From the NCBI RefSeq assembly GCF_002095395.1, contig NZ_MJEI01000107.1:186001-250000 (forward strand): a stretch of DNA of 64,000 bases. The letters run 5' to 3'. This DNA is from Williamsia sp. 1135 (lineage in GTDB: Bacteria > Actinomycetota > Actinomycetes > Mycobacteriales > Mycobacteriaceae). The position numbers and the translations under genes were made by a program. A model generated the notes under the pieces. It was given only the letters and a program-made list of their open reading frames with translations. It was not told the DNA's origin and ran no database searches. Positions within the stretch are counted from its first letter, which is position 1. Every line of letters starts with the position of its first letter. Below, in pieces: positions 1-64,000 of this stretch.

Positions 1-767
1 AGATCTGGACGACGGGCGCGTGGTGGTCGGACTGGGCACTGTGCCTGGCCCGGACGAATTGGGATGTGCCCAAGCATCGCGGATTGACGGTGTTCATGCT
101 TCCGCTGAAGGCGGCGGGGATCGAAGTCCACCGCATCGAGATGCTCAGCGGGTCCAGGGAGTTCTGTCAGGAGTACCTCACCGATGTCAGGGTTCCGGAC
201 TCCGATCGTGTCGGCGAGGTCGACGACGGTTGGAAAGTCGGCACCAGGTGGATGTTCCACGAGCGGATGGCGTCCAACTCGCCGTACACAACCCTTCCGG
301 GGGGCGGCTCACGTGGTGGATCCCGTGTCTCCGAGCTGTTCGAGGTCGCCCGTGATGCGGGCCGCCTCGACGACCCGATCAGTCGTGATCTCCTCGGCGA
401 GGCGCGGATGCTCGACGTCGTCAAGGCGGCGCTCGGTGAGCGAATTGATCACGGCATCGCCTCGAGGGCGATCTCCGATCAGTCGGCGAGCATCACCCGA
501 TTGGTGTCGGGCCTGGCCGCCACTCGCACCACGTCCATCAGCTACGAGTTCACCCAGGCCTCGGGCGCCGCCTGGGATTCCGCAGATGGCGCAGTCGTCG
601 AGCGTGGCACCGACTACCTGATGCAGCAGGTGTCGTGTATCGCGGGCGGCACGACCGAGATGGCGCGTAACGCGATCAGCGAGCGCGTTCTGGGCATGCC
701 ACGCGAGCACACGCACGACGTGGGGCTCGCGTTCCGGGACGTCCCGAAGAACAGGTCGGCGACCTAG
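1..767 (+). CDS. Acyl-CoA dehydrogenase, C-terminal part (5' end outside window)
   Basis: The frame is open from base 3 and gives 254 residues ending at TAG 765-767. The visible part is the middle beta-domain and C-terminal helical domain of an FAD-dependent acyl-CoA dehydrogenase, which oxidises acyl-CoA to enoyl-CoA in fatty-acid or related catabolism. Evidence is the RTNWD-x-PKHRG-LTVFM strand region near the visible start and the C-terminal GGTTEMARNAISERVLG signature typical of the family. The N-terminal domain is not in the window. The substrate cannot be told from this fragment. It stands upstream of the membrane-protein gene at 839 with a 71-bp gap and shows no clear operon link to thrS. 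Confidence 0.9.
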   Translation, partial: IWTTGAWWSDWALCLARTNWDVPKHRGLTVFMLPLKAAGIEVHRIEMLSGSREFCQEYLTDVRVPDSDRVGEVDDGWKVGTRWMFHERMASNSPYTTLPGGGSRGGSRVSELFEVARDAGRLDDPISRDLLGEARMLDVVKAALGERIDHGIASRAISDQSASITRLVSGLAATRTTSISYEFTQASGAAWDSADGAVVERGTDYLMQQVSCIAGGTTEMARNAISERVLGMPREHTHDVGLAFRDVPKNRSAT

Positions 768-838
768 CCTGGTTGCGTATTCCGTACTCTGTCAGTGAGA
801 GTTCGTGATCGCTCAACTTCGGACGAAGGATCGTTGCA

Positions 839-1285
839 GTGCCTGAAGAAGCCGGTGTCGACGTCGAGCGCGAACGCCCGGCCTCGGGCATCCTCGCTGC
901 AATCTCCAACAAGCGCAACGAAATTCGCGACAAGAAAAAGCTCAATCTGATCTATCGCTGCGTGGTGGGGGTAGTCGGGGCGGCAGTGCTGATCGGCGGA
1001 ATCGTGCTGATCCCGTACCCGGGCCCCGGCTGGCTGATCGTCTTCGCCGGCTTGGGCATTCTCGCGTCGGAGTTCGAGTGGGCGCACCGGCTCCTGAAGT
1101 TCGCCCGCGGAAAATACGACCTCTGGATGGACTGGATCAAAGAGCAGCACTGGAGTGTGCAGGCGCTACTCGGCCTTCTCACCTGCGCCGTCGTCCTCGC
1201 GACGCTGTGGCTGCTGGGCGCCCTGGGCCTGGTTGGCGGGTGGGTCGGGATCGACTGGTCTTGGCTACAGAGCCCGATTTTGTAG
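839..1285 (+). CDS. Small membrane protein of the TIGR02611 type
   Basis: This 148-residue protein starts at GTG 839, with a purine-rich GGACGAAGGA about 8 bases upstream. After a basic N-terminus (NKRNEIRDKKK) it has hydrophobic segments near residues 38-60, a conserved-looking IPYPGPGWLIVFAGLGILASE stretch (here broken across residues 57-77), and a C-terminal hydrophobic hairpin at about 108-135. The PGPG turn plus the E-W-A-H-R-L-L segment fits the actinobacterial TIGR02611 family, whose function is unknown. It is probably an inner-membrane protein with two to four spans. It lies 125 bp before thrS and may be a separate transcription unit. Confidence 0.75.
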   Translation: MPEEAGVDVERERPASGILAAISNKRNEIRDKKKLNLIYRCVVGVVGAAVLIGGIVLIPYPGPGWLIVFAGLGILASEFEWAHRLLKFARGKYDLWMDWIKEQHWSVQALLGLLTCAVVLATLWLLGALGLVGGWVGIDWSWLQSPIL

Positions 1286-1410
1286 AAAGCGGACATGCCG
1301 CGGCACCACCGGACGTGGGACGCGCATCCGAGCGGCACTAACATCATTGACTGATGAGCCAGCTCGGCCGATCCGGTCGTAGCGGTCTGATGTCGACAGG
1401 AGCTTTCCAG

Positions 1411-3489
1411 GTGTCCGAGAACCCAGTTGTCTTGCCCGCTGCCACGATCACGGTGGCGGCCGGGACCACCGCGGGGGCGGCTCTACGCGAGAGCGGGCAT
1501 CCGAACAAGGGCCCGGAGGCCATCGTCGTCGTCCGAGACGCGCAGGGTTCCCTTCGGGATCTGTCCTGGTCGCCGGAGCAGGACGCGGTGGTAGAGCCCG
1601 TGGCCGCAAATACCGAGGACGGCCGCAGTGTGATCAGGCACTCCGCCGCGCACGTGCTGGCGCAGGCCGTGCAGGAACTCGACCCGACGGCGAAACTGGG
1701 TATCGGCCCTCCCATCGAGAACGGTTTCTACTACGACTTCGACGTCGATCAGCCGTTCACCCCCGAGAACCTGACCGCGCTCGAGAAGAAGATGAAGCAG
1801 ATCATCAAATCCGGGCAGCGCTTCTCGCGGCGGGTCTACGGAACGGTCGACGAGGCGAAGGCCGAGTTGGCGGGCGAGCCGTACAAACTCGAATTGGTCG
1901 ACGACAAGGGATCGGCGGACGACCCGGAGGTGATGGAAGTCGGCGGCGGTGAGCTGACCGCGTACGACAATCTCAATCCCCGCACCGGTGAACGGATTTG
2001 GGGCGATCTGTGCCGCGGTCCTCACGTGCCGACGACGAAGTACATCACCGCCTTCAAGTTGACCCGCAGCTCTGCCGCGTACTGGCGAGGAAACCAGGAC
2101 AACGCCGACCTGCAGCGGATCTACGGCACCGCCTGGGAATCGGCGGAGGCCATAGACGCCTACCTGGAACTCTTGGCCGAGGCAGAGCGACGTGACCATC
2201 GCAAGCTGGGTGCAGAACTGGATTTGTTCAGCTTCCCCGATGCTCTCGGATCAGGCCTGCCCGTGTTCCACCCCAAGGGCGGAATCATCCGCAAGGAGCT
2301 CGAGGACTACTCGCGTCGGCGCCACATCGACGAGGGGTACGAGTTCGTCAACACCCCTCACATCACCAAGGGCAATCTCTACGAGATCTCCGGCCACCTC
2401 GATTGGTACAAGGACGGCATGTTCCCGGCGATGCATCTCGACGCCGAGCTCGATGACGACGGCGCCGTACGCAAGCCCGGCCAGGATTACTACCTCAAGC
2501 CCATGAACTGCCCGATGCACAACCTGATCTTCAATGCGCGGGGTCGCTCGTACCGGGAGTTGCCTCTGCGCTTGTTCGAGTTCGGGTCGGTCTACCGCTA
2601 CGAGAAGTCCGGAGTCATCCACGGCTTGACCCGCGTGCGCGGCATGACGCAGGACGACGCGCACATCTACTGCACCAAGGAGCAGATGCGGTGCGAGCTT
2701 ACGACGACCCTCAACTTCGTGCTCGGTCTGCTCAAGGACTACGGACTCGATGACTTCTATCTCGAGTTGTCGACCCGGGATCCGAAGAAGTCCGTCGGAT
2801 CCGACGAGATCTGGGATGAGGCAACGGCCACCCTGGCCGAGGTCGGCGAGGCGTCGGGACTGAGATTGGTCCCGGATCCGGGTGGGGCCGCTTTTTACGG
2901 ACCCAAGATCTCGGTGCAGGTCAAAGACGCCCTGGGCCGGAGCTGGCAGATGTCGACCATTCAGCTCGACTTCAACCTGCCCGAGCGATTCGAGATGGAG
3001 TACACCGGCCCCGACGGTTCCAAGCATCGTCCGGTGATGATCCACCGGGCGTTGTTCGGATCGATCGAACGCTTCTTCGGAGTCCTCACCGAGCACTACG
3101 CGGGTGCCTTCCCGGCCTGGCTGTCGCCGGTGCAGGTGGTCGGGATCCCCGTCGCAGACGCGTTCGTCCCGCACCTGGAAGCCGTTGTCTCGCAACTCCG
3201 GGATCGGGGCCTGCGCGCAGAGGTCGACGCGTCCGACGATCGGATGCAGAAGAAGATCCGGAACCACACCACGGGTAAGGTGCCGTTCATGCTGCTGGCG
3301 GGGGAGCGTGATGTGGAAGCGGATGCGGTGAGCTTCCGGTTCCGCGACGGCACCCAGGTCAACGGGGTGCCCGTTGCGGAAGCGGTGACTTTGATCGCCG
3401 ACTGGTCTGCGGGGCGGCGCAACGAGTCCCCGACCGCAGACCTGATCGAGGCCCTTCGTCAGGTCCCCGCGGGTGGGGAGGCGCCGTGA
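1411..3489 (+). CDS. thrS: Threonine--tRNA ligase
   Basis: Class II threonyl-tRNA synthetase, which charges tRNA-Thr. From the GTG at 1411 it is 692 residues, the length I recall for the M. tuberculosis enzyme. AGGAG at 1398-1402 sits 8 bases before this GTG, so I prefer it over the in-frame ATGs at 1354 and 1390. The order is an N-terminal TGS domain, an editing-type domain with HSAAH (about residues 77-81), a catalytic core with zinc-ligand Cys in PMNCPMHN (about 365), motif 2 [13 protein letters not shown] (about 390) and motif 3 [11 protein letters not shown] (about 545), then an anticodon-binding domain. Its stop overlaps the HIT gene start (GTGA), so it heads the phosphoinositide-mannoside operon. 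Confidence 0.97.
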
Positions 3490-4055
3490 CATCGGCGGAC
3501 GGCCCCGGAATCCTCCGCGACGAGGGTCCCGGCGATCCGGATCGGTTGCAGCGTCTGTGGAGCCCGCACCGGATGTCGTACATCACGGCTGCCCCGCTGT
3601 CCGGTGACGAGTCGTCGGCAAAGTCGGTGCACCCGTTCCTCGACATCCCGACGATGTCGGACGAGGCGGGCCTGATCGTCGCGCGCGGCGAATCGGTGTA
3701 TGCCGTGCTCAACCTGTATCCGTACAACCCAGGCCACATGATGATCGTGCCCTACCGACAGGTGGCCGACCTCGAGGATCTCACCGAGGCCGAGAGCCGT
3801 GAACTGATGGTTTTCACGCAGAAGACGATCCGGGCGATCAAGTCGGTCTCCAACCCCGATGCGTTCAACGTCGGACTCAATCTGGGTGCGGCAGCAGGCG
3901 GGTCGCTCGCGGAGCACCTGCACCAGCACGTCGTCCCGCGGTGGGGTGGCGACGCCAACTTCATCACCGTCGTCGGTGAGACGAAGGTGATGCCGCAGTT
4001 GCTCCGCGACACCAGGGGTCTGCTCGCACAGGCCTGGTCGAGGCTGGAGGCTTGA
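3486..4055 (+). CDS. HIT-domain nucleotide phosphorylase/hydrolase (Rv2613c-like)
   Basis: A 189-residue histidine-triad protein starting at GTG 3486, which overlaps the thrS stop by four bases. The triad HLHQH at about residues 144-148 is followed by VVPRW, as in the Ap4A phosphorylase branch of actinobacteria. The partner segment [11 protein letters not shown] near residue 80 is also typical. Family knowledge suggests cleavage of diadenosine tetraphosphate or a related dinucleotide, a common by-product of aminoacyl-tRNA synthetases, which would suit its position directly after thrS. The exact substrate is inferred. The gene ends in TGATG, where the small ORF leading to pgsA begins. Confidence 0.92.
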
Positions 4056-4105
4056 TGGGAGACGCAGGGTTGATGGGAAGTGCTGGATTGATGGAGAGCA
4101 TGCTG
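4052..4105 (+). repeat. 18-bp tandem repeat (3 units) at the HIT-pgsA junction
   Basis: Units start at 4052, 4070 and 4088. Each opens with TTGATGG and continues with a purine-rich stretch containing GCTGG or a variant. The first unit contains the HIT stop codon. An 18-bp period keeps the mini-ORF in frame. This looks like slippage duplication of a stop/start junction. Confidence 0.6.
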
Positions 4106-4117
4106 GATCAATGTTGA
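4055..4117 (+). CDS. Bridging mini-ORF (20 codons) between the HIT gene and pgsA
   Basis: ATG 4055 shares its A with the HIT stop (TGATG). The frame runs 20 codons to TGA 4115-4117, overlapping the pgsA ATG at 4111 in a different frame. The peptide would be [20 protein letters not shown]. It is made of three 18-bp units beginning TTGATGG at 4052, 4070 and 4088. No function for the peptide is suggested by its sequence. The arrangement would let ribosomes finishing the HIT gene re-initiate and then be handed to pgsA. Whether it is translated is unknown. Confidence 0.35.
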   Translation: MGDAGLMGSAGLMESMLDQC

Positions 4118-4773
4118 GTGTGCTGGGCCGGGCGTCGGTATCCAAGGTCACGTTGCCCCTCGGCAGGGCGTTGATCAAGACCGGACTCACGCCTGATGCC
4201 ATGACGATGATCGGGACCACCGCGACAATCGCTGCTGCGGTGACGCTGTTCCCGATGGGGTACCTGTTCGTCGGCACCCTCGTGATCTGGCTGTTCGTGA
4301 TGTTCGACATGCTCGACGGCGCCATGGCGAGGGCACGCGGCGGGGGTACCAAGTTCGGTGCCGTGCTCGACTCCACCTGCGACCGGCTCGCCGACGGTGC
4401 GATCTTCGCAGGGCTCGGCTGGTGGTGCCTCGTCGAGGAGCCGAGCAAGCAATTGTTCGTCGCCACGATGATCTGCCTGGTCACCTCTCAGGTGATCTCG
4501 TATGCGAAGGCGCGTGCCGAGGCCAGTGGACTCAACGGTGATGGTGGACTCATCGAACGTCCTGATCGCCTGATCATCGTGCTCGTCGGTACGGGCCTGA
4601 CCGGGCTCGGTCTGTCGTGGGCCATCTACATTGCGATGTGGCTGCTGGCGGTCGGCAGCGTGGTCACCGTGTTCCAACGCATGTGGTCGGTGTACAAATC
4701 GCCCGGTGCCACCGATCTGCAACCCATCGCCGCCCCGACTGCTGTCGCGGACGAGGACGGATCCACCGCGTGA
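4111..4773 (+). CDS. pgsA1: Phosphatidylinositol phosphate synthase (CDP-alcohol phosphatidyltransferase)
   Basis: A 220-residue integral membrane enzyme with the CDP-alcohol phosphatidyltransferase motif D-G-x2-A-R-x8-G-x3-D-x3-D, read here as DGAMARARGGGTKFGAVLDS followed by TCD (about residues 69-91). In mycobacteria this enzyme joins CDP-diacylglycerol and inositol phosphate to make PI phosphate, the anchor for PIMs and lipoarabinomannan. The start ATG 4111 aligns with the start I recall for the M. tuberculosis protein; there is no strong Shine-Dalgarno, which fits translation coupled to the overlapping mini-ORF. The last codons overlap the acyltransferase gene start (GTGA). Confidence 0.95.
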   Translation: MLSVLGRASVSKVTLPLGRALIKTGLTPDAMTMIGTTATIAAAVTLFPMGYLFVGTLVIWLFVMFDMLDGAMARARGGGTKFGAVLDSTCDRLADGAIFAGLGWWCLVEEPSKQLFVATMICLVTSQVISYAKARAEASGLNGDGGLIERPDRLIIVLVGTGLTGLGLSWAIYIAMWLLAVGSVVTVFQRMWSVYKSPGATDLQPIAAPTAVADEDGSTA

Positions 4774-5690
4774 GTTCGGTGGGCGAACGGCTGGCGGACG
4801 TCGGCTATGCGGCCGGGTGGTCGCTGGTGCGCCTGCTCCCGGAGTCGGTCGCACGGACCGTGTTCGATCGGGCCGGCCACTTCGTCGGCGGCCGGAACGG
4901 CGGGCCTGCACAGCTCCGCAAGAACTTGGCCCGCGTACTGGGCTGTGCGCCCGACGAGGTCCCGGAATCGGTGATGCGGGACTCGATGCGGTCCTACGCC
5001 CGGTACTGGCGTGAAGCGTTCCGGCTTCCGACCATGGATTTCGCGCTTGCAGCCTCACGGGTCGACCTCCCGGCGCCCGATCATCAGCTGCTCGACGACG
5101 CGCTGGCCAAGGGCAAGGGCGTGGTCCTGGCGCTTCCTCACAGCGGGAACTGGGACATGGCCGGGGTGTGGTTGGTGCAGAACGTCGGCACCTTCTCGAC
5201 CGTCGCGGAACGACTGTCTCCAGAGTCGCTGTTCAAACGGTTCGTCCGCTACCGGGAGTCCCTGGGTTTCGAGATCTTCGCGCTCAGTGGGGGTGAGCAG
5301 CCGCCTTACGGCCAGTTGGCTGATCGCCTGCGATCGGGTGGCGTCGTCTGTCTGCTGGGGGAACGGGACCTCGCAGAACACGGAGTACCTGTCACATTCT
5401 TCGGTGAGTCGACCCGTATGCCTGCCGGACCGGCGAAGCTGGCGATCGACACCGGGGCCGCCCTCATCGCGGTTCATCACTGGTTCACCGGACCGGATAC
5501 GTCGCAATTTCGGCTGTCCGGACCGCTCGACACCTCCGGTGGGGTCGCCGCGGCCACGCAGTTGCTGGCGAACGAGTTCGAGTCGAACATCGCTGCCCAC
5601 CCGCAGGACTGGCATATGTTGCAGCCGCTCTGGCAGGCCGATTGGTCGGATGCGCGACGGCGGCGCATCGACGGCGAGGCCACCCGATGA
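4770..5690 (+). CDS. patA: Phosphatidylinositol mannoside acyltransferase
   Basis: A 306-residue member of the LpxL/HtrB lysophospholipid acyltransferase superfamily. The catalytic HX4D motif is HSGNWD at residues 124-129. In mycobacteria this enzyme acylates the 6-OH of the mannose added by PimA. I chose GTG 4770 because it overlaps the pgsA stop by four bases and gives the expected length; a longer in-frame start at 4617 would lie inside pgsA. Its stop overlaps the pimA ATG (ATGA). The pgsA-patA-pimA order matches the mycobacterial PIM operon, so the assignment is firm. Confidence 0.93.
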   Translation: MSSVGERLADVGYAAGWSLVRLLPESVARTVFDRAGHFVGGRNGGPAQLRKNLARVLGCAPDEVPESVMRDSMRSYARYWREAFRLPTMDFALAASRVDLPAPDHQLLDDALAKGKGVVLALPHSGNWDMAGVWLVQNVGTFSTVAERLSPESLFKRFVRYRESLGFEIFALSGGEQPPYGQLADRLRSGGVVCLLGERDLAEHGVPVTFFGESTRMPAGPAKLAIDTGAALIAVHHWFTGPDTSQFRLSGPLDTSGGVAAATQLLANEFESNIAAHPQDWHMLQPLWQADWSDARRRRIDGEATR

Positions 5691-6811
5691 AGATCGGCAT
5701 GATCTGTCCCTACTCATTCGATGTTCCCGGTGGCGTGCAGGCCCACGTCATGGAGCTCGCGCAGGTTTTCATCAACCGCGGTCACACGGTGAGTGTGTTG
5801 GCGCCGTCCGGAAAGGACACCGAGCTTCCCGAGTATGTGGTGTCGGTGGGCGAGGCTCTGGCTTTCCCTTACAACGGGTCGGTGGCACGGCTGAACTTCA
5901 GTCCGAACGCTTATGCGCGCCTTCGTCGTTGGATCAGGGAGGAGAAGTTCGACATCCTTCACGTACACGAGCCCAACTCGCCGAGTATCTCGATGATGTC
6001 GCTGATGGTGGCACAGGGCCCGATCGTCACCACCTTCCACGCCGCGACCACGAAGTCGTTGCTGCTCAGCGTATTCCAGGGAATTCTGCGCCCGTACCAC
6101 GAACGGATCGCCGGAAAGATCGCGGTGTCCGAACTGGCCCGGCGGTGGCAGATGGAGTCCCTCGGGTCTGATGCCGTCGAGATCCCGAACGGTGTTCATA
6201 CGCAGTCGTTCGCACACGCCGAACCGTTCGAGGGTTACCCACATCCCGGCCGGACCGTCCTGTTCCTCGGCCGCTACGACGAACCCCGCAAGGGCATGGA
6301 CGTGTTACTCGAAGCACTGCCCGCCGTGGTGGCTCGATACCCCGACCTGAGAGTGCTGGTCGTCGGTGGGGGACACGAGCGCACGCTGCGCGGGAAAGCC
6401 GGCGAACTCGCCGATCACATGGTGTTCCTCGGCCAGGTGGACGATGAGCTCAAGGCGCGCGCTCTGCGATCGGCCGACGTCTACTGCGCGCCCAATCTGG
6501 GAGGCGAGAGTTTCGGCATCGTCCTCGTGGAGGCCATGGCCGCCGGAGCAGCCGTGGTGGCGAGCAAGCTCGATGCGTTTCGGCGGGTCCTCGACGACGG
6601 TCGCGCGGGCGTCCTCGTCGACGTCGGCGACTCCGACGAGCTGGCATACGGGATCATCGCCGCCCTCGGCGACGACGAGAGTCGCGCCGCGATGGTCGAT
6701 CGAGCACGACTGCGCGCCGGACGGTACGACTGGTCACAGGTCGCCGATCAAATCCTGCGGGTGTACGACACCGTGACGGTGGGCGCAGGCAAAGTCATCG
6801 TCTCCGACTGA
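5687..6811 (+). CDS. pimA: GDP-mannose-dependent phosphatidylinositol mannosyltransferase
   Basis: A 374-residue GT4-family, GT-B-fold glycosyltransferase that adds the first mannose to phosphatidylinositol at the cytoplasmic face of the membrane. The N-terminus MICPYSFDVPGGVQAH carries the GGV loop. The GDP-mannose site is visible as GRYDEPRKGMD (Arg and Lys contacts) and GGESFGIVLVEAMAAG (E-x7-E motif). ATG 5687 overlaps the patA stop. It is the last gene of the run thrS-HIT-pgsA-patA-pimA; the next gene starts 71 bp on with its own ribosome site. Confidence 0.96.
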   Translation: MKIGMICPYSFDVPGGVQAHVMELAQVFINRGHTVSVLAPSGKDTELPEYVVSVGEALAFPYNGSVARLNFSPNAYARLRRWIREEKFDILHVHEPNSPSISMMSLMVAQGPIVTTFHAATTKSLLLSVFQGILRPYHERIAGKIAVSELARRWQMESLGSDAVEIPNGVHTQSFAHAEPFEGYPHPGRTVLFLGRYDEPRKGMDVLLEALPAVVARYPDLRVLVVGGGHERTLRGKAGELADHMVFLGQVDDELKARALRSADVYCAPNLGGESFGIVLVEAMAAGAAVVASKLDAFRRVLDDGRAGVLVDVGDSDELAYGIIAALGDDESRAAMVDRARLRAGRYDWSQVADQILRVYDTVTVGAGKVIVSD

Positions 6812-6882
6812 CCCTGACCGGCCCCAACCACAGCCCCGAGATCCCAATCGCAGCCGCGAGGGTGACTGCCCGAAAGGACTTC

Positions 6883-7383
6883 ATGACCGTCTCCGCCCTG
6901 ACCGTCCTCATCCTGGGCATCATCTTGGTGGTGGTCCTGCTCGGCCTGGGCTGGGCGTACAAGACCGCAAACCGGCTCGATCGCTTGCATGTACGGGTGG
7001 ACCTCGCCTGGCAGGCACTGGACGCGGCTCTGGCTCGGCGAGCCGTGGTGGCGCGGTCGATCGGTGCGGGTCTCGGTGGGGAGGGGCGTGAGCTGATCCT
7101 CGCGGCCGACCGCGCGGAGGGCGCCGCCCGAGCAGACCGTGAACGCGCAGAGAATGTCGTCTCCGCCGCGCTGGCGCAGGTTGACAGCGCGTCTTTGCGG
7201 TCGCAGTTGGTCACTGAACTCGCGGATGCCGAGACGCGGGTGATGATCGCCCGCAGATTTCACAACGATGCGGTCAGGGACACCCTTGCCCTGCGAGGCA
7301 GACGGCCCGTCCGCTGGCTGCATCTGGGAGGCACCGCCCCGACGCCGCTGTACTTCGAGATCGTGGAGCGAGCGGCCGTCTGA
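6883..7383 (+). CDS. LemA-like single-span membrane protein
   Basis: A 166-residue protein starting at ATG 6883, with AAAGGAC seven bases upstream; a GTG at 6862 is a less likely start. Residues 4-25 form one hydrophobic span. The segment YKTANRLDRLHVRVDLAW, followed by a long helical region ending HNDAVRDTLALRG, resembles the LemA family, whose role is not settled. As I recall, the M. tuberculosis gene at this position (Rv2609c) is longer and carries a C-terminal Nudix domain. No Nudix box is visible here, so this may be a short form lacking that domain. It sits between pimA and pdxS. Confidence 0.7.
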   Translation: MTVSALTVLILGIILVVVLLGLGWAYKTANRLDRLHVRVDLAWQALDAALARRAVVARSIGAGLGGEGRELILAADRAEGAARADRERAENVVSAALAQVDSASLRSQLVTELADAETRVMIARRFHNDAVRDTLALRGRRPVRWLHLGGTAPTPLYFEIVERAAV

Positions 7384-7448
7384 TCAGCGCGGACAGCCCT
7401 CACCCGGCACTGCGGGACCGCGCGGCGACAGGACCCACGCAGAAAGCC

Positions 7449-7454
7449 TAGACT
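7449..7454 (+). promoter_or_regulatory. Candidate -10 element for pdxS
   Basis: TAGACT at 7449-7454 fits the mycobacterial TANNNT -10 pattern. A weak GCGACA at 7425-7430 lies 18 bases upstream. The pdxS GTG is 40 bases downstream and is preceded by TAGGAG. No MocR-type regulator gene is adjacent. Confidence 0.3.
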
Positions 7455-7494
7455 GGAAGCTCAGCAATCGACTCGACTTGTAGGAGCAGTAGAC

Positions 7495-8421
7495 GTGAGC
7501 AGTGCCCCAGACCTTGGTTCATCGGTGAAGCCGGAGACGTCCGGCACCGGAACCGCGCGTGTCAAGCGTGGGATGGCCGAGATGCTCAAGGGTGGCGTGA
7601 TCATGGACGTCGTCACCGCGGAGCAGGCGAAGATCGCCGAGGATGCGGGTGCTGTCGCTGTCATGGCTCTCGAGCGTGTTCCGGCCGATATTCGTGCCCA
7701 GGGCGGGGTGTCGCGGATGAGTGATCCGGACATGATCGATTCCATCATCTCCGCGGTGTCGATTCCGGTGATGGCCAAGGCGAGGATCGGGCATTTCGTC
7801 GAGGCGCAGATCCTGCAGAGTCTGGGCGTGGACTACATCGACGAGTCCGAGGTCTTGACCCCGGCCGACTATGCCAATCACATCGACAAGTGGCAGTTCA
7901 CCGTTCCTTTTGTGTGTGGTGCGACCAATCTCGGTGAGGCTCTGCGTCGCCTGACCGAGGGTGCGGGCATGATTCGCTCGAAGGGCGAGGCCGGTACCGG
8001 TGACGTGTCGAACGCCACGACCCATATGCGCAAGATCCGCGACGAGATCCGTCGGTTGACGTCGTTGCCGAAGGACGAGCTGTTCGTGGCCGCGAAGGAA
8101 TTGCAGGCGCCGTATGAGCTGGTGGTCGAGGTTGCCGAAAGCGGCAAGCTGCCGGTGACGTTGTTCACTGCGGGCGGTATCGCGACCCCGGCGGACGCGG
8201 CGATGATGATGCAGCTCGGCGCCGAGGGTGTGTTTGTCGGATCGGGGATCTTCAAGTCCGGCAATCCTGCCGAACGGGCGGTTGCGATCGTGCAGGCGAC
8301 CACGTTCTACGACGACCCCGACGTGCTGGCCAAGGTCTCACGTGGGCTGGGCGAGGCCATGGTCGGAATCAATGTCGACGACATCCCACAACCGCACCGG
8401 CTCGCCGAACGCGGCTGGTGA
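7495..8421 (+). CDS. pdxS: Pyridoxal 5'-phosphate synthase, synthase subunit
   Basis: A 308-residue TIM-barrel enzyme that makes PLP from ribose 5-phosphate, glyceraldehyde 3-phosphate and ammonia delivered by PdxT. Visible signatures include GGVIMDVV (catalytic Asp), [30 protein letters not shown] (catalytic Lys region) and a C-terminal [20 protein letters not shown] phosphate-binding loop. The start is GTG 7495 with AGGAG about 9 bases upstream. Codon use looks plainer (more T-ending codons) than in its neighbours, as often seen for strongly expressed genes. Its partner pdxT is at 12823, separated by the signalling block and tesB. Confidence 0.97.
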
Positions 8422-8453
8422 TCTGACACGGATGCGGGGGTCCGAAGAATTCG

Positions 8454-9467
8454 ATGACGAGCGCGTCCGCTGATTTCGAGGCGATCCCACTCGGCTGCGG
8501 CCGCTGTGGGACGCAAATCCCGTCCGCGCTGGCGCGGTGCCCCGAATGCGGGCAGCAGATGTTCGTCAGCCCCGGCGCAGGAGTGCCGGAGTCTCCGCGA
8601 GAGTTTCTAGGGGCCAACCGGATCCCGGCGTCGATGGGAGCCCGGACGACGGCTTACCTGATCGATACCGCGCTGGTGATCGGCTCTCTGGCCGCCCTGC
8701 TGTGGGCCGAGCTGGCCCTCGGGCTCGGTCTGGCGGTCGTGTTCGCCGTCGGCGTGCCGCTGCTCGCCTTGACGGCGAGCGCGTTGCTTCGCGCCGCCGG
8801 CCGGCGGACTCCCGGTCAGGTACTGAGCAGGACAACCGTCAGGCGCCGGGTCTCCGGTCACCCCGGCGGATTCTGGCGGCAGCTGTTGCGCACCACCGCA
8901 CTGCATGTGAGCAATGTGCTGCTCTTCGCGGGTGCGTGGTCTGTCCTCGCCGACCGTGGTCGCCCACGGCGCGGCTGGCACGAAAAGATCTCCGGCACGA
9001 CGACGACAGGCAGTCTCGGTACTGCGGGTTACGAGGTCGTTCCCGTGCCTCCGCGTTTCGCGGGTGGCGGCGACTCCGCTGACCTCCCGACAGATCTCAT
9101 CGATCCCCGGCAGTCCGCACGGACGTTGCCCTTGCACTCCGGCCACCGCCCGCTCCGGTTGCGGATGGATGACGGCAGTTTCACCGATCTGTCAGGGTCC
9201 GGGTTTCTCGGCGTACCGGCGGTCGCGTGGTCTGGGGGACGTGCCGAGATGGTCGTGGTGTCGGCAGAATCTGCGCTCGAAGGCGACACGCATCTCCAAT
9301 TCAGTGTCTCGGGCGGCAGATTGTGGATGATCAGTACGGGTCCAGCGGTCGGATCCGTCCTCGACAACGGCGAATCGGTCACCACGATGCGTCCCGGACA
9401 TCCCTACGAGGTGGGTCCGGGCACGGTGGTGCATCTCGGTCCGCGCAGTTTCGAGGTCGCCGGATGA
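8454..9467 (+). CDS. Zinc-ribbon / RDD membrane / FHA-like protein
   Basis: 337 residues. The N-terminus has a zinc ribbon (Cys 15, 18, 29, 32: CGRCG and CPECG). Residues about 58-185 form an RDD-type membrane region: RTTAYLIDTALVIGSLAALL, then a second span, then the basic TPGQ-containing segment and a third span. The last ~115 residues look like a degenerate FHA fold (DTHLQFSVSGG, then LDNGESV, then GPGTVVHLGPRSFEV). FHA domains bind phosphothreonine; the usual Ser-Arg-x-x-His is not intact here, so binding is uncertain. It is followed, through two mini-ORFs, by a PP2C gene. It probably senses or anchors a phosphorylation signal at the membrane. The cargo of the RDD part is unknown. Confidence 0.7.
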   Translation: MTSASADFEAIPLGCGRCGTQIPSALARCPECGQQMFVSPGAGVPESPREFLGANRIPASMGARTTAYLIDTALVIGSLAALLWAELALGLGLAVVFAVGVPLLALTASALLRAAGRRTPGQVLSRTTVRRRVSGHPGGFWRQLLRTTALHVSNVLLFAGAWSVLADRGRPRRGWHEKISGTTTTGSLGTAGYEVVPVPPRFAGGGDSADLPTDLIDPRQSARTLPLHSGHRPLRLRMDDGSFTDLSGSGFLGVPAVAWSGGRAEMVVVSAESALEGDTHLQFSVSGGRLWMISTGPAVGSVLDNGESVTTMRPGHPYEVGPGTVVHLGPRSFEVAG

Positions 9468-9505
9468 CTATCAGACGCGGAGCCGGAGGCGGAGCTCGAC
9501 CATGA
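9464..9505 (+). CDS. Bridging mini-ORF 1 (13 codons) after the RDD/FHA gene
   Basis: ATG 9464 overlaps the stop of the upstream gene (ATGA) and the frame ends at TGA 9503-9505, overlapping ATG 9502 of the next mini-ORF (ATGA). The peptide would be MTIRRGAGGGARP. It is one unit of the tandem array 9464-9617. It is likely to matter as a coupling relay rather than as a peptide; translation is not shown. Confidence 0.35.
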   Translation: MTIRRGAGGGARP

Positions 9506-9617
9506 CGACTGGAGACGAAGCCGCAGACACGGCTCGGGCCATGACGACTGGAGACGAAGCCGCAGACACGGCTCGGGCCATGACGACTGGAGACGAAGCC
9601 GGAGGCGGAGCTCGACC
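9464..9617 (+). repeat. 38/39-bp tandem repeat (4 units), each beginning ATGA
   Basis: Units start at 9464, 9502, 9541 and 9580, with lengths 38, 39, 39 and 38; a fifth ATGA at 9618 is the PP2C start. Units two and three are identical. Units one and four share the ending GCCGGAGGCGGAGCTCGACC. There are no spacers, so this is not a CRISPR. The array fills exactly the gap between two genes. Confidence 0.9.
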
Positions 9618-9621
9618 ATGA
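9502..9621 (+). CDS. Bridging mini-ORF 2 (39 codons) leading into the PP2C gene
   Basis: ATG 9502 overlaps the stop of mini-ORF 1, and TGA 9619-9621 overlaps the PP2C ATG at 9618. The peptide is three 13-residue units: MTTGDEAADTARA twice, then MTTGDEAGGGARP. Units two and three begin with ATGs at 9541 and 9580, so initiation at any of the three would end at the same coupled stop. The acidic repeat peptide has no recognisable function. Confidence 0.35.
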   Translation: MTTGDEAADTARAMTTGDEAADTARAMTTGDEAGGGARP

Positions 9622-10433
9622 CAATGGAGACGACTGGGACAGTCCGTGATGAGATGCGCAGTGGGACAGGCGAGTTCGGTCAGGTCGAGATAAGTTGGGC
9701 AGTGGTCAGTGATGTCGGTCTGCTTCGGGAGACCAACGAAGACGCGGCACTGGTGGGGCCTGGCATGCTCCTCGTCGCGGACGGTATGGGTGGCCACGAT
9801 TGCGGCGAACTAGCCAGCGAGGCGGCGCTGTCGGCGTTGTCGGACACCGCGATCACGGGGATCAACCGCACTCGGGACTCGGTGATGGACCTGCTGAGCG
9901 AGGCGCAACGTCAGATCGAGGACATCGACACCGCAGACTCGGGTCGGCGAGCGGGTACGACGATCACCGGGGCGATGTTGGTCGACAATGACGGCGTCCC
10001 GCACTGGCTTGTACTCAACATCGGGGATTCTCGGACATACCGGATGTCTCACGGCCGTCTGGAGCAAGTGACGGTCGATCATTCGCAAGTACAAGAACTC
10101 GTGGACGCGGGTTTCTTGACCGCGGCACAGGCCCGGGTCGACCCGCGACGAAACGTGATCACCAGAGCCCTTGGCGCGGGTATGGAGCAGGAAGCCGACT
10201 TCTTCACGTTCCCGGTGGAGGTGGGGGACCGGATCATGGTGTGTTCCGACGGGCTGACCGGTGAGCTGACAGACGATTCGATCGCGACGATCCTCGCCGA
10301 CCTCACAGACCCTGCCCAGGCCGCACAGGCTCTGGTGGCGGCGGCGTTGGAAGCGGGCGGACGGGACAACATCACGGTGGCGATTGCCGACGCGACAGCT
10401 GTTCCGAAGATCGTGGAGTCCACTGACCGGTGA
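9618..10433 (+). CDS. PP2C-family Ser/Thr protein phosphatase
   Basis: A 271-residue metal-dependent phosphatase. The PP2C motifs appear in order: RETNEDAAL (about residue 38), VADGMGGH (about 54-61, two metal-binding Asp/Gly positions), AGTTITGAML, LNIGDSRTYR, NVITRALGA, VCSDGLTGELTD and GGRDNITVAI. It therefore has the full set of metal-ligand aspartates and should be active on phosphoserine/threonine. There is no transmembrane span, so it is cytoplasmic, unlike membrane-bound PstP. It is coupled to the upstream RDD/FHA gene through the mini-ORF array and is one base from the FHA gene downstream. No Ser/Thr kinase gene is in the block. Confidence 0.93.
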   Translation: MTMETTGTVRDEMRSGTGEFGQVEISWAVVSDVGLLRETNEDAALVGPGMLLVADGMGGHDCGELASEAALSALSDTAITGINRTRDSVMDLLSEAQRQIEDIDTADSGRRAGTTITGAMLVDNDGVPHWLVLNIGDSRTYRMSHGRLEQVTVDHSQVQELVDAGFLTAAQARVDPRRNVITRALGAGMEQEADFFTFPVEVGDRIMVCSDGLTGELTDDSIATILADLTDPAQAAQALVAAALEAGGRDNITVAIADATAVPKIVESTDR

Positions 10434-10440
10434 GATGCCC

Positions 10441-11211
10441 ATGACCGCAGCGGATTCGCCGGATGAGTCGCCGATCGTCGCGCAACAGGTAGATCGAGCG
10501 ATCCCCGAGACTTTTGTCGACTACTGCGGCGAGAGGTTCACGGTCAGCCCTGACGAGCCATTCCACATCGGGCGTGAGGCCGATCTCGACGTCGACGACA
10601 ATCCGTACCTGCATCGTAAGTTCCTGATGCTCCACTACGAGGACGGGTTGTGGTGGTTGTCGAATGTCGGTTCGCACCTGTCGGCCGGCGTGGTTGCCGG
10701 AGACGCCGGATTTCAGGCGACTCTCGCGCCGGGCGCCCGGGTGCCGCTGGTTTCCGGCGTGAGCGCCGTGGTCTTTTCCGCTGGTCCGACGACCTATGAG
10801 CTCGATATTCACTCCGGCGCAACACCTTTGGTCACCATTGAGCCGCCCGTCGAGCCGACGCAGAGTGGGGAGACCACGATCGGTGTGGTCTCGCTGACCG
10901 AGAGCCAAAAGCTGCTCATCGTGGTGTTGGCCGAGGAAGTGCTGCGTCGCAACGGCACGGGCGCGAGCTCGATCCCGTCGTCGGCGCAAGCCGCCAGGCG
11001 CCTGGGATGGTCCATCACGAAGTTCAATCGAAAGCTCGACAACGTCTGCGACAAGTTCGATCAGATAGGCGTCTCCGGGATGCGCGGTGGCTCGGGCCGG
11101 TTGGCGAGCAATCGACGGGTCAAGCTCGTCGAGTATGCGGTCGCGGCGCGGCTGGTGACACGCTCAGACCTCCCTCTGATCGACGCCGAGGCGAAGGTCA
11201 ACGGCGTCTGA
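10441..11211 (+). CDS. FHA-like domain protein with C-terminal winged-helix region
   Basis: 256 residues from ATG 10441; the in-frame ATG at 10435 is an alternative. Residues about 28-120 look like an FHA fold: FHIGREADLDVDD (the GR is conserved), then NPYLHRKFLMLHY in place of the usual Ser-Arg-x-x-His, then WLSNVGS (the Asn is kept). The C-terminal ~100 residues (LTESQKLLIVVLAEEVLRRN, SAQAARRLGWSITKFNRKLDN) look like a winged helix-turn-helix. It may be a phosphopeptide-responsive DNA-binding protein, the likely output partner of the PP2C gene upstream. The DNA-binding role is inferred from the helix pattern only. A terminator hairpin overlaps its stop. Confidence 0.65.
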   Translation: MTAADSPDESPIVAQQVDRAIPETFVDYCGERFTVSPDEPFHIGREADLDVDDNPYLHRKFLMLHYEDGLWWLSNVGSHLSAGVVAGDAGFQATLAPGARVPLVSGVSAVVFSAGPTTYELDIHSGATPLVTIEPPVEPTQSGETTIGVVSLTESQKLLIVVLAEEVLRRNGTGASSIPSSAQAARRLGWSITKFNRKLDNVCDKFDQIGVSGMRGGSGRLASNRRVKLVEYAVAARLVTRSDLPLIDAEAKVNGV

Positions 11212-11222
11212 GACGCCTCTTT
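11203..11222 (+). terminator. Intrinsic terminator after the FHA/winged-helix gene
   Basis: GGCGTCT at 11203-11209 and AGACGCC at 11211-11217 form a compact stem over the stop codon, followed by TCTTT. The stem is short but well placed, and the next gene has a 200-bp leader of its own. Confidence 0.5.
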
Positions 11223-11304
11223 GTGCCCTGCTGCGCCCCAATGTCTGCACCATCGGGCAGCTGGATGGGTTCTTCTTGAGCAAAATGCGCTCTAACCTGC
11301 GGAT

Positions 11305-11327
11305 ATGGGGTGGGTAGTTCTCCCCAT
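11305..11327. promoter_or_regulatory. Inverted repeat in the 11212-11416 gap, possible operator
   Basis: ATGGGG at 11305-11310 and CCCCAT at 11322-11327 are perfect inverted 6-mers 11 bases apart, 90 bases before the LuxR-type gene. TTGAGC at 11276 and GGATAT at 11301 could be weak promoter elements (19-base spacing). The rest of this 205-bp gap shows nothing that I recognise. Confidence 0.3.
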
Positions 11328-11416
11328 CGACACAGCTGGGAGGTCGTCTTAGTGTTTGTGTCACGTCCAGAACAGCGCGGCGGAGCTAGCCGGCCAACAC
11401 CTACAGGAGAACTTCG

Positions 11417-11896
11417 ATGACCGTATTGCACAACACCTTTGGCGCGCCGGCTCGCACTCGGGTCGGATATCGGCCGGCGACCCCGGCCAGGATGACGCGA
11501 GAAGAGGCTCTCGCCCGGCTGGCCCAGCGCACGATGCCACTGCCTGGCCGACCGGGACACGCCGCAGCAGGCGCCACCTGCACCACTCCGGGCGCCCCCA
11601 CCTCGAACGGTCAGCAGTCGCGGTCGATGCACGCCCCGATGGCCTCCGAGCCGGCGCCGGTGGCGTATCCGAAACCGAAATTGTCGCAGCGGGAGATCGA
11701 GGTGCTACGCGCGTGGCTGAACCTGGATTCGAAGTCCGCGGTGGCCGAGTCCCTGTTCATCTCGCTGGGGACCGTGAACACGCACCTCGCCCGAATCCGG
11801 GTGAAGTACAACGAGGTCGGTCGCGGCGCTCCCACCAAGGCCGCGCTGGTCGCGCGCGCCATCCAGGACGGGATCGTGCATATCGACGACCTGTGA
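11417..11896 (+). CDS. LuxR-type helix-turn-helix regulator
   Basis: A 159-residue protein starting at ATG 11417, with AGGAG 9 bases upstream. Residues about 88-155 are a LuxR/GerE-type DNA-binding domain: LSQREIEVLRAWLNLDSKSA, then SLFISLGTVNTHLARIRVKY, with the recognition helix at GTVNTHLARIR. The first 87 residues are rich in Pro, Ala, Arg and Thr and look disordered; there is no receiver or ligand domain, so it is not a classical response regulator. It stands alone between the PP2C/FHA genes and tesB and has its own upstream region. Its targets are unknown; it could act with the neighbouring signalling genes. Confidence 0.85.
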   Translation: MTVLHNTFGAPARTRVGYRPATPARMTREEALARLAQRTMPLPGRPGHAAAGATCTTPGAPTSNGQQSRSMHAPMASEPAPVAYPKPKLSQREIEVLRAWLNLDSKSAVAESLFISLGTVNTHLARIRVKYNEVGRGAPTKAALVARAIQDGIVHIDDL

Positions 11897-11968
11897 GCGC
11901 AGGCGCCATGGTGCGTGGTGGGGATCACTGACGACGGTGGGCAATAATCGTTGTCGGAAAGGGGTCAC

Positions 11969-12826
11969 ATGGCCATGGCGATGATCGAGGAGATCCTGCA
12001 ACTCGAGGCGATCGAGAAGGACATCTACCGAGGACGCGTACATCCGAGTTTTCTGCAGCGGACGTTCGGCGGCCAGGTTGCCGGCCAGTCGCTGGTGTCG
12101 GCGACCCGCACCGTCGAGGACAGGTTCCGGGTGCACTCCCTGCACGGATACTTTCTGCGTGGGGGCAACCCCAAAGAACCGACGGTCTACCTCGTCGATC
12201 GGGTGCGGGACGGTCGCTCGTTCTGCACGCGCCGCGTCACCGCGATTCAGGACGGACTGGCGATCTTCACGATGTCGGCCTCGTTCCACGTCGAGGATCA
12301 GGGGTACGAGCATCAGGACAGCATGCCCCGCGTGCCCCGCCCCGAAGAACTGCCCGACATCCTCGATTCCGAGGACGCGGATCTCACGGCCCCGTATCGC
12401 GAGTGGGAGAACTTCGACGTCCGAATTGTGCCTCGTGACCAGTTGATCGGGAGCCGGGATCTCGCGTCCCAGCAGCAGGTCTGGTTCCGCTACCGCAACC
12501 CGCTGCCCGACGACCAGGTCTTTCACGTCTGCACGCTCGCGTACATGAGCGATATGACTCTGCTCGGTTCGGCCAAGGTCGCACACCCCGACGAGGACGC
12601 GCAGTTCGCATCGCTCGATCATGCGATGTGGTTCATGCGCCCGTTCCGGGCCGACGAATGGCTCCTCTACGACCAGACGTCGCCGTCGGCCGGTGGCGGT
12701 CGCGCACTGACCCAGGGCAGGATCTACGACCACCGCGGTGTGATGGTGGCGGCGGTGACCCAGGAGGGGCTGACCCGCACCGGACGCGAGGTCCCCAAGG
12801 ATCAGCACGCCAAGCGGGAGAGTTGA
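11969..12826 (+). CDS. tesB: Acyl-CoA thioesterase II
   Basis: A 285-residue double-hotdog thioesterase that hydrolyses acyl-CoA to free acid and CoA. Features are [18 protein letters not shown] and [11 protein letters not shown] in the first hotdog (the latter a TesB hallmark), and [20 protein letters not shown] with [13 protein letters not shown] in the second. GGAAAGG at 11956-11962 favours ATG 11969; ATGs at 11975 and 11981 are in frame and possible. The order pdxS ... tesB-pdxT is as in M. tuberculosis except for the inserted signalling genes. Its stop overlaps the pdxT start, so the two are translationally coupled although functionally unrelated. Confidence 0.94.
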
Positions 12827-13431
12827 GCGCCACGCTGCGGATCGGTGTCCTCGCGCTGCAAGGCGACGTCCGCGAACACCACGCCGCGCTCTCCGCCATC
12901 GGGGTGGAGTCTGTCTCTGTGCGTCGACCCGCGGAACTCGCATCGATCGACGGGATCATAATCCCGGGTGGAGAGTCGACGACGATGAGCCGGTTGCTCG
13001 TCCTGCTCGATCTCCTGGACCCTCTGCGCGCTGCCCTCGCCGGTGGCCTGCCCGCCTACGGATCATGTGCCGGGATGATCATGCTGGCGACCGACATCCT
13101 CGACACCAGGCCAGACGCGCATCACCTCGACGCCTTGGACATCACGGTGCGGCGCAACGCTTTCGGTCGGCAGGTCGCTTCCTTCGAGACGGACCTGGAA
13201 CTCGACGGCATCGCGGGGGGCCCGATGCGTGCCGTCTTCATCAGAGCACCCTGGGTCGAGTCGACCGGGGAGGCTGTAGATGTTCTGGGGGTCGTACCGG
13301 AAGGGCCCGCGGAGGGCCGGATCGTCGCGGTCCGCCAAGGCGTCGTCCTGGCCACGTCGTTTCATCCCGAGGTCACCGGGGATCGTCGCGTCCACGAGTA
13401 TTTCGTCGAGATGGCGCGCTCGGCACGGTGA
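12823..13431 (+). CDS. pdxT: Pyridoxal 5'-phosphate synthase, glutaminase subunit
   Basis: A 202-residue class I glutamine amidotransferase that supplies ammonia to PdxS. The family hallmarks are [13 protein letters not shown] at the N-terminus, PGGESTT, the catalytic Cys in YGSCAGMI and the His-Glu pair in FHPEVTGD. The start is taken as TTG 12823, which overlaps the tesB stop (TTGA); no better start lies before the conserved N-terminus. The 126-bp gap before yebC contains a good -10 candidate and no gene. Confidence 0.94.
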
Positions 13432-13470
13432 AACCCTCCGAGCCTGCATCTGGGCACCGCGGCGCGGGAG

Positions 13471-13476
13471 TAGGAT
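13471..13476 (+). promoter_or_regulatory. Candidate -10 element for yebC
   Basis: TAGGAT at 13471-13476 lies 81 bases before the yebC ATG and fits the actinobacterial TANNNT -10 box. No convincing -35 is present. The bases just upstream (GCGGCGCGGG) recur before yajC. Confidence 0.3.
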
Positions 13477-13557
13477 CGGTCCGCAGTTCAAAGACCCGCC
13501 ACCGACCACGAATCGACCGCATGCCTTCGCCGGGCATCATGAAAGGGGCTTGCGCCA

Positions 13558-14316
13558 ATGAGCGGCCACTCCAAATGGGCCACCACCAAGCACAAGAAGG
13601 CGGTGGTTGATGCCAAGCGCGGCAAGATGTTTGCCAAGCTCGTGAAGAACATCGAGGTTGCAGCGCGTACCGGCGGCGGTGACCCGAGTGGCAACCCGAC
13701 GTTGTTCGACGCCATCCAGAAGGCAAAGAAGTCGTCGGTCCCCAACGACAACATCGAGCGAGCCCGCAAGCGCGGCGGCGGCGAAGAGGCCGGTGGCGCC
13801 GACTGGCAGAACATCACGTACGAAGGCTATGGCCCCAACGGTGTCGCGATCCTCATCGAATGCCTCACCGACAACAGGAACCGCGCTGCCACCGAGGTGC
13901 GCACCGCGATGAGCCGCAACGGGGGCAACATGGCAGACCCCGGTTCGGTCTCGTACCTGTTCCACCGCAAGGGTGTGGTGACCCTGGAAAAAGCAGGCCA
14001 GACCGAGGACGATGTGCTGATGGCCGTGCTCGAGGCAGGTGCAGAGGAGATCACAGACCTGGGCGACACCTTCGAGATCGTCAGTGAGCCAACCGATCTC
14101 GTCGCCGTCCGGTCCGCGCTTCAAGAGGCCGGTATCGATTACGAGTCCGCCGAGGCGAGCTTCCGGGCGTCTGTCGAAGTACCCGTCGACGCCGACGGTG
14201 CCCGCAAGGTGTTCCGCCTGATCGACGCGCTCGAGGACTCCGACGACGTCCAAGACGTGTATTCGAATGTCGATATCAGCGATGAGGTATTGGCTGAGTT
14301 GGAGGAAGAGGACTAG
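13558..14316 (+). CDS. yebC: YebC/PmpR-family protein
   Basis: A 252-residue protein of the YebC/PmpR family. The N-terminal [14 protein letters not shown] signature is diagnostic; [14 protein letters not shown] and the acidic C-terminus also match. Members have been described as DNA-binding regulators and, more recently, as factors helping ribosomes at proline-rich stretches; which applies here cannot be told. AAAGGGG lies about 10 bases before the ATG. In many bacteria yebC precedes ruvC, as here, but a 302-bp gap with its own SOS promoter separates them. Confidence 0.96.
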
Positions 14317-14398
14317 GGGCTGCTGGCCCCGCCGGGTCGGGCCGGGAGTGTGCGCTTGTGTCGCCGCTGTGTCATTTCGCTCCGCTTCGCTGCGCGGG

Positions 14399-14488
14399 GC
14401 GTGCGGCCCTTAATCGCGTGCTCTTCCTCCGTCGACTCGGTCGCTGCGCTCCCTCGCTCCTCCGTCCAGAGCACGCGGGGCCGCACGC
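14399..14488. repeat. Long bulged inverted repeat upstream of ruvC
   Basis: GCGTGCGGCCC (14399-14409), then TTAAT, then CGCGTGCTCT (14415-14424) pairs with AGAGCACGCG (14468-14477) and GGGCCGCACGC (14478-14488). All 21 pairs match, with TTAAT as a one-sided bulge and a 43-base pyrimidine-rich loop. It could be an RNA hairpin, a mobile miniature element or part of the yebC terminator. Confidence 0.65.
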
Positions 14489-14574
14489 GAGCGGTGTCAG
14501 TCGCGCGTCGTTCCGACCGCGAGAAGGCCGCGGTGTGTCGGTGAGCCGTTGCTGTCCTGCTTCCCTCTAGAATA

Positions 14575-14590
14575 TCGAACAACTGTTCGT
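14575..14590. promoter_or_regulatory. LexA-binding SOS box of ruvCAB
   Basis: TCGAACAACTGTTCGT fits the actinobacterial LexA consensus TCGAAC-N4-GTTCGA with one mismatch in the last base. It lies 28 bases before the ruvC ATG and overlaps the likely promoter (TAGAAT at 14568-14573). ruvCAB is a classical SOS target, so damage-induced expression is expected. Confidence 0.85.
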
Positions 14591-14618
14591 GTTTTGTGGT
14601 CCGACTTGAGGGGCGTTC

Positions 14619-15188
14619 ATGCGGGTGATGGGTGTGGACCCAGGGCTGACCAGATGCGGCATCGCGCTGGTCGAATCGGGTACGGGCCGCGCGGTCACCG
14701 CCCTGGACGTCGACGTCGTGCGGACGCCGCCGGAGATGGCCCTCGAGAACCGGTTGCTCGCGATCTACAACGCCGCTGAGCACTGGATCGAGATCCACAG
14801 TCCCGACGTGGTGGCGATCGAACGGGTCTTCGCCCAACACCAGGTCAGTACCGCGATGGGCACCGCGCAGGCCGGCGGTGTGGTCGCGCTGGCAGCCGCC
14901 AAACGCGACATCCCTGTTCGATTTCACACCCCCAGCGAGGTGAAGGCAGCAGTCACCGGCAGTGGTCGGGCCGACAAAGCCCAGGTCACCGCTATGGTGA
15001 CCCGAATCCTGGGAATGCAGCAGGCACCCAAACCGGCGGATGCCGCCGACGCCCTGGCGCTGGCGATATGTCATTGCTGGCGGGGCCCCGTGGCCGAGCG
15101 GATGGCACAGGCCCAGGCGCAGGCAGTGGCACAGCAGAAGGCGTATCGAGAGCGGGTCGCCCAGGCGAAGAAGGCGGTACAGCGGTGA
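14619..15188 (+). CDS. ruvC: Crossover junction endodeoxyribonuclease RuvC
   Basis: A 189-residue Holliday-junction resolvase with an RNase H fold. Acidic catalytic residues are visible in [10 protein letters not shown] (Asp near residue 7), [10 protein letters not shown] (Glu) and [12 protein letters not shown] (Asp pair). GAGGGG before ATG 14619 is the ribosome site. The C-terminal tail is Gln/Ala rich ([13 protein letters not shown]), an extension common in actinobacteria. The stop overlaps the ruvA GTG. It is the first gene of the LexA-controlled ruvCAB operon. Confidence 0.96.
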
Positions 15189-15781
15189 TCTCCTCGGTAC
15201 GTGGCCCGGTTATGGATGTAGCACTCGACCACGTCGTGATCGACTGCGCCGGAGTCGGTTATCGCGTTCTCGTGACTCCGACCACCGCAGGATCCGTGCA
15301 CCGGGGCGCCGAGGCGACCTTGCTGACGACCATGATCGTCCGCGAGGACTCGATGACCCTGTACGGGTTCACCGAGCCCGACGCACGCTCCCTGTTCACG
15401 CTGCTGCAGACCGTGACCGGCGTCGGTCCGCGACTCGCGATGGCCACCCTGGCGGTTCTCGAGCCCGACGCTTTGCGGCACGCGCTGGCAGGTGAGGACA
15501 CCAAGGCGCTCATGGGCGTTCCCGGGATCGGGAAAAGAGTCGCCGAGCGTCTCGTCGTGGAACTGCGCGACAAAGTCGACCGTCCGCATTCCGCCACCGG
15601 AACGGCGGCCGGGCCCGGGAGCTCCTCGGTACGTGATCAGGTCATCGAGGCCCTCGTCGGGCTGGGTTTCGCAGCCCCGGTTGCCGAGAAGACCGTCATC
15701 GCCGTACTGGCAGATCAACCGGGCGCCGATTCGGCGACCGTGCTACGTGCCGGCCTGGCATCGCTGGGTAGATCCACATGA
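15185..15781 (+). CDS. ruvA: Holliday junction branch migration protein RuvA
   Basis: A 198-residue protein that binds Holliday junctions as a tetramer and loads RuvB. The N-terminal OB-fold ([20 protein letters not shown]), two helix-hairpin-helix motifs ([14 protein letters not shown] and [16 protein letters not shown]) and the flexible linker before the C-terminal domain III (residues about 150-198) are all present. GTG 15185 overlaps the ruvC stop, and the stop overlaps the ruvB ATG, so all three genes are coupled. Confidence 0.96.
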
Positions 15782-16962
15782 CCGGCGACACCTTCGACCC
15801 CGACGGCGGGGTCGGCCGGGACGGAGCGTTCGGTCCTGACGCCGCGTTCGATCCGGACAGGGCGGCCGGTACCGATGGCGCCAACAGGACGGTCAACGCC
15901 GGTCGTATCGGTGGTGACGGCGATCTCGACAACAGCCTGCGGCCCAAATCGCTCGGCGAGTTCATCGGCCAGCCCCGGGTCTGCGAGCAGTTGGACCTCG
16001 TGCTGCAGGCCGCCCGTGGCCGTGGTGGCACGCCCGATCACATCTTGCTTTCGGGGCCTCCCGGCCTCGGCAAGACCTCGTTGGCGATGATCATCGCGGG
16101 GGAGATGGGCGCCGCCCTGCGGGTCACGTCCGGCCCGGCACTCGAACGCGCGGGGGATCTCGCCGCGATGCTGTCGAACCTCGTCGAAGGTGATGTGTTG
16201 TTCATCGACGAGATCCACCGCATCGCGCGCCCTGCCGAGGAAATGCTCTATCTGGCGATGGAGGACTTCCGCGTCGATGTGGTGGTCGGGAAAGGACCGG
16301 GTGCCACCTCGATACCCCTCGACGTCGCGCCGTTCACGCTGGTCGGCGCGACCACGAGATCTGGTGCGCTCACCGGCCCACTCCGTGATCGCTTCGGCTT
16401 CACCGCGCACATGGAGTTCTACGACACGGGGGAGCTGGAGCGGGTCCTGACCCGCTCCGCCGGAATCCTCGGCATCACCATGCAAGCCGACGCCGGTGCC
16501 GAGATCGCATCCCGATCTCGCGGTACGCCGCGTATCGCCAACCGACTGCTGCGCCGCGTGCGCGACTACGCCGAGGTGCGGGCCGATGGCCTCGTGACCT
16601 TACCGATCGCCCGGGCGGCACTGGCGGTCTATGACGTCGATGAGCTCGGATTCGACCGGCTGGACCGAGCCGTCCTGGCCGCGTTGGTCCGGGGCTTCGG
16701 TGGCGGCCCGGTCGGCGTCTCGACGCTGGCGGTCGCGGTAGGCGAGGAACCGGCCACGGTCGAAGAGGTCTGTGAGCCATTCCTCGTACGTGCCGGGATG
16801 ATCGCCCGCACACCCCGTGGGCGGGTGGCCACTGCGGCCGCATGGCATCACCTGGGTCTCACGCCGCCGGCGGGAGCCCTCAACGCGGCGTTCGGGGTCC
16901 GTGCGCGCGACGAGGGCGCCGGGATGATCTCGCTCTTCGACTCGGACGACCAAGAGATCTGA
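15778..16962 (+). CDS. ruvB: Holliday junction branch migration ATPase RuvB
   Basis: A 394-residue AAA+ motor of branch migration. Walker A is GPPGLGKTS, Walker B is LFIDEIHR, sensor 1 is GATTRSG, and the arginine-finger region is GPLRDRFGF. The C-terminal winged helix is present ([20 protein letters not shown] onward). The usual start of the conserved region ([11 protein letters not shown]) is preceded by about 55 residues of low-complexity Asp/Gly/Phe-Asp-Pro-Asp sequence, longer than in most orthologues. ATG 15778 overlaps the ruvA stop, so the extension is probably translated; I see no equally good later start. Confidence 0.96.
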
Positions 16963-17063
16963 GACTCGAATTCGGGCGCTGCGGCGCGGGGATGGCACAC
17001 TGGTTGTGATTGCGGGCGCTGCTCGTGACCACGAACACACAATCGAGGATTGAACACACCATC

Positions 17064-17471
17064 ATGGAATTGATATTCCCTATCCTGCTGGTCTTCCTGG
17101 TCGGCATCATGTTCCTGTCCGTGCGTCGCCAGAAGAAGGCGGCCGCGGAGGCCAAGGAGATGCAGGAGACCCTGCAGATCGGTGCCCGTATCCAGACGAC
17201 GTCCGGAATGTACGGGACCATCGCCGGCCTGGCAGACGGCACCGTCGACCTGGAGATCGCCGACGGGGTCGTCACCCGCTGGAACCGGCTCGCCATCCGT
17301 GAGGTCGTCCACGCCGACGACCTGGCCGACAGCTACCCCGGCGTCGGGTTGATCGACCCGGACTTCGAGGCCAACGGCATCCACGACGATGATGAGGACC
17401 TCGACGCCCTGACCGAGAATGATGACCACATCAGTCTCGACAAGTCGCGCGGAGACCAAGACAAAGCGTAA
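17064..17471 (+). CDS. yajC: Preprotein translocase accessory subunit YajC
   Basis: A 135-residue single-span protein, partner of SecDF. Residues 2-20 form the membrane span (MELIFPILLVFLVGIMFL), followed by RRQKKAAAEAKEMQETLQIG and the conserved TTSGMYGTIAGL core, then an acidic C-terminus rich in Asp. I take ATG 17064, directly before the hydrophobic span; the upstream in-frame codon at 17010 would add 18 residues that do not look like the family. secD follows after a 128-bp gap with a large hairpin. Confidence 0.92.
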   Translation: MELIFPILLVFLVGIMFLSVRRQKKAAAEAKEMQETLQIGARIQTTSGMYGTIAGLADGTVDLEIADGVVTRWNRLAIREVVHADDLADSYPGVGLIDPDFEANGIHDDDEDLDALTENDDHISLDKSRGDQDKA

Positions 17472-17485
17472 GACCAACTCGTCAC

Positions 17486-17552
17486 AGGGGCGCCACACGT
17501 GTGGTGCCGCGGCATGCTCGTAGCCGCGGCACGTACCGTGGCAGGCGCCCCT
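17486..17552. promoter_or_regulatory. Large hairpin in the yajC-secD leader
   Basis: AGGGGCGCC (17486-17494) pairs with GGCGCCCCT (17544-17552), and inside it GTGCCGCGG (17504-17512) pairs with CCGCGGCAC (17524-17532) around an 11-base loop. No T-run follows, so it is not a typical terminator. It ends 31 bases before the secD ribosome site (GAGGAGA at 17583-17589). It may regulate secDF or protect the mRNA; no protein partner is evident. Confidence 0.6.
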
Positions 17553-17599
17553 GCGGTGCGTACGGGGTTAGTTGAGCAAAATGAGGAGACGTAGGCAGC

Positions 17600-19192
17600 G
17601 TGGCATCGTCGTCGAACCGTGAGGTACCGCCCTTACGGATGTTGATCGTCTTTTTCTTACTGATGGTCGTTACGTATGGACTGGTGTTCTTCACCGGTAG
17701 CAAGGATCCGACCCCGAAACTCGGTATCGACCTGCAGGGCGGGACCCGGGTCACTCTGACCGCGCGCACGCCCGACGGGAATGCGCCGAGCCGGGATCAG
17801 CTCGACAAGGCCAAGCAGATCATCGAGAACCGTGTCAACGGTCTCGGGGTCTCGGGGTCCGAGGTGATCATCGACGGCGACAACCTCGTGATCACCGTGC
17901 CCGGTGACGACGGCAAACAGGCCCGGACACTCGGTCAGACCGCACTCCTCTACGTACGCCCGGTTGCGACCGTGCAACCGGCGACTCCTCAGCCCAACGC
18001 TCCACCCCCGCCTGCGGGCCAGACCGCAGAAGAGGCCATCGCCGAGGCGAAGGCGCTTCGGCAGGCTCCGAAGGACGCCAATCTCGACGCGTTGACCGCA
18101 CAGATGGCGAAGATGAACTGCGACCCGGCGGCGCCGGATCCGTTGCAGGGCAACGACAACCCGGACGAATACCTGGTGACCTGTTCCGAGGACGGCACCC
18201 AGGTCTATCTTCTCGAGCCGCAGATCCTCCGCGGTAGCGATATCGCCGAGGCAGAAGCCGGCACCACGCAGGGCGCAGGTGCCTGGATCGTCCGTCTCGA
18301 CTACAAGGGCGGTGCGAGCGAGCGCTGGTCGAGCTATACGGCCCAGAACATCGGCAAGGCAACCGCTTTCACCCTCGACTCCAAGGTGGTGAGTGCACCT
18401 CAGATCAACGGTGCCATCAACGGCACCACCGAGGTCAGTGGCGATTTCACCCAGACTGAGGCCAAGGACTTGGCCAACGTCCTCAAGTACGGCTCGCTTC
18501 CGTTGTCGTTCGAGGCTTCTGACGCAGAGACGGTCTCGGCCACCTTGGGGTGGGCGTCGCTGCAGGCAGGTTTGATCGCGGGTCTGATCGGACTCATCGC
18601 GGTCTTCATCTATGCACTGGCGTACTACCGGATGCTGGGAATTCTCACGATCCTGTCGCTGGTGGCTTCCGGGATCATGGTCTACGGGATCATGGTGCTG
18701 CTCGGCCGCTACATCAACTTCACGCTCGACCTCGCTGGAATCGCCGGTCTCGTCATCGGTATCGGTATGACGGCCGACTCTTTTGTCGTCTACTTCGAGC
18801 GAATCAAGGACGAGATGCGCGAGGGCCGGAGTTTCCGGTCGGCGGTGCCCCGCGGCTGGGCCCGGGCCAAACGAACCATCTGGTCGGGCAACATGGTCAG
18901 TTTGATCTCGGCCGCCGTCCTGTACTTCCTGGCGATAGGCGACGTGCGCGGGTTCGCGTTCACACTCGGCCTCACCACCATCCTCGACATCGCGGTGGTC
19001 TTCATGGTCACCCACCCGCTGGTGGTTTACGCCTCACGGTCGAAGTTCCTGTCCAAACCGAACGTCAACGGGCTCGGCGCGGTGACAGAGGTCGCGCGCG
19101 AACGCCGTCAGGCCGCCGACGAGCGTACGTCTGTCACCACCAGTCCGGGTCCGTCCACTGATCCGACCTCGGGAGGAGAGCCCAATGGCTGA
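17600..19192 (+). CDS. secD: Protein translocase subunit SecD
   Basis: A 530-residue RND-type membrane protein which, with SecF, uses the proton motive force to help export proteins through SecYEG. An N-terminal span (about residues 13-33) is followed by [13 protein letters not shown], the hallmark of SecD, and a large extracytoplasmic domain that carries a Pro-rich insert (near [11 protein letters not shown], about residue 135). The last ~200 residues hold five spans with [20 protein letters not shown], including the conserved Asp. The start is GTG 17600 with GAGGAGA upstream. Its end overlaps secF by eight bases. Confidence 0.96.
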
Positions 19193-20363
19193 AGCAGATC
19201 GCCTGGCACCAACCAGTGACGCGAACTTCGTGTCTGCCAAGAACCGCTCGATCCTCTCGCGGCTGTACACCGGCACCGGAGCGTTCGAGATCGTCGGCCG
19301 CCGCCGGATGTGGTTCATGATCACTGCCGCGATGGTGGTGATCTCGCTCGCGAGCATCGGATTCCGTGGTTTCACGCTCGGGATCGAGTTCGAGGGCGGC
19401 ACGCAGATCTCGTTCCCGAAGACCGGCGAGGTGTCGACCAGCCAGGTCGAGGACACCTACTCGAACGCGCTCGGGGAAGATCCGCAGACGGTACAGACAG
19501 CGGGGTCGGGCGGAAGCCAGACCGTGCAGATCCGCACCGAGACCCTCAATGCCGCGCAACTGGTGACGATCACCAATGCGATCGCCGAGGAGTTCCAGAT
19601 CGCCCCGAATGACGTCAGTTCGTCGGATGTCAGTTCCACCTGGGGCGGTGAGATCACCGAGAAGGCGCTCATCGCGCTGTTGGTGTTCCTCGTCATCGTG
19701 ACGATCTACATTGCGATCCGCTTTGACAGGGAGATGGCGCTGTCTGCCATGGCGGCACTGTTCTTCGACATCGCCACCACGGCGGGTATTTATTCACTGG
19801 TGGGATTCGAGGTGACCCCGGCCACCGTCATCGGCTTCCTCGCCATCCTGGGATTCTCGCTCTACGACACCGTGGTCGTTTTCGACAAGGTCGAAGAGAA
19901 CGTACGCGGCGTGCTGCACACGAGCAGACGAACCTACGCGGAGCAGGCGAACCTTGCGATCAACCAGACCCTCATGCGGTCGATCAACACCACGGTGATC
20001 TCCGTACTCCCGGTGCTCGCGTTGATGGTGATCGCGGTCTGGCTGCTCGGCGTCGGGACGCTCAAGGACCTCGGCCTGGTGCAGATGGTCGGTGTCATCA
20101 CGGGTACGTATTCCTCGATCTTCTTTGCCACGCCGTTGCTGGTGACGCTCAAAGAACGTCGTCGGGACATCGGTTCGCACACCCGCAAGGTGTTGGCCAA
20201 GCGCGCCGAGCGGGACACGCGCGGCACTGCTACAGCCGCGACCGAGACGGCAGGCACGGGCTCCACGACAACCCTCACCAAATCGGCGCCCGCGACCCGT
20301 CGCACGGCAGCCTCGCCGCAACCTGGGGCGCGCCCCTCCGGTAAACGCAGGCGCAAGCGCTAG
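19185..20363 (+). CDS. secF: Protein translocase subunit SecF
   Basis: A 392-residue partner of SecD. After a ~25-residue N-terminal tail it has a first span (about residues 44-64), then [13 protein letters not shown], the SecF counterpart of the SecD motif, and five C-terminal spans including [18 protein letters not shown] with the conserved Asp. The last ~65 residues are a hydrophilic Thr/Ala/Arg-rich tail likely to be cytoplasmic. ATG 19185 lies inside the end of secD with GGAGGAGAG upstream. Confidence 0.96.
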
Positions 20364-20374
20364 CCTCACGGGTC

Positions 20375-22081
20375 ATGGACACCCGCGCGATCATCGGTGC
20401 CGCGCTGGCGGCGGTGTCGGTCGGGAGTCTGCTCGTGGCCTGTTCGGAGCCCGCCGAACCAACGATCAACTATGTGGTCGACGGGACCGTGACCACCTAC
20501 AACACCGAAACGCTGTCCGGCTCGACCGGCGGAGCGGGGATGGCCCTGTCGAGGGTGCTGCCCGGGTTCAGCTATCTCGGCCCGGACGGCCGGGTCATCG
20601 CCGACACCGACATCGGTGCCACCGCCGTCGAACCCGCGGAGTCGGGCGCTCTCACGATCCGATATGACATCAACCCGCGTGCGGTGTACTCGGATGGTGT
20701 CCCGCTGACCTGCGATGCGCTGGTGCTGGCGTGGGCGGCCCACAGCGGCCGGTTCGAGGGCTTCGACGTGATCAGCACGGCCGGCTATCGCGACGTCGAA
20801 CGGGTCGATTGCCGGCCCGGCGCCAAGACGGCAACGGTGACGTTCAAGCGCGGGCGTTCATACCGCGACTGGCGAGCGCTGTTCGGGCCAGGAACGCTGT
20901 TGCCACCCCAGGTGGTCACCCGGGGCGCCGGTATCGCGGACGTCGTCGGCCCGATCAGCAGGACCGACCGGCGTGTGCTTGCTGACATCGCCAGGATCTG
21001 GAGCACCGGATGGACGATGGTCCCAGGAGAGTTCGACCCGGAGGGCTACCCGTCGCTCGGCCCGCTGCGGGTGGACGAGTACACCGACAACGGCGGTCTT
21101 GTTCTCCGCGCGAACGACCGATGGTGGGGCCAGCCCGCCGGCGATCGCCGGATCATCCTGTGGCCACGGCATTCGGCGCTGGCCGAAGATCTGTCCGAGG
21201 GAGAAGGTACGAACACCGTCGACGTCCTCGACATCGCGGCCGGCACCTACGGCGTCGACCCGGTGCCGCGTGGCGCACAAAGTGTCCCGACTGCACCTAC
21301 AGCCGGTCTCGCCCCGATGTCGTCACTCGGGGTCGAGCGGCTCGTGATGGCCGGGTCGGGTGTCCTGGCCAATCCTGCAATGCGGCGGGCATTCGCGGCC
21401 TGCATACCCCGTGATGGTCTGGCCCGCGAGTTCGGTCGGGGCGCGCCGGTCAGCAACAACCACATCCTCGGACCCGACGAACTGCTGACGGGCACCATCG
21501 ATGCAGAGTTCGGGCGCGACTATCTCCGGGCCGATCCGGTGCGTGCGGGAAACGAGGCGCGTGATGCGCGCCGCGGCGACGGAGCTCTGACGATCCGGGT
21601 CGGATACCTCGCTCCAGACAGCCGACGAGCGCAGATGGTCGCGGCGATGGCAGCGAGCTGTCAGGGGGCGGGCATCACCGTCACCGACGTCGCGTCCGAC
21701 TCGATCGGTCCGGCAAGCCTGGGTGGGGAGGCAGACGCACTGATCACGGCGTCCGGCAACGGGTTCGCAGCGACAGGTGCCGCTGATCCGACCCGGGACA
21801 CCTACGCGTTCCACGGCGGGGACCCCAGCAACATCGGTGGGTACCAGAATGCCAGGGTCTCTGCGTTGATCGACCAACTCGCGGTGACGGTTCCCGCTGC
21901 GGACCGACTTCCACTGGTGCGCGAGATCGAAAGCCTGCTGTGGCGAGACATGCCGGCGCTACCGTTGTTCACCTCGCCTCGAACCCGGCGCGCGGGGGAC
22001 AATGTCGTACATGTCGTGTCAGGACTGTCACGGTCGGGGACCGGTTGGAACATCGACCGCTGGATGGTGAGCACGCCATGA
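20375..22081 (+). CDS. Solute-binding lipoprotein, peptide/nickel ABC family 5 (Rv2585c-like)
   Basis: A 568-residue secreted lipoprotein. The N-terminal signal has the lipobox LLVAC with acylated Cys at residue 23. The rest matches the fold of DppA/OppA-type binding proteins: an early YSDGVPLTCDALVLAWAA segment and a C-terminal ESLLWRDMPALPLFTSPR. No permease or ATPase gene is nearby, so it is an orphan binding protein fixed in a sec-apt-relA context, as in M. tuberculosis. Its ligand cannot be told; peptides are the family default. Its stop overlaps a mini-ORF leading to apt. Confidence 0.88.
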   Translation: MDTRAIIGAALAAVSVGSLLVACSEPAEPTINYVVDGTVTTYNTETLSGSTGGAGMALSRVLPGFSYLGPDGRVIADTDIGATAVEPAESGALTIRYDINPRAVYSDGVPLTCDALVLAWAAHSGRFEGFDVISTAGYRDVERVDCRPGAKTATVTFKRGRSYRDWRALFGPGTLLPPQVVTRGAGIADVVGPISRTDRRVLADIARIWSTGWTMVPGEFDPEGYPSLGPLRVDEYTDNGGLVLRANDRWWGQPAGDRRIILWPRHSALAEDLSEGEGTNTVDVLDIAAGTYGVDPVPRGAQSVPTAPTAGLAPMSSLGVERLVMAGSGVLANPAMRRAFAACIPRDGLAREFGRGAPVSNNHILGPDELLTGTIDAEFGRDYLRADPVRAGNEARDARRGDGALTIRVGYLAPDSRRAQMVAAMAASCQGAGITVTDVASDSIGPASLGGEADALITASGNGFAATGAADPTRDTYAFHGGDPSNIGGYQNARVSALIDQLAVTVPAADRLPLVREIESLLWRDMPALPLFTSPRTRRAGDNVVHVVSGLSRSGTGWNIDRWMVSTP

Positions 22082-22158
22082 ACGACTGGACATCGCAGAC
22101 CGGCACGGCTCCGCAACACGACCGACCGACCGACCACACCGTGAGGACAAGGCGATGA
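22078..22158 (+). CDS. Bridging mini-ORF (26 codons) between the binding-protein gene and apt
   Basis: ATG 22078 overlaps the upstream stop (ATGA) and TGA 22156-22158 overlaps the apt ATG at 22155 (ATGA). The first residues MNDWTSQTG resemble the apt start MNAQTQTS, suggesting a duplicated start region. It includes a (GACC)4 run at about 22120-22135. The 26-residue product has no known counterpart. Confidence 0.35.
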   Translation: MNDWTSQTGTAPQHDRPTDHTVRTRR

Positions 22159-22715
22159 ACGCCCAGACACAGACCAGCCGCGAGGCGCTGTCCGCCATTG
22201 AGCGCCTGACCCGGAAGGTGGCCGACTTTCCCGCTCCCGGAATCCAATTCAAGGACCTCTCGCCGGTTCTCGCCGACGCTGCCGGTCTGCGCGCGGTGAT
22301 CGCCGGTCTGGGCGGATTCGCGGACAGCGACGTCGACCTCGTGGCGGGAATCGACGCCCGCGGATTCCTGTTGGGTTCGGGTGTGGCCCTGCACCTGGGT
22401 ACCGGGGTCCTGGCGGTTCGCAAGGCCGGAAAGCTGCCGCCTCCGGTGTTCACCGAGGCGTACACCCTTGAATACGGAACGGCTTGTCTGGAGATTCCCG
22501 CGGACGGACTGGACCTCACGGGCGTCCGGGTCCTGGTGGTCGACGATGTCCTGGCGACCGGCGGGACGGTCATCGCCGCGGTGAAGCTGCTGCGGCAGGC
22601 GGGTGCGGTGCCCGTCGCGGTCGCGGTGGTGATGGAACTGGACGGACTCGGTGGACGCGCCGCGATCGAGACGGCCTGCGGCGACATCGAGGTCTCGGCG
22701 CTCGCTCCGGGATAG
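22155..22715 (+). CDS. apt: Adenine phosphoribosyltransferase
   Basis: A 186-residue purine-salvage enzyme converting adenine and PRPP to AMP. The PRPP-binding motif is VLVVDDVLATGGTV (about residues 122-135). The N-terminal VADFPAPGIQFKDLSP and GIDARGFLLG are also diagnostic for Apt. The order secD-secF-binding protein-apt-relA is shared with mycobacteria. ATG 22155 is coupled to the mini-ORF upstream. A 105-bp gap then leads to relA. Confidence 0.95.
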   Translation: MNAQTQTSREALSAIERLTRKVADFPAPGIQFKDLSPVLADAAGLRAVIAGLGGFADSDVDLVAGIDARGFLLGSGVALHLGTGVLAVRKAGKLPPPVFTEAYTLEYGTACLEIPADGLDLTGVRVLVVDDVLATGGTVIAAVKLLRQAGAVPVAVAVVMELDGLGGRAAIETACGDIEVSALAPG

Positions 22716-22750
22716 CCCGGAGTCATCACGAGGGCAAGAGATCGGGCGAC

Positions 22751-22756
22751 TAGGGT
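22751..22756 (+). promoter_or_regulatory. Candidate -10 element for relA
   Basis: TAGGGT at 22751-22756 fits TANNNT and lies 64 bases before the relA ATG; no clear -35 is seen. relA has an unusually strong Shine-Dalgarno, AGGAGGTG at 22808-22815, five bases before its ATG. Confidence 0.25.
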
Positions 22757-22820
22757 TGATCGATATCTCCCGCGGTTTCGGACAGGACGGTAGGCGAGAT
22801 GTACATCAGGAGGTGGTGAG

Positions 22821-25196
22821 ATGGCAGAAGAGACTCACGGAGCTCTCACGCAGACCTCAGGTGGCCAGCTGAGCGACGCCGGATCGACTCCACCGGCGGT
22901 GGATGAGCCCGCCAAGAGCGCCACCGGTTCTGTCCCGACATCGGCCTCCCGCCGGGTGCGGGCCCGCCTGGCGCGGCGTATGACTGCGACCAAGAGTTCG
23001 ATCCGGCCGGTTCTCGAACCGCTTGTGGCCCTGCATCGTGACGGCTATCCGAAGGCGGACGTCACTGTACTGCAGCGTGCCTACGACACCGCCGAGTCGA
23101 AGCACAGCGGGCAGTTCCGTAAATCCGGCGATCCGTACATCACCCATCCGCTGGCCGTGGCGACGATTCTTGCCGATCTCGGTATGGACACCACCACGCT
23201 GGTCGCAGCGCTGCTGCACGACACCGTCGAGGACACCGGTTACTCCCTCGAGGCGCTGTCCGAGGATTTCGGGCAGGAGGTCGCGCATCTGGTCGACGGT
23301 GTCACCAAGCTCGACAAGGTCGCGCTCGGGAACGCCGCAGAGGCCGAGACCATCCGCAAGATGATCATCGCGATGGCGCGAGACCCGCGGGTGCTGGTGA
23401 TCAAGGTCGCCGACCGTCTGCACAACATGCGGACCATGCGGTTCCTCCCGCCCGAGAAGCAAGCGCGCAAGGCGCGCGAAACCCTCGAGGTCATCGCACC
23501 GCTGGCGCACCGGCTCGGTATGGCGACGGTCAAATGGGAGCTCGAAGACCTCGCGTTCGCCATCCTGCATCCGAAACGATACGAAGAGATCGTCCGTCTG
23601 GTCGCCGACCGGGCGCCCTCGCGCGACACGTACCTGGCTCGGGTGCGCGCCGATATCGTCAACGCGCTCACCGGTTCCCGGATCGATGCGACGGTGGAGG
23701 GCAGGCCGAAACACTACTGGTCGATCTACCAGAAGATGATCGTCAAGGGACGCGAGTTCGACGACATCCACGACCTCGTCGGCATGCGTATCCTCTGCGA
23801 CGACCTGCGTGACTGCTATGCCGCTGTGGGCGTAGTCCATTCGCTCTGGCAGCCGATGGCGGGCCGGTTCAAGGACTACATTGCCCAGCCGCGGTTCGGC
23901 GTCTATCAGTCCCTGCACACCACTGTCATCGGACCCGAGGGCAAGCCGCTCGAGGTTCAGATCCGTACGCGCGACATGCACCGGACCGCCGAGTTCGGTA
24001 TCGCTGCGCACTGGCGGTACAAGGAGACCCGAGGAAAGAACTCAGACAAGCATTCCTCTGATGCGGCTGAGATCGACGACATGGCCTGGATGCGGCAACT
24101 ACTCGACTGGCAAAGGGAGGCAGCCGATCCCGGCGAGTTCCTGGAGTCGCTGCGCTACGACCTCGCGGTCAAGGAAATCTTTGTGTTCACCCCGAAGGGT
24201 GACGTGATCACGCTGCCGACGGGGTCGACACCCGTGGACTTCGCCTACGCAGTACACACCGAGGTCGGGCACCGATGCATCGGCGCCCGGGTCAACGGGC
24301 GTCTCGTGGCCCTCGAACGCACCCTCGAAAACGGCGAAGTCGTGGAGGTTTTCACCTCCAAGGCGGCCACGGCAGGGCCTTCCCGAGACTGGGCGACCTT
24401 CGTGGTCAGTCCGCGCGCCAAGGCGAAGATCAGGCAGTGGTTCGCAAAGGAGCGTCGCGAGGAAGCCCTCGAGAGTGGCAAGGATGCGATCGCCAAAGAG
24501 GTTCGCAGGGGCGGGCTTCCGATCCAGCGGTTGCTCAACAGCGATTCGATGGGCGCCATCGCGAACGAACTGAGGTTCGTGGATGTTTCCGCGCTCTACA
24601 CCGCGGTCGGTGAGGGCCACGTGTCGGCACGCCACGTCGTCAGCAGGCTGGTGGCCCAACTCGGCGGGCTCGAGGACGCCGAGGAGGAACTCGCCGAGCG
24701 GTCGACGCCGTCGACGATGCCATCGCCTGCACGACAGACCGGCGATGCGGGCGTCGTGATTCCCGGTGCCGAGGGCGTGCTGGCGAAGCTGGCCAAGTGC
24801 TGCACCCCGGTACCCGGCGACGAGATCATGGGTTTCGTCACCCGCGGAGGCGGTGTGAGCGTGCACCGCACCGACTGCACCAACGCCAGCGCGCTACGGG
24901 AACAGTCCGAACGTCTCATCGAGGTGAAGTGGGCGCCATCTCCGTCCTCGGTGTTCCTCGTGGCCATCCAGGTCGAGGCGCTCGACCGTTCGCGCCTGCT
25001 CTCAGACGTCACCAGGGTGCTCGCCGACGAGCGCGTCAACATCTTGTCGGCCTCGGTGACCACCAGTCGCGACCGCGTGGCGATCAGCAAGTTCACCTTC
25101 GAGATGGGCGACCCCAAACACCTCGGTCATGTGCTGAACGTGGTGCGCAACGTCGAAGGCGTCTACGACGTCTACCGCGTCACCTCGGCCGCCTAG
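22821..25196 (+). CDS. relA: Bifunctional (p)ppGpp synthetase/hydrolase (RelA/SpoT homologue)
   Basis: A 791-residue stringent-response enzyme. The domains in order are: a disordered N-terminus; an HD hydrolase with [10 protein letters not shown] (about residues 132-141); a synthetase with [15 protein letters not shown] and [23 protein letters not shown] ([20 protein letters not shown]); a zinc-finger-like [20 protein letters not shown] region; and C-terminal ACT. Both catalytic halves look intact, so it should make and degrade (p)ppGpp. The length matches M. tuberculosis RelA. The strong ribosome site fixes ATG 22821. Confidence 0.97.
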
Positions 25197-25213
25197 TCTC
25201 CAGGCGGCCGAGG
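25183..25213. terminator. Bidirectional terminator between relA and the cyclophilin gene
   Basis: CCTCGGCCGCC (25183-25193) and GGCGGCCGAGG (25203-25213) form a perfect 11-bp stem with a 9-base loop that includes the relA stop. It sits between two convergent genes, 8 bases from the end of the minus-strand gene. Confidence 0.7.
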
Positions 25214-25220
25214 CGCTCGG

Positions 25221-26171
25221 TCAGTTCGTGATGGTGGCGGTGGTGATCTCCACCGGCAGAACAGGTTTGCCGTCGGTGGGATTCTCGTCGAGTGATCCGG
25301 TCTGCTGGTTCGGACGCAGCCCCGGCGTGATGCCACCCGCGAGCACCTTGTCCAGGACCTGCAGTCCGGGCTCTTCGACCTTGCCGATGACGGTGTAGTC
25401 CGCCGGCAGGACGCCGTCCTGGATCACCATGAAGAACTGGCTGCCACCGGTACCTGCTCCGGTTTCCTGGTTCTTGCCGCTGTTGGCGACCGCGATGGTC
25501 CCGCGTGGATAGGTCACCGGCTGCGCGCCGGACGTCGGGTCGGGCTCACCGGCAGGCGCGAAACCGGTCGGCGGCTCGTCGGGACTCTGCCAACCGGGAC
25601 CGCCGCGACCTGTTGCCGTCGGGTCGCCGCACTGCAGCACCTTGAGCTGATCGTTGGTCAGCCGGTGGCAGGAGGTGTCATTGAAATAGTTCTCTTTGAT
25701 GAGCCCTTCGAACGCGCCGACGTTGCAGGGTGCGTCCTTCCGGTTCAATTGCACCGGGATGTCGCCTTGGCTCGTCGCGAAGACGGCGTCGACGGTGCCT
25801 TCTTTGAGCTGCTTGTCCCCGGGGATGGGCGCTTTGCGCTGGTTGGGCGCACCGGCTTTGAGCTCATCGAGGAACTGCTGGAACTTCGGCTGCTGATCTG
25901 CCGGCACCTCGGCCGGAACGGTGTCCGGCAGGCCCGCGAACGGGTCGGTCGGGTCGTCGACGAAGCTGCAGGCTGTCCAGCGGGCCTTCTCGTTGTCGTC
26001 GGCGACCTTTTTCACGATGAGCGTCGTGGCCACCGCGGCGACGGCCACGACCAGCACCACCGAGGTCGAGATGATGATGATCTTGCGCTTGCGCGCGGCC
26101 TGCTGCTGCCGCTCCAACCGCTTCTCCAGCTTGCGTTTCGCCGCCTGCCGTCGTTGCTCGTTGCTCGACAC
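25221..26171 (-). CDS. Membrane-anchored cyclophilin-type peptidyl-prolyl isomerase
   Basis: A 316-residue protein. A basic, coiled N-terminus (RRQAAKRKLEKRLERQQQAA) is followed by one membrane span (about residues 30-52), so the isomerase domain faces outside the membrane. The cyclophilin core spans about residues 105-310 with SCHRLTNDQLKVLQCGDPTATG, YPRGTIAVANSGK and GSQFFMVIQD, which carry active-site positions. It starts at GTG, complement of 26169-26171, with GGAGGAT about 7 bases upstream. It corresponds to Rv2582 PpiB and may fold secreted proteins. It is transcribed convergently to relA. Confidence 0.92.
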   Translation of the reverse strand: MSSNEQRRQAAKRKLEKRLERQQQAARKRKIIIISTSVVLVVAVAAVATTLIVKKVADDNEKARWTACSFVDDPTDPFAGLPDTVPAEVPADQQPKFQQFLDELKAGAPNQRKAPIPGDKQLKEGTVDAVFATSQGDIPVQLNRKDAPCNVGAFEGLIKENYFNDTSCHRLTNDQLKVLQCGDPTATGRGGPGWQSPDEPPTGFAPAGEPDPTSGAQPVTYPRGTIAVANSGKNQETGAGTGGSQFFMVIQDGVLPADYTVIGKVEEPGLQVLDKVLAGGITPGLRPNQQTGSLDENPTDGKPVLPVEITTATITN

Positions 26172-26374
26172 TGCAGAGATCCTCCGTCAAAGTCGTCGTG
26201 TAATGCACCGCCCCGGGGCCGGGGCACCGGTGCGAGTCTGCCAGCAGTTGCTGAGAGCACGTTATATGAGTGGGACGCTGGCGCGCCGTGGACCACTGCC
26301 CCGGCCGGGGCCCAGGCGGTTTGCCGTCGCTGGGATGATGGTCCTACACGTTCCCCGACCCAGGAGTACTGACC

Positions 26375-27100
26375 ATGCTGATCACGGGCTTTCCCGCGGG
26401 CATGTTCGCCACCAACTGCTATGTGGTGGCGCAACACCCCGGTTCCGATGCGATCATCATCGATCCAGGTCAAGATGCGGCCCCGGGTGTTCGCAAGCTG
26501 CTCGCGGAACATGAGCTGAACCCGGTGGCCGTGCTGCTCACCCACGGGCACCTCGACCACACCTGGAATGCCACCGAGTTGTGCGACGAATACGGGATAC
26601 CGGCGTTCATCCATCCGGCTGACAGACACATGCTCGCCGACCCGGCGGCGGGGATCGGCCGAGCGCTCGGTGCGATGATCGGCGACACCGTGTTCCGGGA
26701 GCCTGACAAGGTGATCGACCTTGTCGACCGCGAAGATCTCGAGGTCGCCGGACTCAAGTTCTCGGTGGATCTCGCTCCTGGCCACACGCAGGGGTCGGTG
26801 CTGTTCGGAATCGCCGTCGACACCCCAGATGGGCAGGTACCCGTGTGCTTCTCCGGCGACGTCCTATTCGCGGGATCGATAGGTCGTACCGACCTGCCGG
26901 GAGGCGACCATCAGCAACTGCTCGATTCGATTGCCGAGCGGATGCTGCCACTTCCCGACGAGACCGTGGTGCTACCCGGTCACGGTGAACAGACGAGCAT
27001 CGGCCAGGAGCGTGCCTCCAATCCGTTTTTGGTCGATCTGCCCGGTGCCGGGCAGGATGGGACGACAAATGAACGTCAGAAGGGACGTCACGGACTGTGA
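26375..27100 (+). CDS. Metallo-beta-lactamase-fold hydrolase (glyoxalase II-like)
   Basis: A 241-residue protein with the metal-binding motif THGHLDH (about residues 54-60), a later [15 protein letters not shown] (bridging Asp) and [11 protein letters not shown] (final His). These are the ligands of a dinuclear zinc or iron site, as in hydroxyacylglutathione hydrolase-like proteins (Rv2581c-like). The true substrate in actinomycetes, which lack glutathione, is uncertain. Its ATG 26375 has AGGAG seven bases upstream. The stop overlaps the hisS GTG. Confidence 0.88.
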
Positions 27101-28371
27101 ATGCCGGATTTCAGGCTCCGCGGGGGATTCCCGACTACCTCCCACCGCAGTCCGCGCAGTTCGTGGCCGTCAGGGACACGTTGTCGCGGGCAGCACGGCT
27201 GGCCGGCTACTCCCACGTCGAATTGCCGATCTTCGAGGACACCGCGCTGTTCGCCCGCGGTGTCGGGGAGTCCACCGATGTGGTGTCGAAAGAGATGTAC
27301 ACCTTCGCCGATCGCGGCGACCGGTCGGTCACCCTGCGTCCGGAGGGAACTGCCGGTGTGATGCGGGCGGTCATCCAGCACGGTCTCGACCGTGGACAAC
27401 TGCCGGTCAAGCTGTCGTATGCGGGACCGTTCTTCCGATACGAGAAGCCGCAGACCGGGCGTTACCGCCAATTGCAGCAGGTCGGTGTCGAGGCGATCGG
27501 TATCGACGACCCCGCCCTGGACGCTGAGGTGATCGCGATCGCCGACGAAGGATTTCGGGCCCTGGGCCTGACGGGCTACCGGTTGGAGATCACCTCACTC
27601 GGCGACGACACCTGCCGCCCACAGTACCGAGAAGCGCTGCAGCAGTACCTCTTCGGGCTCGATCTCGATGAGGACACCAGACGTCGGGCAGAGATCAACC
27701 CGTTGCGGGTGCTCGATGACAAGCGTCCCCACATCCGGGAGGCGACAGCAGGTGCGCCGCTGATGATCGACTACTTGTCCGATTCCGCGCGTGAGCACTA
27801 CGACGCGGTGATCGGTCATCTCGATCGCCTCGGTGTTCCGTACGAGAAGAACCCGCGGTTGGTGCGCGGGCTCGATTACTACACCAAGACGACCTTCGAG
27901 TTCGTCCATGACGGGCTCGGGGCGCAGTCGGGTATCGGTGGCGGTGGTCGCTACGACGGATTGATGAAACAACTCGGCGGAAAACTCGAGTTGTCGGGTA
28001 TCGGTTATGGACTCGGTGTCGATCGCACGGTGCTGGCGTTGGAGGCCGAGGGACTCGCTGCGGCGAGCGATGCGCGGTGCGAGGTCTTCGGTGTGCCGAT
28101 GGGTGACGCGGCGAAGGGCGAGCTGGTAGCGGTGGCAGGGCATTTGCGCGCCGCCGGCGTTCGCGTCGACATCGCCTATGGCGGGCGCGGTCTCAAGGGT
28201 GCGATGAAAGCCGCCGACCGATCCGGGGCGCGGTTCGCATTGGTTCTCGGCGACAACGAGATCGACGCAGGTGAGGTCGAGGTCAAGGATCTCGGTAACG
28301 GAGAGCAACATCGCATCAAGCTCGATGACGTCGTGGCGCACATCAGTTCGCGATTGGCGTCCGGAACATGA
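27097..28371 (+). CDS. hisS: Histidine--tRNA ligase
   Basis: A 424-residue class II synthetase. Evidence is the N-terminal [13 protein letters not shown], motif 1/2 regions [17 protein letters not shown] and [17 protein letters not shown], the histidine-specific [15 protein letters not shown], and motif 3 [12 protein letters not shown]. The C-terminal anticodon-binding domain follows. The GTG 27097 overlaps the stop of the MBL gene. Its own stop overlaps the start of the tiny lipoprotein gene (ATGA). Confidence 0.96.
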
Positions 28372-28550
28372 ACCGCCGGATCCGGTTGTGGTGGTCCGCA
28401 CTCGCGCTGAGTGTGGTGATCATGGGCGGATCCGTGGCCTGCACGTTCACCGTCAGCGGTGATCCCGCTCCCGCTCCGCAGACCGGCCGAACCTGGGGGA
28501 GTCAGGCCCATACCCCGACGTTCCCGGTCGCCGAGAACCCGCCCGAATAA
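28368..28550 (+). CDS. Small putative lipoprotein coupled to hisS
   Basis: 60 residues from ATG 28368, which overlaps the hisS stop. Two Arg residues at positions 3-4 precede a hydrophobic stretch (about residues 8-24) ending GGSVAC, a plausible though not ideal lipobox. Mature peptide would be about 36 residues, Pro- and Thr-rich ([21 protein letters not shown]). I know no family for it. The coupling and signal peptide argue that it is real. Function unknown. Confidence 0.6.
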
Positions 28551-28551
28551 C

Positions 28552-28708
28552 CGCCGAGCGTGCCGTAAATGTCGCCGAGCGTGCCGCTACACGCGGTGAT
28601 CGGGTCGCTGGGTGTCGTCGGAATGACGAAACGGCCCGATCATCTGGAACAACGGCCCGGTCAGCGGTTTCAAGGGCACGGTCGGCGGTGGTTTAGGCAC
28701 GGTCGGCG
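28552..28708. repeat. 21-bp periodic direct and inverted repeats between convergent genes
   Basis: CGCCGAGCGTGCC occurs at 28552 and 28573; ACGGCCCG occurs at 28631 and 28652; GGCACGGTCGGCG occurs at 28675 and 28696. Each pair is 21 bp apart. The outer pairs are inverse complements of each other with one mismatch, so the element can fold in two registers. It fills the gap between the tiny lipoprotein gene and the convergent DUF885 gene and may act as a two-way terminator. Confidence 0.75.
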
Positions 28709-28713
28709 GTGGG

Positions 28714-30348
28714 TCAGCCGAGCTCGGCTTTCAGGACATCGAGGCTGACGCCGCCCAGTGCGAGCGCTTTGCTGTGGAAGTCCTTGAGCGAGTGTGTCGG
28801 ATTGGTCCGGGCGTACGAGTCGCGGGCCTGCTGCCACACCCGTTGGCCGAGCGCGTAGGACGGCGCCTGTCCGGGCCAGCCGAGATAGCGGTTGAGTTCG
28901 AACCTGAGCACGGTGCGGTCCATCGCGACCGCGGCGGTGAGGAAGGCCCAGGCTTTCTCGGCGTCCCAGATGCCGCCGCCCACCGATTCCGGAGCCCGTA
29001 GACCACAGTGCACTCCGATGTCGACCACGACTCGTGCGGCCCGAAGTCGTTGAGAATCAAGCATTCCCATGCGGTCGCCGGGATCATCGAGCCAGCCGAG
29101 CTCGCCCATGAGCCGCTCGGCGTACAGCGCCCAGCCCTCCCCATGGCCGGAGGTGAACGAGGCGAGCTTGCGCCATCGGTTCAATTCGGGACTGACCATC
29201 GCGGACCCGAGTTGCAGGTGATGGCCGGGGACGCCCTCGTGGAAGACGGTGGTCGTCTCCTGCCACGTGTGGAAGACGTTCTGCTGCGGAGGAACCGACC
29301 ACCACATCCGCCCTGGCCGAGACAGGTTCTCGCTGGGCATCGTGTAGTAGATGATCCCCGTCGCAGACGGCGCGAGCCGGCACTCGAGCGCGGTCAGTTC
29401 CGTCGGGATGTCGAAGTGCACCTTCCCGACTTCGGCGGTCGCGCGGTCGGAGAGGTCCTGCATCCAGGCGACGAAGGCGTCGCGATCGGTCATCTGGTAG
29501 CGCGGATCGGCATTCAGTGTCGCGAGTGCGCCGGAAACCCCTTCCCCGGGAGCGATCTGCTCGGCAAGCATCTCCTGCTCTGCCACTATCGAGTCGAGAA
29601 GATCCAGCCCCCATGCGTACGAATCGTCGACGTCGATATCGGTTCCGACGAACTCGGCCGAATGCAGCTGATAGCGATCTCGGCCGACGGCGTCGGCGTC
29701 CGTGGCGCGGGGGAGCACCTCGTCACGTAACACCGCTGCGAGTGTTGTCATCGCGGCGCCCACCCGGCCGCGCAGGTCGTCGAGGAGTTCGACCTGATCG
29801 GTGGCCTCGATAGCGGTCGCATTGCTGAAGATCGACGCGGTCGCAGTATCGGCCTGCTCGGCGACGAGGCCGACCTGGCGGCCGGCGAGTGGCGGACCGG
29901 ATTCGAGGCGGTGACGCAGGCCCTCGATGATCGATTCGACGCTGCGCGGGATTTGGGTGAGCCTGGCGAGGAAGACGTCCTGCTCGGCGGCGGTGCCGGT
30001 CGGCATCAGATCGAACACGTCCCGGACCGACTGCAGCGGCGATTCGATGACGTTGACCTCACCGATACGCAGACCCGCGTCGTCGATGGCGAGCGATCGG
30101 CGGAGCTGATCAGTCATGGTGGCCACGGTCACGCGATCGACGTCGTCTGCTGCCGGCTCACCTGCCAACGCTGCGAGGGCATCACCTCGAGCGGTGGCCC
30201 GATCGGCCTCACCCAGAGGGGAGAAGTCGGTCAGCAGATGATCGTGGCCGGTCACCCCGAGGTGCGTGGCCTCGATGGGGTTCAGGGCGCAGGAACGTTC
30301 GAGGTATCCGTCGGCGATGCGATCGACCCCGCCGGCCGCGCGCGTCAC
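28714..30348 (-). CDS. DUF885-family putative metallopeptidase
   Basis: A 544-residue DUF885 protein. The metal-binding core is FHEGVPGHHLQL (an HEGVPGHH pattern like a variant HExxH) with a downstream GHGEGWALYAE providing the likely third ligand Glu. Such proteins are distant gluzincin peptidases, often cytoplasmic; the substrate is unknown. It starts at GTG (complement of 30346-30348), overlapping the stop of the preceding zinc-peptidase gene, so the two form one operon on the minus strand. No signal peptide is seen. Confidence 0.85.
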   Translation of the reverse strand: MTRAAGGVDRIADGYLERSCALNPIEATHLGVTGHDHLLTDFSPLGEADRATARGDALAALAGEPAADDVDRVTVATMTDQLRRSLAIDDAGLRIGEVNVIESPLQSVRDVFDLMPTGTAAEQDVFLARLTQIPRSVESIIEGLRHRLESGPPLAGRQVGLVAEQADTATASIFSNATAIEATDQVELLDDLRGRVGAAMTTLAAVLRDEVLPRATDADAVGRDRYQLHSAEFVGTDIDVDDSYAWGLDLLDSIVAEQEMLAEQIAPGEGVSGALATLNADPRYQMTDRDAFVAWMQDLSDRATAEVGKVHFDIPTELTALECRLAPSATGIIYYTMPSENLSRPGRMWWSVPPQQNVFHTWQETTTVFHEGVPGHHLQLGSAMVSPELNRWRKLASFTSGHGEGWALYAERLMGELGWLDDPGDRMGMLDSQRLRAARVVVDIGVHCGLRAPESVGGGIWDAEKAWAFLTAAVAMDRTVLRFELNRYLGWPGQAPSYALGQRVWQQARDSYARTNPTHSLKDFHSKALALGGVSLDVLKAELG

Positions 30349-31208
30349 AGGCTGCCCGCCGCGAAGGTGTCGCAGGAGGCCGGGTCACCCGCGCTGTAGC
30401 CGACATTGAACCAGCGCACCCGCTGATCGGACGACCCGTGCGTCCAACCTTCGGGGTTGGAGCTGTCGCCTTGAATCGCGTCGTCGCCGATCGCCTTTGC
30501 TGTCTGGATGACGTCGTTGATCTGTTGCTGGGTCAGCGGCTCGAGCATCGCGTCGGGACCCTTGTCCGCATGAAACGCCCAGACCCCGGCCAGGCAGTCG
30601 GCCTGCAGTTCGATTCGAACCGACCCCGACGTCGGTCCGGCCGCGCCCTGTCGTTGGCCTTTCTGGAGTGCACCGGTCAGGTACTCGATGTGGTGGCCGT
30701 ATTCGTGCGCCACGACATACTCCTGCGCCAGGGGTCCGTCGCCGCCGCCGAGGCGATCTGTGAGGACGTCGAAGAACGCCGGATCGAAGTACGCGGTCTG
30801 GTCACCGGGGCAATAGAACGGGCCGACGTCTGAGGTGGCGGGCCCGCATGCGGTGTCGACGTTGCCCTCGAAGATCTTGGTCTGCGGTGGCTCGTAGCCG
30901 GGCATGATGTCGGCCCACACCGCGTCGAGGCTGTTCGTGGTCGCGACGATCCGGCAGACCGTGTCCTCGTTGGCCTTCTCGATGGTGCACCCCTGGATTT
31001 GCTCGTCGATCACCGATTGTTCCTGTGACGTCGACGTCGTACTCGAACCATCGCTGCCAAGCCCGAGGACACCGGGGTCGAAGCCGAACAGTGCGGCGAC
31101 GATGACGATGATGAGCCCGGCACCGCCACCGACGGCGAGTTTGCCGCGGCCACCTCCGCCCCCGGAAACATTGCTTGTGTCGAGTGGTCCGCCACCTCGG
31201 AATGTCAT
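30345..31208 (-). CDS. Neutral zinc metallopeptidase (YpfJ family)
   Basis: 287 residues from ATG (complement of 31206-31208); a longer in-frame start at 31271 would add 21 residues overlapping the aspS promoter and looks unlikely. The N-terminal Gly-rich segment is followed by one span (about residues 25-45) and a Ser/Thr linker. The zinc site is VAHEYGHHIEYL. This matches the YpfJ/putative neutral zinc metallopeptidase family, with the domain outside the membrane. Its natural substrate is not known. It is divergent from aspS and first in an operon with the DUF885 gene. Confidence 0.88.
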   Translation of the reverse strand: MTFRGGGPLDTSNVSGGGGGRGKLAVGGGAGLIIVIVAALFGFDPGVLGLGSDGSSTTSTSQEQSVIDEQIQGCTIEKANEDTVCRIVATTNSLDAVWADIMPGYEPPQTKIFEGNVDTACGPATSDVGPFYCPGDQTAYFDPAFFDVLTDRLGGGDGPLAQEYVVAHEYGHHIEYLTGALQKGQRQGAAGPTSGSVRIELQADCLAGVWAFHADKGPDAMLEPLTQQQINDVIQTAKAIGDDAIQGDSSNPEGWTHGSSDQRVRWFNVGYSAGDPASCDTFAAGSL

Positions 31209-31258
31209 GCGCTCAGCATCCCATGAGCAGGGGCGTTCTCGGCCGAATGTGGTCGCCG

Positions 31259-31264
31259 TAGGAT
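31259..31264 (+). promoter_or_regulatory. Candidate -10 element for aspS
   Basis: TAGGAT at 31259-31264 lies 40 bases before the aspS GTG, in the 96-bp region between the divergent zinc-peptidase and aspS genes. No strong -35 is visible. Confidence 0.3.
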
Positions 31265-31304
31265 GTTGCACGACACGACTTCAGTCAGCTTCGAGAGGAA
31301 CACT

Positions 31305-33131
31305 GTGCTGCGCACCCATTTCGCCGGATCACTGCGAGCCGAGAACGCCGGGCAAACGGTGACGTTGACCGGCTGGGTGTCGCGCCGACGCGACCACGGC
31401 GGGGTCATCTTCATCGACCTGCGCGACAGCTCCGGGCTCGCGCAGGTGGTCTTCCGCGACGAGGCCGTCGCGACGCCGGCGCACCGGTTGCGGGCCGAAT
31501 ACTGCGTCCAGGTGACAGGATTGGTCGAACAGCGCCCGGCCGGTAGCGAGAACGCGAACCTGGAGTCGGGCGACATCGAGGTCAATGCCACCGAACTCGT
31601 CGTCCTCAACGAGTCGGCTCCGCTGCCTTTCCAGCTCGACGAGAACCCGGGTGAAGAGGCCCGGCTCAAATACCGCTACCTCGACCTGCGCCGCGAAGGG
31701 CCCGGCAACGCCCTGCGCCTGCGGTCGAAGGTCAATCAGGCCGCCCGCAACGTCTTGCTGGATCACGACTTCATCGAGATCGAGACACCGACGCTGACGC
31801 GGTCGACGCCGGAAGGCGCCCGCGACTTCCTGGTGCCCGCGCGGCTGCAGCCCGGCACGTTCTATGCGCTGCCGCAGAGCCCGCAGTTGTTCAAACAGTT
31901 GCTGATGGTGGCTGGGATGGAGCGCTACTTCCAGATCGCGCGTTGCTACCGCGACGAGGACTTCCGTGCCGATCGCCAGCCGGAGTTCACCCAGCTCGAC
32001 GTCGAGATGAGTTTCGTCGAGCAGGACGACGTGATCAAGGTGGCCGAAGAGATCCTGACCGCTCTGTGGAAGTTGATCGGTGTCGACATCACGACCCCGA
32101 TTCCGCGGATCACCTACGCCGACGCGATGCGCCGGTTCGGCAGCGACAAGCCCGACCTGCGCTTCGGACTCGAGCTCGTCGAGTGCGCGGACTACTTCAA
32201 AGACACACCGTTCCGGGTCTTTCAGGCGCCCTATGTCGGCGCCGTGGTGATGCCGGGCGGGGCCGGACAGCCGCGCAGGCAGCTCGACGCCTGGCAGGAG
32301 TGGGCCAAGCAGCGGGGAGCCAAGGGTCTCGCGTATGTGCTTGTCCAAGAAGATGGTTCGCTTGGTGGTCCCGTTGCGAAGAACCTTTCGGACGCCGAAC
32401 GTGCGGGCCTGGTTGCTCACGTCGGCGCCAATCCGGGGGACTGTGTGTTTTTCGCCGCAGGGCCGGCCAAGGCCCAGCGGGCCCTGCTCGGTGCCGCCCG
32501 CGGGGAGATCGCTCAGCGGCTCGGCCTGATCAAGGAAGGGGACTGGGCCTTCACCTGGGTCGTCGACGCCCCCCTCTTCGAACCGGCGGACGACGCCACC
32601 GCCAGCGGCGACGTGGCGGTGGGGTCGGGAGCATGGACCGCGGTTCACCACGCCTTCACGTCACCGAAACCGGAATCGCTCGACGTGCTCGAGTCGGATC
32701 CGGGCTCCGCGCTCGCGTACGCATACGACATCGTCTGCAACGGCAACGAGATCGGCGGCGGATCGATTCGTATACACAAGCGCGAGGTCCAGGAGCTGGT
32801 CTTCAAGATCATGGGCATCAGCACCGAGGAGGCTCAGGAGAAGTTCGGATTCCTGTTGGATGCCTTTGCCTTCGGCGCGCCTCCGCACGGCGGCATCGCG
32901 TTCGGCTGGGATCGCATCACTGCCCTGCTCGCCGGCCAGCCGTCGATTCGCGACGTGATCGCTTTCCCGAAGTCCGGTGGCGGTGTCGATCCGCTGACCG
33001 ACGCGCCGGCAGCGATCACTCCGGCGCAGCGCAAGGAATCCGGGATCGACGCCAAGCCTGCAGCCCCGAAAGAAACGGCGCCGAGAGAAACTGCGGCAAA
33101 GTCCGCAGAGGCGGCGACGACCGGTACATAA
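31305..33131 (+). CDS. aspS: Aspartate--tRNA(Asp/Asn) ligase
   Basis: A 608-residue bacterial-type class II synthetase. The N-terminal OB-fold anticodon domain has [19 protein letters not shown]. Motif 2 is [20 protein letters not shown] and motif 3 is [12 protein letters not shown]; the bacterial GAD insertion lies between. In relatives lacking AsnRS the enzyme is non-discriminating; that is not decided by this window. The start is GTG 31305 ([10 protein letters not shown]), with GAGAGGAAC just upstream; an earlier in-frame ATG at 31263 is inside the promoter. The tail beyond residue ~590 is Ala/Lys/Glu-rich. Confidence 0.96.
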
Positions 33132-33137
33132 TCAGGC

Positions 33138-34079
33138 GTGCTGCATCTGCGGATCATCAGTCCGGACAAGCGGTCTGACGACGTGGTCGCAGCATTGCGG
33201 GAGTGCCTCGGTGTCACGCATGTGACGCGGGTGCCCGGCGCGGCGCTCGAGCCGCCCGGTGACCTGATAGAGGCGGACGTCACGCGGGAAGCCGCGAACG
33301 AGCTGCTCAAGCAGCTTCGTGCGCTGGAACTGCCCACCGATGGCGCCATCGTGGTCGAACTGTTGGACACCGTCCTGTCGAATGCGGCCGAACAGGCCGA
33401 ACGCGATGCGCCAGGCGGTCCCTCTGACGCGATCGTCTGGGACGAATTGGTCGAGCACACCAACGAGGACGCGACCCTCAGTGTCACGTTCCTGGCGTTT
33501 CTCTGCCTCGCCTGCCTGCTCGCAGCGGTCGGGGTGGTGACCGATTCGCCGGTGACCGTCGTCGGCGGCATGGTGGTCGGACCTGAGTTCGGGCCGTTGG
33601 CCGGGATCGCGGTGGCGATCGTGCGGCGTAGATTCTCGCTGGCCCGGCGATCGGTCCTGGCCCTGGCCGTCGGCTTTCCCTTGGCGATGGTGGTGACGGG
33701 TGCGGGAGCTGTACTCGCCGAACGGCTGGGCTGGATCGCGATGAAGGACGTCACCACCGCCGACCAGCTCGACTTCATCTATCAGGTCGGACCCTTCTCC
33801 CTCGTGGTCGCGCTGCTGGCGGGTGCTGCCGGGATGCTGTCGCTCGTATCGTCGAAATCGGCTGCGCTGGTGGGGGTGTTCATCTCGGTCACCACTGTGC
33901 CGGCCGCCGGATATGCGGTCGTCGCAGCGACGCTCGGCCAATGGCGGGTGGCCGCAGAATCAACTGCGCAGTTGGTGATCAACCTCGTCGGCATCGTCGT
34001 CGCCGGGATCGCGGTCTTGCTGATCCACCGGGCCCACAGCCGCCGCACGACCCGCAAGGTCGCGTACACCAAGCACTAG
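33138..34079 (+). CDS. DUF389-family membrane protein
   Basis: 313 residues from GTG 33138, seven bases after the aspS stop region. The first ~115 residues form a soluble alpha/beta domain (MLHLRIISPDKRSDDVV). About six spans follow, with the family signature around SPVTVVGGMVVGPEFGPLAG. DUF389 (TIGR00341-like) proteins have no firmly assigned function. The close spacing suggests co-transcription with aspS. Confidence 0.85.
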   Translation: MLHLRIISPDKRSDDVVAALRECLGVTHVTRVPGAALEPPGDLIEADVTREAANELLKQLRALELPTDGAIVVELLDTVLSNAAEQAERDAPGGPSDAIVWDELVEHTNEDATLSVTFLAFLCLACLLAAVGVVTDSPVTVVGGMVVGPEFGPLAGIAVAIVRRRFSLARRSVLALAVGFPLAMVVTGAGAVLAERLGWIAMKDVTTADQLDFIYQVGPFSLVVALLAGAAGMLSLVSSKSAALVGVFISVTTVPAAGYAVVAATLGQWRVAAESTAQLVINLVGIVVAGIAVLLIHRAHSRRTTRKVAYTKH

Positions 34080-34209
34080 CGCACAGACCTGGACAACCCG
34101 GGTTTGCAGATCTCACCGGGCCGGTGCCGATCCTCGAGCCCGGCGTCATCGCCGAACTTGTGATGAACTTGCAGCCAGTGTTTTTACCGGCGCATGGAGG
34201 TATTGGTCG

Positions 34210-37200
34210 TTGACCATCAAGGTGGCACTCGAACACCGGACCACGTACAACTTCGACAGGTTGACGAAGGTCTATCCGCATGTGCTGCGGCTGCGTCCGG
34301 CACCGCATTCACGTACTCCGATCGAGGCCTATTCGCTGAAGGTCGAACCAGCTGAACACTTCATCAACTGGCAGCAGGACGCGTTCAGCAACTATCTTGC
34401 GCGACTGGTGTTTCCGGAGCCGACGAATGTCTTGAGCTTCACGATCGGCCTGGTGGCCGATCTGACGTCGATCAACCCCTTCGACTTCTTCATCGAAGAG
34501 TTCGCCGAGCACGTCGGATTCGCCTACCCCGAGGAACTGCGGCGCGACCTCGAGGTCTACCTGCGGCCGGTGGATTCGGCGGGCGGCGACCCGCTCGTGA
34601 AGAAATGGGTGGAAGACCACCGGGTGACCGGCAAGACCAGGATCATCGACTACCTGGTCGCGCTCAACAGTGCCGTACGCGACGACGTCCGCTATACGGT
34701 GCGTCTCGAAGCCGGTGTCCAGGAACCGGAGTTCACCCTCGACAGTGGCATCGGCTCGTGCCGAGACTCGGCCTGGCTGCTCGTCGCGATCCTCCGCAGG
34801 CTGGGGTTGGCCGCACGTTTCGTCTCCGGCTATCTGGTCCAGCTCACCTCGGACATCAAGTCGATCGACGGTCCGTCCGGGCCCGACGCCGACTTCACCG
34901 ACCTGCACGCGTGGACCGAGGTGTACCTGCCCGGCGCCGGCTGGGTGGGGATGGATCCCACGTCGGGTCTGTTCGCCGGAGAAGGACACATCCCGCTGGC
35001 CGCGACACCACACCCCGGCGCGGCGGCGCCGATCACGGGCGCCACCGGCAAATGTCATGCGGTGATGGACTTCTCGAACGAGGTCACCCGGTTCCATGAG
35101 GACCCACGCGTGACGCTGCCGTACACCGCTGACCAGTGGGGCAAGATCGTCGATCTCGGTGCCGACCTCGATGCCCGGATGGCCGCCAGCGATGTCCGGC
35201 TGACCGTGGGCGGAGAGCCGACCTTCGTCTCGCTCGACAACCAGGTCGATCCGGAATGGACCACCGCAGCGGACGGACCGCACAAGCGCTCGCTGGCGTC
35301 CGACCTCACCGATCGACTCAAGAAGATCTATGCGCCTACCGGGTTGGTCCAACGTGGGCAGGGCAAGTGGTATCCCGGTGAGCCGCTGCCGCGCTGGCAG
35401 ATCGACCTGATCTGGCGCGCCGACGGCAAAGCGCTCTGGAGCAACCCGGACCTCCTCGACGATCCGTGGCCGACGAAGGCCGCCGCGCAGACGACGATCG
35501 ACTGGCAGTCCCCTGGGGGACTGGGACCGGCCGATCCGGCGACGGCGAAGTCGCCCAAGGCGTTCATCGAGTCGCTGGCCCGCCGACTGCGGTTGCCCGA
35601 TTCGCAGGTCGTCCCGGCCTATGAGGACCCACTGCTGAGGTTGGCCGAACTGGTCCGGCTGCCAGTCGGCATACCGCCGAACACAGAGGCCGAAGCAACC
35701 GCGGCCGTCGAGAAGGACATCGACCCCGAGACCGATACCGACGACCGCCGGCAACAGTTGCTGGCAGAACTCGATTCGTCGGTGAGTACACCGACGGCGT
35801 ATCTGCTGCCGATCAGCCGGGCCCCGCGCGGTGTCGGCTGGGTCAGCGCTCTGTGGCGTACCCGGCGTGGACGTCTCGTCCTGAGTCCGGGTAACTCGCC
35901 AGCAGGGCTCCGGCTGCCGCTCAGTGCCCTTTTCTGGGAGGGGCAACCGCAGTTCTTCCCGGCGGACCCCACCGCCTTCGACATCGAACCGCTGGCAGAC
36001 CTCACAGCGTTGCCGGAGTTCCCGCCACCCCCGGAAGCGATCGACCCGGCCGCCCAGGAGACGGACGAACCGGACGCCGCCGCGCCGGAGGCGCCACCGA
36101 CGGGGATGGCCGGGGAACCACTGCCGCGCCCCCGTCCCGGGACGTCGATGACGCCGGAGGGCACGCACGGGGACGGCGAACCGCTGTGGATCACCCCGGA
36201 GATGCAGATCGAGCGGGCGAGAGCCGCCGCGGCGGCCCGAGCCGCTCGGGAGGCGGAGGCCGCAGTCGCCGAAGAAGCCGCACGAGAGCAGGCGCAAGCG
36301 CCGGAGGCGGGCGTCGCGCCGGGGGCAACCGACTCGGAGGCCGAGGGGGATCTCGTCGATCCGAGTGGGCGCGCTGTGACGGCGCTGGTCGCAGAAGAAC
36401 GCGGCGGCGTTCTCTATGTGTTCCTGCCACCGACCGAGACCGGCGACGACTTCGCGGAGCTGCTCAACCTGGTCGAGCGCAGCGCCGCCGAGATCGGTAA
36501 GCCCGTCGTGGTCGAGGGTTACGGCCCGCCGGCGGATCCACGACTGACGTCGATGACGGTCACCCCGGATCCCGGGGTGATCGAGGTGAACATCCAGCCG
36601 ACCGCGTCGTTCGCCGAACAATCGGAACTCCTCGAGACCCTGTACGACCAGGCCCGCCGGGTACGGCTGGGCACCGAGTCGTTCGACCTGGACGGCAGCC
36701 ACGGTGGCACCGGTGGCGGTAACCACATCACGCTCGGCGGCATCCGTCCCTCCGAGTCGCCGATGCTGCGACGGCCGGACCTGCTCGTCTCCATGCTCAC
36801 CTACTGGCAGCTGCACCCGTCGCTGTCGTATCTGTTCTCCGGACGGTTCATCGGGACCACCTCGCAGGCCCCCCGTGCCGACGAGGGGCGCGAGAGCGCA
36901 CTCTACGAACTCGAGGTTGCGTTCGCCGAGATCGACCGGATCACCGAGGAGATCCAGGCAGGCGCGACCGGGTACCACCTGCCGTGGGTGACCGACCGAG
37001 CATTGCGCCACCTGCTCACGGACATCACGGGCAACACGCACCGGGCTGAGTTCTGCATCGACAAGCTGTATAGTCCCGACTCGACCCGTGGCAGGCTCGG
37101 ACTGCTGGAACTGCGGGGGTTCGAGATGCCGCCACACCACCAGATGGCCATGGTCCAGTCGCTACTGGTCCGCAGTCTCGTCTCGTGGTTCTGGGACGAC

Positions 37201-37935
37201 CCGTACCGGGCACGGCTGCAGCGTCACGGCGCTGACCTGCACGGTCGACACCTGCTGCCGCATTACGTGATCGACGACATCGCGAACGTCGCAGAGGATC
37301 TCCGGGAGGCCGGCTACGACTTCGACACCGCCTGGCTGGCGCCGTTCACCGAGTTCCGCTTCCCGCGCCTGGGAACCGTCCACATCCGCGACGTCGAGAT
37401 CGAGTTGCGCGGCGCGATCGAGCCGTGGAACGTCCTCGGCGAGGAGTCGACGGCCGGTGGTACCTCCCGCTACGTCGACTCGTCCATCGAGCGGGTGCAG
37501 GTACGTGTGCTCGGCGGTGACAACAGTCGGTTCATCCTCACCTGCAACGGAGTCCCCGTTCCGCTGACGGGTACCGGTCGGGCAGGGGAGTCGGTGGCCG
37601 GGATCAGGTTCCGGGCGTGGCAACCTCCGAGTGCGCTGCACCCGACGATCACCATCGACACCCCACTCGTGTTCGACCTCGTCGACACGCACAACGGTCG
37701 CTCCGTCGGCGGCGCCAAATACCACGTCGTCCATCCCGGGGGCCGGGCGTACGAGCGCCCGCCCGTCAACGCGGTGGAGGCCGAGTCACGTCGCAATGGC
37801 CGGTTCGAAGCCTCCGGGCACCGGGCCGACGCCGTCGACACCGCGAAGCTGCGCGAATTCGCAGCTCGTCTCGCGACCGATTCCGGCGTACCGATGATCC
37901 TCGACATGCGGCGAGCACGTACAGTCCTTCGGTGA
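34210..37935 (+). CDS. Large transglutaminase-like / DUF2126 protein (Rv2566-like)
   Basis: A 1241-residue protein starting at TTG 34210, with GGAGG 10 bases upstream. The N-terminal domain is transglutaminase-like: Cys in GIGSCRDSAWLLVA (about residue 184), His in DLHAWTEVYLPGAGW and Asp in GMDPTSGL. The DUF2126 part begins at LTVGGEPTFVSLDN (about residue 335) and contains GSHGGTGGGNHITLGG. Between them is an acidic Pro-rich linker and an Ala/Glu/Arg coiled-coil-like segment (about residues 655-705). A protease or peptide-ligase-linked role has been proposed for this gene trio from comparative genomics; no reaction is proven to my knowledge. The stop overlaps the next gene (GTGA). Confidence 0.88.
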   Translation: MTIKVALEHRTTYNFDRLTKVYPHVLRLRPAPHSRTPIEAYSLKVEPAEHFINWQQDAFSNYLARLVFPEPTNVLSFTIGLVADLTSINPFDFFIEEFAEHVGFAYPEELRRDLEVYLRPVDSAGGDPLVKKWVEDHRVTGKTRIIDYLVALNSAVRDDVRYTVRLEAGVQEPEFTLDSGIGSCRDSAWLLVAILRRLGLAARFVSGYLVQLTSDIKSIDGPSGPDADFTDLHAWTEVYLPGAGWVGMDPTSGLFAGEGHIPLAATPHPGAAAPITGATGKCHAVMDFSNEVTRFHEDPRVTLPYTADQWGKIVDLGADLDARMAASDVRLTVGGEPTFVSLDNQVDPEWTTAADGPHKRSLASDLTDRLKKIYAPTGLVQRGQGKWYPGEPLPRWQIDLIWRADGKALWSNPDLLDDPWPTKAAAQTTIDWQSPGGLGPADPATAKSPKAFIESLARRLRLPDSQVVPAYEDPLLRLAELVRLPVGIPPNTEAEATAAVEKDIDPETDTDDRRQQLLAELDSSVSTPTAYLLPISRAPRGVGWVSALWRTRRGRLVLSPGNSPAGLRLPLSALFWEGQPQFFPADPTAFDIEPLADLTALPEFPPPPEAIDPAAQETDEPDAAAPEAPPTGMAGEPLPRPRPGTSMTPEGTHGDGEPLWITPEMQIERARAAAAARAAREAEAAVAEEAAREQAQAPEAGVAPGATDSEAEGDLVDPSGRAVTALVAEERGGVLYVFLPPTETGDDFAELLNLVERSAAEIGKPVVVEGYGPPADPRLTSMTVTPDPGVIEVNIQPTASFAEQSELLETLYDQARRVRLGTESFDLDGSHGGTGGGNHITLGGIRPSESPMLRRPDLLVSMLTYWQLHPSLSYLFSGRFIGTTSQAPRADEGRESALYELEVAFAEIDRITEEIQAGATGYHLPWVTDRALRHLLTDITGNTHRAEFCIDKLYSPDSTRGRLGLLELRGFEMPPHHQMAMVQSLLVRSLVSWFWDDPYRARLQRHGADLHGRHLLPHYVIDDIANVAEDLREAGYDFDTAWLAPFTEFRFPRLGTVHIRDVEIELRGAIEPWNVLGEESTAGGTSRYVDSSIERVQVRVLGGDNSRFILTCNGVPVPLTGTGRAGESVAGIRFRAWQPPSALHPTITIDTPLVFDLVDTHNGRSVGGAKYHVVHPGGRAYERPPVNAVEAESRRNGRFEASGHRADAVDTAKLREFAARLATDSGVPMILDMRRARTVLR

Positions 37936-40691
37936 CATCGCCCAGGGTTGAACCCACCGGAGTTCTGGACCGATATCGGTCTGACCGGTTCGGATTGTTC
38001 GATCTTGCCGCCATGCCGGGTAACGCGGAGGCGACATCCGCGGGCACCGTGACCGCATCGCCGGCCGGCATCTTCGACGAACTGCTCGACGGGACCGGGG
38101 CGCTACGTGGCCAGTGGGCCGATCTGATCGAAGGGTACGAACGCCTCGGCGACGAGGGCTTGCGTCAGGCCGACCGCCGCGTTCGGACACTCGTCGACGA
38201 CGACGGGATCACCTACAACGCCCCGGCCGCCACCGGGACGCAACAACGCCGGTGGCAGCTCGACTGCGTGCCACTTCTTGTCGACGGCGCCCGCTGGCAG
38301 GAACTCGAGAAGGGGATCGCGCAACGCGCGCGTGTCCTGGACGCGCTGCTCTCCGACATCTACTCCGACCAGCGGACCATCACCGCGGGGGTGCTGCCGC
38401 CCGAGATGGTCTACGGACATCCTGGCTACATTCGGAAAGCGGCCCGTTTTCCGCAGACCCAGCCGCACAGTTTGTTCCTGCACGCCTGTGACATCGGCCG
38501 CGGGTCCGATGGCGAACACCTCGTGTTCGCCGACCGGGCACAGGCGCCGTCCGGTATCGGTTACGCGATCGCCGACCGCCGCCTCATGTCGCGGGCGTTC
38601 CCGCGCCTCTTTCAACGCTGCGTCCCGCGACCGACCGCCGCGTTCGCCGCCACGCTGCGGCTCGCGCTGTTCGAGTACGCGCCGCAGGGCATCGAAGACC
38701 CCACCGTGGCGGTGCTCACCCCGGGCTCGCTGTCGGAGACGGCGTTCGACCAGGCCTATCTCGCCTCGATCCTCGGGTTCCCGCTGGTGGAGGCGGCCGA
38801 CCTGGTGGTCCGCGACGGGGCTGTCTACATGCGCTCGCTCGGCAAGTTCAAACGCCTCGACGTCATCTTGCGGCGCGTGGACTCCAGCTACTCCGACCCG
38901 CTCGACCTGCGAACGGATTCCCGGCTCGGTGTCACCGGACTCGTGGAAGCGATCTCGCGGGGTTCGGTGACGGTGCTGAACACACTCGGCAGCGCGGTGG
39001 TGGAGAACCCGGCCCTGAACACGGTGCTGGCTGCCGCATGCCGGTATCTGCTCGACGAGGACCTGCAGCTGAACTCGGTCGAAACCTACTGGGCCGGCGA
39101 CGATCTGCAACGCTCGAAGGTGACGGTCGAGATGTCTGACATGACGGTCTCGAACTTCCGGACCGGCGAGGAGATCCTGGGTCCGACGCTGTCCGCCGGG
39201 GATCGGTCTGTGCTGGCCGCCCGGATCGAGAGCGAACCCTGGCAGTGGGTCGGACGGCGACTGACCTCGTTCTCGGTGGCGCCGTCGACCACCCCGGGAC
39301 CGTACCGGCGTACGGCGATCGGTTCGCCGCTGCGGGCTGCGCCGGTCGGTATCCGCGCGTTCAGCGTCGCGCAGGGATCGGGCTATGCGGTGATGCCGGG
39401 TGGTCTCGGTCACGTGCTCGCCGACGGTCCCGCCGGGTCGTCGATGACGTCGATCGCGGGCAAGGACGTCTGGGTGACAACGGTGGAGCCGACCGGCACG
39501 CAGGCCCGGGTCCCCGAGTCGACGGACCGCCCTGTGCGGGACGCGGCGATCGTGGTGAACGGCAGCGACTCCGCGGCGACGTATCGCGGTACCGATGCCG
39601 CGGTGGTCAGTTCGCCCCGTGTGTTGTCGGATCTGTTCTGGTTCGGCCGTTATGGCGAGCGCGCCGAACTGACCACGCGGATGGTCAGGGTCGCGCGTGA
39701 GCGCTACGAGGACTACCGGTACCGGCCGTGGATGACCGGGACGGCGTCCATTCCGCTGTTCCTGGCCGCAGTCGCGACGACCACCGGGACGGGCGGAATC
39801 GTCAGGGGTGCGAAGAACATCGGTGACGATTCGGGGGAGGGCGCCCCGGAACCCGACGAGGTGCAGGCGGCGACGCTGCGATTGCACGCCATGACCAGTG
39901 CACGCCGGTCACCGGGCTCGGTGGCATTCGCTGTGGACCGGATGCAGCAACTCGCGCGAGCGGTGCGGGATCAGCTCTCGACCAGCACCTGGATGGTGTT
40001 GGGTGCAGTGGACCGCGCACTCACCGAACTCGGACCGCAGCCCGTCCTGGACGCCGAGTCCGACGAACCGGACCTGGACGGATCGGGTCTGGGCCGGGCT
40101 CAGGACGACGTCCTGCACGGACTGTTGGCGTTGGCCGGATTGCAGGCCGAGTCGATGGTCCACGACCCCGGCTGGTTGTTCATGGACATCGGCCGCCGGA
40201 TCGAGCGAGCTCAGATGCTCGCCTCGCTCACCGCAGCGGTGCTGGTGACACAGCGGGACGCGGACACCGAGCAGGGACTGCTCGAGGCTTATCTGGTGGC
40301 CAACGAATCGGCGATCATCTACCGGCGGCGCAACCGCGGAATCGTCAGGCTGGGGTCGGTCGCCGCGTTGATGCTCTTCGACGAGGGCAATCCGCGGGCG
40401 ATGATCTACCAGTTGGCCACGTTGCGCGAGGACCTCTCGTCGTTGCCCACCGACGTCCGTTCCGCTGCCGCCGAGCGCGTCGTCGAGGACCTGGTCTCCG
40501 AATTGCGCCGCGTCGACCCGGTCGATCTCGCGGCGATCGGCGCCGGTGGCCGACGGGTCGAGCTCGACGATCTGATGCGCACGCTGAACTCGGGTCTCCG
40601 AGAGATCTCGGACGTGTTGGGTCGCACCCGATTCGCCTATCCGGTGGAGATGCAGCCTCTGTGGGGCGCGGGTTCGCAGGTGCAGTTGTGA
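37932..40691 (+). CDS. Circularly permuted ATP-grasp plus alpha-E protein (Rv2567-like)
   Basis: A 919-residue fusion. I take GTG 37932, which overlaps the upstream stop; the open frame extends further up only inside the previous gene. Residues about 60-500 match the circularly permuted ATP-grasp type 2 region (PEMVYGHPGYIRKA, LVVRDGAVYMRSLGKFKRLD), a carboxylate-amine ligase fold. From about residue 563 the alpha-E domain begins with VLSDLFWFGRYGERAELTTR and runs to about 915 with MDIGRRIERAQMLASL. It probably makes a peptide or amide bond whose product is handled by the flanking transglutaminase-like proteins. The substrate is unknown. Confidence 0.88.
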   Translation: MTSPRVEPTGVLDRYRSDRFGLFDLAAMPGNAEATSAGTVTASPAGIFDELLDGTGALRGQWADLIEGYERLGDEGLRQADRRVRTLVDDDGITYNAPAATGTQQRRWQLDCVPLLVDGARWQELEKGIAQRARVLDALLSDIYSDQRTITAGVLPPEMVYGHPGYIRKAARFPQTQPHSLFLHACDIGRGSDGEHLVFADRAQAPSGIGYAIADRRLMSRAFPRLFQRCVPRPTAAFAATLRLALFEYAPQGIEDPTVAVLTPGSLSETAFDQAYLASILGFPLVEAADLVVRDGAVYMRSLGKFKRLDVILRRVDSSYSDPLDLRTDSRLGVTGLVEAISRGSVTVLNTLGSAVVENPALNTVLAAACRYLLDEDLQLNSVETYWAGDDLQRSKVTVEMSDMTVSNFRTGEEILGPTLSAGDRSVLAARIESEPWQWVGRRLTSFSVAPSTTPGPYRRTAIGSPLRAAPVGIRAFSVAQGSGYAVMPGGLGHVLADGPAGSSMTSIAGKDVWVTTVEPTGTQARVPESTDRPVRDAAIVVNGSDSAATYRGTDAAVVSSPRVLSDLFWFGRYGERAELTTRMVRVARERYEDYRYRPWMTGTASIPLFLAAVATTTGTGGIVRGAKNIGDDSGEGAPEPDEVQAATLRLHAMTSARRSPGSVAFAVDRMQQLARAVRDQLSTSTWMVLGAVDRALTELGPQPVLDAESDEPDLDGSGLGRAQDDVLHGLLALAGLQAESMVHDPGWLFMDIGRRIERAQMLASLTAAVLVTQRDADTEQGLLEAYLVANESAIIYRRRNRGIVRLGSVAALMLFDEGNPRAMIYQLATLREDLSSLPTDVRSAAAERVVEDLVSELRRVDPVDLAAIGAGGRRVELDDLMRTLNSGLREISDVLGRTRFAYPVEMQPLWGAGSQVQL

Positions 40692-41629
40692 ACTCCCAGC
40701 AGGGTCGATCCCAGAACGGTCAATCCCAGAACGGTCAGTCGCAGCAGCCCGCAGCCCGTCGCTACCGGGTCACCCACCGCACGCGGTACGACTACGACAA
40801 CGTGGTGTCGAGTTCGTACGGCCGCGCGTACCTGCAGCCCCGTGATCTGCCGGGGCAGCGGGTGCTGACCAGTGAGGTAGAGGTCGACCCCGAACCGTCC
40901 GACCGCTCGACCGGAGTGGACATCTACGGCAACTCCGACAGCTATTTCCACGTCCGCACACCTCACCGCCGACTCGAGGTCACCGGCACGTCGACGGTCG
41001 AGGTGGATCCGATCGATCATGGCCTGCTCGACTCGCCGGCGGCACGGGGGTCGTGGGAAGACGCCCGGCCGCTCGGTCCGGCATCCGCACGGGCGGTCGA
41101 GTTCCGGCTGGACCTGTTCCCGCCTGAGATCAGCCCTGCCGTGCGGGACTACGCCGCGACGATCTTCACCCCAGGCGCGCCTTTGATCGATGTGGTGGTC
41201 GAGCTGACCCGGCGGATCTTCCGTGACTTCACCTACCGATCGGGCTCGACCCAGATCAGCACGCGGGTCGATACCGTCCTGGACCGCCGCGAAGGGGTCT
41301 GCCAGGATTTCGCCCGCGTCGCGATCGCTTGTCTGCGTTCGCAGGGACTCGCCGCTCGTTACGTGTCCGGATACCTCGCCACCGACCCACCACCGGGCAA
41401 GGAACGGATCTTCGGTGCGGATGCGTCCCATGCCTGGGCCGCGGTGTGGCTGCCGGGGGACCGGTGGATCGCATTCGACCCGACCAACGACACCCTGGTG
41501 GGCGAACGGCACGTCACCGTCGCGTGGGGACGCGACTACGAGGATGTACCGCCGCTGCGAGGAGTCATCTATACCGAATCCCGCAAGAGCAAAATCGATG
41601 TCTCGGTGGATGTCTCCCCAGTTCCCTGA
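40688..41629 (+). CDS. Transglutaminase-like protein (Rv2569c-like)
   Basis: 313 residues from GTG 40688, which overlaps the upstream stop. The N-terminal beta domain (RYRVTHRTRYDYDNVVSSSY) is the bacterial transglutaminase-like N-terminal region. The catalytic triad is Cys in GVCQDFARVAIACLRS (about residue 205), His in ASHAWAAVWLPGDRW and Asp in AFDPTND. The first 20 residues contain a Gln/Asn/Ser repeat (RSQNGQSQNGQSQQ) made by a 15-bp tandem repeat. It is the third gene of a coupled trio with the ATP-grasp/alpha-E protein; a peptidase or amide-transfer role is inferred. Confidence 0.9.
   Translation: MNSQQGRSQNGQSQNGQSQQPAARRYRVTHRTRYDYDNVVSSSYGRAYLQPRDLPGQRVLTSEVEVDPEPSDRSTGVDIYGNSDSYFHVRTPHRRLEVTGTSTVEVDPIDHGLLDSPAARGSWEDARPLGPASARAVEFRLDLFPPEISPAVRDYAATIFTPGAPLIDVVVELTRRIFRDFTYRSGSTQISTRVDTVLDRREGVCQDFARVAIACLRSQGLAARYVSGYLATDPPPGKERIFGADASHAWAAVWLPGDRWIAFDPTNDTLVGERHVTVAWGRDYEDVPPLRGVIYTESRKSKIDVSVDVSPVP
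40703..40747 (+). repeat. 15-bp tandem repeat at the 5' end of the transglutaminase gene
   Basis: Three 15-bp units start at 40703, 40718 and 40733 (GGTCGATCCCAGAAC, GGTCAATCCCAGAAC, and a diverged third). They encode five-residue repeats of the form GQSQN and start 13 bases after the GTG. Confidence 0.85.
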
Positions 41630-41683
41630 CACGAGTTGCCTTATCGACTATGGTTCGCGGCACAGTTCGGTAGGTTGTAGGGG

Positions 41684-42832
41684 ATGACTGTTCTAGCCGA
41701 TAGCCACATCACCGGCGCGGTGCAGGCAGCCGAGCGGCTTCTGGCCGCTCGCGCCGGCTCCCCGGTGTCCTTAGCCGACCCGCAAGACCTCGGCGGGAGT
41801 GGGCGCACCGAAGTCGTGCGGGTGCGTGTTGCGCAGAACCCGTTCTCCGGCGATCGCACGCTGGTGATCAAGGTGCTCGGTGACGGCGACGCCGTGTCGG
41901 GTGAGGCGTTCATCCGTGAGGTTGCGTCCTACAAATACGCGACGGCGCTGCCGACGGAGTCGCGTCCGGGGCCCGCGCTGATCGCGTTCGACCTGCGCGC
42001 CAAGGTGCTGGTGCTCAGCGACCTGGGCGACGGCAGGTCGATGACCGAATTGCTCGGCAGCAACGACGTGGTGGCCACATCCAACGCCGTCAGTGCGTGG
42101 GGACAGGCATTGGGACGGATGCATGCCGCGACGGTCGGCGGCGAGAACGACTTCGCGGCGCTGTTGCGGCAGGGCGCCGAGGGCATCGCGGTGGATGCGC
42201 TCCGAGCGCAGTTCGATGCTGCGGTCCGGGCCGCCCCGCGGGTGATCGCTGATGTGTTCGGTCTCACGGTCGACCCCGAGGTGCTCGGTGCGCTGGAGAA
42301 GGCGGGTGAGCTCTTCCGGGAGGGCGAGCGCCGTGCGTTCAGCCCCTCCGATGTCGGCCCGGAGAACATCCTGATCAACGACGAGGGTGTGCAGTTCATG
42401 GACTACGAGTGGGGCGGTTTCCGGGACGCCTCGCTCGACATCGCGTATGCGCTGGTGACATTCAGCCCGTGGCTGTCCGGCGACACCGGCGCTCGTCGGG
42501 TGGATCTCGAGACCTCGATGATCGATGCGTGGCGCTCCGAGGTCCAGGGGATCTGGCCGGCGCTGGGGTCGGACCGCGAACTCGCCCGCAAGACCGTGCT
42601 GGCTCGCCTGGCATGGGTGTGGCTGTCCACGGTGTGGATGCTGCCGGTGGACGAGTCCGATGTGGGCCGTTCGGACGAGCCCCACGGTCTCGCTCTGAGC
42701 ACCTCCGATCCCCGCGTGATCGTGGACCGCTGGTCCGGTCTGGCCGACGCCGCGCGCCGCGCGGACGCACCGGGACTTGCCGAGTTCGCCGACACCGTGG
42801 GTCAGGCACTCGACTCCTCCTGGCTGCACTGA
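41684..42832 (+). CDS. Phosphotransferase family protein (kinase-like fold)
   Basis: A 382-residue protein of the aminoglycoside/choline kinase-like superfamily. The catalytic loop is SPSDVGPENILIND (the D and N positions of the HxDxxxxN-type loop, with Ser replacing His) and the metal Asp is in FMDYEWGGFRDASLDIAYA. The N-lobe shows LVIKVLGDGDAVSGEAFIREVA with a likely ATP-binding Lys. The substrate is unknown; resistance cannot be inferred. It starts at ATG 41684 in the 54-bp gap after the transglutaminase gene and ends 9 bp before rarA. Confidence 0.8.
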   Translation: MTVLADSHITGAVQAAERLLAARAGSPVSLADPQDLGGSGRTEVVRVRVAQNPFSGDRTLVIKVLGDGDAVSGEAFIREVASYKYATALPTESRPGPALIAFDLRAKVLVLSDLGDGRSMTELLGSNDVVATSNAVSAWGQALGRMHAATVGGENDFAALLRQGAEGIAVDALRAQFDAAVRAAPRVIADVFGLTVDPEVLGALEKAGELFREGERRAFSPSDVGPENILINDEGVQFMDYEWGGFRDASLDIAYALVTFSPWLSGDTGARRVDLETSMIDAWRSEVQGIWPALGSDRELARKTVLARLAWVWLSTVWMLPVDESDVGRSDEPHGLALSTSDPRVIVDRWSGLADAARRADAPGLAEFADTVGQALDSSWLH

Positions 42833-42841
42833 TCACCACCT

Positions 42842-44224
42842 GTGATGACTGACGACCAGGGCGGCCTGTTCGCCGCCCCCGAGGCGCCGCCCGCCACGAT
42901 CACCGCCGGACTGCCGCGACCGACCGCCGGAGCACCGCTCGCCGTGCGCATGCGTCCTGCAACACTCGAAGAGATCGTCGGACAGGAGCATCTCCTCGAG
43001 TCCGGATCGCCACTGCGGCGCCTGATCGACGGTTCGGGCGCAGCGTCGGTGTTGTTGTTCGGTCCTCCCGGAACTGGCAAGACGACGATGGCGGCGTTGA
43101 TTTCCGCAGCGGCCGGTGGTCGTTTCGAGGCGCTCTCGGCGCTCTCCTCGGGCGTCAAAGAGGTACGGGCCGTGATCGACGCAGCCCGGCGGCGGCTCAT
43201 CTCGGGAACGCAGACGGTGCTGTTCATCGACGAGGTCCATCGCTTCTCGAAGACCCAGCAGGATGCCTTGCTGGATGCGGTGGAGAACCGGATCGTGCTG
43301 CTGGTCGCGGCGACGACGGAGAACCCCTCGTTCTCGGTGGTCGCCCCGCTGCTCTCGCGATCGCTGGTGCTGCAGTTGCGCTCGCTCGGTGGGCCGGACA
43401 TCCGAAAGCTGCTGATACGCGCTGCGGCCGACTCGCGCGGGCTCGCGGGCACCGTCACCATCGATGACGACGCGCTCGATCATCTGGAGAAGATCTCGGC
43501 GGGCGACGCCCGGCGCGGCCTGACCGCGCTCGAGGCCGCCGCCGATACCGCTTTGTCCGACGCGGACAGCGGCGACGGTGAGGCCGTGGCGGTCACCCTC
43601 GCCCATGTGGAGTCTGCGGTCGACCGTGCGGCGGTGCGGTACGACCGCGACGGCGATCAGCACTATGACGTCATCAGTGCGTTCATCAAGTCCATTCGTG
43701 GATCGGATGTCGATGCGGCACTGCACTATCTGGCCCGCATGATCAGCGCGGGCGAGGATCCTCGGTTCATCGCGCGCAGGCTCGTCGTCCACGCGAGCGA
43801 GGACATCGGGATGGCCGACCCGACGGCGCTGCAGACCGCAGCCGCCGCGGCACAGGCAGTACAGCTCATCGGTATGCCCGAAGCGCGGCTGGCGTTGGCG
43901 CAGGCCACGATTCACCTCGCCACCGCGCCCAAGTCGGCAAGCGTGGTCGCTGCGATCGGGGCCGCGGTCGCCGATGTGGAGGGTGGCAAGGCCGGAGCGG
44001 TGCCCGCCCATCTGCGCGACGGTCACTACGCGGGCGCCGCGAAACTCGGCAACGCCGTCGGGTACCGCTACCCGCACGACGATCCCGGCGGAGTCGTGAC
44101 CCAGCAGTACCCCCCGGACGAGCTCGTCGGCGTCGACTACTACATCCCGACCGACCACGGCCACGAGCGCGAGATCGGCCCCCGCCTGGGCCGGTTGCGC
44201 AACATCGTCCGCGGCCGGCGATGA
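42842..44224 (+). CDS. rarA: Replication-associated recombination ATPase RarA (MgsA)
   Basis: A 460-residue AAA+ protein of the clamp-loader-like RarA/Mgs1/WRNIP1 family acting at stalled forks. Walker A is GPPGTGKTT, Walker B is [10 protein letters not shown], sensor 1 is [11 protein letters not shown], and the C-terminal MgsA oligomerisation domain has [19 protein letters not shown] and [11 protein letters not shown] 42842 and ATG 42845 are adjacent and both possible starts. The stop lies in GGCGATGACGGGCGATGACGG, a 10-bp duplication. alaS follows after 94 bp. Confidence 0.94.
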
Positions 44225-44318
44225 CGGGCGATGACGGACTGGACGCGGTGATGCCAGTAGGGTGGATTGGGCTCGTTCGCGGGCTTAGGCAACTGCAGTC
44301 GAAACGTGAGGACCTCCA

Positions 44319-46985
44319 GTGCAGACGCATGAGATCAGGAAGCGGTTCCTGGATCACTTCATCAAGGCCGGGCACACTGAGGTACCCAGCGCGTCGTTGA
44401 TCCTCGATGATCCGAACCTGCTGTTCGTCAACGCCGGAATGGTGCCCTTCAAACCGTATTTCCTGGGTGAGCAGACACCGCCGTACGACCGGGCGACGAG
44501 CATCCAGAAGTGCGTTCGCACCCTCGACATCGAGGAAGTCGGTATCACCACCCGCCACAACACCTTCTTTCAGATGGCGGGCAACTTCTCCTTCGGTGAC
44601 TACTTCAAGCGCGAGGCGATAACGTTCGCGTGGACCCTGCTGACCAACCCGGTGACCGAGGGTGGCTTCGGCATCGATCCGTTGCGGCTCTGGCCGACCG
44701 TCTATCTCGACGACGATGAGGCCGAAGCGATCTGGCGGGACGAGATAGGGGTGCCCGCCGAGCGGATCCAGCGCCGCGGCCTGAAAGACAACTATTGGTC
44801 CATGGGTGTACCCGGCCCGTGTGGACCCTGCTCGGAGATCTTCTACGACCGTGGCCCCGAGTACGGGGTCGACGGTGGGCCCGAGGCCGACGAGGACCGC
44901 TTCATCGAGATCTGGAATCTCGTCTTCATGCAGAATCAGCGGGGACCCGGTGGTGGCAAAGAAGGCTACGAGATCCTCGGACCGCTCCCCAAGAAGAACA
45001 TCGACACCGGGCTCGGCATCGAACGCGTCGCCTGCATCCTGCAAGGCGTCGACAACGTCTACGAGACGGATCTGCTGGCCCCGGTCATCGCGGTCGCCGA
45101 GCGCCTGACCGGCCGGACCTACACCGCAGGCAATGCCGCGGATGCGATCCGGTTCCGGGTCATCGCCGATCACTCGCGGACCGCGGTGATGCTCATCGCC
45201 GACGGCATCACCCCCGGCAACGATGGGCGAGGCTACGTACTGCGCCGCCTGTTGCGGCGCATCGTCCGGTCCGCCCGGCTCCTCGGCGCGAGCACGGCGA
45301 CGATGGGCGAGTTCATCGAGGCCGTCATCGCGACCATGGCGACGTCGTATCCCGACCTGCCGGAGCAACGTTCGCGCATCGTCTCCATCGCAGTCGGGGA
45401 AGAGGACGCCTTCCTCAAGACCCTGTCGGCAGGTTCGAAGTTGTTCGACGATGCCGCGGCCGCCACGAAGGCGTCCGGCGCAACCCGTATCAGCGGCGGC
45501 GACGCTTTCGCTCTGCATGACACCTACGGTTTCCCCATCGACCTCACGCTCGAGATGGCGGCAGAGGCCGGATTGGCGGTAGACCGCGAGGGCTTCACCG
45601 AGTTGATGGCCGAGCAGCGCAACCGCGCCAAAGCCGATGCCACGGCGAGAAAGTCGGGTCATGCCGACTTGAGCGTCTACCGTGAGTTCCTGGACCGCGG
45701 CCCGACGCTGTTCACCGGATTCGATGAACTCGCCACCGAAGCAAGAGTCTTGGGGCTCGTGACCGACGGCGGCAGGGTGCGCAGCGCGTCGAAGGGGCAG
45801 ACGGTCGAGGTGATCCTCGACCGGAGTCCCCTCTACGCCGAGTCGGGCGGGCAGATCGCCGACATCGGCACGATCACCACATCGGGCGGTCTGCGGGTCA
45901 CCGTCAAAGACGTGCAGAAGCTCGGCAAGTCGGTCTGGCTGCACAAGGCCGTCGTCGACGAAGGTGAGATCGCCGAGGGCGACGACGTACTGGCACAGGT
46001 CGACAACGCATGGCGCCACGGCGCGACACAGGGCCACTCGGGAACCCACCTGGTCGGTGCCGCACTCCGACAGGTTCTCGGTCCCTCGGCCACCCAGGCC
46101 GGATCACTCAACCGGCCCGGATACCTCCGGTTCGACTTCAGTGCGTCGGGACCTGTCACCGAGTCCCAGCGCAGCGAGATCGAAGAGATCACCAATTCGG
46201 CGGTGGAGGCCAACTATCCGGTCAACACCTTCGAGACCGGCCTGACCGAGGCCAAGGCGATGGGCGCGATGGCGCTGTTCGGCGAGAACTACGGCGACGT
46301 GGTGCGGGTGGTGGAGATGGGCGGTCCCTTCTCGATGGAATTGTGCGGCGGTACGCACGTCTCGACCTCGGCGCAGGTCGGTCCCGTCACCTTGCTCGGC
46401 GAATCGTCGGTGGGGTCGGGCGTACGCCGGATCGAGGCCTACGTGGGACTCGATTCCTACCGCTATCTCGCGAGAGAACGTTCCCTGCTGGCCGGATTGG
46501 CCTCGTCGCTGAAGGTTCCGAGCGACCAGGTCCCCGCCCGGGTCGAGAACCTCGTGACCAAGCTCAAGGAAGCCGAGAAACAGATCGAGAAGATGCGGGC
46601 CGACGCCGCCCGCGCGTCGGTCGGATCGCTGATCGACGACGCGCACCGGGTTGGCGACGTCCTGGTGGTCTCCGGTTCACTCGACGGACTCGACGCGGGC
46701 GACTTGCGCACCCTGGCGGCGGACCTGCGCGGGCGGGTGGCGTCGGATGTCGCTGTGGTGGCGCTGTTCTCCGCCTCCGGAGACAAGGTGCCGTTCGCGA
46801 TCGCGACGACCGAATCCGCCCGCAGCGGCGGCATCAAGGCCGGTGACCTGGTGCGTGAACTCGCTCCACTGGTGTCCGGTCGGGGTGGCGGCAAACCAGA
46901 CCTGGCGCAGGGCTCGGGGTCCGACGCAGCTGGAATCGGGCCGGCGTTGTCGCGTCTGCGCGAACTGGTCGGCGAGATTCGATGA
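44319..46985 (+). CDS. alaS: Alanine--tRNA ligase
   Basis: An 888-residue alanyl-tRNA synthetase with all domains. The N-terminal catalytic core begins [20 protein letters not shown] and contains [11 protein letters not shown]. The editing domain has zinc ligands in [13 protein letters not shown] and [18 protein letters not shown]1-type C-terminal domain follows ([32 protein letters not shown]). The start is GTG 44319 with a TGAGGACC purine-rich site. Its stop overlaps ruvX (ATGA), the order alaS-ruvX-mltG-aroE being widespread. Confidence 0.97.
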
Positions 46986-47458
46986 CCCTGACGCCTCGCG
47001 GTCGGCGGTTGGCCATCGACGTCGGGAGTGTCCGCATCGGGGTCGCGTCATGCGATCCCGACGGCATCCTCGCCACTCCGGTCGAAACGGTCGCCCGGAC
47101 ACCGAAAGCCGACGGTGACCTGCGTCGTATCGCCGCGATCGTGGACGAGTACGAGGCCGTCGAGGTGATTGTCGGGCTGCCCAAGACGTTGCGTGACGAG
47201 CACGGCCACGCAGCCGCGCTGGCCACGGAATTCGGCACGGCGCTCGGCGAGCGGATCTCTCCGGTACCAGTGCTCTACAGCGATGAGCGACTCAGCACGA
47301 TCACGGCCCAGCAGGCGCTGCGCTCGTCGGGGGTGCGCGCGAAGGCGCAAAAGGGTGTGGTCGATCAGGCTGCCGCAGTCGCGATCCTGCAAGGATGGTT
47401 GGATCTACAGACACATCGCCACGATCTGGAGTCGGGCCGTCAGGAAGGTCTCGGGTGA
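46982..47458 (+). CDS. ruvX: Putative Holliday junction resolvase RuvX/YqgF
   Basis: A 158-residue RNase H-fold nuclease of the YqgF family. The conserved N-terminal [16 protein letters not shown] carries the first catalytic Asp, [11 protein letters not shown] precedes the second acidic position, and [16 protein letters not shown] with [14 protein letters not shown] gives the C-terminal Asp. In E. coli the family processes pre-16S rRNA; in mycobacteria a junction-resolving activity has been proposed, so the role is open. It overlaps alaS and mltG by four bases each. Confidence 0.94.
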
Positions 47459-49242
47459 ACGACGATCGATCCGAGGGACGGCCTGACGATCCCGGTCACG
47501 GTGACCGCCGGGAACAGCAGGAGCGGGCCGCTCATCGCCGGCGGCGTTCCGATGGTCACCCTGATCCCGAGCGGCTGAGGTACTTCACGCACGGCGATGG
47601 CGCGCCTCGCTCCGGTGGTCGCCACGGTCCCCGGGCCATCCCGCCGCAAGATCCGGGTGCCGCACGCCGGAACCCGCCGGGCCGGCGCGGCAACCCACCG
47701 GCGGCCGGCTCACCGTGGTCTCCTCCTGGGGCCGACGATGGCCGCCGCCCTTCGCCCCCGCCGGCGACCCCACCACCTCGCTCCGCTCCGCCCGCACCCC
47801 CCGCCCAGGGCCGCGGCCCGGTCGATTCCGGGCCCGTCCAGCAATCGGCGACCCCCCACGAACCTCGGCCGGAGCAACGCGTTCGGCCCCCACATGCTTA
47901 CGACCCTGCACCGTCGCACGACCCTCCAGGGCTGTTCTCTGATTCCGGTCGCGACGAATACGACCGTAGGCAGACCGACGCCCGCGAGCGGAGTGCGCAG
48001 GCGGAGGCACCTGTCGGCGCGTCGACCGGACGCGACCGAGGACCGTTGCCGGCCCGCGACCGCTCGCCGAAACGCAGCGCCGCCGCGGAACGCAGACGCC
48101 GGCGGCGCCGAGTCGTCATCTCGATCGCCGTCGTGTTCATGGTGGTGCTGATCGGAGGCATCGGTTACGCGGGACTGCGTGTGGTCGGGTTCTTCGGCGC
48201 CGACGACAAGGACTTCACCAATACCGCAGGTACGGCCGACGTCATCGTGCAGATCCCGCAGGACGCAACTCTGACGAAGTTCGGTGAGATCCTCACGGAG
48301 AACGACGTGGTGGCCAGCGTCAACGCTTTCACAACCGCGGCGGGCGGCGAGCCGATCTCGGCCGGTTTCTACAAGCTGCGCACCGAGATCCCCGCCAGCA
48401 CCGCGGTGGCGATGATGACGAACACCGAGAACAGGGTGGGCAGGGTGGTCATCCCCGAGGGGTTGCAGCTCGACACCAAGGAAGGAATCGACGGTAAGAC
48501 GACACCGGGCATATTTGCGCGGGTCGCCGAGGCGACCACCGTCGACCTCAACGGTGAGGAAAGCGGCGTCACCGTCGAAGAGCTCGCCCAGGCCGCTGCC
48601 ACGGCGACACCGCAGGAGCTGGGTGTGCCGTCCTGGGCAACGGATGCGGTCACGGCCCTGACCGGTGATCACCGACGGATCGAAGGATTGATCGCGCCGA
48701 CGTCCTGGGAGGCCATCGACCCGTCCCAGACGCCGGTGCAGATGCTCAACTACCTGATCTCTCGGAGCGCATCGTTGTTCGCGCAGTGGGGGTTGCCGGA
48801 ATCGGGCACCTCCGCCAGCAACCTCACGCCCTACCAGACGCTGGTGACCGCCTCGGTCGTCGAACGTGAGGTGAACCGGGCGGAGGACTATCCGAAGGTC
48901 GCCCGGGTGATCGTGAACCGGCTCGGTGACGACCAGGCGCTGCAGATGGACTCGACGGTGAACTACACATCCGCCATTCAGAACATCGACGTCGCGGGCG
49001 ATGATTTCACCGCGGCGACCAAGTGGAACACGTACCAGCAGAAGGGACTGCCTCCGACGCCGATCGGCGCGGTGGGGCAACCCGCACTGCAGGCCTCGCT
49101 CGATCCGCCTGCGGGCAACTGGCTGTACTTCGTCTCCGTCGACCAGCAGGGGACCACGCTGTTCACCGAGGACTTCGAGCAACACAAGCGCAACCGTCAG
49201 CAGGCGTGCGACAACGGTGTGCTGAAGACCAACTGTGGATGA
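47455..49242 (+). CDS. mltG: Endolytic transglycosylase MltG
   Basis: 595 residues from GTG 47455, which overlaps the ruvX stop. The first ~215 residues are a cytoplasmic, Pro/Arg/Asp-rich disordered region. One span follows (about residues 218-242, [20 protein letters not shown]). The extracytoplasmic YceG/MltG domain carries [20 protein letters not shown] with catalytic Glu at about residue 470, then VIVNRL and QMDSTVNY. It cuts nascent peptidoglycan strands and limits their length. The stop lies in the first unit of a 16-bp tandem repeat leading to aroE. Confidence 0.94.
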
Positions 49243-49284
49243 GTGACATTCGGGATGAGTGGTGTCGAGGATGAGTGACACGGG
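49237..49284 (+). repeat. 16-bp tandem repeat (3 units) at the mltG-aroE junction
   Basis: GGATGAGTG occurs at 49237, 49253 and 49269, exactly 16 bp apart. Each unit holds an ATG (49239, 49255, 49271), and because 16 is not a multiple of three each lies in a different frame. The first overlaps the mltG stop; the third is the aroE start. Confidence 0.85.
49239..49274 (+). CDS. Bridging mini-ORF (11 codons) between mltG and aroE
   Basis: ATG 49239 overlaps the mltG stop (ATGA), and TGA 49272-49274 overlaps the aroE ATG at 49271 (ATGA). The peptide would be [11 protein letters not shown], whose first three residues equal those of AroE. A second tiny frame from ATG 49255 (MSGVEDE) ends at TGA 49276-49278. 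A coupling relay is the likely role. Confidence 0.35.
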   Translation: MSDIRDEWCRG

Positions 49285-50113
49285 GATCGGCGTCGTGACC
49301 GGTCCGCGCGCGGCAGCGATCCTGGGCGCGCCGGTATCGCATTCGCGTTCACCCGCATTGCACCTCGCGGCCTACGAGGCACTCGGCCTCACCGGCTGGA
49401 CCTACGAGCGTATGGAGTGCACAGCCGAACAGCTGCCCGCGCTCGTAGCGGGTCTCGATGAGCGATACGTGGGTCTTTCGGTCACGATGCCGGGCAAGCG
49501 CGCGGCCCTGGCGTTCGCGGATCATCGCACCGAGCGGGCGGTGGCCGTGGGTTCGGCCAACACGCTCGTACGTCGCGAGGACGGCTGGCACGCGGACTGC
49601 ACCGACGTCGACGGTGCCTCGGCCGGCCTGGCCGACCTCGGGATCACCGACGGAGCCGGTTCCCGTGCCGTCCTGGTGGGGGCGGGTGGTACCGCAGCAC
49701 CGGTCGTGGCCGCTCTGGCCGCCGTGGGGTTTCGGGAGTTGAGCGTGGTCGCGCGCAGCGCTGACCGCGCGAGCGAGGTGCTCACAGTCGCGGACGCGTA
49801 TGGCATCGCGGCCGAGGTGCTCACGTTCGAGCCGAACTCGACGTTGCGCGAGCGCTCACGTGACTGCGCGGTCCTGGTCAACACGGTGCCGGCCGCCGCC
49901 GCAGCTTCCTTGGTCCCGGCGCTGTCGTCCGCGCCGCGCCTGTTCGACGTGATCTATGACCCGTGGCCGACACCGCTGGCGGCAGCGGTCGAGTCCGCCG
50001 GCGGCATGGTGGTCGGTGGCCTGGTGATGTTGCTGAACCAGGCGTTCGGGCAGGTCGAGCAGTTCACCGGGATGCCTGCACCGCGCGTGGCGATGGCCGC
50101 GGCACTCGTCTGA
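49271..50113 (+). CDS. aroE: Shikimate dehydrogenase
   Basis: A 280-residue NADPH-dependent enzyme of the shikimate pathway. The substrate site is GAPVSHSRSPALH and the catalytic Lys is in SVTMPGKRAAL (about residue 76). The Asp partner lies in DCTDVDGASAGL. The Rossmann motif is VLVGAGGTAAPV. ATG 49271 is chosen because it gives the MSDTG start and overlaps the mini-ORF stop; a GTG at 49259 is in frame but inside the repeat. It opens the aroE-prepilin peptidase-aroC-aroK-aroB series. Confidence 0.94.
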   Translation: MSDTGIGVVTGPRAAAILGAPVSHSRSPALHLAAYEALGLTGWTYERMECTAEQLPALVAGLDERYVGLSVTMPGKRAALAFADHRTERAVAVGSANTLVRREDGWHADCTDVDGASAGLADLGITDGAGSRAVLVGAGGTAAPVVAALAAVGFRELSVVARSADRASEVLTVADAYGIAAEVLTFEPNSTLRERSRDCAVLVNTVPAAAAASLVPALSSAPRLFDVIYDPWPTPLAAAVESAGGMVVGGLVMLLNQAFGQVEQFTGMPAPRVAMAAALV

Positions 50114-50201
50114 TCTCAGAGTTCTCCACAGATCTGGCCGCCATCCCCAGAGCGGTGCTCTGTCGGAGTGTCTCGGCACGGCGATGGTCGATGGTGGACC
50201 G

Positions 50202-50588
50202 ATGCAGCTGGTGTTCCCGATACTCGCGATCTGGCTGATCGCCCTCTCGGTTTCGGACATACGGGAGCGCAGACTCCCCAACACCCTGACCCTGCCCGCG
50301 CTGTTCGGGGCTGTGGTCGGAGCCGCCACCCACCCCGCCGCGACACCGGGTCTGCTGCTGGCGGCAGGGGCGTACGGGGTGGCTCACGCGCTGGGTGGCT
50401 GCGGAGGTGGCGATCTCAAACTCGCACCGACACTGGGCGCGATGTCCGGCTCGTTGATGGCCGGGGCCGTGCTGATCCTGCTCGCCCAGCTGCTCACCCT
50501 TGCGGGTGCGGCGAGGTCTCGCCGCAACCCACAGGCGCACGGTCCGCCGATGTGCGTCGCTGCGGCCCTGTCGTGCGGCGTCTGGTGA
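50202..50588 (+). CDS. Type IV prepilin peptidase-like membrane protease (A24 family)
   Basis: 128 residues from ATG 50202; an in-frame ATG at 50184 would add six residues. It is a short A24 aspartic protease with both catalytic Asp motifs: DIRERRLPNTLTLPA (first Asp) and GGGDLKLAPTLGAM (GxGD). It lacks the N-terminal methylase domain, as in other short actinobacterial forms (Rv2551c-like). Four hydrophobic stretches are visible. It should cleave type IV pilin-like or Flp/Tad-like prepilins; no pilin gene is in the window. Its stop overlaps a 17-codon mini-ORF before aroC. Confidence 0.85.
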   Translation: MQLVFPILAIWLIALSVSDIRERRLPNTLTLPALFGAVVGAATHPAATPGLLLAAGAYGVAHALGGCGGGDLKLAPTLGAMSGSLMAGAVLILLAQLLTLAGAARSRRNPQAHGPPMCVAAALSCGVW

Positions 50589-50638
50589 GTGTTGCGGCAT
50601 CTGGTGACGGCGCACCAGCCGAGGCGTGGAACAATTGA
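50585..50638 (+). CDS. Bridging mini-ORF (17 codons) between the prepilin peptidase gene and aroC
   Basis: GTG 50585 overlaps the upstream stop (GTGA), and TGA 50636-50638 ends five bases before the preferred aroC GTG at 50644, while also overlapping an in-frame TTG at 50635. The peptide would be [25 protein letters not shown] occurs at 50581 and 50600, hinting at a duplication. Weaker than the other bridging ORFs. Confidence 0.25.
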
Positions 50639-50643
50639 GAACT

Positions 50644-51830
50644 GTGTTGCGCTGGAGTACTGCCGGAGAATCCCATGGTCCCGCTCTGGTCGCTGTCCTG
50701 GAAGGGATGGTGGCCGGTGTCGAGGTGACCTCGTCACAGATCGCCGAGCAATTGGCGCGCCGCCGATTGGGCTACGGCCGCGGGGCGAGGATGAAGTTCG
50801 AGGCCGATCAGGTGACGGTCGTGGGCGGAGTACGCCACGGCCTCACCATGGGTGGCCCGGTGGCCATCGAGGTCGGCAACACCGAGTGGCCGAAGTGGGA
50901 AACCGTGATGTCCGCGGACCCCGTTCCGCAGGACGAGCTCGACGGAATCGCTCGCAACGCCCCGCTCACGCGGCCCCGTCCGGGCCATGCCGACTACTCG
51001 GGAATGCTCAAGTACGGCTTCGACGATGCCCGCCCGGTGCTGGAGCGGGCCAGTGCACGCGAGACCGCCGCGCGGGTCGCAGTGGGTACCGTCGCCAGGA
51101 ACTTCCTGCGTCAGGTCCTCGGCATCGACGTGCTCTCGCACGTGATCTCCATCGGTGATTCAGCGCCCTACGTCGGCGCCGCACCCACCTACCTGGATCT
51201 CGAACAGATCGATGCGAGCCCGGTGCGTGCCTACTCGACCGACGCGGAAGCCGCGATGATCGCCGAGATCGAGGCCGCCAAGAGGGACGGGGACACCCTC
51301 GGCGGCGTCGTCGAGGTCGTCGCGACGGGTGTACCGGTCGGACTCGGATCCCACGTCAGCGGAGACCGCAGGCTCGACTCCCGGTTGGCGGGTGCGCTGA
51401 TGGGCATCCAGGCCATCAAAGGGGTCGAGGTGGGTGACGGCTTCGAGACCGCACGCCGTCGCGGCAGCGCCGCCCATGACGAGATGGTCCCCGGTCCCGA
51501 CGGTGCGGTTCGGTCCACCAATCGGGCGGGCGGGCTCGAAGGCGGGATGAGCAACGGTGAGTTCATCCGGGTACGCGCTGCGATGAAACCGATCTCGACG
51601 GTCCCACGCGCGCTGTCGACGATGGACATGACCACCGGCGAGCAGGCCACCGCGATTCATCAGCGTTCGGACGTGTGTGCGGTTCCGGCTGCCGGCGTCG
51701 TCGCCGAGTCGATGGTCGCGCTGGTGCTGGCTCAGGCGGCCCTCGAGAAGTTCGGTGGCGATTCCGCACTCGAGACCGGCGACAATGTCGCCGGCTATCT
51801 CAAACGCGTGGCCGCGCGACTGCCGCAACC

Positions 51831-51834
<4 letters not shown>
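50644..51834 (+). CDS. aroC: Chorismate synthase
   Basis: A 396-residue FMN-dependent enzyme converting EPSP to chorismate. The conserved signatures are [19 protein letters not shown] at the N-terminus, [18 protein letters not shown], the signature segment [11 protein letters not shown] and the C-terminal [17 protein letters not shown] 50644 gives the M-L-R-W start known from mycobacteria; TTG 50635 or GTG 50626 are longer options. The stop overlaps aroK. Confidence 0.95.
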
Positions 51835-53470
<1,636 letters not shown>

Positions 53471-53493
53471 CGGCCCGAACAGCCGTCGCCCGC

Positions 53494-53543
53494 CCGAACT
53501 GGCGAGGCCCACCCGAAACGTCGGGTGGGCCTCGCGAGTTCGG
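53494..53543. terminator. Strong bidirectional terminator after aroB
   Basis: The arms 53494-53516 and 53521-53543 pair over 23 positions with a single mismatch around an AACG loop; the inner part is GGCCCACCCGA with TCGGGTGGGCC. It separates aroB from the convergent B-4DMT gene. No long T-run follows, as is common in actinobacteria. Confidence 0.85.
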
Positions 53544-53556
53544 ATGGGTCGGTCGA

Positions 53557-54063
53557 CTACTTGGTCAGACCGACCGGCTGCGTCTGCTGGTAGGAGAAGT
53601 CGTCGTCGGCCTCGGCATCGCGGGCTGCCTGGTTCTTGCGGTGCTGGCGGCGGGTCAGGAACCTGCCGAGTGCGGCTCCGACCAGAGAGGGTACGAAGAT
53701 CAGCAACGTGGTGAACGAACCGCCTGCGAAGATCTCGATCGCGAGCGAGTTCTGACCGATGCCCGCCATCACCCAGTTGCCCAGGATCCAGCAGACGATG
53801 GCGCTGATGAGACCGGCGAGGAGGCCGGCCTTGAGCCAGACCATGGTGAGGTCGCGGTAGTCGTCGGGGTCCTCGTGCTCGCGGCCGTCGATGAGTCCGT
53901 CGACACCACCCCAGATGAGTGCGACCAGCACCACCGCCGCGATGGCGACCGTCTTCCACATCGTCGATTCCAGTGGCCAGGCCACGATGGCCAGACCCAA
54001 CAGGACCCGGGCACCGATGTGCACCGCCGACATGACCAACCCACGCAACAACCACGCAACCAT
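53557..54063 (-). CDS. B-4DMT family transporter (Rv2536-like membrane protein)
   Basis: A 168-residue protein with four hydrophobic spans (about residues 4-25, 34-52, 76-98 and 103-130) and a charged C-terminal tail (RRQHRKNQAARDAEADDD). A hydrophilic loop DGREHEDPDDYRD separates spans two and three. The position, convergent to aroB and divergent from the Xaa-Pro peptidase gene, matches the small membrane protein of M. tuberculosis at this place. A transport role is a family label only; the substrate is unknown. Confidence 0.75.
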   Translation of the reverse strand: MVAWLLRGLVMSAVHIGARVLLGLAIVAWPLESTMWKTVAIAAVVLVALIWGGVDGLIDGREHEDPDDYRDLTMVWLKAGLLAGLISAIVCWILGNWVMAGIGQNSLAIEIFAGGSFTTLLIFVPSLVGAALGRFLTRRQHRKNQAARDAEADDDFSYQQTQPVGLTK

Positions 54064-54227
54064 GCGAGCAGACTACCGATGCCCGGTCGCTTTGTGTGGC
54101 AGGGCCCACAAATGGACCCCGTGTCCGGCGATATCGCGACGTTCTGGCGAGTAGACGCCAACGGCGACTCCGCCCGAACAGCACACATTCGGGTACGCCG
54201 CGGACCGCCGCGGCCGGCCCGCTCCAC

Positions 54228-54233
54228 TAGCCT
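54228..54233 (+). promoter_or_regulatory. Candidate -10 element for a leaderless Xaa-Pro peptidase mRNA
   Basis: TAGCCT at 54228-54233 ends six bases before the ATG at 54240, so transcription would begin at or next to the start codon. No Shine-Dalgarno precedes the ATG. Leaderless mRNAs are common in mycobacteria. Confidence 0.4.
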
Positions 54234-54239
54234 TGACAC

Positions 54240-55388
54240 ATGAGCGCCACCTCACAGACCTCGCAACAGCCGGCCGGCGTCGCTCGCGTGGCGCCCGACC
54301 TCGGTCCGACCGCGCAGAGCGCGAGGCGGGATCTGTTGCGCGCCCAGCTCGATGCCGCGGGGGTGGACGCGGTACTGATCACCGATCTGATCAATCTGCG
54401 GTATCTGACCGGGTTCACCGGGTCGAACGGCGCTCTCGTGGTGACCGCGGCCGGGGCCGACCGCATAAGCACCGACGGCCGCTACCTCACGCAGGTGTCG
54501 GAGCAGGCGCCGGATCTGAGCGCGATCATCGCTCGCGATTGCCCGAAGGCTCTGATCGAAGACCTGTCCGGCTCCGGGGCCAGGATCGGCTTCGAGAAGC
54601 ACATCGTGACGGTGGCGACCCATCAACGACTGGTCCCGCTTCTCACCGGCGGGGAGACCCTCGTCGGGGTGACGCCTCTCGTCGAGGAGCTGCGGATCGT
54701 CAAAGACGAGTACGAGGTGGAACAGATTCGGACCGCGTGTCAGGCGGCCGACCTCGCGTTGGCCGACATCATCGCCGACGGACTGCTCGTCCCGGGACGG
54801 ACCGAGCGGCAGGTGGCACGTGCGCTGGAATGGGCGATGTTCGAGCGGGGCGCCGAAGCGATCTCCTTCGAGACGATCGTCGCCACCGGGGCCAACTCGG
54901 CCATCCCGCATCACCGTCCGACGGACGCCGAACTCAGCTCCGGCGACTTGCTGAAGATCGACTTCGGGGCGGTCGTCGAGGGTTACCACTCGGACATGAC
55001 CCGCACGTACGTGCTCGAGACGGTGCAGCCGTGGCAACGCGACATATACGAAGTGGTCGCGGCCGCGCAGCAGGCTGGACGCGAAGCGCTCGAACCGGGC
55101 GTCGAAGCGGTCGGGGTCGATGCCGCAGCGCGTTCGATCATCGACGAGGCAGGGTTCGGCGAGTACTACGTCCACGGCCTGGGCCACGGCGTCGGCCTGC
55201 AGATCCATGAAGCGCCGTCAATCGGGGCTCTCAGCACGGGTACACTGCCATGCGGTGCAGCTGTAACCGTCGAGCCCGGCGTCTACCTGCCGGGCAGGGG
55301 CGGTGTCAGGATCGAGGACACCCTCGTGGTCCGTGACGGCGAACCCGAACTGCTCACCACCACCGACAAGACATTCACCGTCATCTGA
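54240..55388 (+). CDS. pepQ: Xaa-Pro peptidase (M24 family)
   Basis: A 382-residue pita-bread metallopeptidase that releases residues before proline. The dinuclear metal ligands are visible: Asp in LKIDFGAVVEGYHSDMTRTY (two Asp), His in HGLGHGVGLQIHEAP, and Glu in VTVEPGVY and IEDTLVV. The N-terminal creatinase-like domain has DLINLRYLTGFTGSNGALVV. It precedes efp, as in many actinobacteria. It corresponds to Rv2535c. A weak GC hairpin (55389-55406) lies just after its stop. Confidence 0.93.
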   Translation: MSATSQTSQQPAGVARVAPDLGPTAQSARRDLLRAQLDAAGVDAVLITDLINLRYLTGFTGSNGALVVTAAGADRISTDGRYLTQVSEQAPDLSAIIARDCPKALIEDLSGSGARIGFEKHIVTVATHQRLVPLLTGGETLVGVTPLVEELRIVKDEYEVEQIRTACQAADLALADIIADGLLVPGRTERQVARALEWAMFERGAEAISFETIVATGANSAIPHHRPTDAELSSGDLLKIDFGAVVEGYHSDMTRTYVLETVQPWQRDIYEVVAAAQQAGREALEPGVEAVGVDAAARSIIDEAGFGEYYVHGLGHGVGLQIHEAPSIGALSTGTLPCGAAVTVEPGVYLPGRGGVRIEDTLVVRDGEPELLTTTDKTFTVI

Positions 55389-55463
55389 TCGCGCGCCCCG
55401 GCGCGAGCAGCAGATGGGCGCAGCAACAACATGCCCGGGGCGGGTGAGAGGAAGAACAGAGAA

Positions 55464-56027
55464 GTGGCAAACACCTCGGATTTCAAAAACGGCCTGGTGC
55501 TCAACATGGAGGGCAACCTCTGGCAGATCCTTGAGTTCCAGCATGTGAAGCCCGGCAAGGGGCCGGCCTTCGTCCGGACCAAGCTGAAGAACATCCTGTC
55601 GGGCAAGACCGTCGACAAGACCTTCAACGCGGGTGTCAAGGTCGAGACCGCAACGGTCGACCGGCGCGACATGACCTACCTGTACAACGACGGCACCGAC
55701 TACGTCTTCATGGATGGCGAGACGTTCGAGCAGCTCAACGTCAGCCCGGAAATCGTCGGGGACAGCGCGAACTTCATGCTCGAGAACATCAAGGTCCAGG
55801 TCGCGACCCACGAAGGCGTGCCGCTATACGTCGAGTTGCCCGTAACCGTGGAGCTGCTGGTCTCGCAGACCGATCCCGGCGTCCAGGGCGACCGCTCGAC
55901 CGGCGGTACCAAGCCTGCAACCCTCGAGACCGGTGCAGAGATCGCCGTTCCGCTCTTCATCAACACCGGTGACAAGCTCAAGGTCGATTCGCGGGACGGC
56001 GGCTACCTCGGCCGCGTCAACTCCTGA
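55464..56027 (+). CDS. efp: Translation elongation factor P
   Basis: A 187-residue EF-P that rescues ribosomes stalled at polyproline. Its three beta-barrel domains are clear. The loop that contacts the peptidyl-transferase centre is [10 protein letters not shown], with Lys at the tip position that is modified in some bacteria. I take GTG 55464 (MANTSDF); the in-frame ATG at 55431 adds residues not seen in the family. GAGAGGAAG lies about 8 bases upstream. nusB follows after five bases. Confidence 0.95.
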
Positions 56028-56032
56028 CGCTG

Positions 56033-56524
56033 GTGAAAAAACCAGGTACCCGCCACAAGGCACGCAAGCGTGCTGTGGATCTGCTGTTCGAGGCCGAGGT
56101 CAAGAACTGCTCGCCGGTCGACCTGATCGTCCAGCGCCGCGAACTCGCGGTCGACGACGACACCGTCGGCAAGATCAATGACTACACCGCCCAGATCATC
56201 GAGGGCATCGCCGGCGACACCGCGGGCGTGGACGCGGTCATCTCCTCGCACCTCAAGGAATGGACGCTGCCGCGGCTACCCGCAGTCGACCGGGCGATCC
56301 TGCGGCTGGCGACGTGGGAGCTGTTCAACACCGTCGACGTACCGACGATGGTGGTCGTCGACGAGGCCGTGGAGTTGGCCAAGGAGTTGTCCACCGACGA
56401 CTCGCCGGCATTCATCAACGGTGTCCTCGGCCGGATCGTGCTGCTCGCACCGCAGGTTCGGGCCGCGCTCACCGCCGAACAGTCGAGCGGGTCGAGCACG
56501 GACCATCGATCGCAGGGGTCGTAA
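56033..56524 (+). CDS. nusB: Transcription antitermination factor NusB
   Basis: A 163-residue all-helical protein that, with NusE (S10), binds boxA RNA in rRNA leaders. [19 protein letters not shown] at the N-terminus and [15 protein letters not shown] plus [20 protein letters not shown] are diagnostic. It starts at GTG 56033, directly after efp. The C-terminal tail ([13 protein letters not shown]) is a short disordered extension. Confidence 0.94.
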
Positions 56525-56593
56525 CCACGCCTGATAACGTATGGCGAAGAAATTGTGATGGCGACCGATACATCTACGGATGGGTGGCCATGA

Positions 56594-57231
<638 letters not shown>

Positions 57232-57232
<1 letters not shown>

Positions 57233-58176
57233 TGCGACACCTACTGTCCGTGGACGACCTGAACATCGATACCGCCACCGAACTCCTCGACGAGGCGCAG
57301 CGATTCGAGCAGGCGCTGGTCGGGCGTGAGGTCCGTAAGCTGCCGACCCTCCGGGGCCGCACGATCATGACGGTGTTCTACGAGAACTCAACGCGCACAA
57401 GGGTTTCCTTTGAAGTCGCCGGCAAGTGGATGAGTGCTGACGTGATCAACGTCAGCGCGTCCAGCTCGTCGACGAGCAAGGGGGAGTCGCTGCGTGACAC
57501 CGCGAAGACCTTGCGGGCGGCAGGCGCCGATGCCCTGATCGTCCGGCACCCGGCTTCTGGCGCCGCACACCAGATCGCCGAGTGGACGTGGGAGGACGGT
57601 ACCGGTCCGTCGGTCATCAACGCCGGCGACGGCACCCATGAACATCCGACCCAGGCCCTGCTCGACGCCCTGACCCTCCGTCAGCGCCTCGGGTCGCTCG
57701 CCGGCCGCCGGATCGCCATCGTCGGGGACGTCCTACATTCGCGTGTCGCGCGCTCGAATGCGCACCTGCTCGCGAAACTGGGTGCGCAGGTGGTGCTCGT
57801 CGCGCCACCCACGCTGTTGCCTGTTGGTGTCGAGACGTGGCCGGTCGAGATCTCCCACAGTCTCGATGCCGAACTCGCCGCGGTTGACGCAGTCATGCTG
57901 CTGCGGGTGCAGGCCGAGCGAATGAACGGCGGATTCTTCCCGTCGGCTCGCGAGTACTCGATCCGCTACGGGTTGTCCGATCGGCGGTCGGCTCTGTTGG
58001 CCGATCATGCGGTGGTGCTTCACCCCGGCCCCATGCTGCGCGGCATGGAGATCGGTTTCTCGGTTGCGGATTCGTCGAAGGCGACTGTGCTGCAACAGGT
58101 ATCCAACGGAGTGCATATGCGGATGGCGGTGTTGTTCACCTTGCTGGTCGGAACCGAGAGTGGGGGTCCGGCGTGA
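57232..58176 (+). CDS. pyrB: Aspartate carbamoyltransferase catalytic subunit
   Basis: A 314-residue enzyme making carbamoyl-aspartate. The carbamoyl phosphate site is [19 protein letters not shown], the 80s loop has [16 protein letters not shown], and [14 protein letters not shown] and [11 protein letters not shown] complete the signature. It has no PyrI partner in the window. Its start overlaps pyrR by one base and its stop overlaps pyrC (GTGA). Confidence 0.96.
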
Positions 58177-59474
58177 GCGGTGAACTCCTGATCAGAAATG
58201 TCCGGCCGTACGCGGACGAACTCGTGGACATCGTGGTCCGAGACGGCGAGATTGCCGAGATCGGCCGGGACCTCACCGCTGCCCCCGAGATCGAGGTGCT
58301 CGATGGAGCCGGGGCGATCGTGTTGCCGGGCTTCGTCGACATGCACACCCACCTGCGCGAACCCGGCCGCGAGGACACCGAGACCATCGAAACAGGTTCG
58401 GCCGCCGCGGCTCTGGGCGGGTACACGGCGGTGTTCGCGATGGCGAACACCGATCCCGTCGCCGACACCGCGGTGATCACCGACTACGTGTGGCGCCGCG
58501 GACAGGAAGTCGGCCTCGTCGATGTGCATCCCGTCGGTGCGGTGACCGTCGGACTGGCCGGAAGACAGCTGGCCGAGATGGGCGCGATGGCCGCCGGTGC
58601 GGGCAAGGTGCGCGTGTTCAGCGATGACGGCAAGTGTGTCGACGATCCGCTGCTCATGCGCCGCGCGCTCGAGTACGCCAAGGGTCTCGACGTGCTGATC
58701 GCCCAGCACGCCGAAGAACCGCGACTGACCGTCGGCGCCATCGCCCACGAAGGTGCGGTGGCGTCTCGGCTCGGCCTCGCAGGCTGGCCGCGGGCGGCAG
58801 AGGAGTCGATCGTCGCGCGGGATGCGCTGCTCGCCCGGGATGCCGGTGCCCGCGTGCACATCTGTCACGCCTCGACCGAAGGCACGGTCGAACTGCTCGA
58901 GTGGGCGCGCGGACAGGGGATCTCGATCACCGCGGAGGTGACTCCCCACCACCTGCTGCTCGACGACACCCGGCTGGGCACCTACGACCCGGTGAACAAG
59001 GTCAATCCGCCGCTACGTGAGGACCGCGATCGGCAGGCCCTACGCCGCGCTCTGGCCGACGGCATCGTCGACTGCGTCGCCACCGACCATGCTCCCCACG
59101 CCGCACAGGAAAAATGCTGCGAGTTCGCCAATGCCCGCCCCGGCATGCTCGGACTGCAGACCGCACTCTCGATCGTGGTGGAGACGATGGTGCGACCGGG
59201 ACTGATCGATTGGCGCGGCGTCGCCAGAGTGATGAGCGAACGCCCGGCCCAGATCACCGGGCTGCCCGATCAGGGACGGCCGATCGCGGTGGGTGAACCC
59301 GCCAACCTCGCCCTGATCGATCCGGACACCGAGTGGACCGTCGAGTCCAGCGCTCTGGCGAGCCTGTCCGAGAACTCGCCGTTCGACGGGCTGACGCTGC
59401 CCGGGGTCGTGGTGGCCACGGTCTTGCGCGGTGAGGTGACCAACAACGGCGGAAAGGTCCGGGCGCCGCGATGA
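58173..59474 (+). CDS. pyrC: Dihydroorotase
   Basis: A 433-residue type I dihydroorotase of the amidohydrolase fold. Zinc ligands are in [15 protein letters not shown] (His-x-His, about residues 59-61), the following histidines in IAQHAEEP and [10 protein letters not shown], and the catalytic Asp in [11 protein letters not shown] 58173 overlaps the pyrB stop. Its stop overlaps the small membrane-protein gene (ATGA). Confidence 0.96.
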
Positions 59475-59971
59475 CCGGCGTCGTGGTCGTACTGATCGTG
59501 GTGGCGGCGTGGGGCGGCATCGTCGGATTGATGCTGCTCGGCTGGCGCGGGAGGGGCAGACGACAAGAACAGCTGCTCGGCGCCTTTCCCGAGGTCCCGG
59601 CCACGCTCGGCACCCGCCGCCTCGGACCGCACACCGGGCTCTACGTCGGCTCGACGATTGCGCCGAGCTGGCAGGACCGCGTTGCGGTCGGCGACTACGG
59701 CGACCGGGCGATCGCCGAGATCAGCCGATTCGACACCGGAATCCTGATCGAACGCACCGGCGCAAATCCGATCTGGATCCCCGACGACCAGATCACCGCG
59801 ATCCGCACCGAACGCGGCCTGGCGGGAAAGGTCATGACGGCCGACGGCGTCCTCGTGATCCGCTGGCTGCTCCCGTCGGGAACCGAGATCGACTCGGGTG
59901 TGCGCGCCGACGACAAAAGCATCTACCCACATTGGGTGAAACCTCTAGAGCAGGACGGAAAGAAATCGTGA
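59471..59971 (+). CDS. Membrane-anchored PH-like protein (Rv1382-like)
   Basis: A 166-residue protein with one N-terminal span (about residues 3-24: [20 protein letters not shown]) and a basic stop-transfer WRGRGRRQ. The C-terminal ~120 residues are beta-rich ([40 protein letters not shown]) and resemble a PH-like barrel. It is lodged between pyrC and carA by four-base overlaps, as in M. tuberculosis, but no pyrimidine role has been shown. It may respond to a lipid or membrane signal; that is a guess from the fold. Confidence 0.75.
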
Positions 59972-61121
59972 CATCAGGTAATCCGGGAGATCAGGCCGTC
60001 TTGGTCCTGGAGAACGGCGAGCGCTACCTCGGCACCAGCTTCGGAGCCCGGGGCGAGACCCTGGGGGAAGCCGTCTTCTGCACGGCGATGACCGGGTATC
60101 AGGAGACGCTGACGGATCCGAGTTATCACCGCCAGATAGTGGTCGCCACCGCTCCGCAGATCGGCAACACGGGCTGGAACAAGGAGGACGGCGAGAGCCG
60201 TGCAGGGTCGGATGACTCGGGAAAGATCTGGGTCCGCGGCTACGCGGTCCGTAACCCGACCCGGCGAGTGTCGAGTTGGCGCGCCACCGGCTCGCTCGAA
60301 GACGAGTTGATCGAACAGGGGATCGTCGGGATCGCGGGCATCGACACCCGCACGGTCGTACGAACCCTGCGCGATCACGGGTCCATGCGGGCAGGCATCT
60401 TTTCCGGTGATGCGTTGGCCGGAGCCGACGAGTTGCTGCGCCGCGTCGTCGAAGCCCCGCAGATGGCAGGTGCGAACCTGGCCGGCGAGGTCTCGACCAC
60501 AGACGGATACGTGGTCGAGCCCGAGGGTGAGGTGCGGTTCACCGTCGCCGCGATCGACCTCGGGATCAAGACGAACACGCCGCGTATGTTCGCGCAGCGC
60601 GGGTTCCGGGTGCACGTACTGCCGGCCGGCACCGCATTCGACGCCATCGCCGATCTGAAGCCCGACGGCGTCTTCCTCTCGAATGGGCCCGGCGACCCGG
60701 CGACCGCGAACCAGGTCGTCGACTTCACCCGTGAGGTCCTCGGCGCCGACATCCCGCTCTTCGGCATCTGCTTCGGCAACCAGATCCTCGGCCGCGCACT
60801 CGGCCGCAACACCTTCAAGATGAAGTTCGGTCACCGCGGCATCAACATCCCCGTGATCGAGCACTCCACCGGTGCTGTCTCCATCACCGCGCAGAACCAC
60901 GGGTTCGCACTCGAAGGAGAAGCGGGCGAGGAGTTCGCCTCGGACTTCGGGACTGCGCGAGTGAGCCACATCTGCGCCAACGACGGCGTCGTGGAGGGCG
61001 TCGAATTGGTCAGCGGTAGAGCGTTCTCCGTGCAATACCACCCGGAGGCCGCGGCAGGCCCGCACGATGCGGCCTACCTCTTCGACAAGTTCACCACTCT
61101 GCTGCAAGGAGCACGTGCCTG

Positions 61122-61122
<1 letters not shown>
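59968..61122 (+). CDS. carA: Carbamoyl phosphate synthase small subunit
   Basis: A 384-residue glutaminase subunit supplying ammonia to CarB. The C-terminal class I amidotransferase domain has the catalytic Cys in [16 protein letters not shown] (about residue 268) and the His/Glu pair in [13 protein letters not shown]. The N-terminal domain has [23 protein letters not shown] 59968 overlaps the upstream stop (GTGA); an open frame continues further up only inside the PH-like gene. Its stop overlaps carB (TGATG). Confidence 0.96.

Positions 61123-64000
<2,878 letters not shown>

Follow-up and report, generated by a model that had tools for sequence, protein, structure and literature searches.

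The genus Williamsia is host to a family of short interspersed repeats with a core of 27-29 bp, and a member of this family lies in the tandem array found between an RDD/FHA gene and a PP2C-type phosphatase gene of Williamsia sp. 1135. It is probable that a member of the family inserted at an ancestral ATGA overlap between these two genes and was then amplified, the array being a tolerated insertion that translation can cross, in the manner of the MIRUs of mycobacteria, rather than an evolved control device.

The array between the RDD/FHA and PP2C genes

Within the window, the whole stretch of 64,000 nucleotides that was analysed, the array and both genes that flank it are read on the forward strand. 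The upstream gene (8454-9467) encodes an RDD domain (Pfam E 3.1e-8) and an FHA-like C-terminus, with the FHA part missed at E 0.001 in the window gene and passing the Pfam cut-off in a Tsukamurella orthologue; 8454 is used here as the start, the codon-usage caller preferring 8559. The downstream gene (9618-10433) encodes a PP2C-type phosphatase (Pfam PP2C_2, E 1.4e-8). It had been claimed that the gap between them is filled exactly by four units of 38 or 39 bp that each begin with ATGA, and the sequence and TRF bear this out. The units occupy 9464-9617, these being unit 1 (9464-9501, 38 bp, read from the sequence), unit 2 (9502-9540, 39 bp, its core diverged from the family consensus), unit 3 (9541-9579, 39 bp, identical to unit 2) and unit 4 (9580-9617, 38 bp), the last three being recognised by TRF also. 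The TRF entry covers 9500-9633 with a period of 39, 3.5 copies, 90% matches and a score of 205, which is the highest in the window, the next of the 45 rows scoring 67.

The two small ORFs that had been proposed to chain the genes together are returned by a mechanical path search that allows overlaps of -4 or -1. The TGA stop of the RDD/FHA gene (9465-9467) overlaps the first ATGA, mini-ORF 1 (9464-9505, 13 codons) ends in the ATGA at 9502 and mini-ORF 2 (9502-9621, 39 codons) ends in the ATGA at 9618, at the PP2C start, so that the three stop/start overlaps are the ATGAs at 9464, 9502 and 9618. The remaining two ATGAs, at 9541 and 9580, belong to the reading frame of mini-ORF 2 and do not serve for restarting. 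Each of the two restart points in the array has a strong Shine-Dalgarno-like sequence, the anti-SD duplex being -10.3 kcal/mol at 9502 and 9618 and -7.1 at 9464. For comparison, the median is -7.0 over 97 called gene starts and -4.8 over 400 random ATGs, and both in-frame ATGs that come after the diverged units have -3.4. No signal of RNA structure was found over 9440-9660 (z -0.09), and a search of Rfam over 8000-11500 gave only three matches, with E values of at least 0.34 and all far below their gathering scores.

A repeat family dispersed through the genus

The core that is common to the array unit and the dispersed copies is GGAGACGNAGC-(3 to 5 nt)-GCGGAGCTCGACC, 27-29 bp long. Unit 4 holds a 29-bp copy (9589-9617, forward strand) that a pattern search identifies as an exact member of the family, GGAGACGNAGCN(3-5)GCGGAGCTCGACC, and that ends in GGAG and 7 nt ahead of the PP2C ATG. 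When the array is used as a query against its own genome (5,980,688 bases, 107 contigs) 58 matches result, a good number of which cover nothing of the array but the 3' part of unit 4, and the exact core pattern is found 42 times, the pattern reversed not once. The core is present in 9/9 genomes of the genus with 18-48 exact copies each, and elsewhere in the family Mycobacteriaceae in 3/392 other genomes with one copy each; a looser search (E 1e-4) of 61 relatives up to order level found it in nine, all of the genus and the same nine genomes. Searches of plasmid and phage collections with blastn at E 1e-3 gave no match to the repeat, and no published description of such a repeat in Williamsia or Gordonia was recognised among the titles and abstract openings of the open-access literature. 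The idea that the unit is merely a slipped stop/start junction thus does not hold, as the unit contains a dispersed, genus-wide repeat.

Tandem copies are mostly spaced at 33-39 bp. The core is open in all six frames and 128/155 copies have all three sense frames open, yet 63% of shuffled cores are likewise open in six frames, and open frames were rejected as a special property of the core.

The placement of the copies was determined with a simple codon-usage gene caller written for this analysis. The 40 clusters of Williamsia sp. 1135 are divided between co-directional gaps (14 sense, 3 against), divergent gaps (6), convergent gaps (2) and the inside of genes (13 sense, 2 antisense), with a bias towards the direction of the neighbouring genes (27 vs 5, p 1.1e-4). 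Over nine genomes, where part of the copies of the eight relatives is covered and an orthologous site can enter the count several times, there are 104 clusters, with 26 sense and 9 against in co-directional gaps, 15 in divergent and 7 in convergent gaps, 41 sense and 5 antisense inside genes and 1 undetermined. The share inside called genes is therefore 15/40 in the one genome and 46/104 in the nine. An ATG or GTG follows within 3 nt after 31/104 clusters.

Copies that lie in sense inside genes are nearly always spaced so as to keep the reading frame. Across the nine genomes 38/39 of their tandem spacings are multiples of three, such that 22/23 arrays consist of multiples of three throughout, compared with 27/46 spacings and 11/24 arrays for those that are outside genes and uncoupled (Fisher p 2.6e-4 for the arrays); within Williamsia sp. 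1135 alone the difference, 4/5 vs 3/7 arrays, is not significant (p 0.29). Five in-frame 12-aa copies are found inside a 602-aa protein that has an LFTSGTTG motif (G000:C26:117451-117621, L185) and is presumably an AMP-binding enzyme, the orthologue in W. soli having one 12-aa copy and those in seven other genomes none. A single copy (G000:C55:148719, L173) is carried by a gene with a GPTE motif, which we take to be NRPS-like and the site to be its adenylation region. This gene was matched in 8/9 genomes; that of W. limnetica carries several copies, that of W. soli a remnant and those of the four muralis-type genomes none.

Coupled junctions and how they may have arisen

In all 11 Tsukamurella-type loci where an FHA gene adjoins PP2C (L053, L055-L059, L062, L063, L067, L068 and L072) the genes meet in a bare ATGA overlap, as they do also in an Arthrobacter locus (L070), and in the Gordonia loci the place directly upstream of PP2C is taken by a pdxS-like gene. 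Two of the records appear to be mislabelled or misbinned, as L037, named Kitasatospora arboriphila, is a Williamsia muralis-type locus and L068, named Acidobacteriaceae, is a Tsukamurella-type locus. No empty site was found at this junction within Williamsia, and W. faeni is without the RDD/FHA gene there. Given the bare overlap of the Tsukamurella-type loci, it is most likely that the repeat entered a junction that was already coupled and was amplified there.

Among the relatives the array has taken several forms. In W. limnetica there are 35-bp units with mini-ORFs of 9, 12, 12 and 12 codons, and in W. soli there is a single ORF of 61 codons. Four muralis-type genomes (G008 included) have 36-bp units that contain no stop, hence the ATG that overlaps the RDD/FHA stop opens a frame straight into PP2C and the array becomes an in-frame extension of that protein. 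Williamsia sp. 1138 has 38-bp units with 39 Ns inside the array, and its path is for this reason only conditional. When unit number is compared, as the sequence-only reading had proposed for strains, between species (one genome per species), copy number is found to vary, along with unit length and the partition into four mini-ORFs, two, one or a PP2C extension, and an uninterrupted translation path is kept in 7/7 Williamsia genomes with a fully sequenced array, over four different unit lengths. Of the suggestion that slippage expanded the junction whilst keeping termination and reinitiation intact, two elements stand, namely that tandem copies built up on the spot and that relatives retain the path; what was expanded is a unit that carries a dispersed repeat.

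A second coupled junction is G000:C48:192180, where the repeat lies behind one gene and ahead of another that, from their protein ends, are taken to be rubredoxin-like and TetR-like respectively. Williamsia sp. 1135 has one copy here, W. soli two and Williamsia sp. 1138 three, and the alignment gives bridging ORFs of 12, 24 and 36 codons each of which opens in the overlap with the upstream stop and closes in a GTGA where the downstream gene begins. Of these the path search returned the ones of 12 and 36 codons, taking another path in W. soli where the rubredoxin-like gene was uncalled. The single copy of Williamsia sp. 1135 sits between two GTGACC, and W. limnetica, with zero copies, has a 5-codon mini-ORF instead.

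The favoured route to such junctions can be set out for the RDD/FHA-PP2C pair. A short interspersed repeat (core 27-29 bp) would have inserted at the ancestral ATGA overlap, some junction bases (ATGAC and a few more) would have joined the repeat so that a complete unit ends in GGAG, 7 nt and ATGA, and tandem amplification of this unit would have followed. With a length of 2 mod 3 each unit would add one more stop/start overlap, a length of 0 mod 3 would give read-through with the frames fused, and an insert of 1 mod 3 that carried the junction along would break the path. In either of the first two cases ribosomes leaving the RDD/FHA gene could reach PP2C with no untranslated stretch to cross. 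We infer that the mini-ORFs are translated with reinitiation, that PP2C is still coupled and that the number of units is of little importance, and what is said here of how the repeat spreads is of the same standing. The spacings in coupled arrays are 0 mod 3 in 8/11 and 2 mod 3 in 3/11, and as the path-breaking 1 mod 3 class is rare in uncoupled arrays too (4/46), survival of the path neither proves nor needs special selection; selection through avoidance of 1 mod 3 lengths was rejected on the same grounds. Of the 14 copies or arrays that lie in sense in co-directional gaps of Williamsia sp. 1135, 3 have an uninterrupted path, as do 9/26 over nine genomes with orthologues recounted, and since it is found at so few sites of the one genome coupling is no rule for the family but depends on the landing site.

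It had also been supposed that bridging mini-ORFs are a general feature of the lineage. They are found in 38/444 co-directional gaps of 15-300 nt (1.45 Mb, many of the stretches having been chosen because they hold the repeat) against 34.7 +/- 4.0 in gap shuffles, 52/200 of which reach 38, and against 31.2 +/- 4.2 (maximum 40) when the upstream ends are re-paired too. Any uninterrupted path is found in 60/444 gaps against 62.8 +/- 5.0. Split by gap length the bridges number 19 vs 14.7, 10 vs 10.7 and 9 vs 9.2, with gaps of 15-59 nt, the shortest class, exceeding their own shuffles by about 2 sd, and a stricter count over 864 kb gives 14/266 vs 10.0 +/- 2.15 (maximum 16), a mild excess at most. 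A lineage-wide excess was accordingly rejected. Similar bridges, claimed without a list for four other junctions of the window, do exist there, at two by strict and seven by relaxed rules that admit alternative downstream starts, although genome-wide the relaxed number equals that of the shuffles.

Junctions with tandem repeats do not have coupled paths significantly more often than others (6/25 vs 54/419, p 0.13). In the sample, which was partly chosen for the repeat, tandem repeats cover 3.09% of the bases in co-directional gaps, 2.54% in convergent gaps, 0.76% in divergent gaps and 0.35% in coding sequence. Two junctions of the window have small tandem units with sequences unrelated to the dispersed repeat. 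At 49243-49270 there are units of about 16 bp, each with GGATGA, at a stop/start junction with an 11-codon bridge, these numbering three in Williamsia sp. 1135 and W. soli, four in Williamsia sp. 1138 and none in the muralis group. At 4056-4110 there are 18-bp units, each with TTGATG, at a gene junction, with fewer in Williamsia sp. 1138 and W. limnetica than in Williamsia sp. 1135 and W. soli. As unit number differs among the nearest relatives, junction slippage fits these two. Further tandem repeats lie outside called genes at 28654-28728 (21 bp) and 40694-40737 (15 bp) of the window, and at G000:C55:166824-166934 there are 22-bp units with GTGA repeated behind a gene stop, the co-directional junction there retaining its uninterrupted path.

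The bridge counts at chance level, and the many settings in which the family occurs, could also be taken to mean that the array is a neutral intergenic tandem repeat in which the ORF chain is coincidental and without consequence. This is unlikely, as the path is kept in 7/7 fully sequenced arrays and at a second locus when any path at all is found in only 60/444 junctions, even if common descent and the usual unit lengths account for part of that retention. A portable ribosome-binding site is also conceivable, in which case the GGAG of unit 4 would let PP2C start on its own at 9618 and the mini-ORFs would be idle, and the duplex of -10.3 kcal/mol at 9618 and the start codons that follow 31/104 clusters are what such a site would lead one to expect; it becomes quite unlikely when 41/104 clusters lie in sense inside genes, where no start is needed, and the muralis-type arrays are joined in frame to PP2C.

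The proposal that slippage expanded a stop/start junction and that PP2C output can be adjusted through the number of units is very doubtful. Unit number and ORF partition do differ between species, two other junctions of the window vary in small tandem units and, as reported in PMC2734929, longer repeat arrays upstream of fpg1 in M. tuberculosis went with higher mRNA. Against these points the unit belongs to a dispersed family, bridges are not enriched and the muralis-type genomes do without any restart, having an in-frame extension only. That the repeat encodes peptides with a function of their own is hardly credible, for whilst every array examined is open in the frame used, the frame in use changes from GDEAGGGARP in the window and MTGDAAEGGARP in W. 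limnetica to ETKPKAELDRE in the muralis group, and the peptides vary in length and number as well.

Relation to known repeats and meaning for Williamsia

The preferred reading, a family member inserted at a coupled junction and tolerated there, can be compared with several known systems. In Rickettsia, palindromic repeat elements (RPEs) have entered protein genes without loss of frame, and the in-gene copies of Williamsia resemble them in being short repeats in frame inside such genes; RPEs are however longer than the Williamsia repeat, and palindromic. MIRUs are mainly intergenic and their direction follows that of the neighbouring genes. A 2025 review (PMC12548453), which cites Supply et al. 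1997, portrays MIRUs as short and apparently mobile repeats whose sites of insertion are start codons, with the ORF of the repeat coupled at -4 nt and an effect on the gene that is probably minimal. The sequence-only reading knew of no named description of the principle, and in this it has been overtaken, as MIRUs are already described (PMC12548453).

The Williamsia family is like the MIRUs in that it consists of dispersed short repeats with many copies (42 exact matches here) and a tandem number that varies, here between species, and in that the copies are mostly oriented with neighbouring genes (27 vs 5). At two junctions copies lie at stop/start overlaps with an ORF that would be coupled to the next gene at -4 nt, set against an uninterrupted path of any kind at 3/14 sense sites in co-directional gaps of Williamsia sp. 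1135. The family differs in its unit of 33-39 bp and core of 27-29 bp, compared with the 40-100 bp given for MIRUs in PMC2734929, in not being mainly intergenic with many copies in genes, in the uncoupled state of most intergenic copies, and in its host, which is Williamsia and not Mycobacterium. As unit length and placement are outside the description of MIRUs the family is not filed as one, and is set apart by description whilst being MIRU-like in its action at two junctions.

The tandem repeats between rnc and fpg1 of M. tuberculosis, as the available text of PMC2734929 presents them, are similar in forming an array between two close genes of the same direction, which in relatives all but touch. 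The sequence is a different one, a correlation with mRNA is reported for rnc-fpg1 whereas the Williamsia array is known from sequence alone, and coupled mini-ORFs are not part of the description in that text (PMC2734929).

As a comparable arrangement is already known from mycobacteria, the Williamsia case is a relative in style and introduces no new principle. It shows that dispersed repeats in coupled junctions are not confined to Mycobacterium, and it offers a bare overlap in the outgroup together with varied copy numbers and frame solutions in relatives, such that natural alleles could be used to test whether these repeats control the gene that follows or are simply tolerated. Enzymes, too, have gained in-frame repeats from this family. 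There is a small chance that the repeat is an undescribed element that is nearly transparent to translation, mostly in sense, keeping the frame, carrying its own Shine-Dalgarno-like motif and rebuilding the overlap, with copy number affecting enzymes and the level of PP2C. If this is true, copy number would supply a ready source of length variation in proteins and in coupled junctions.
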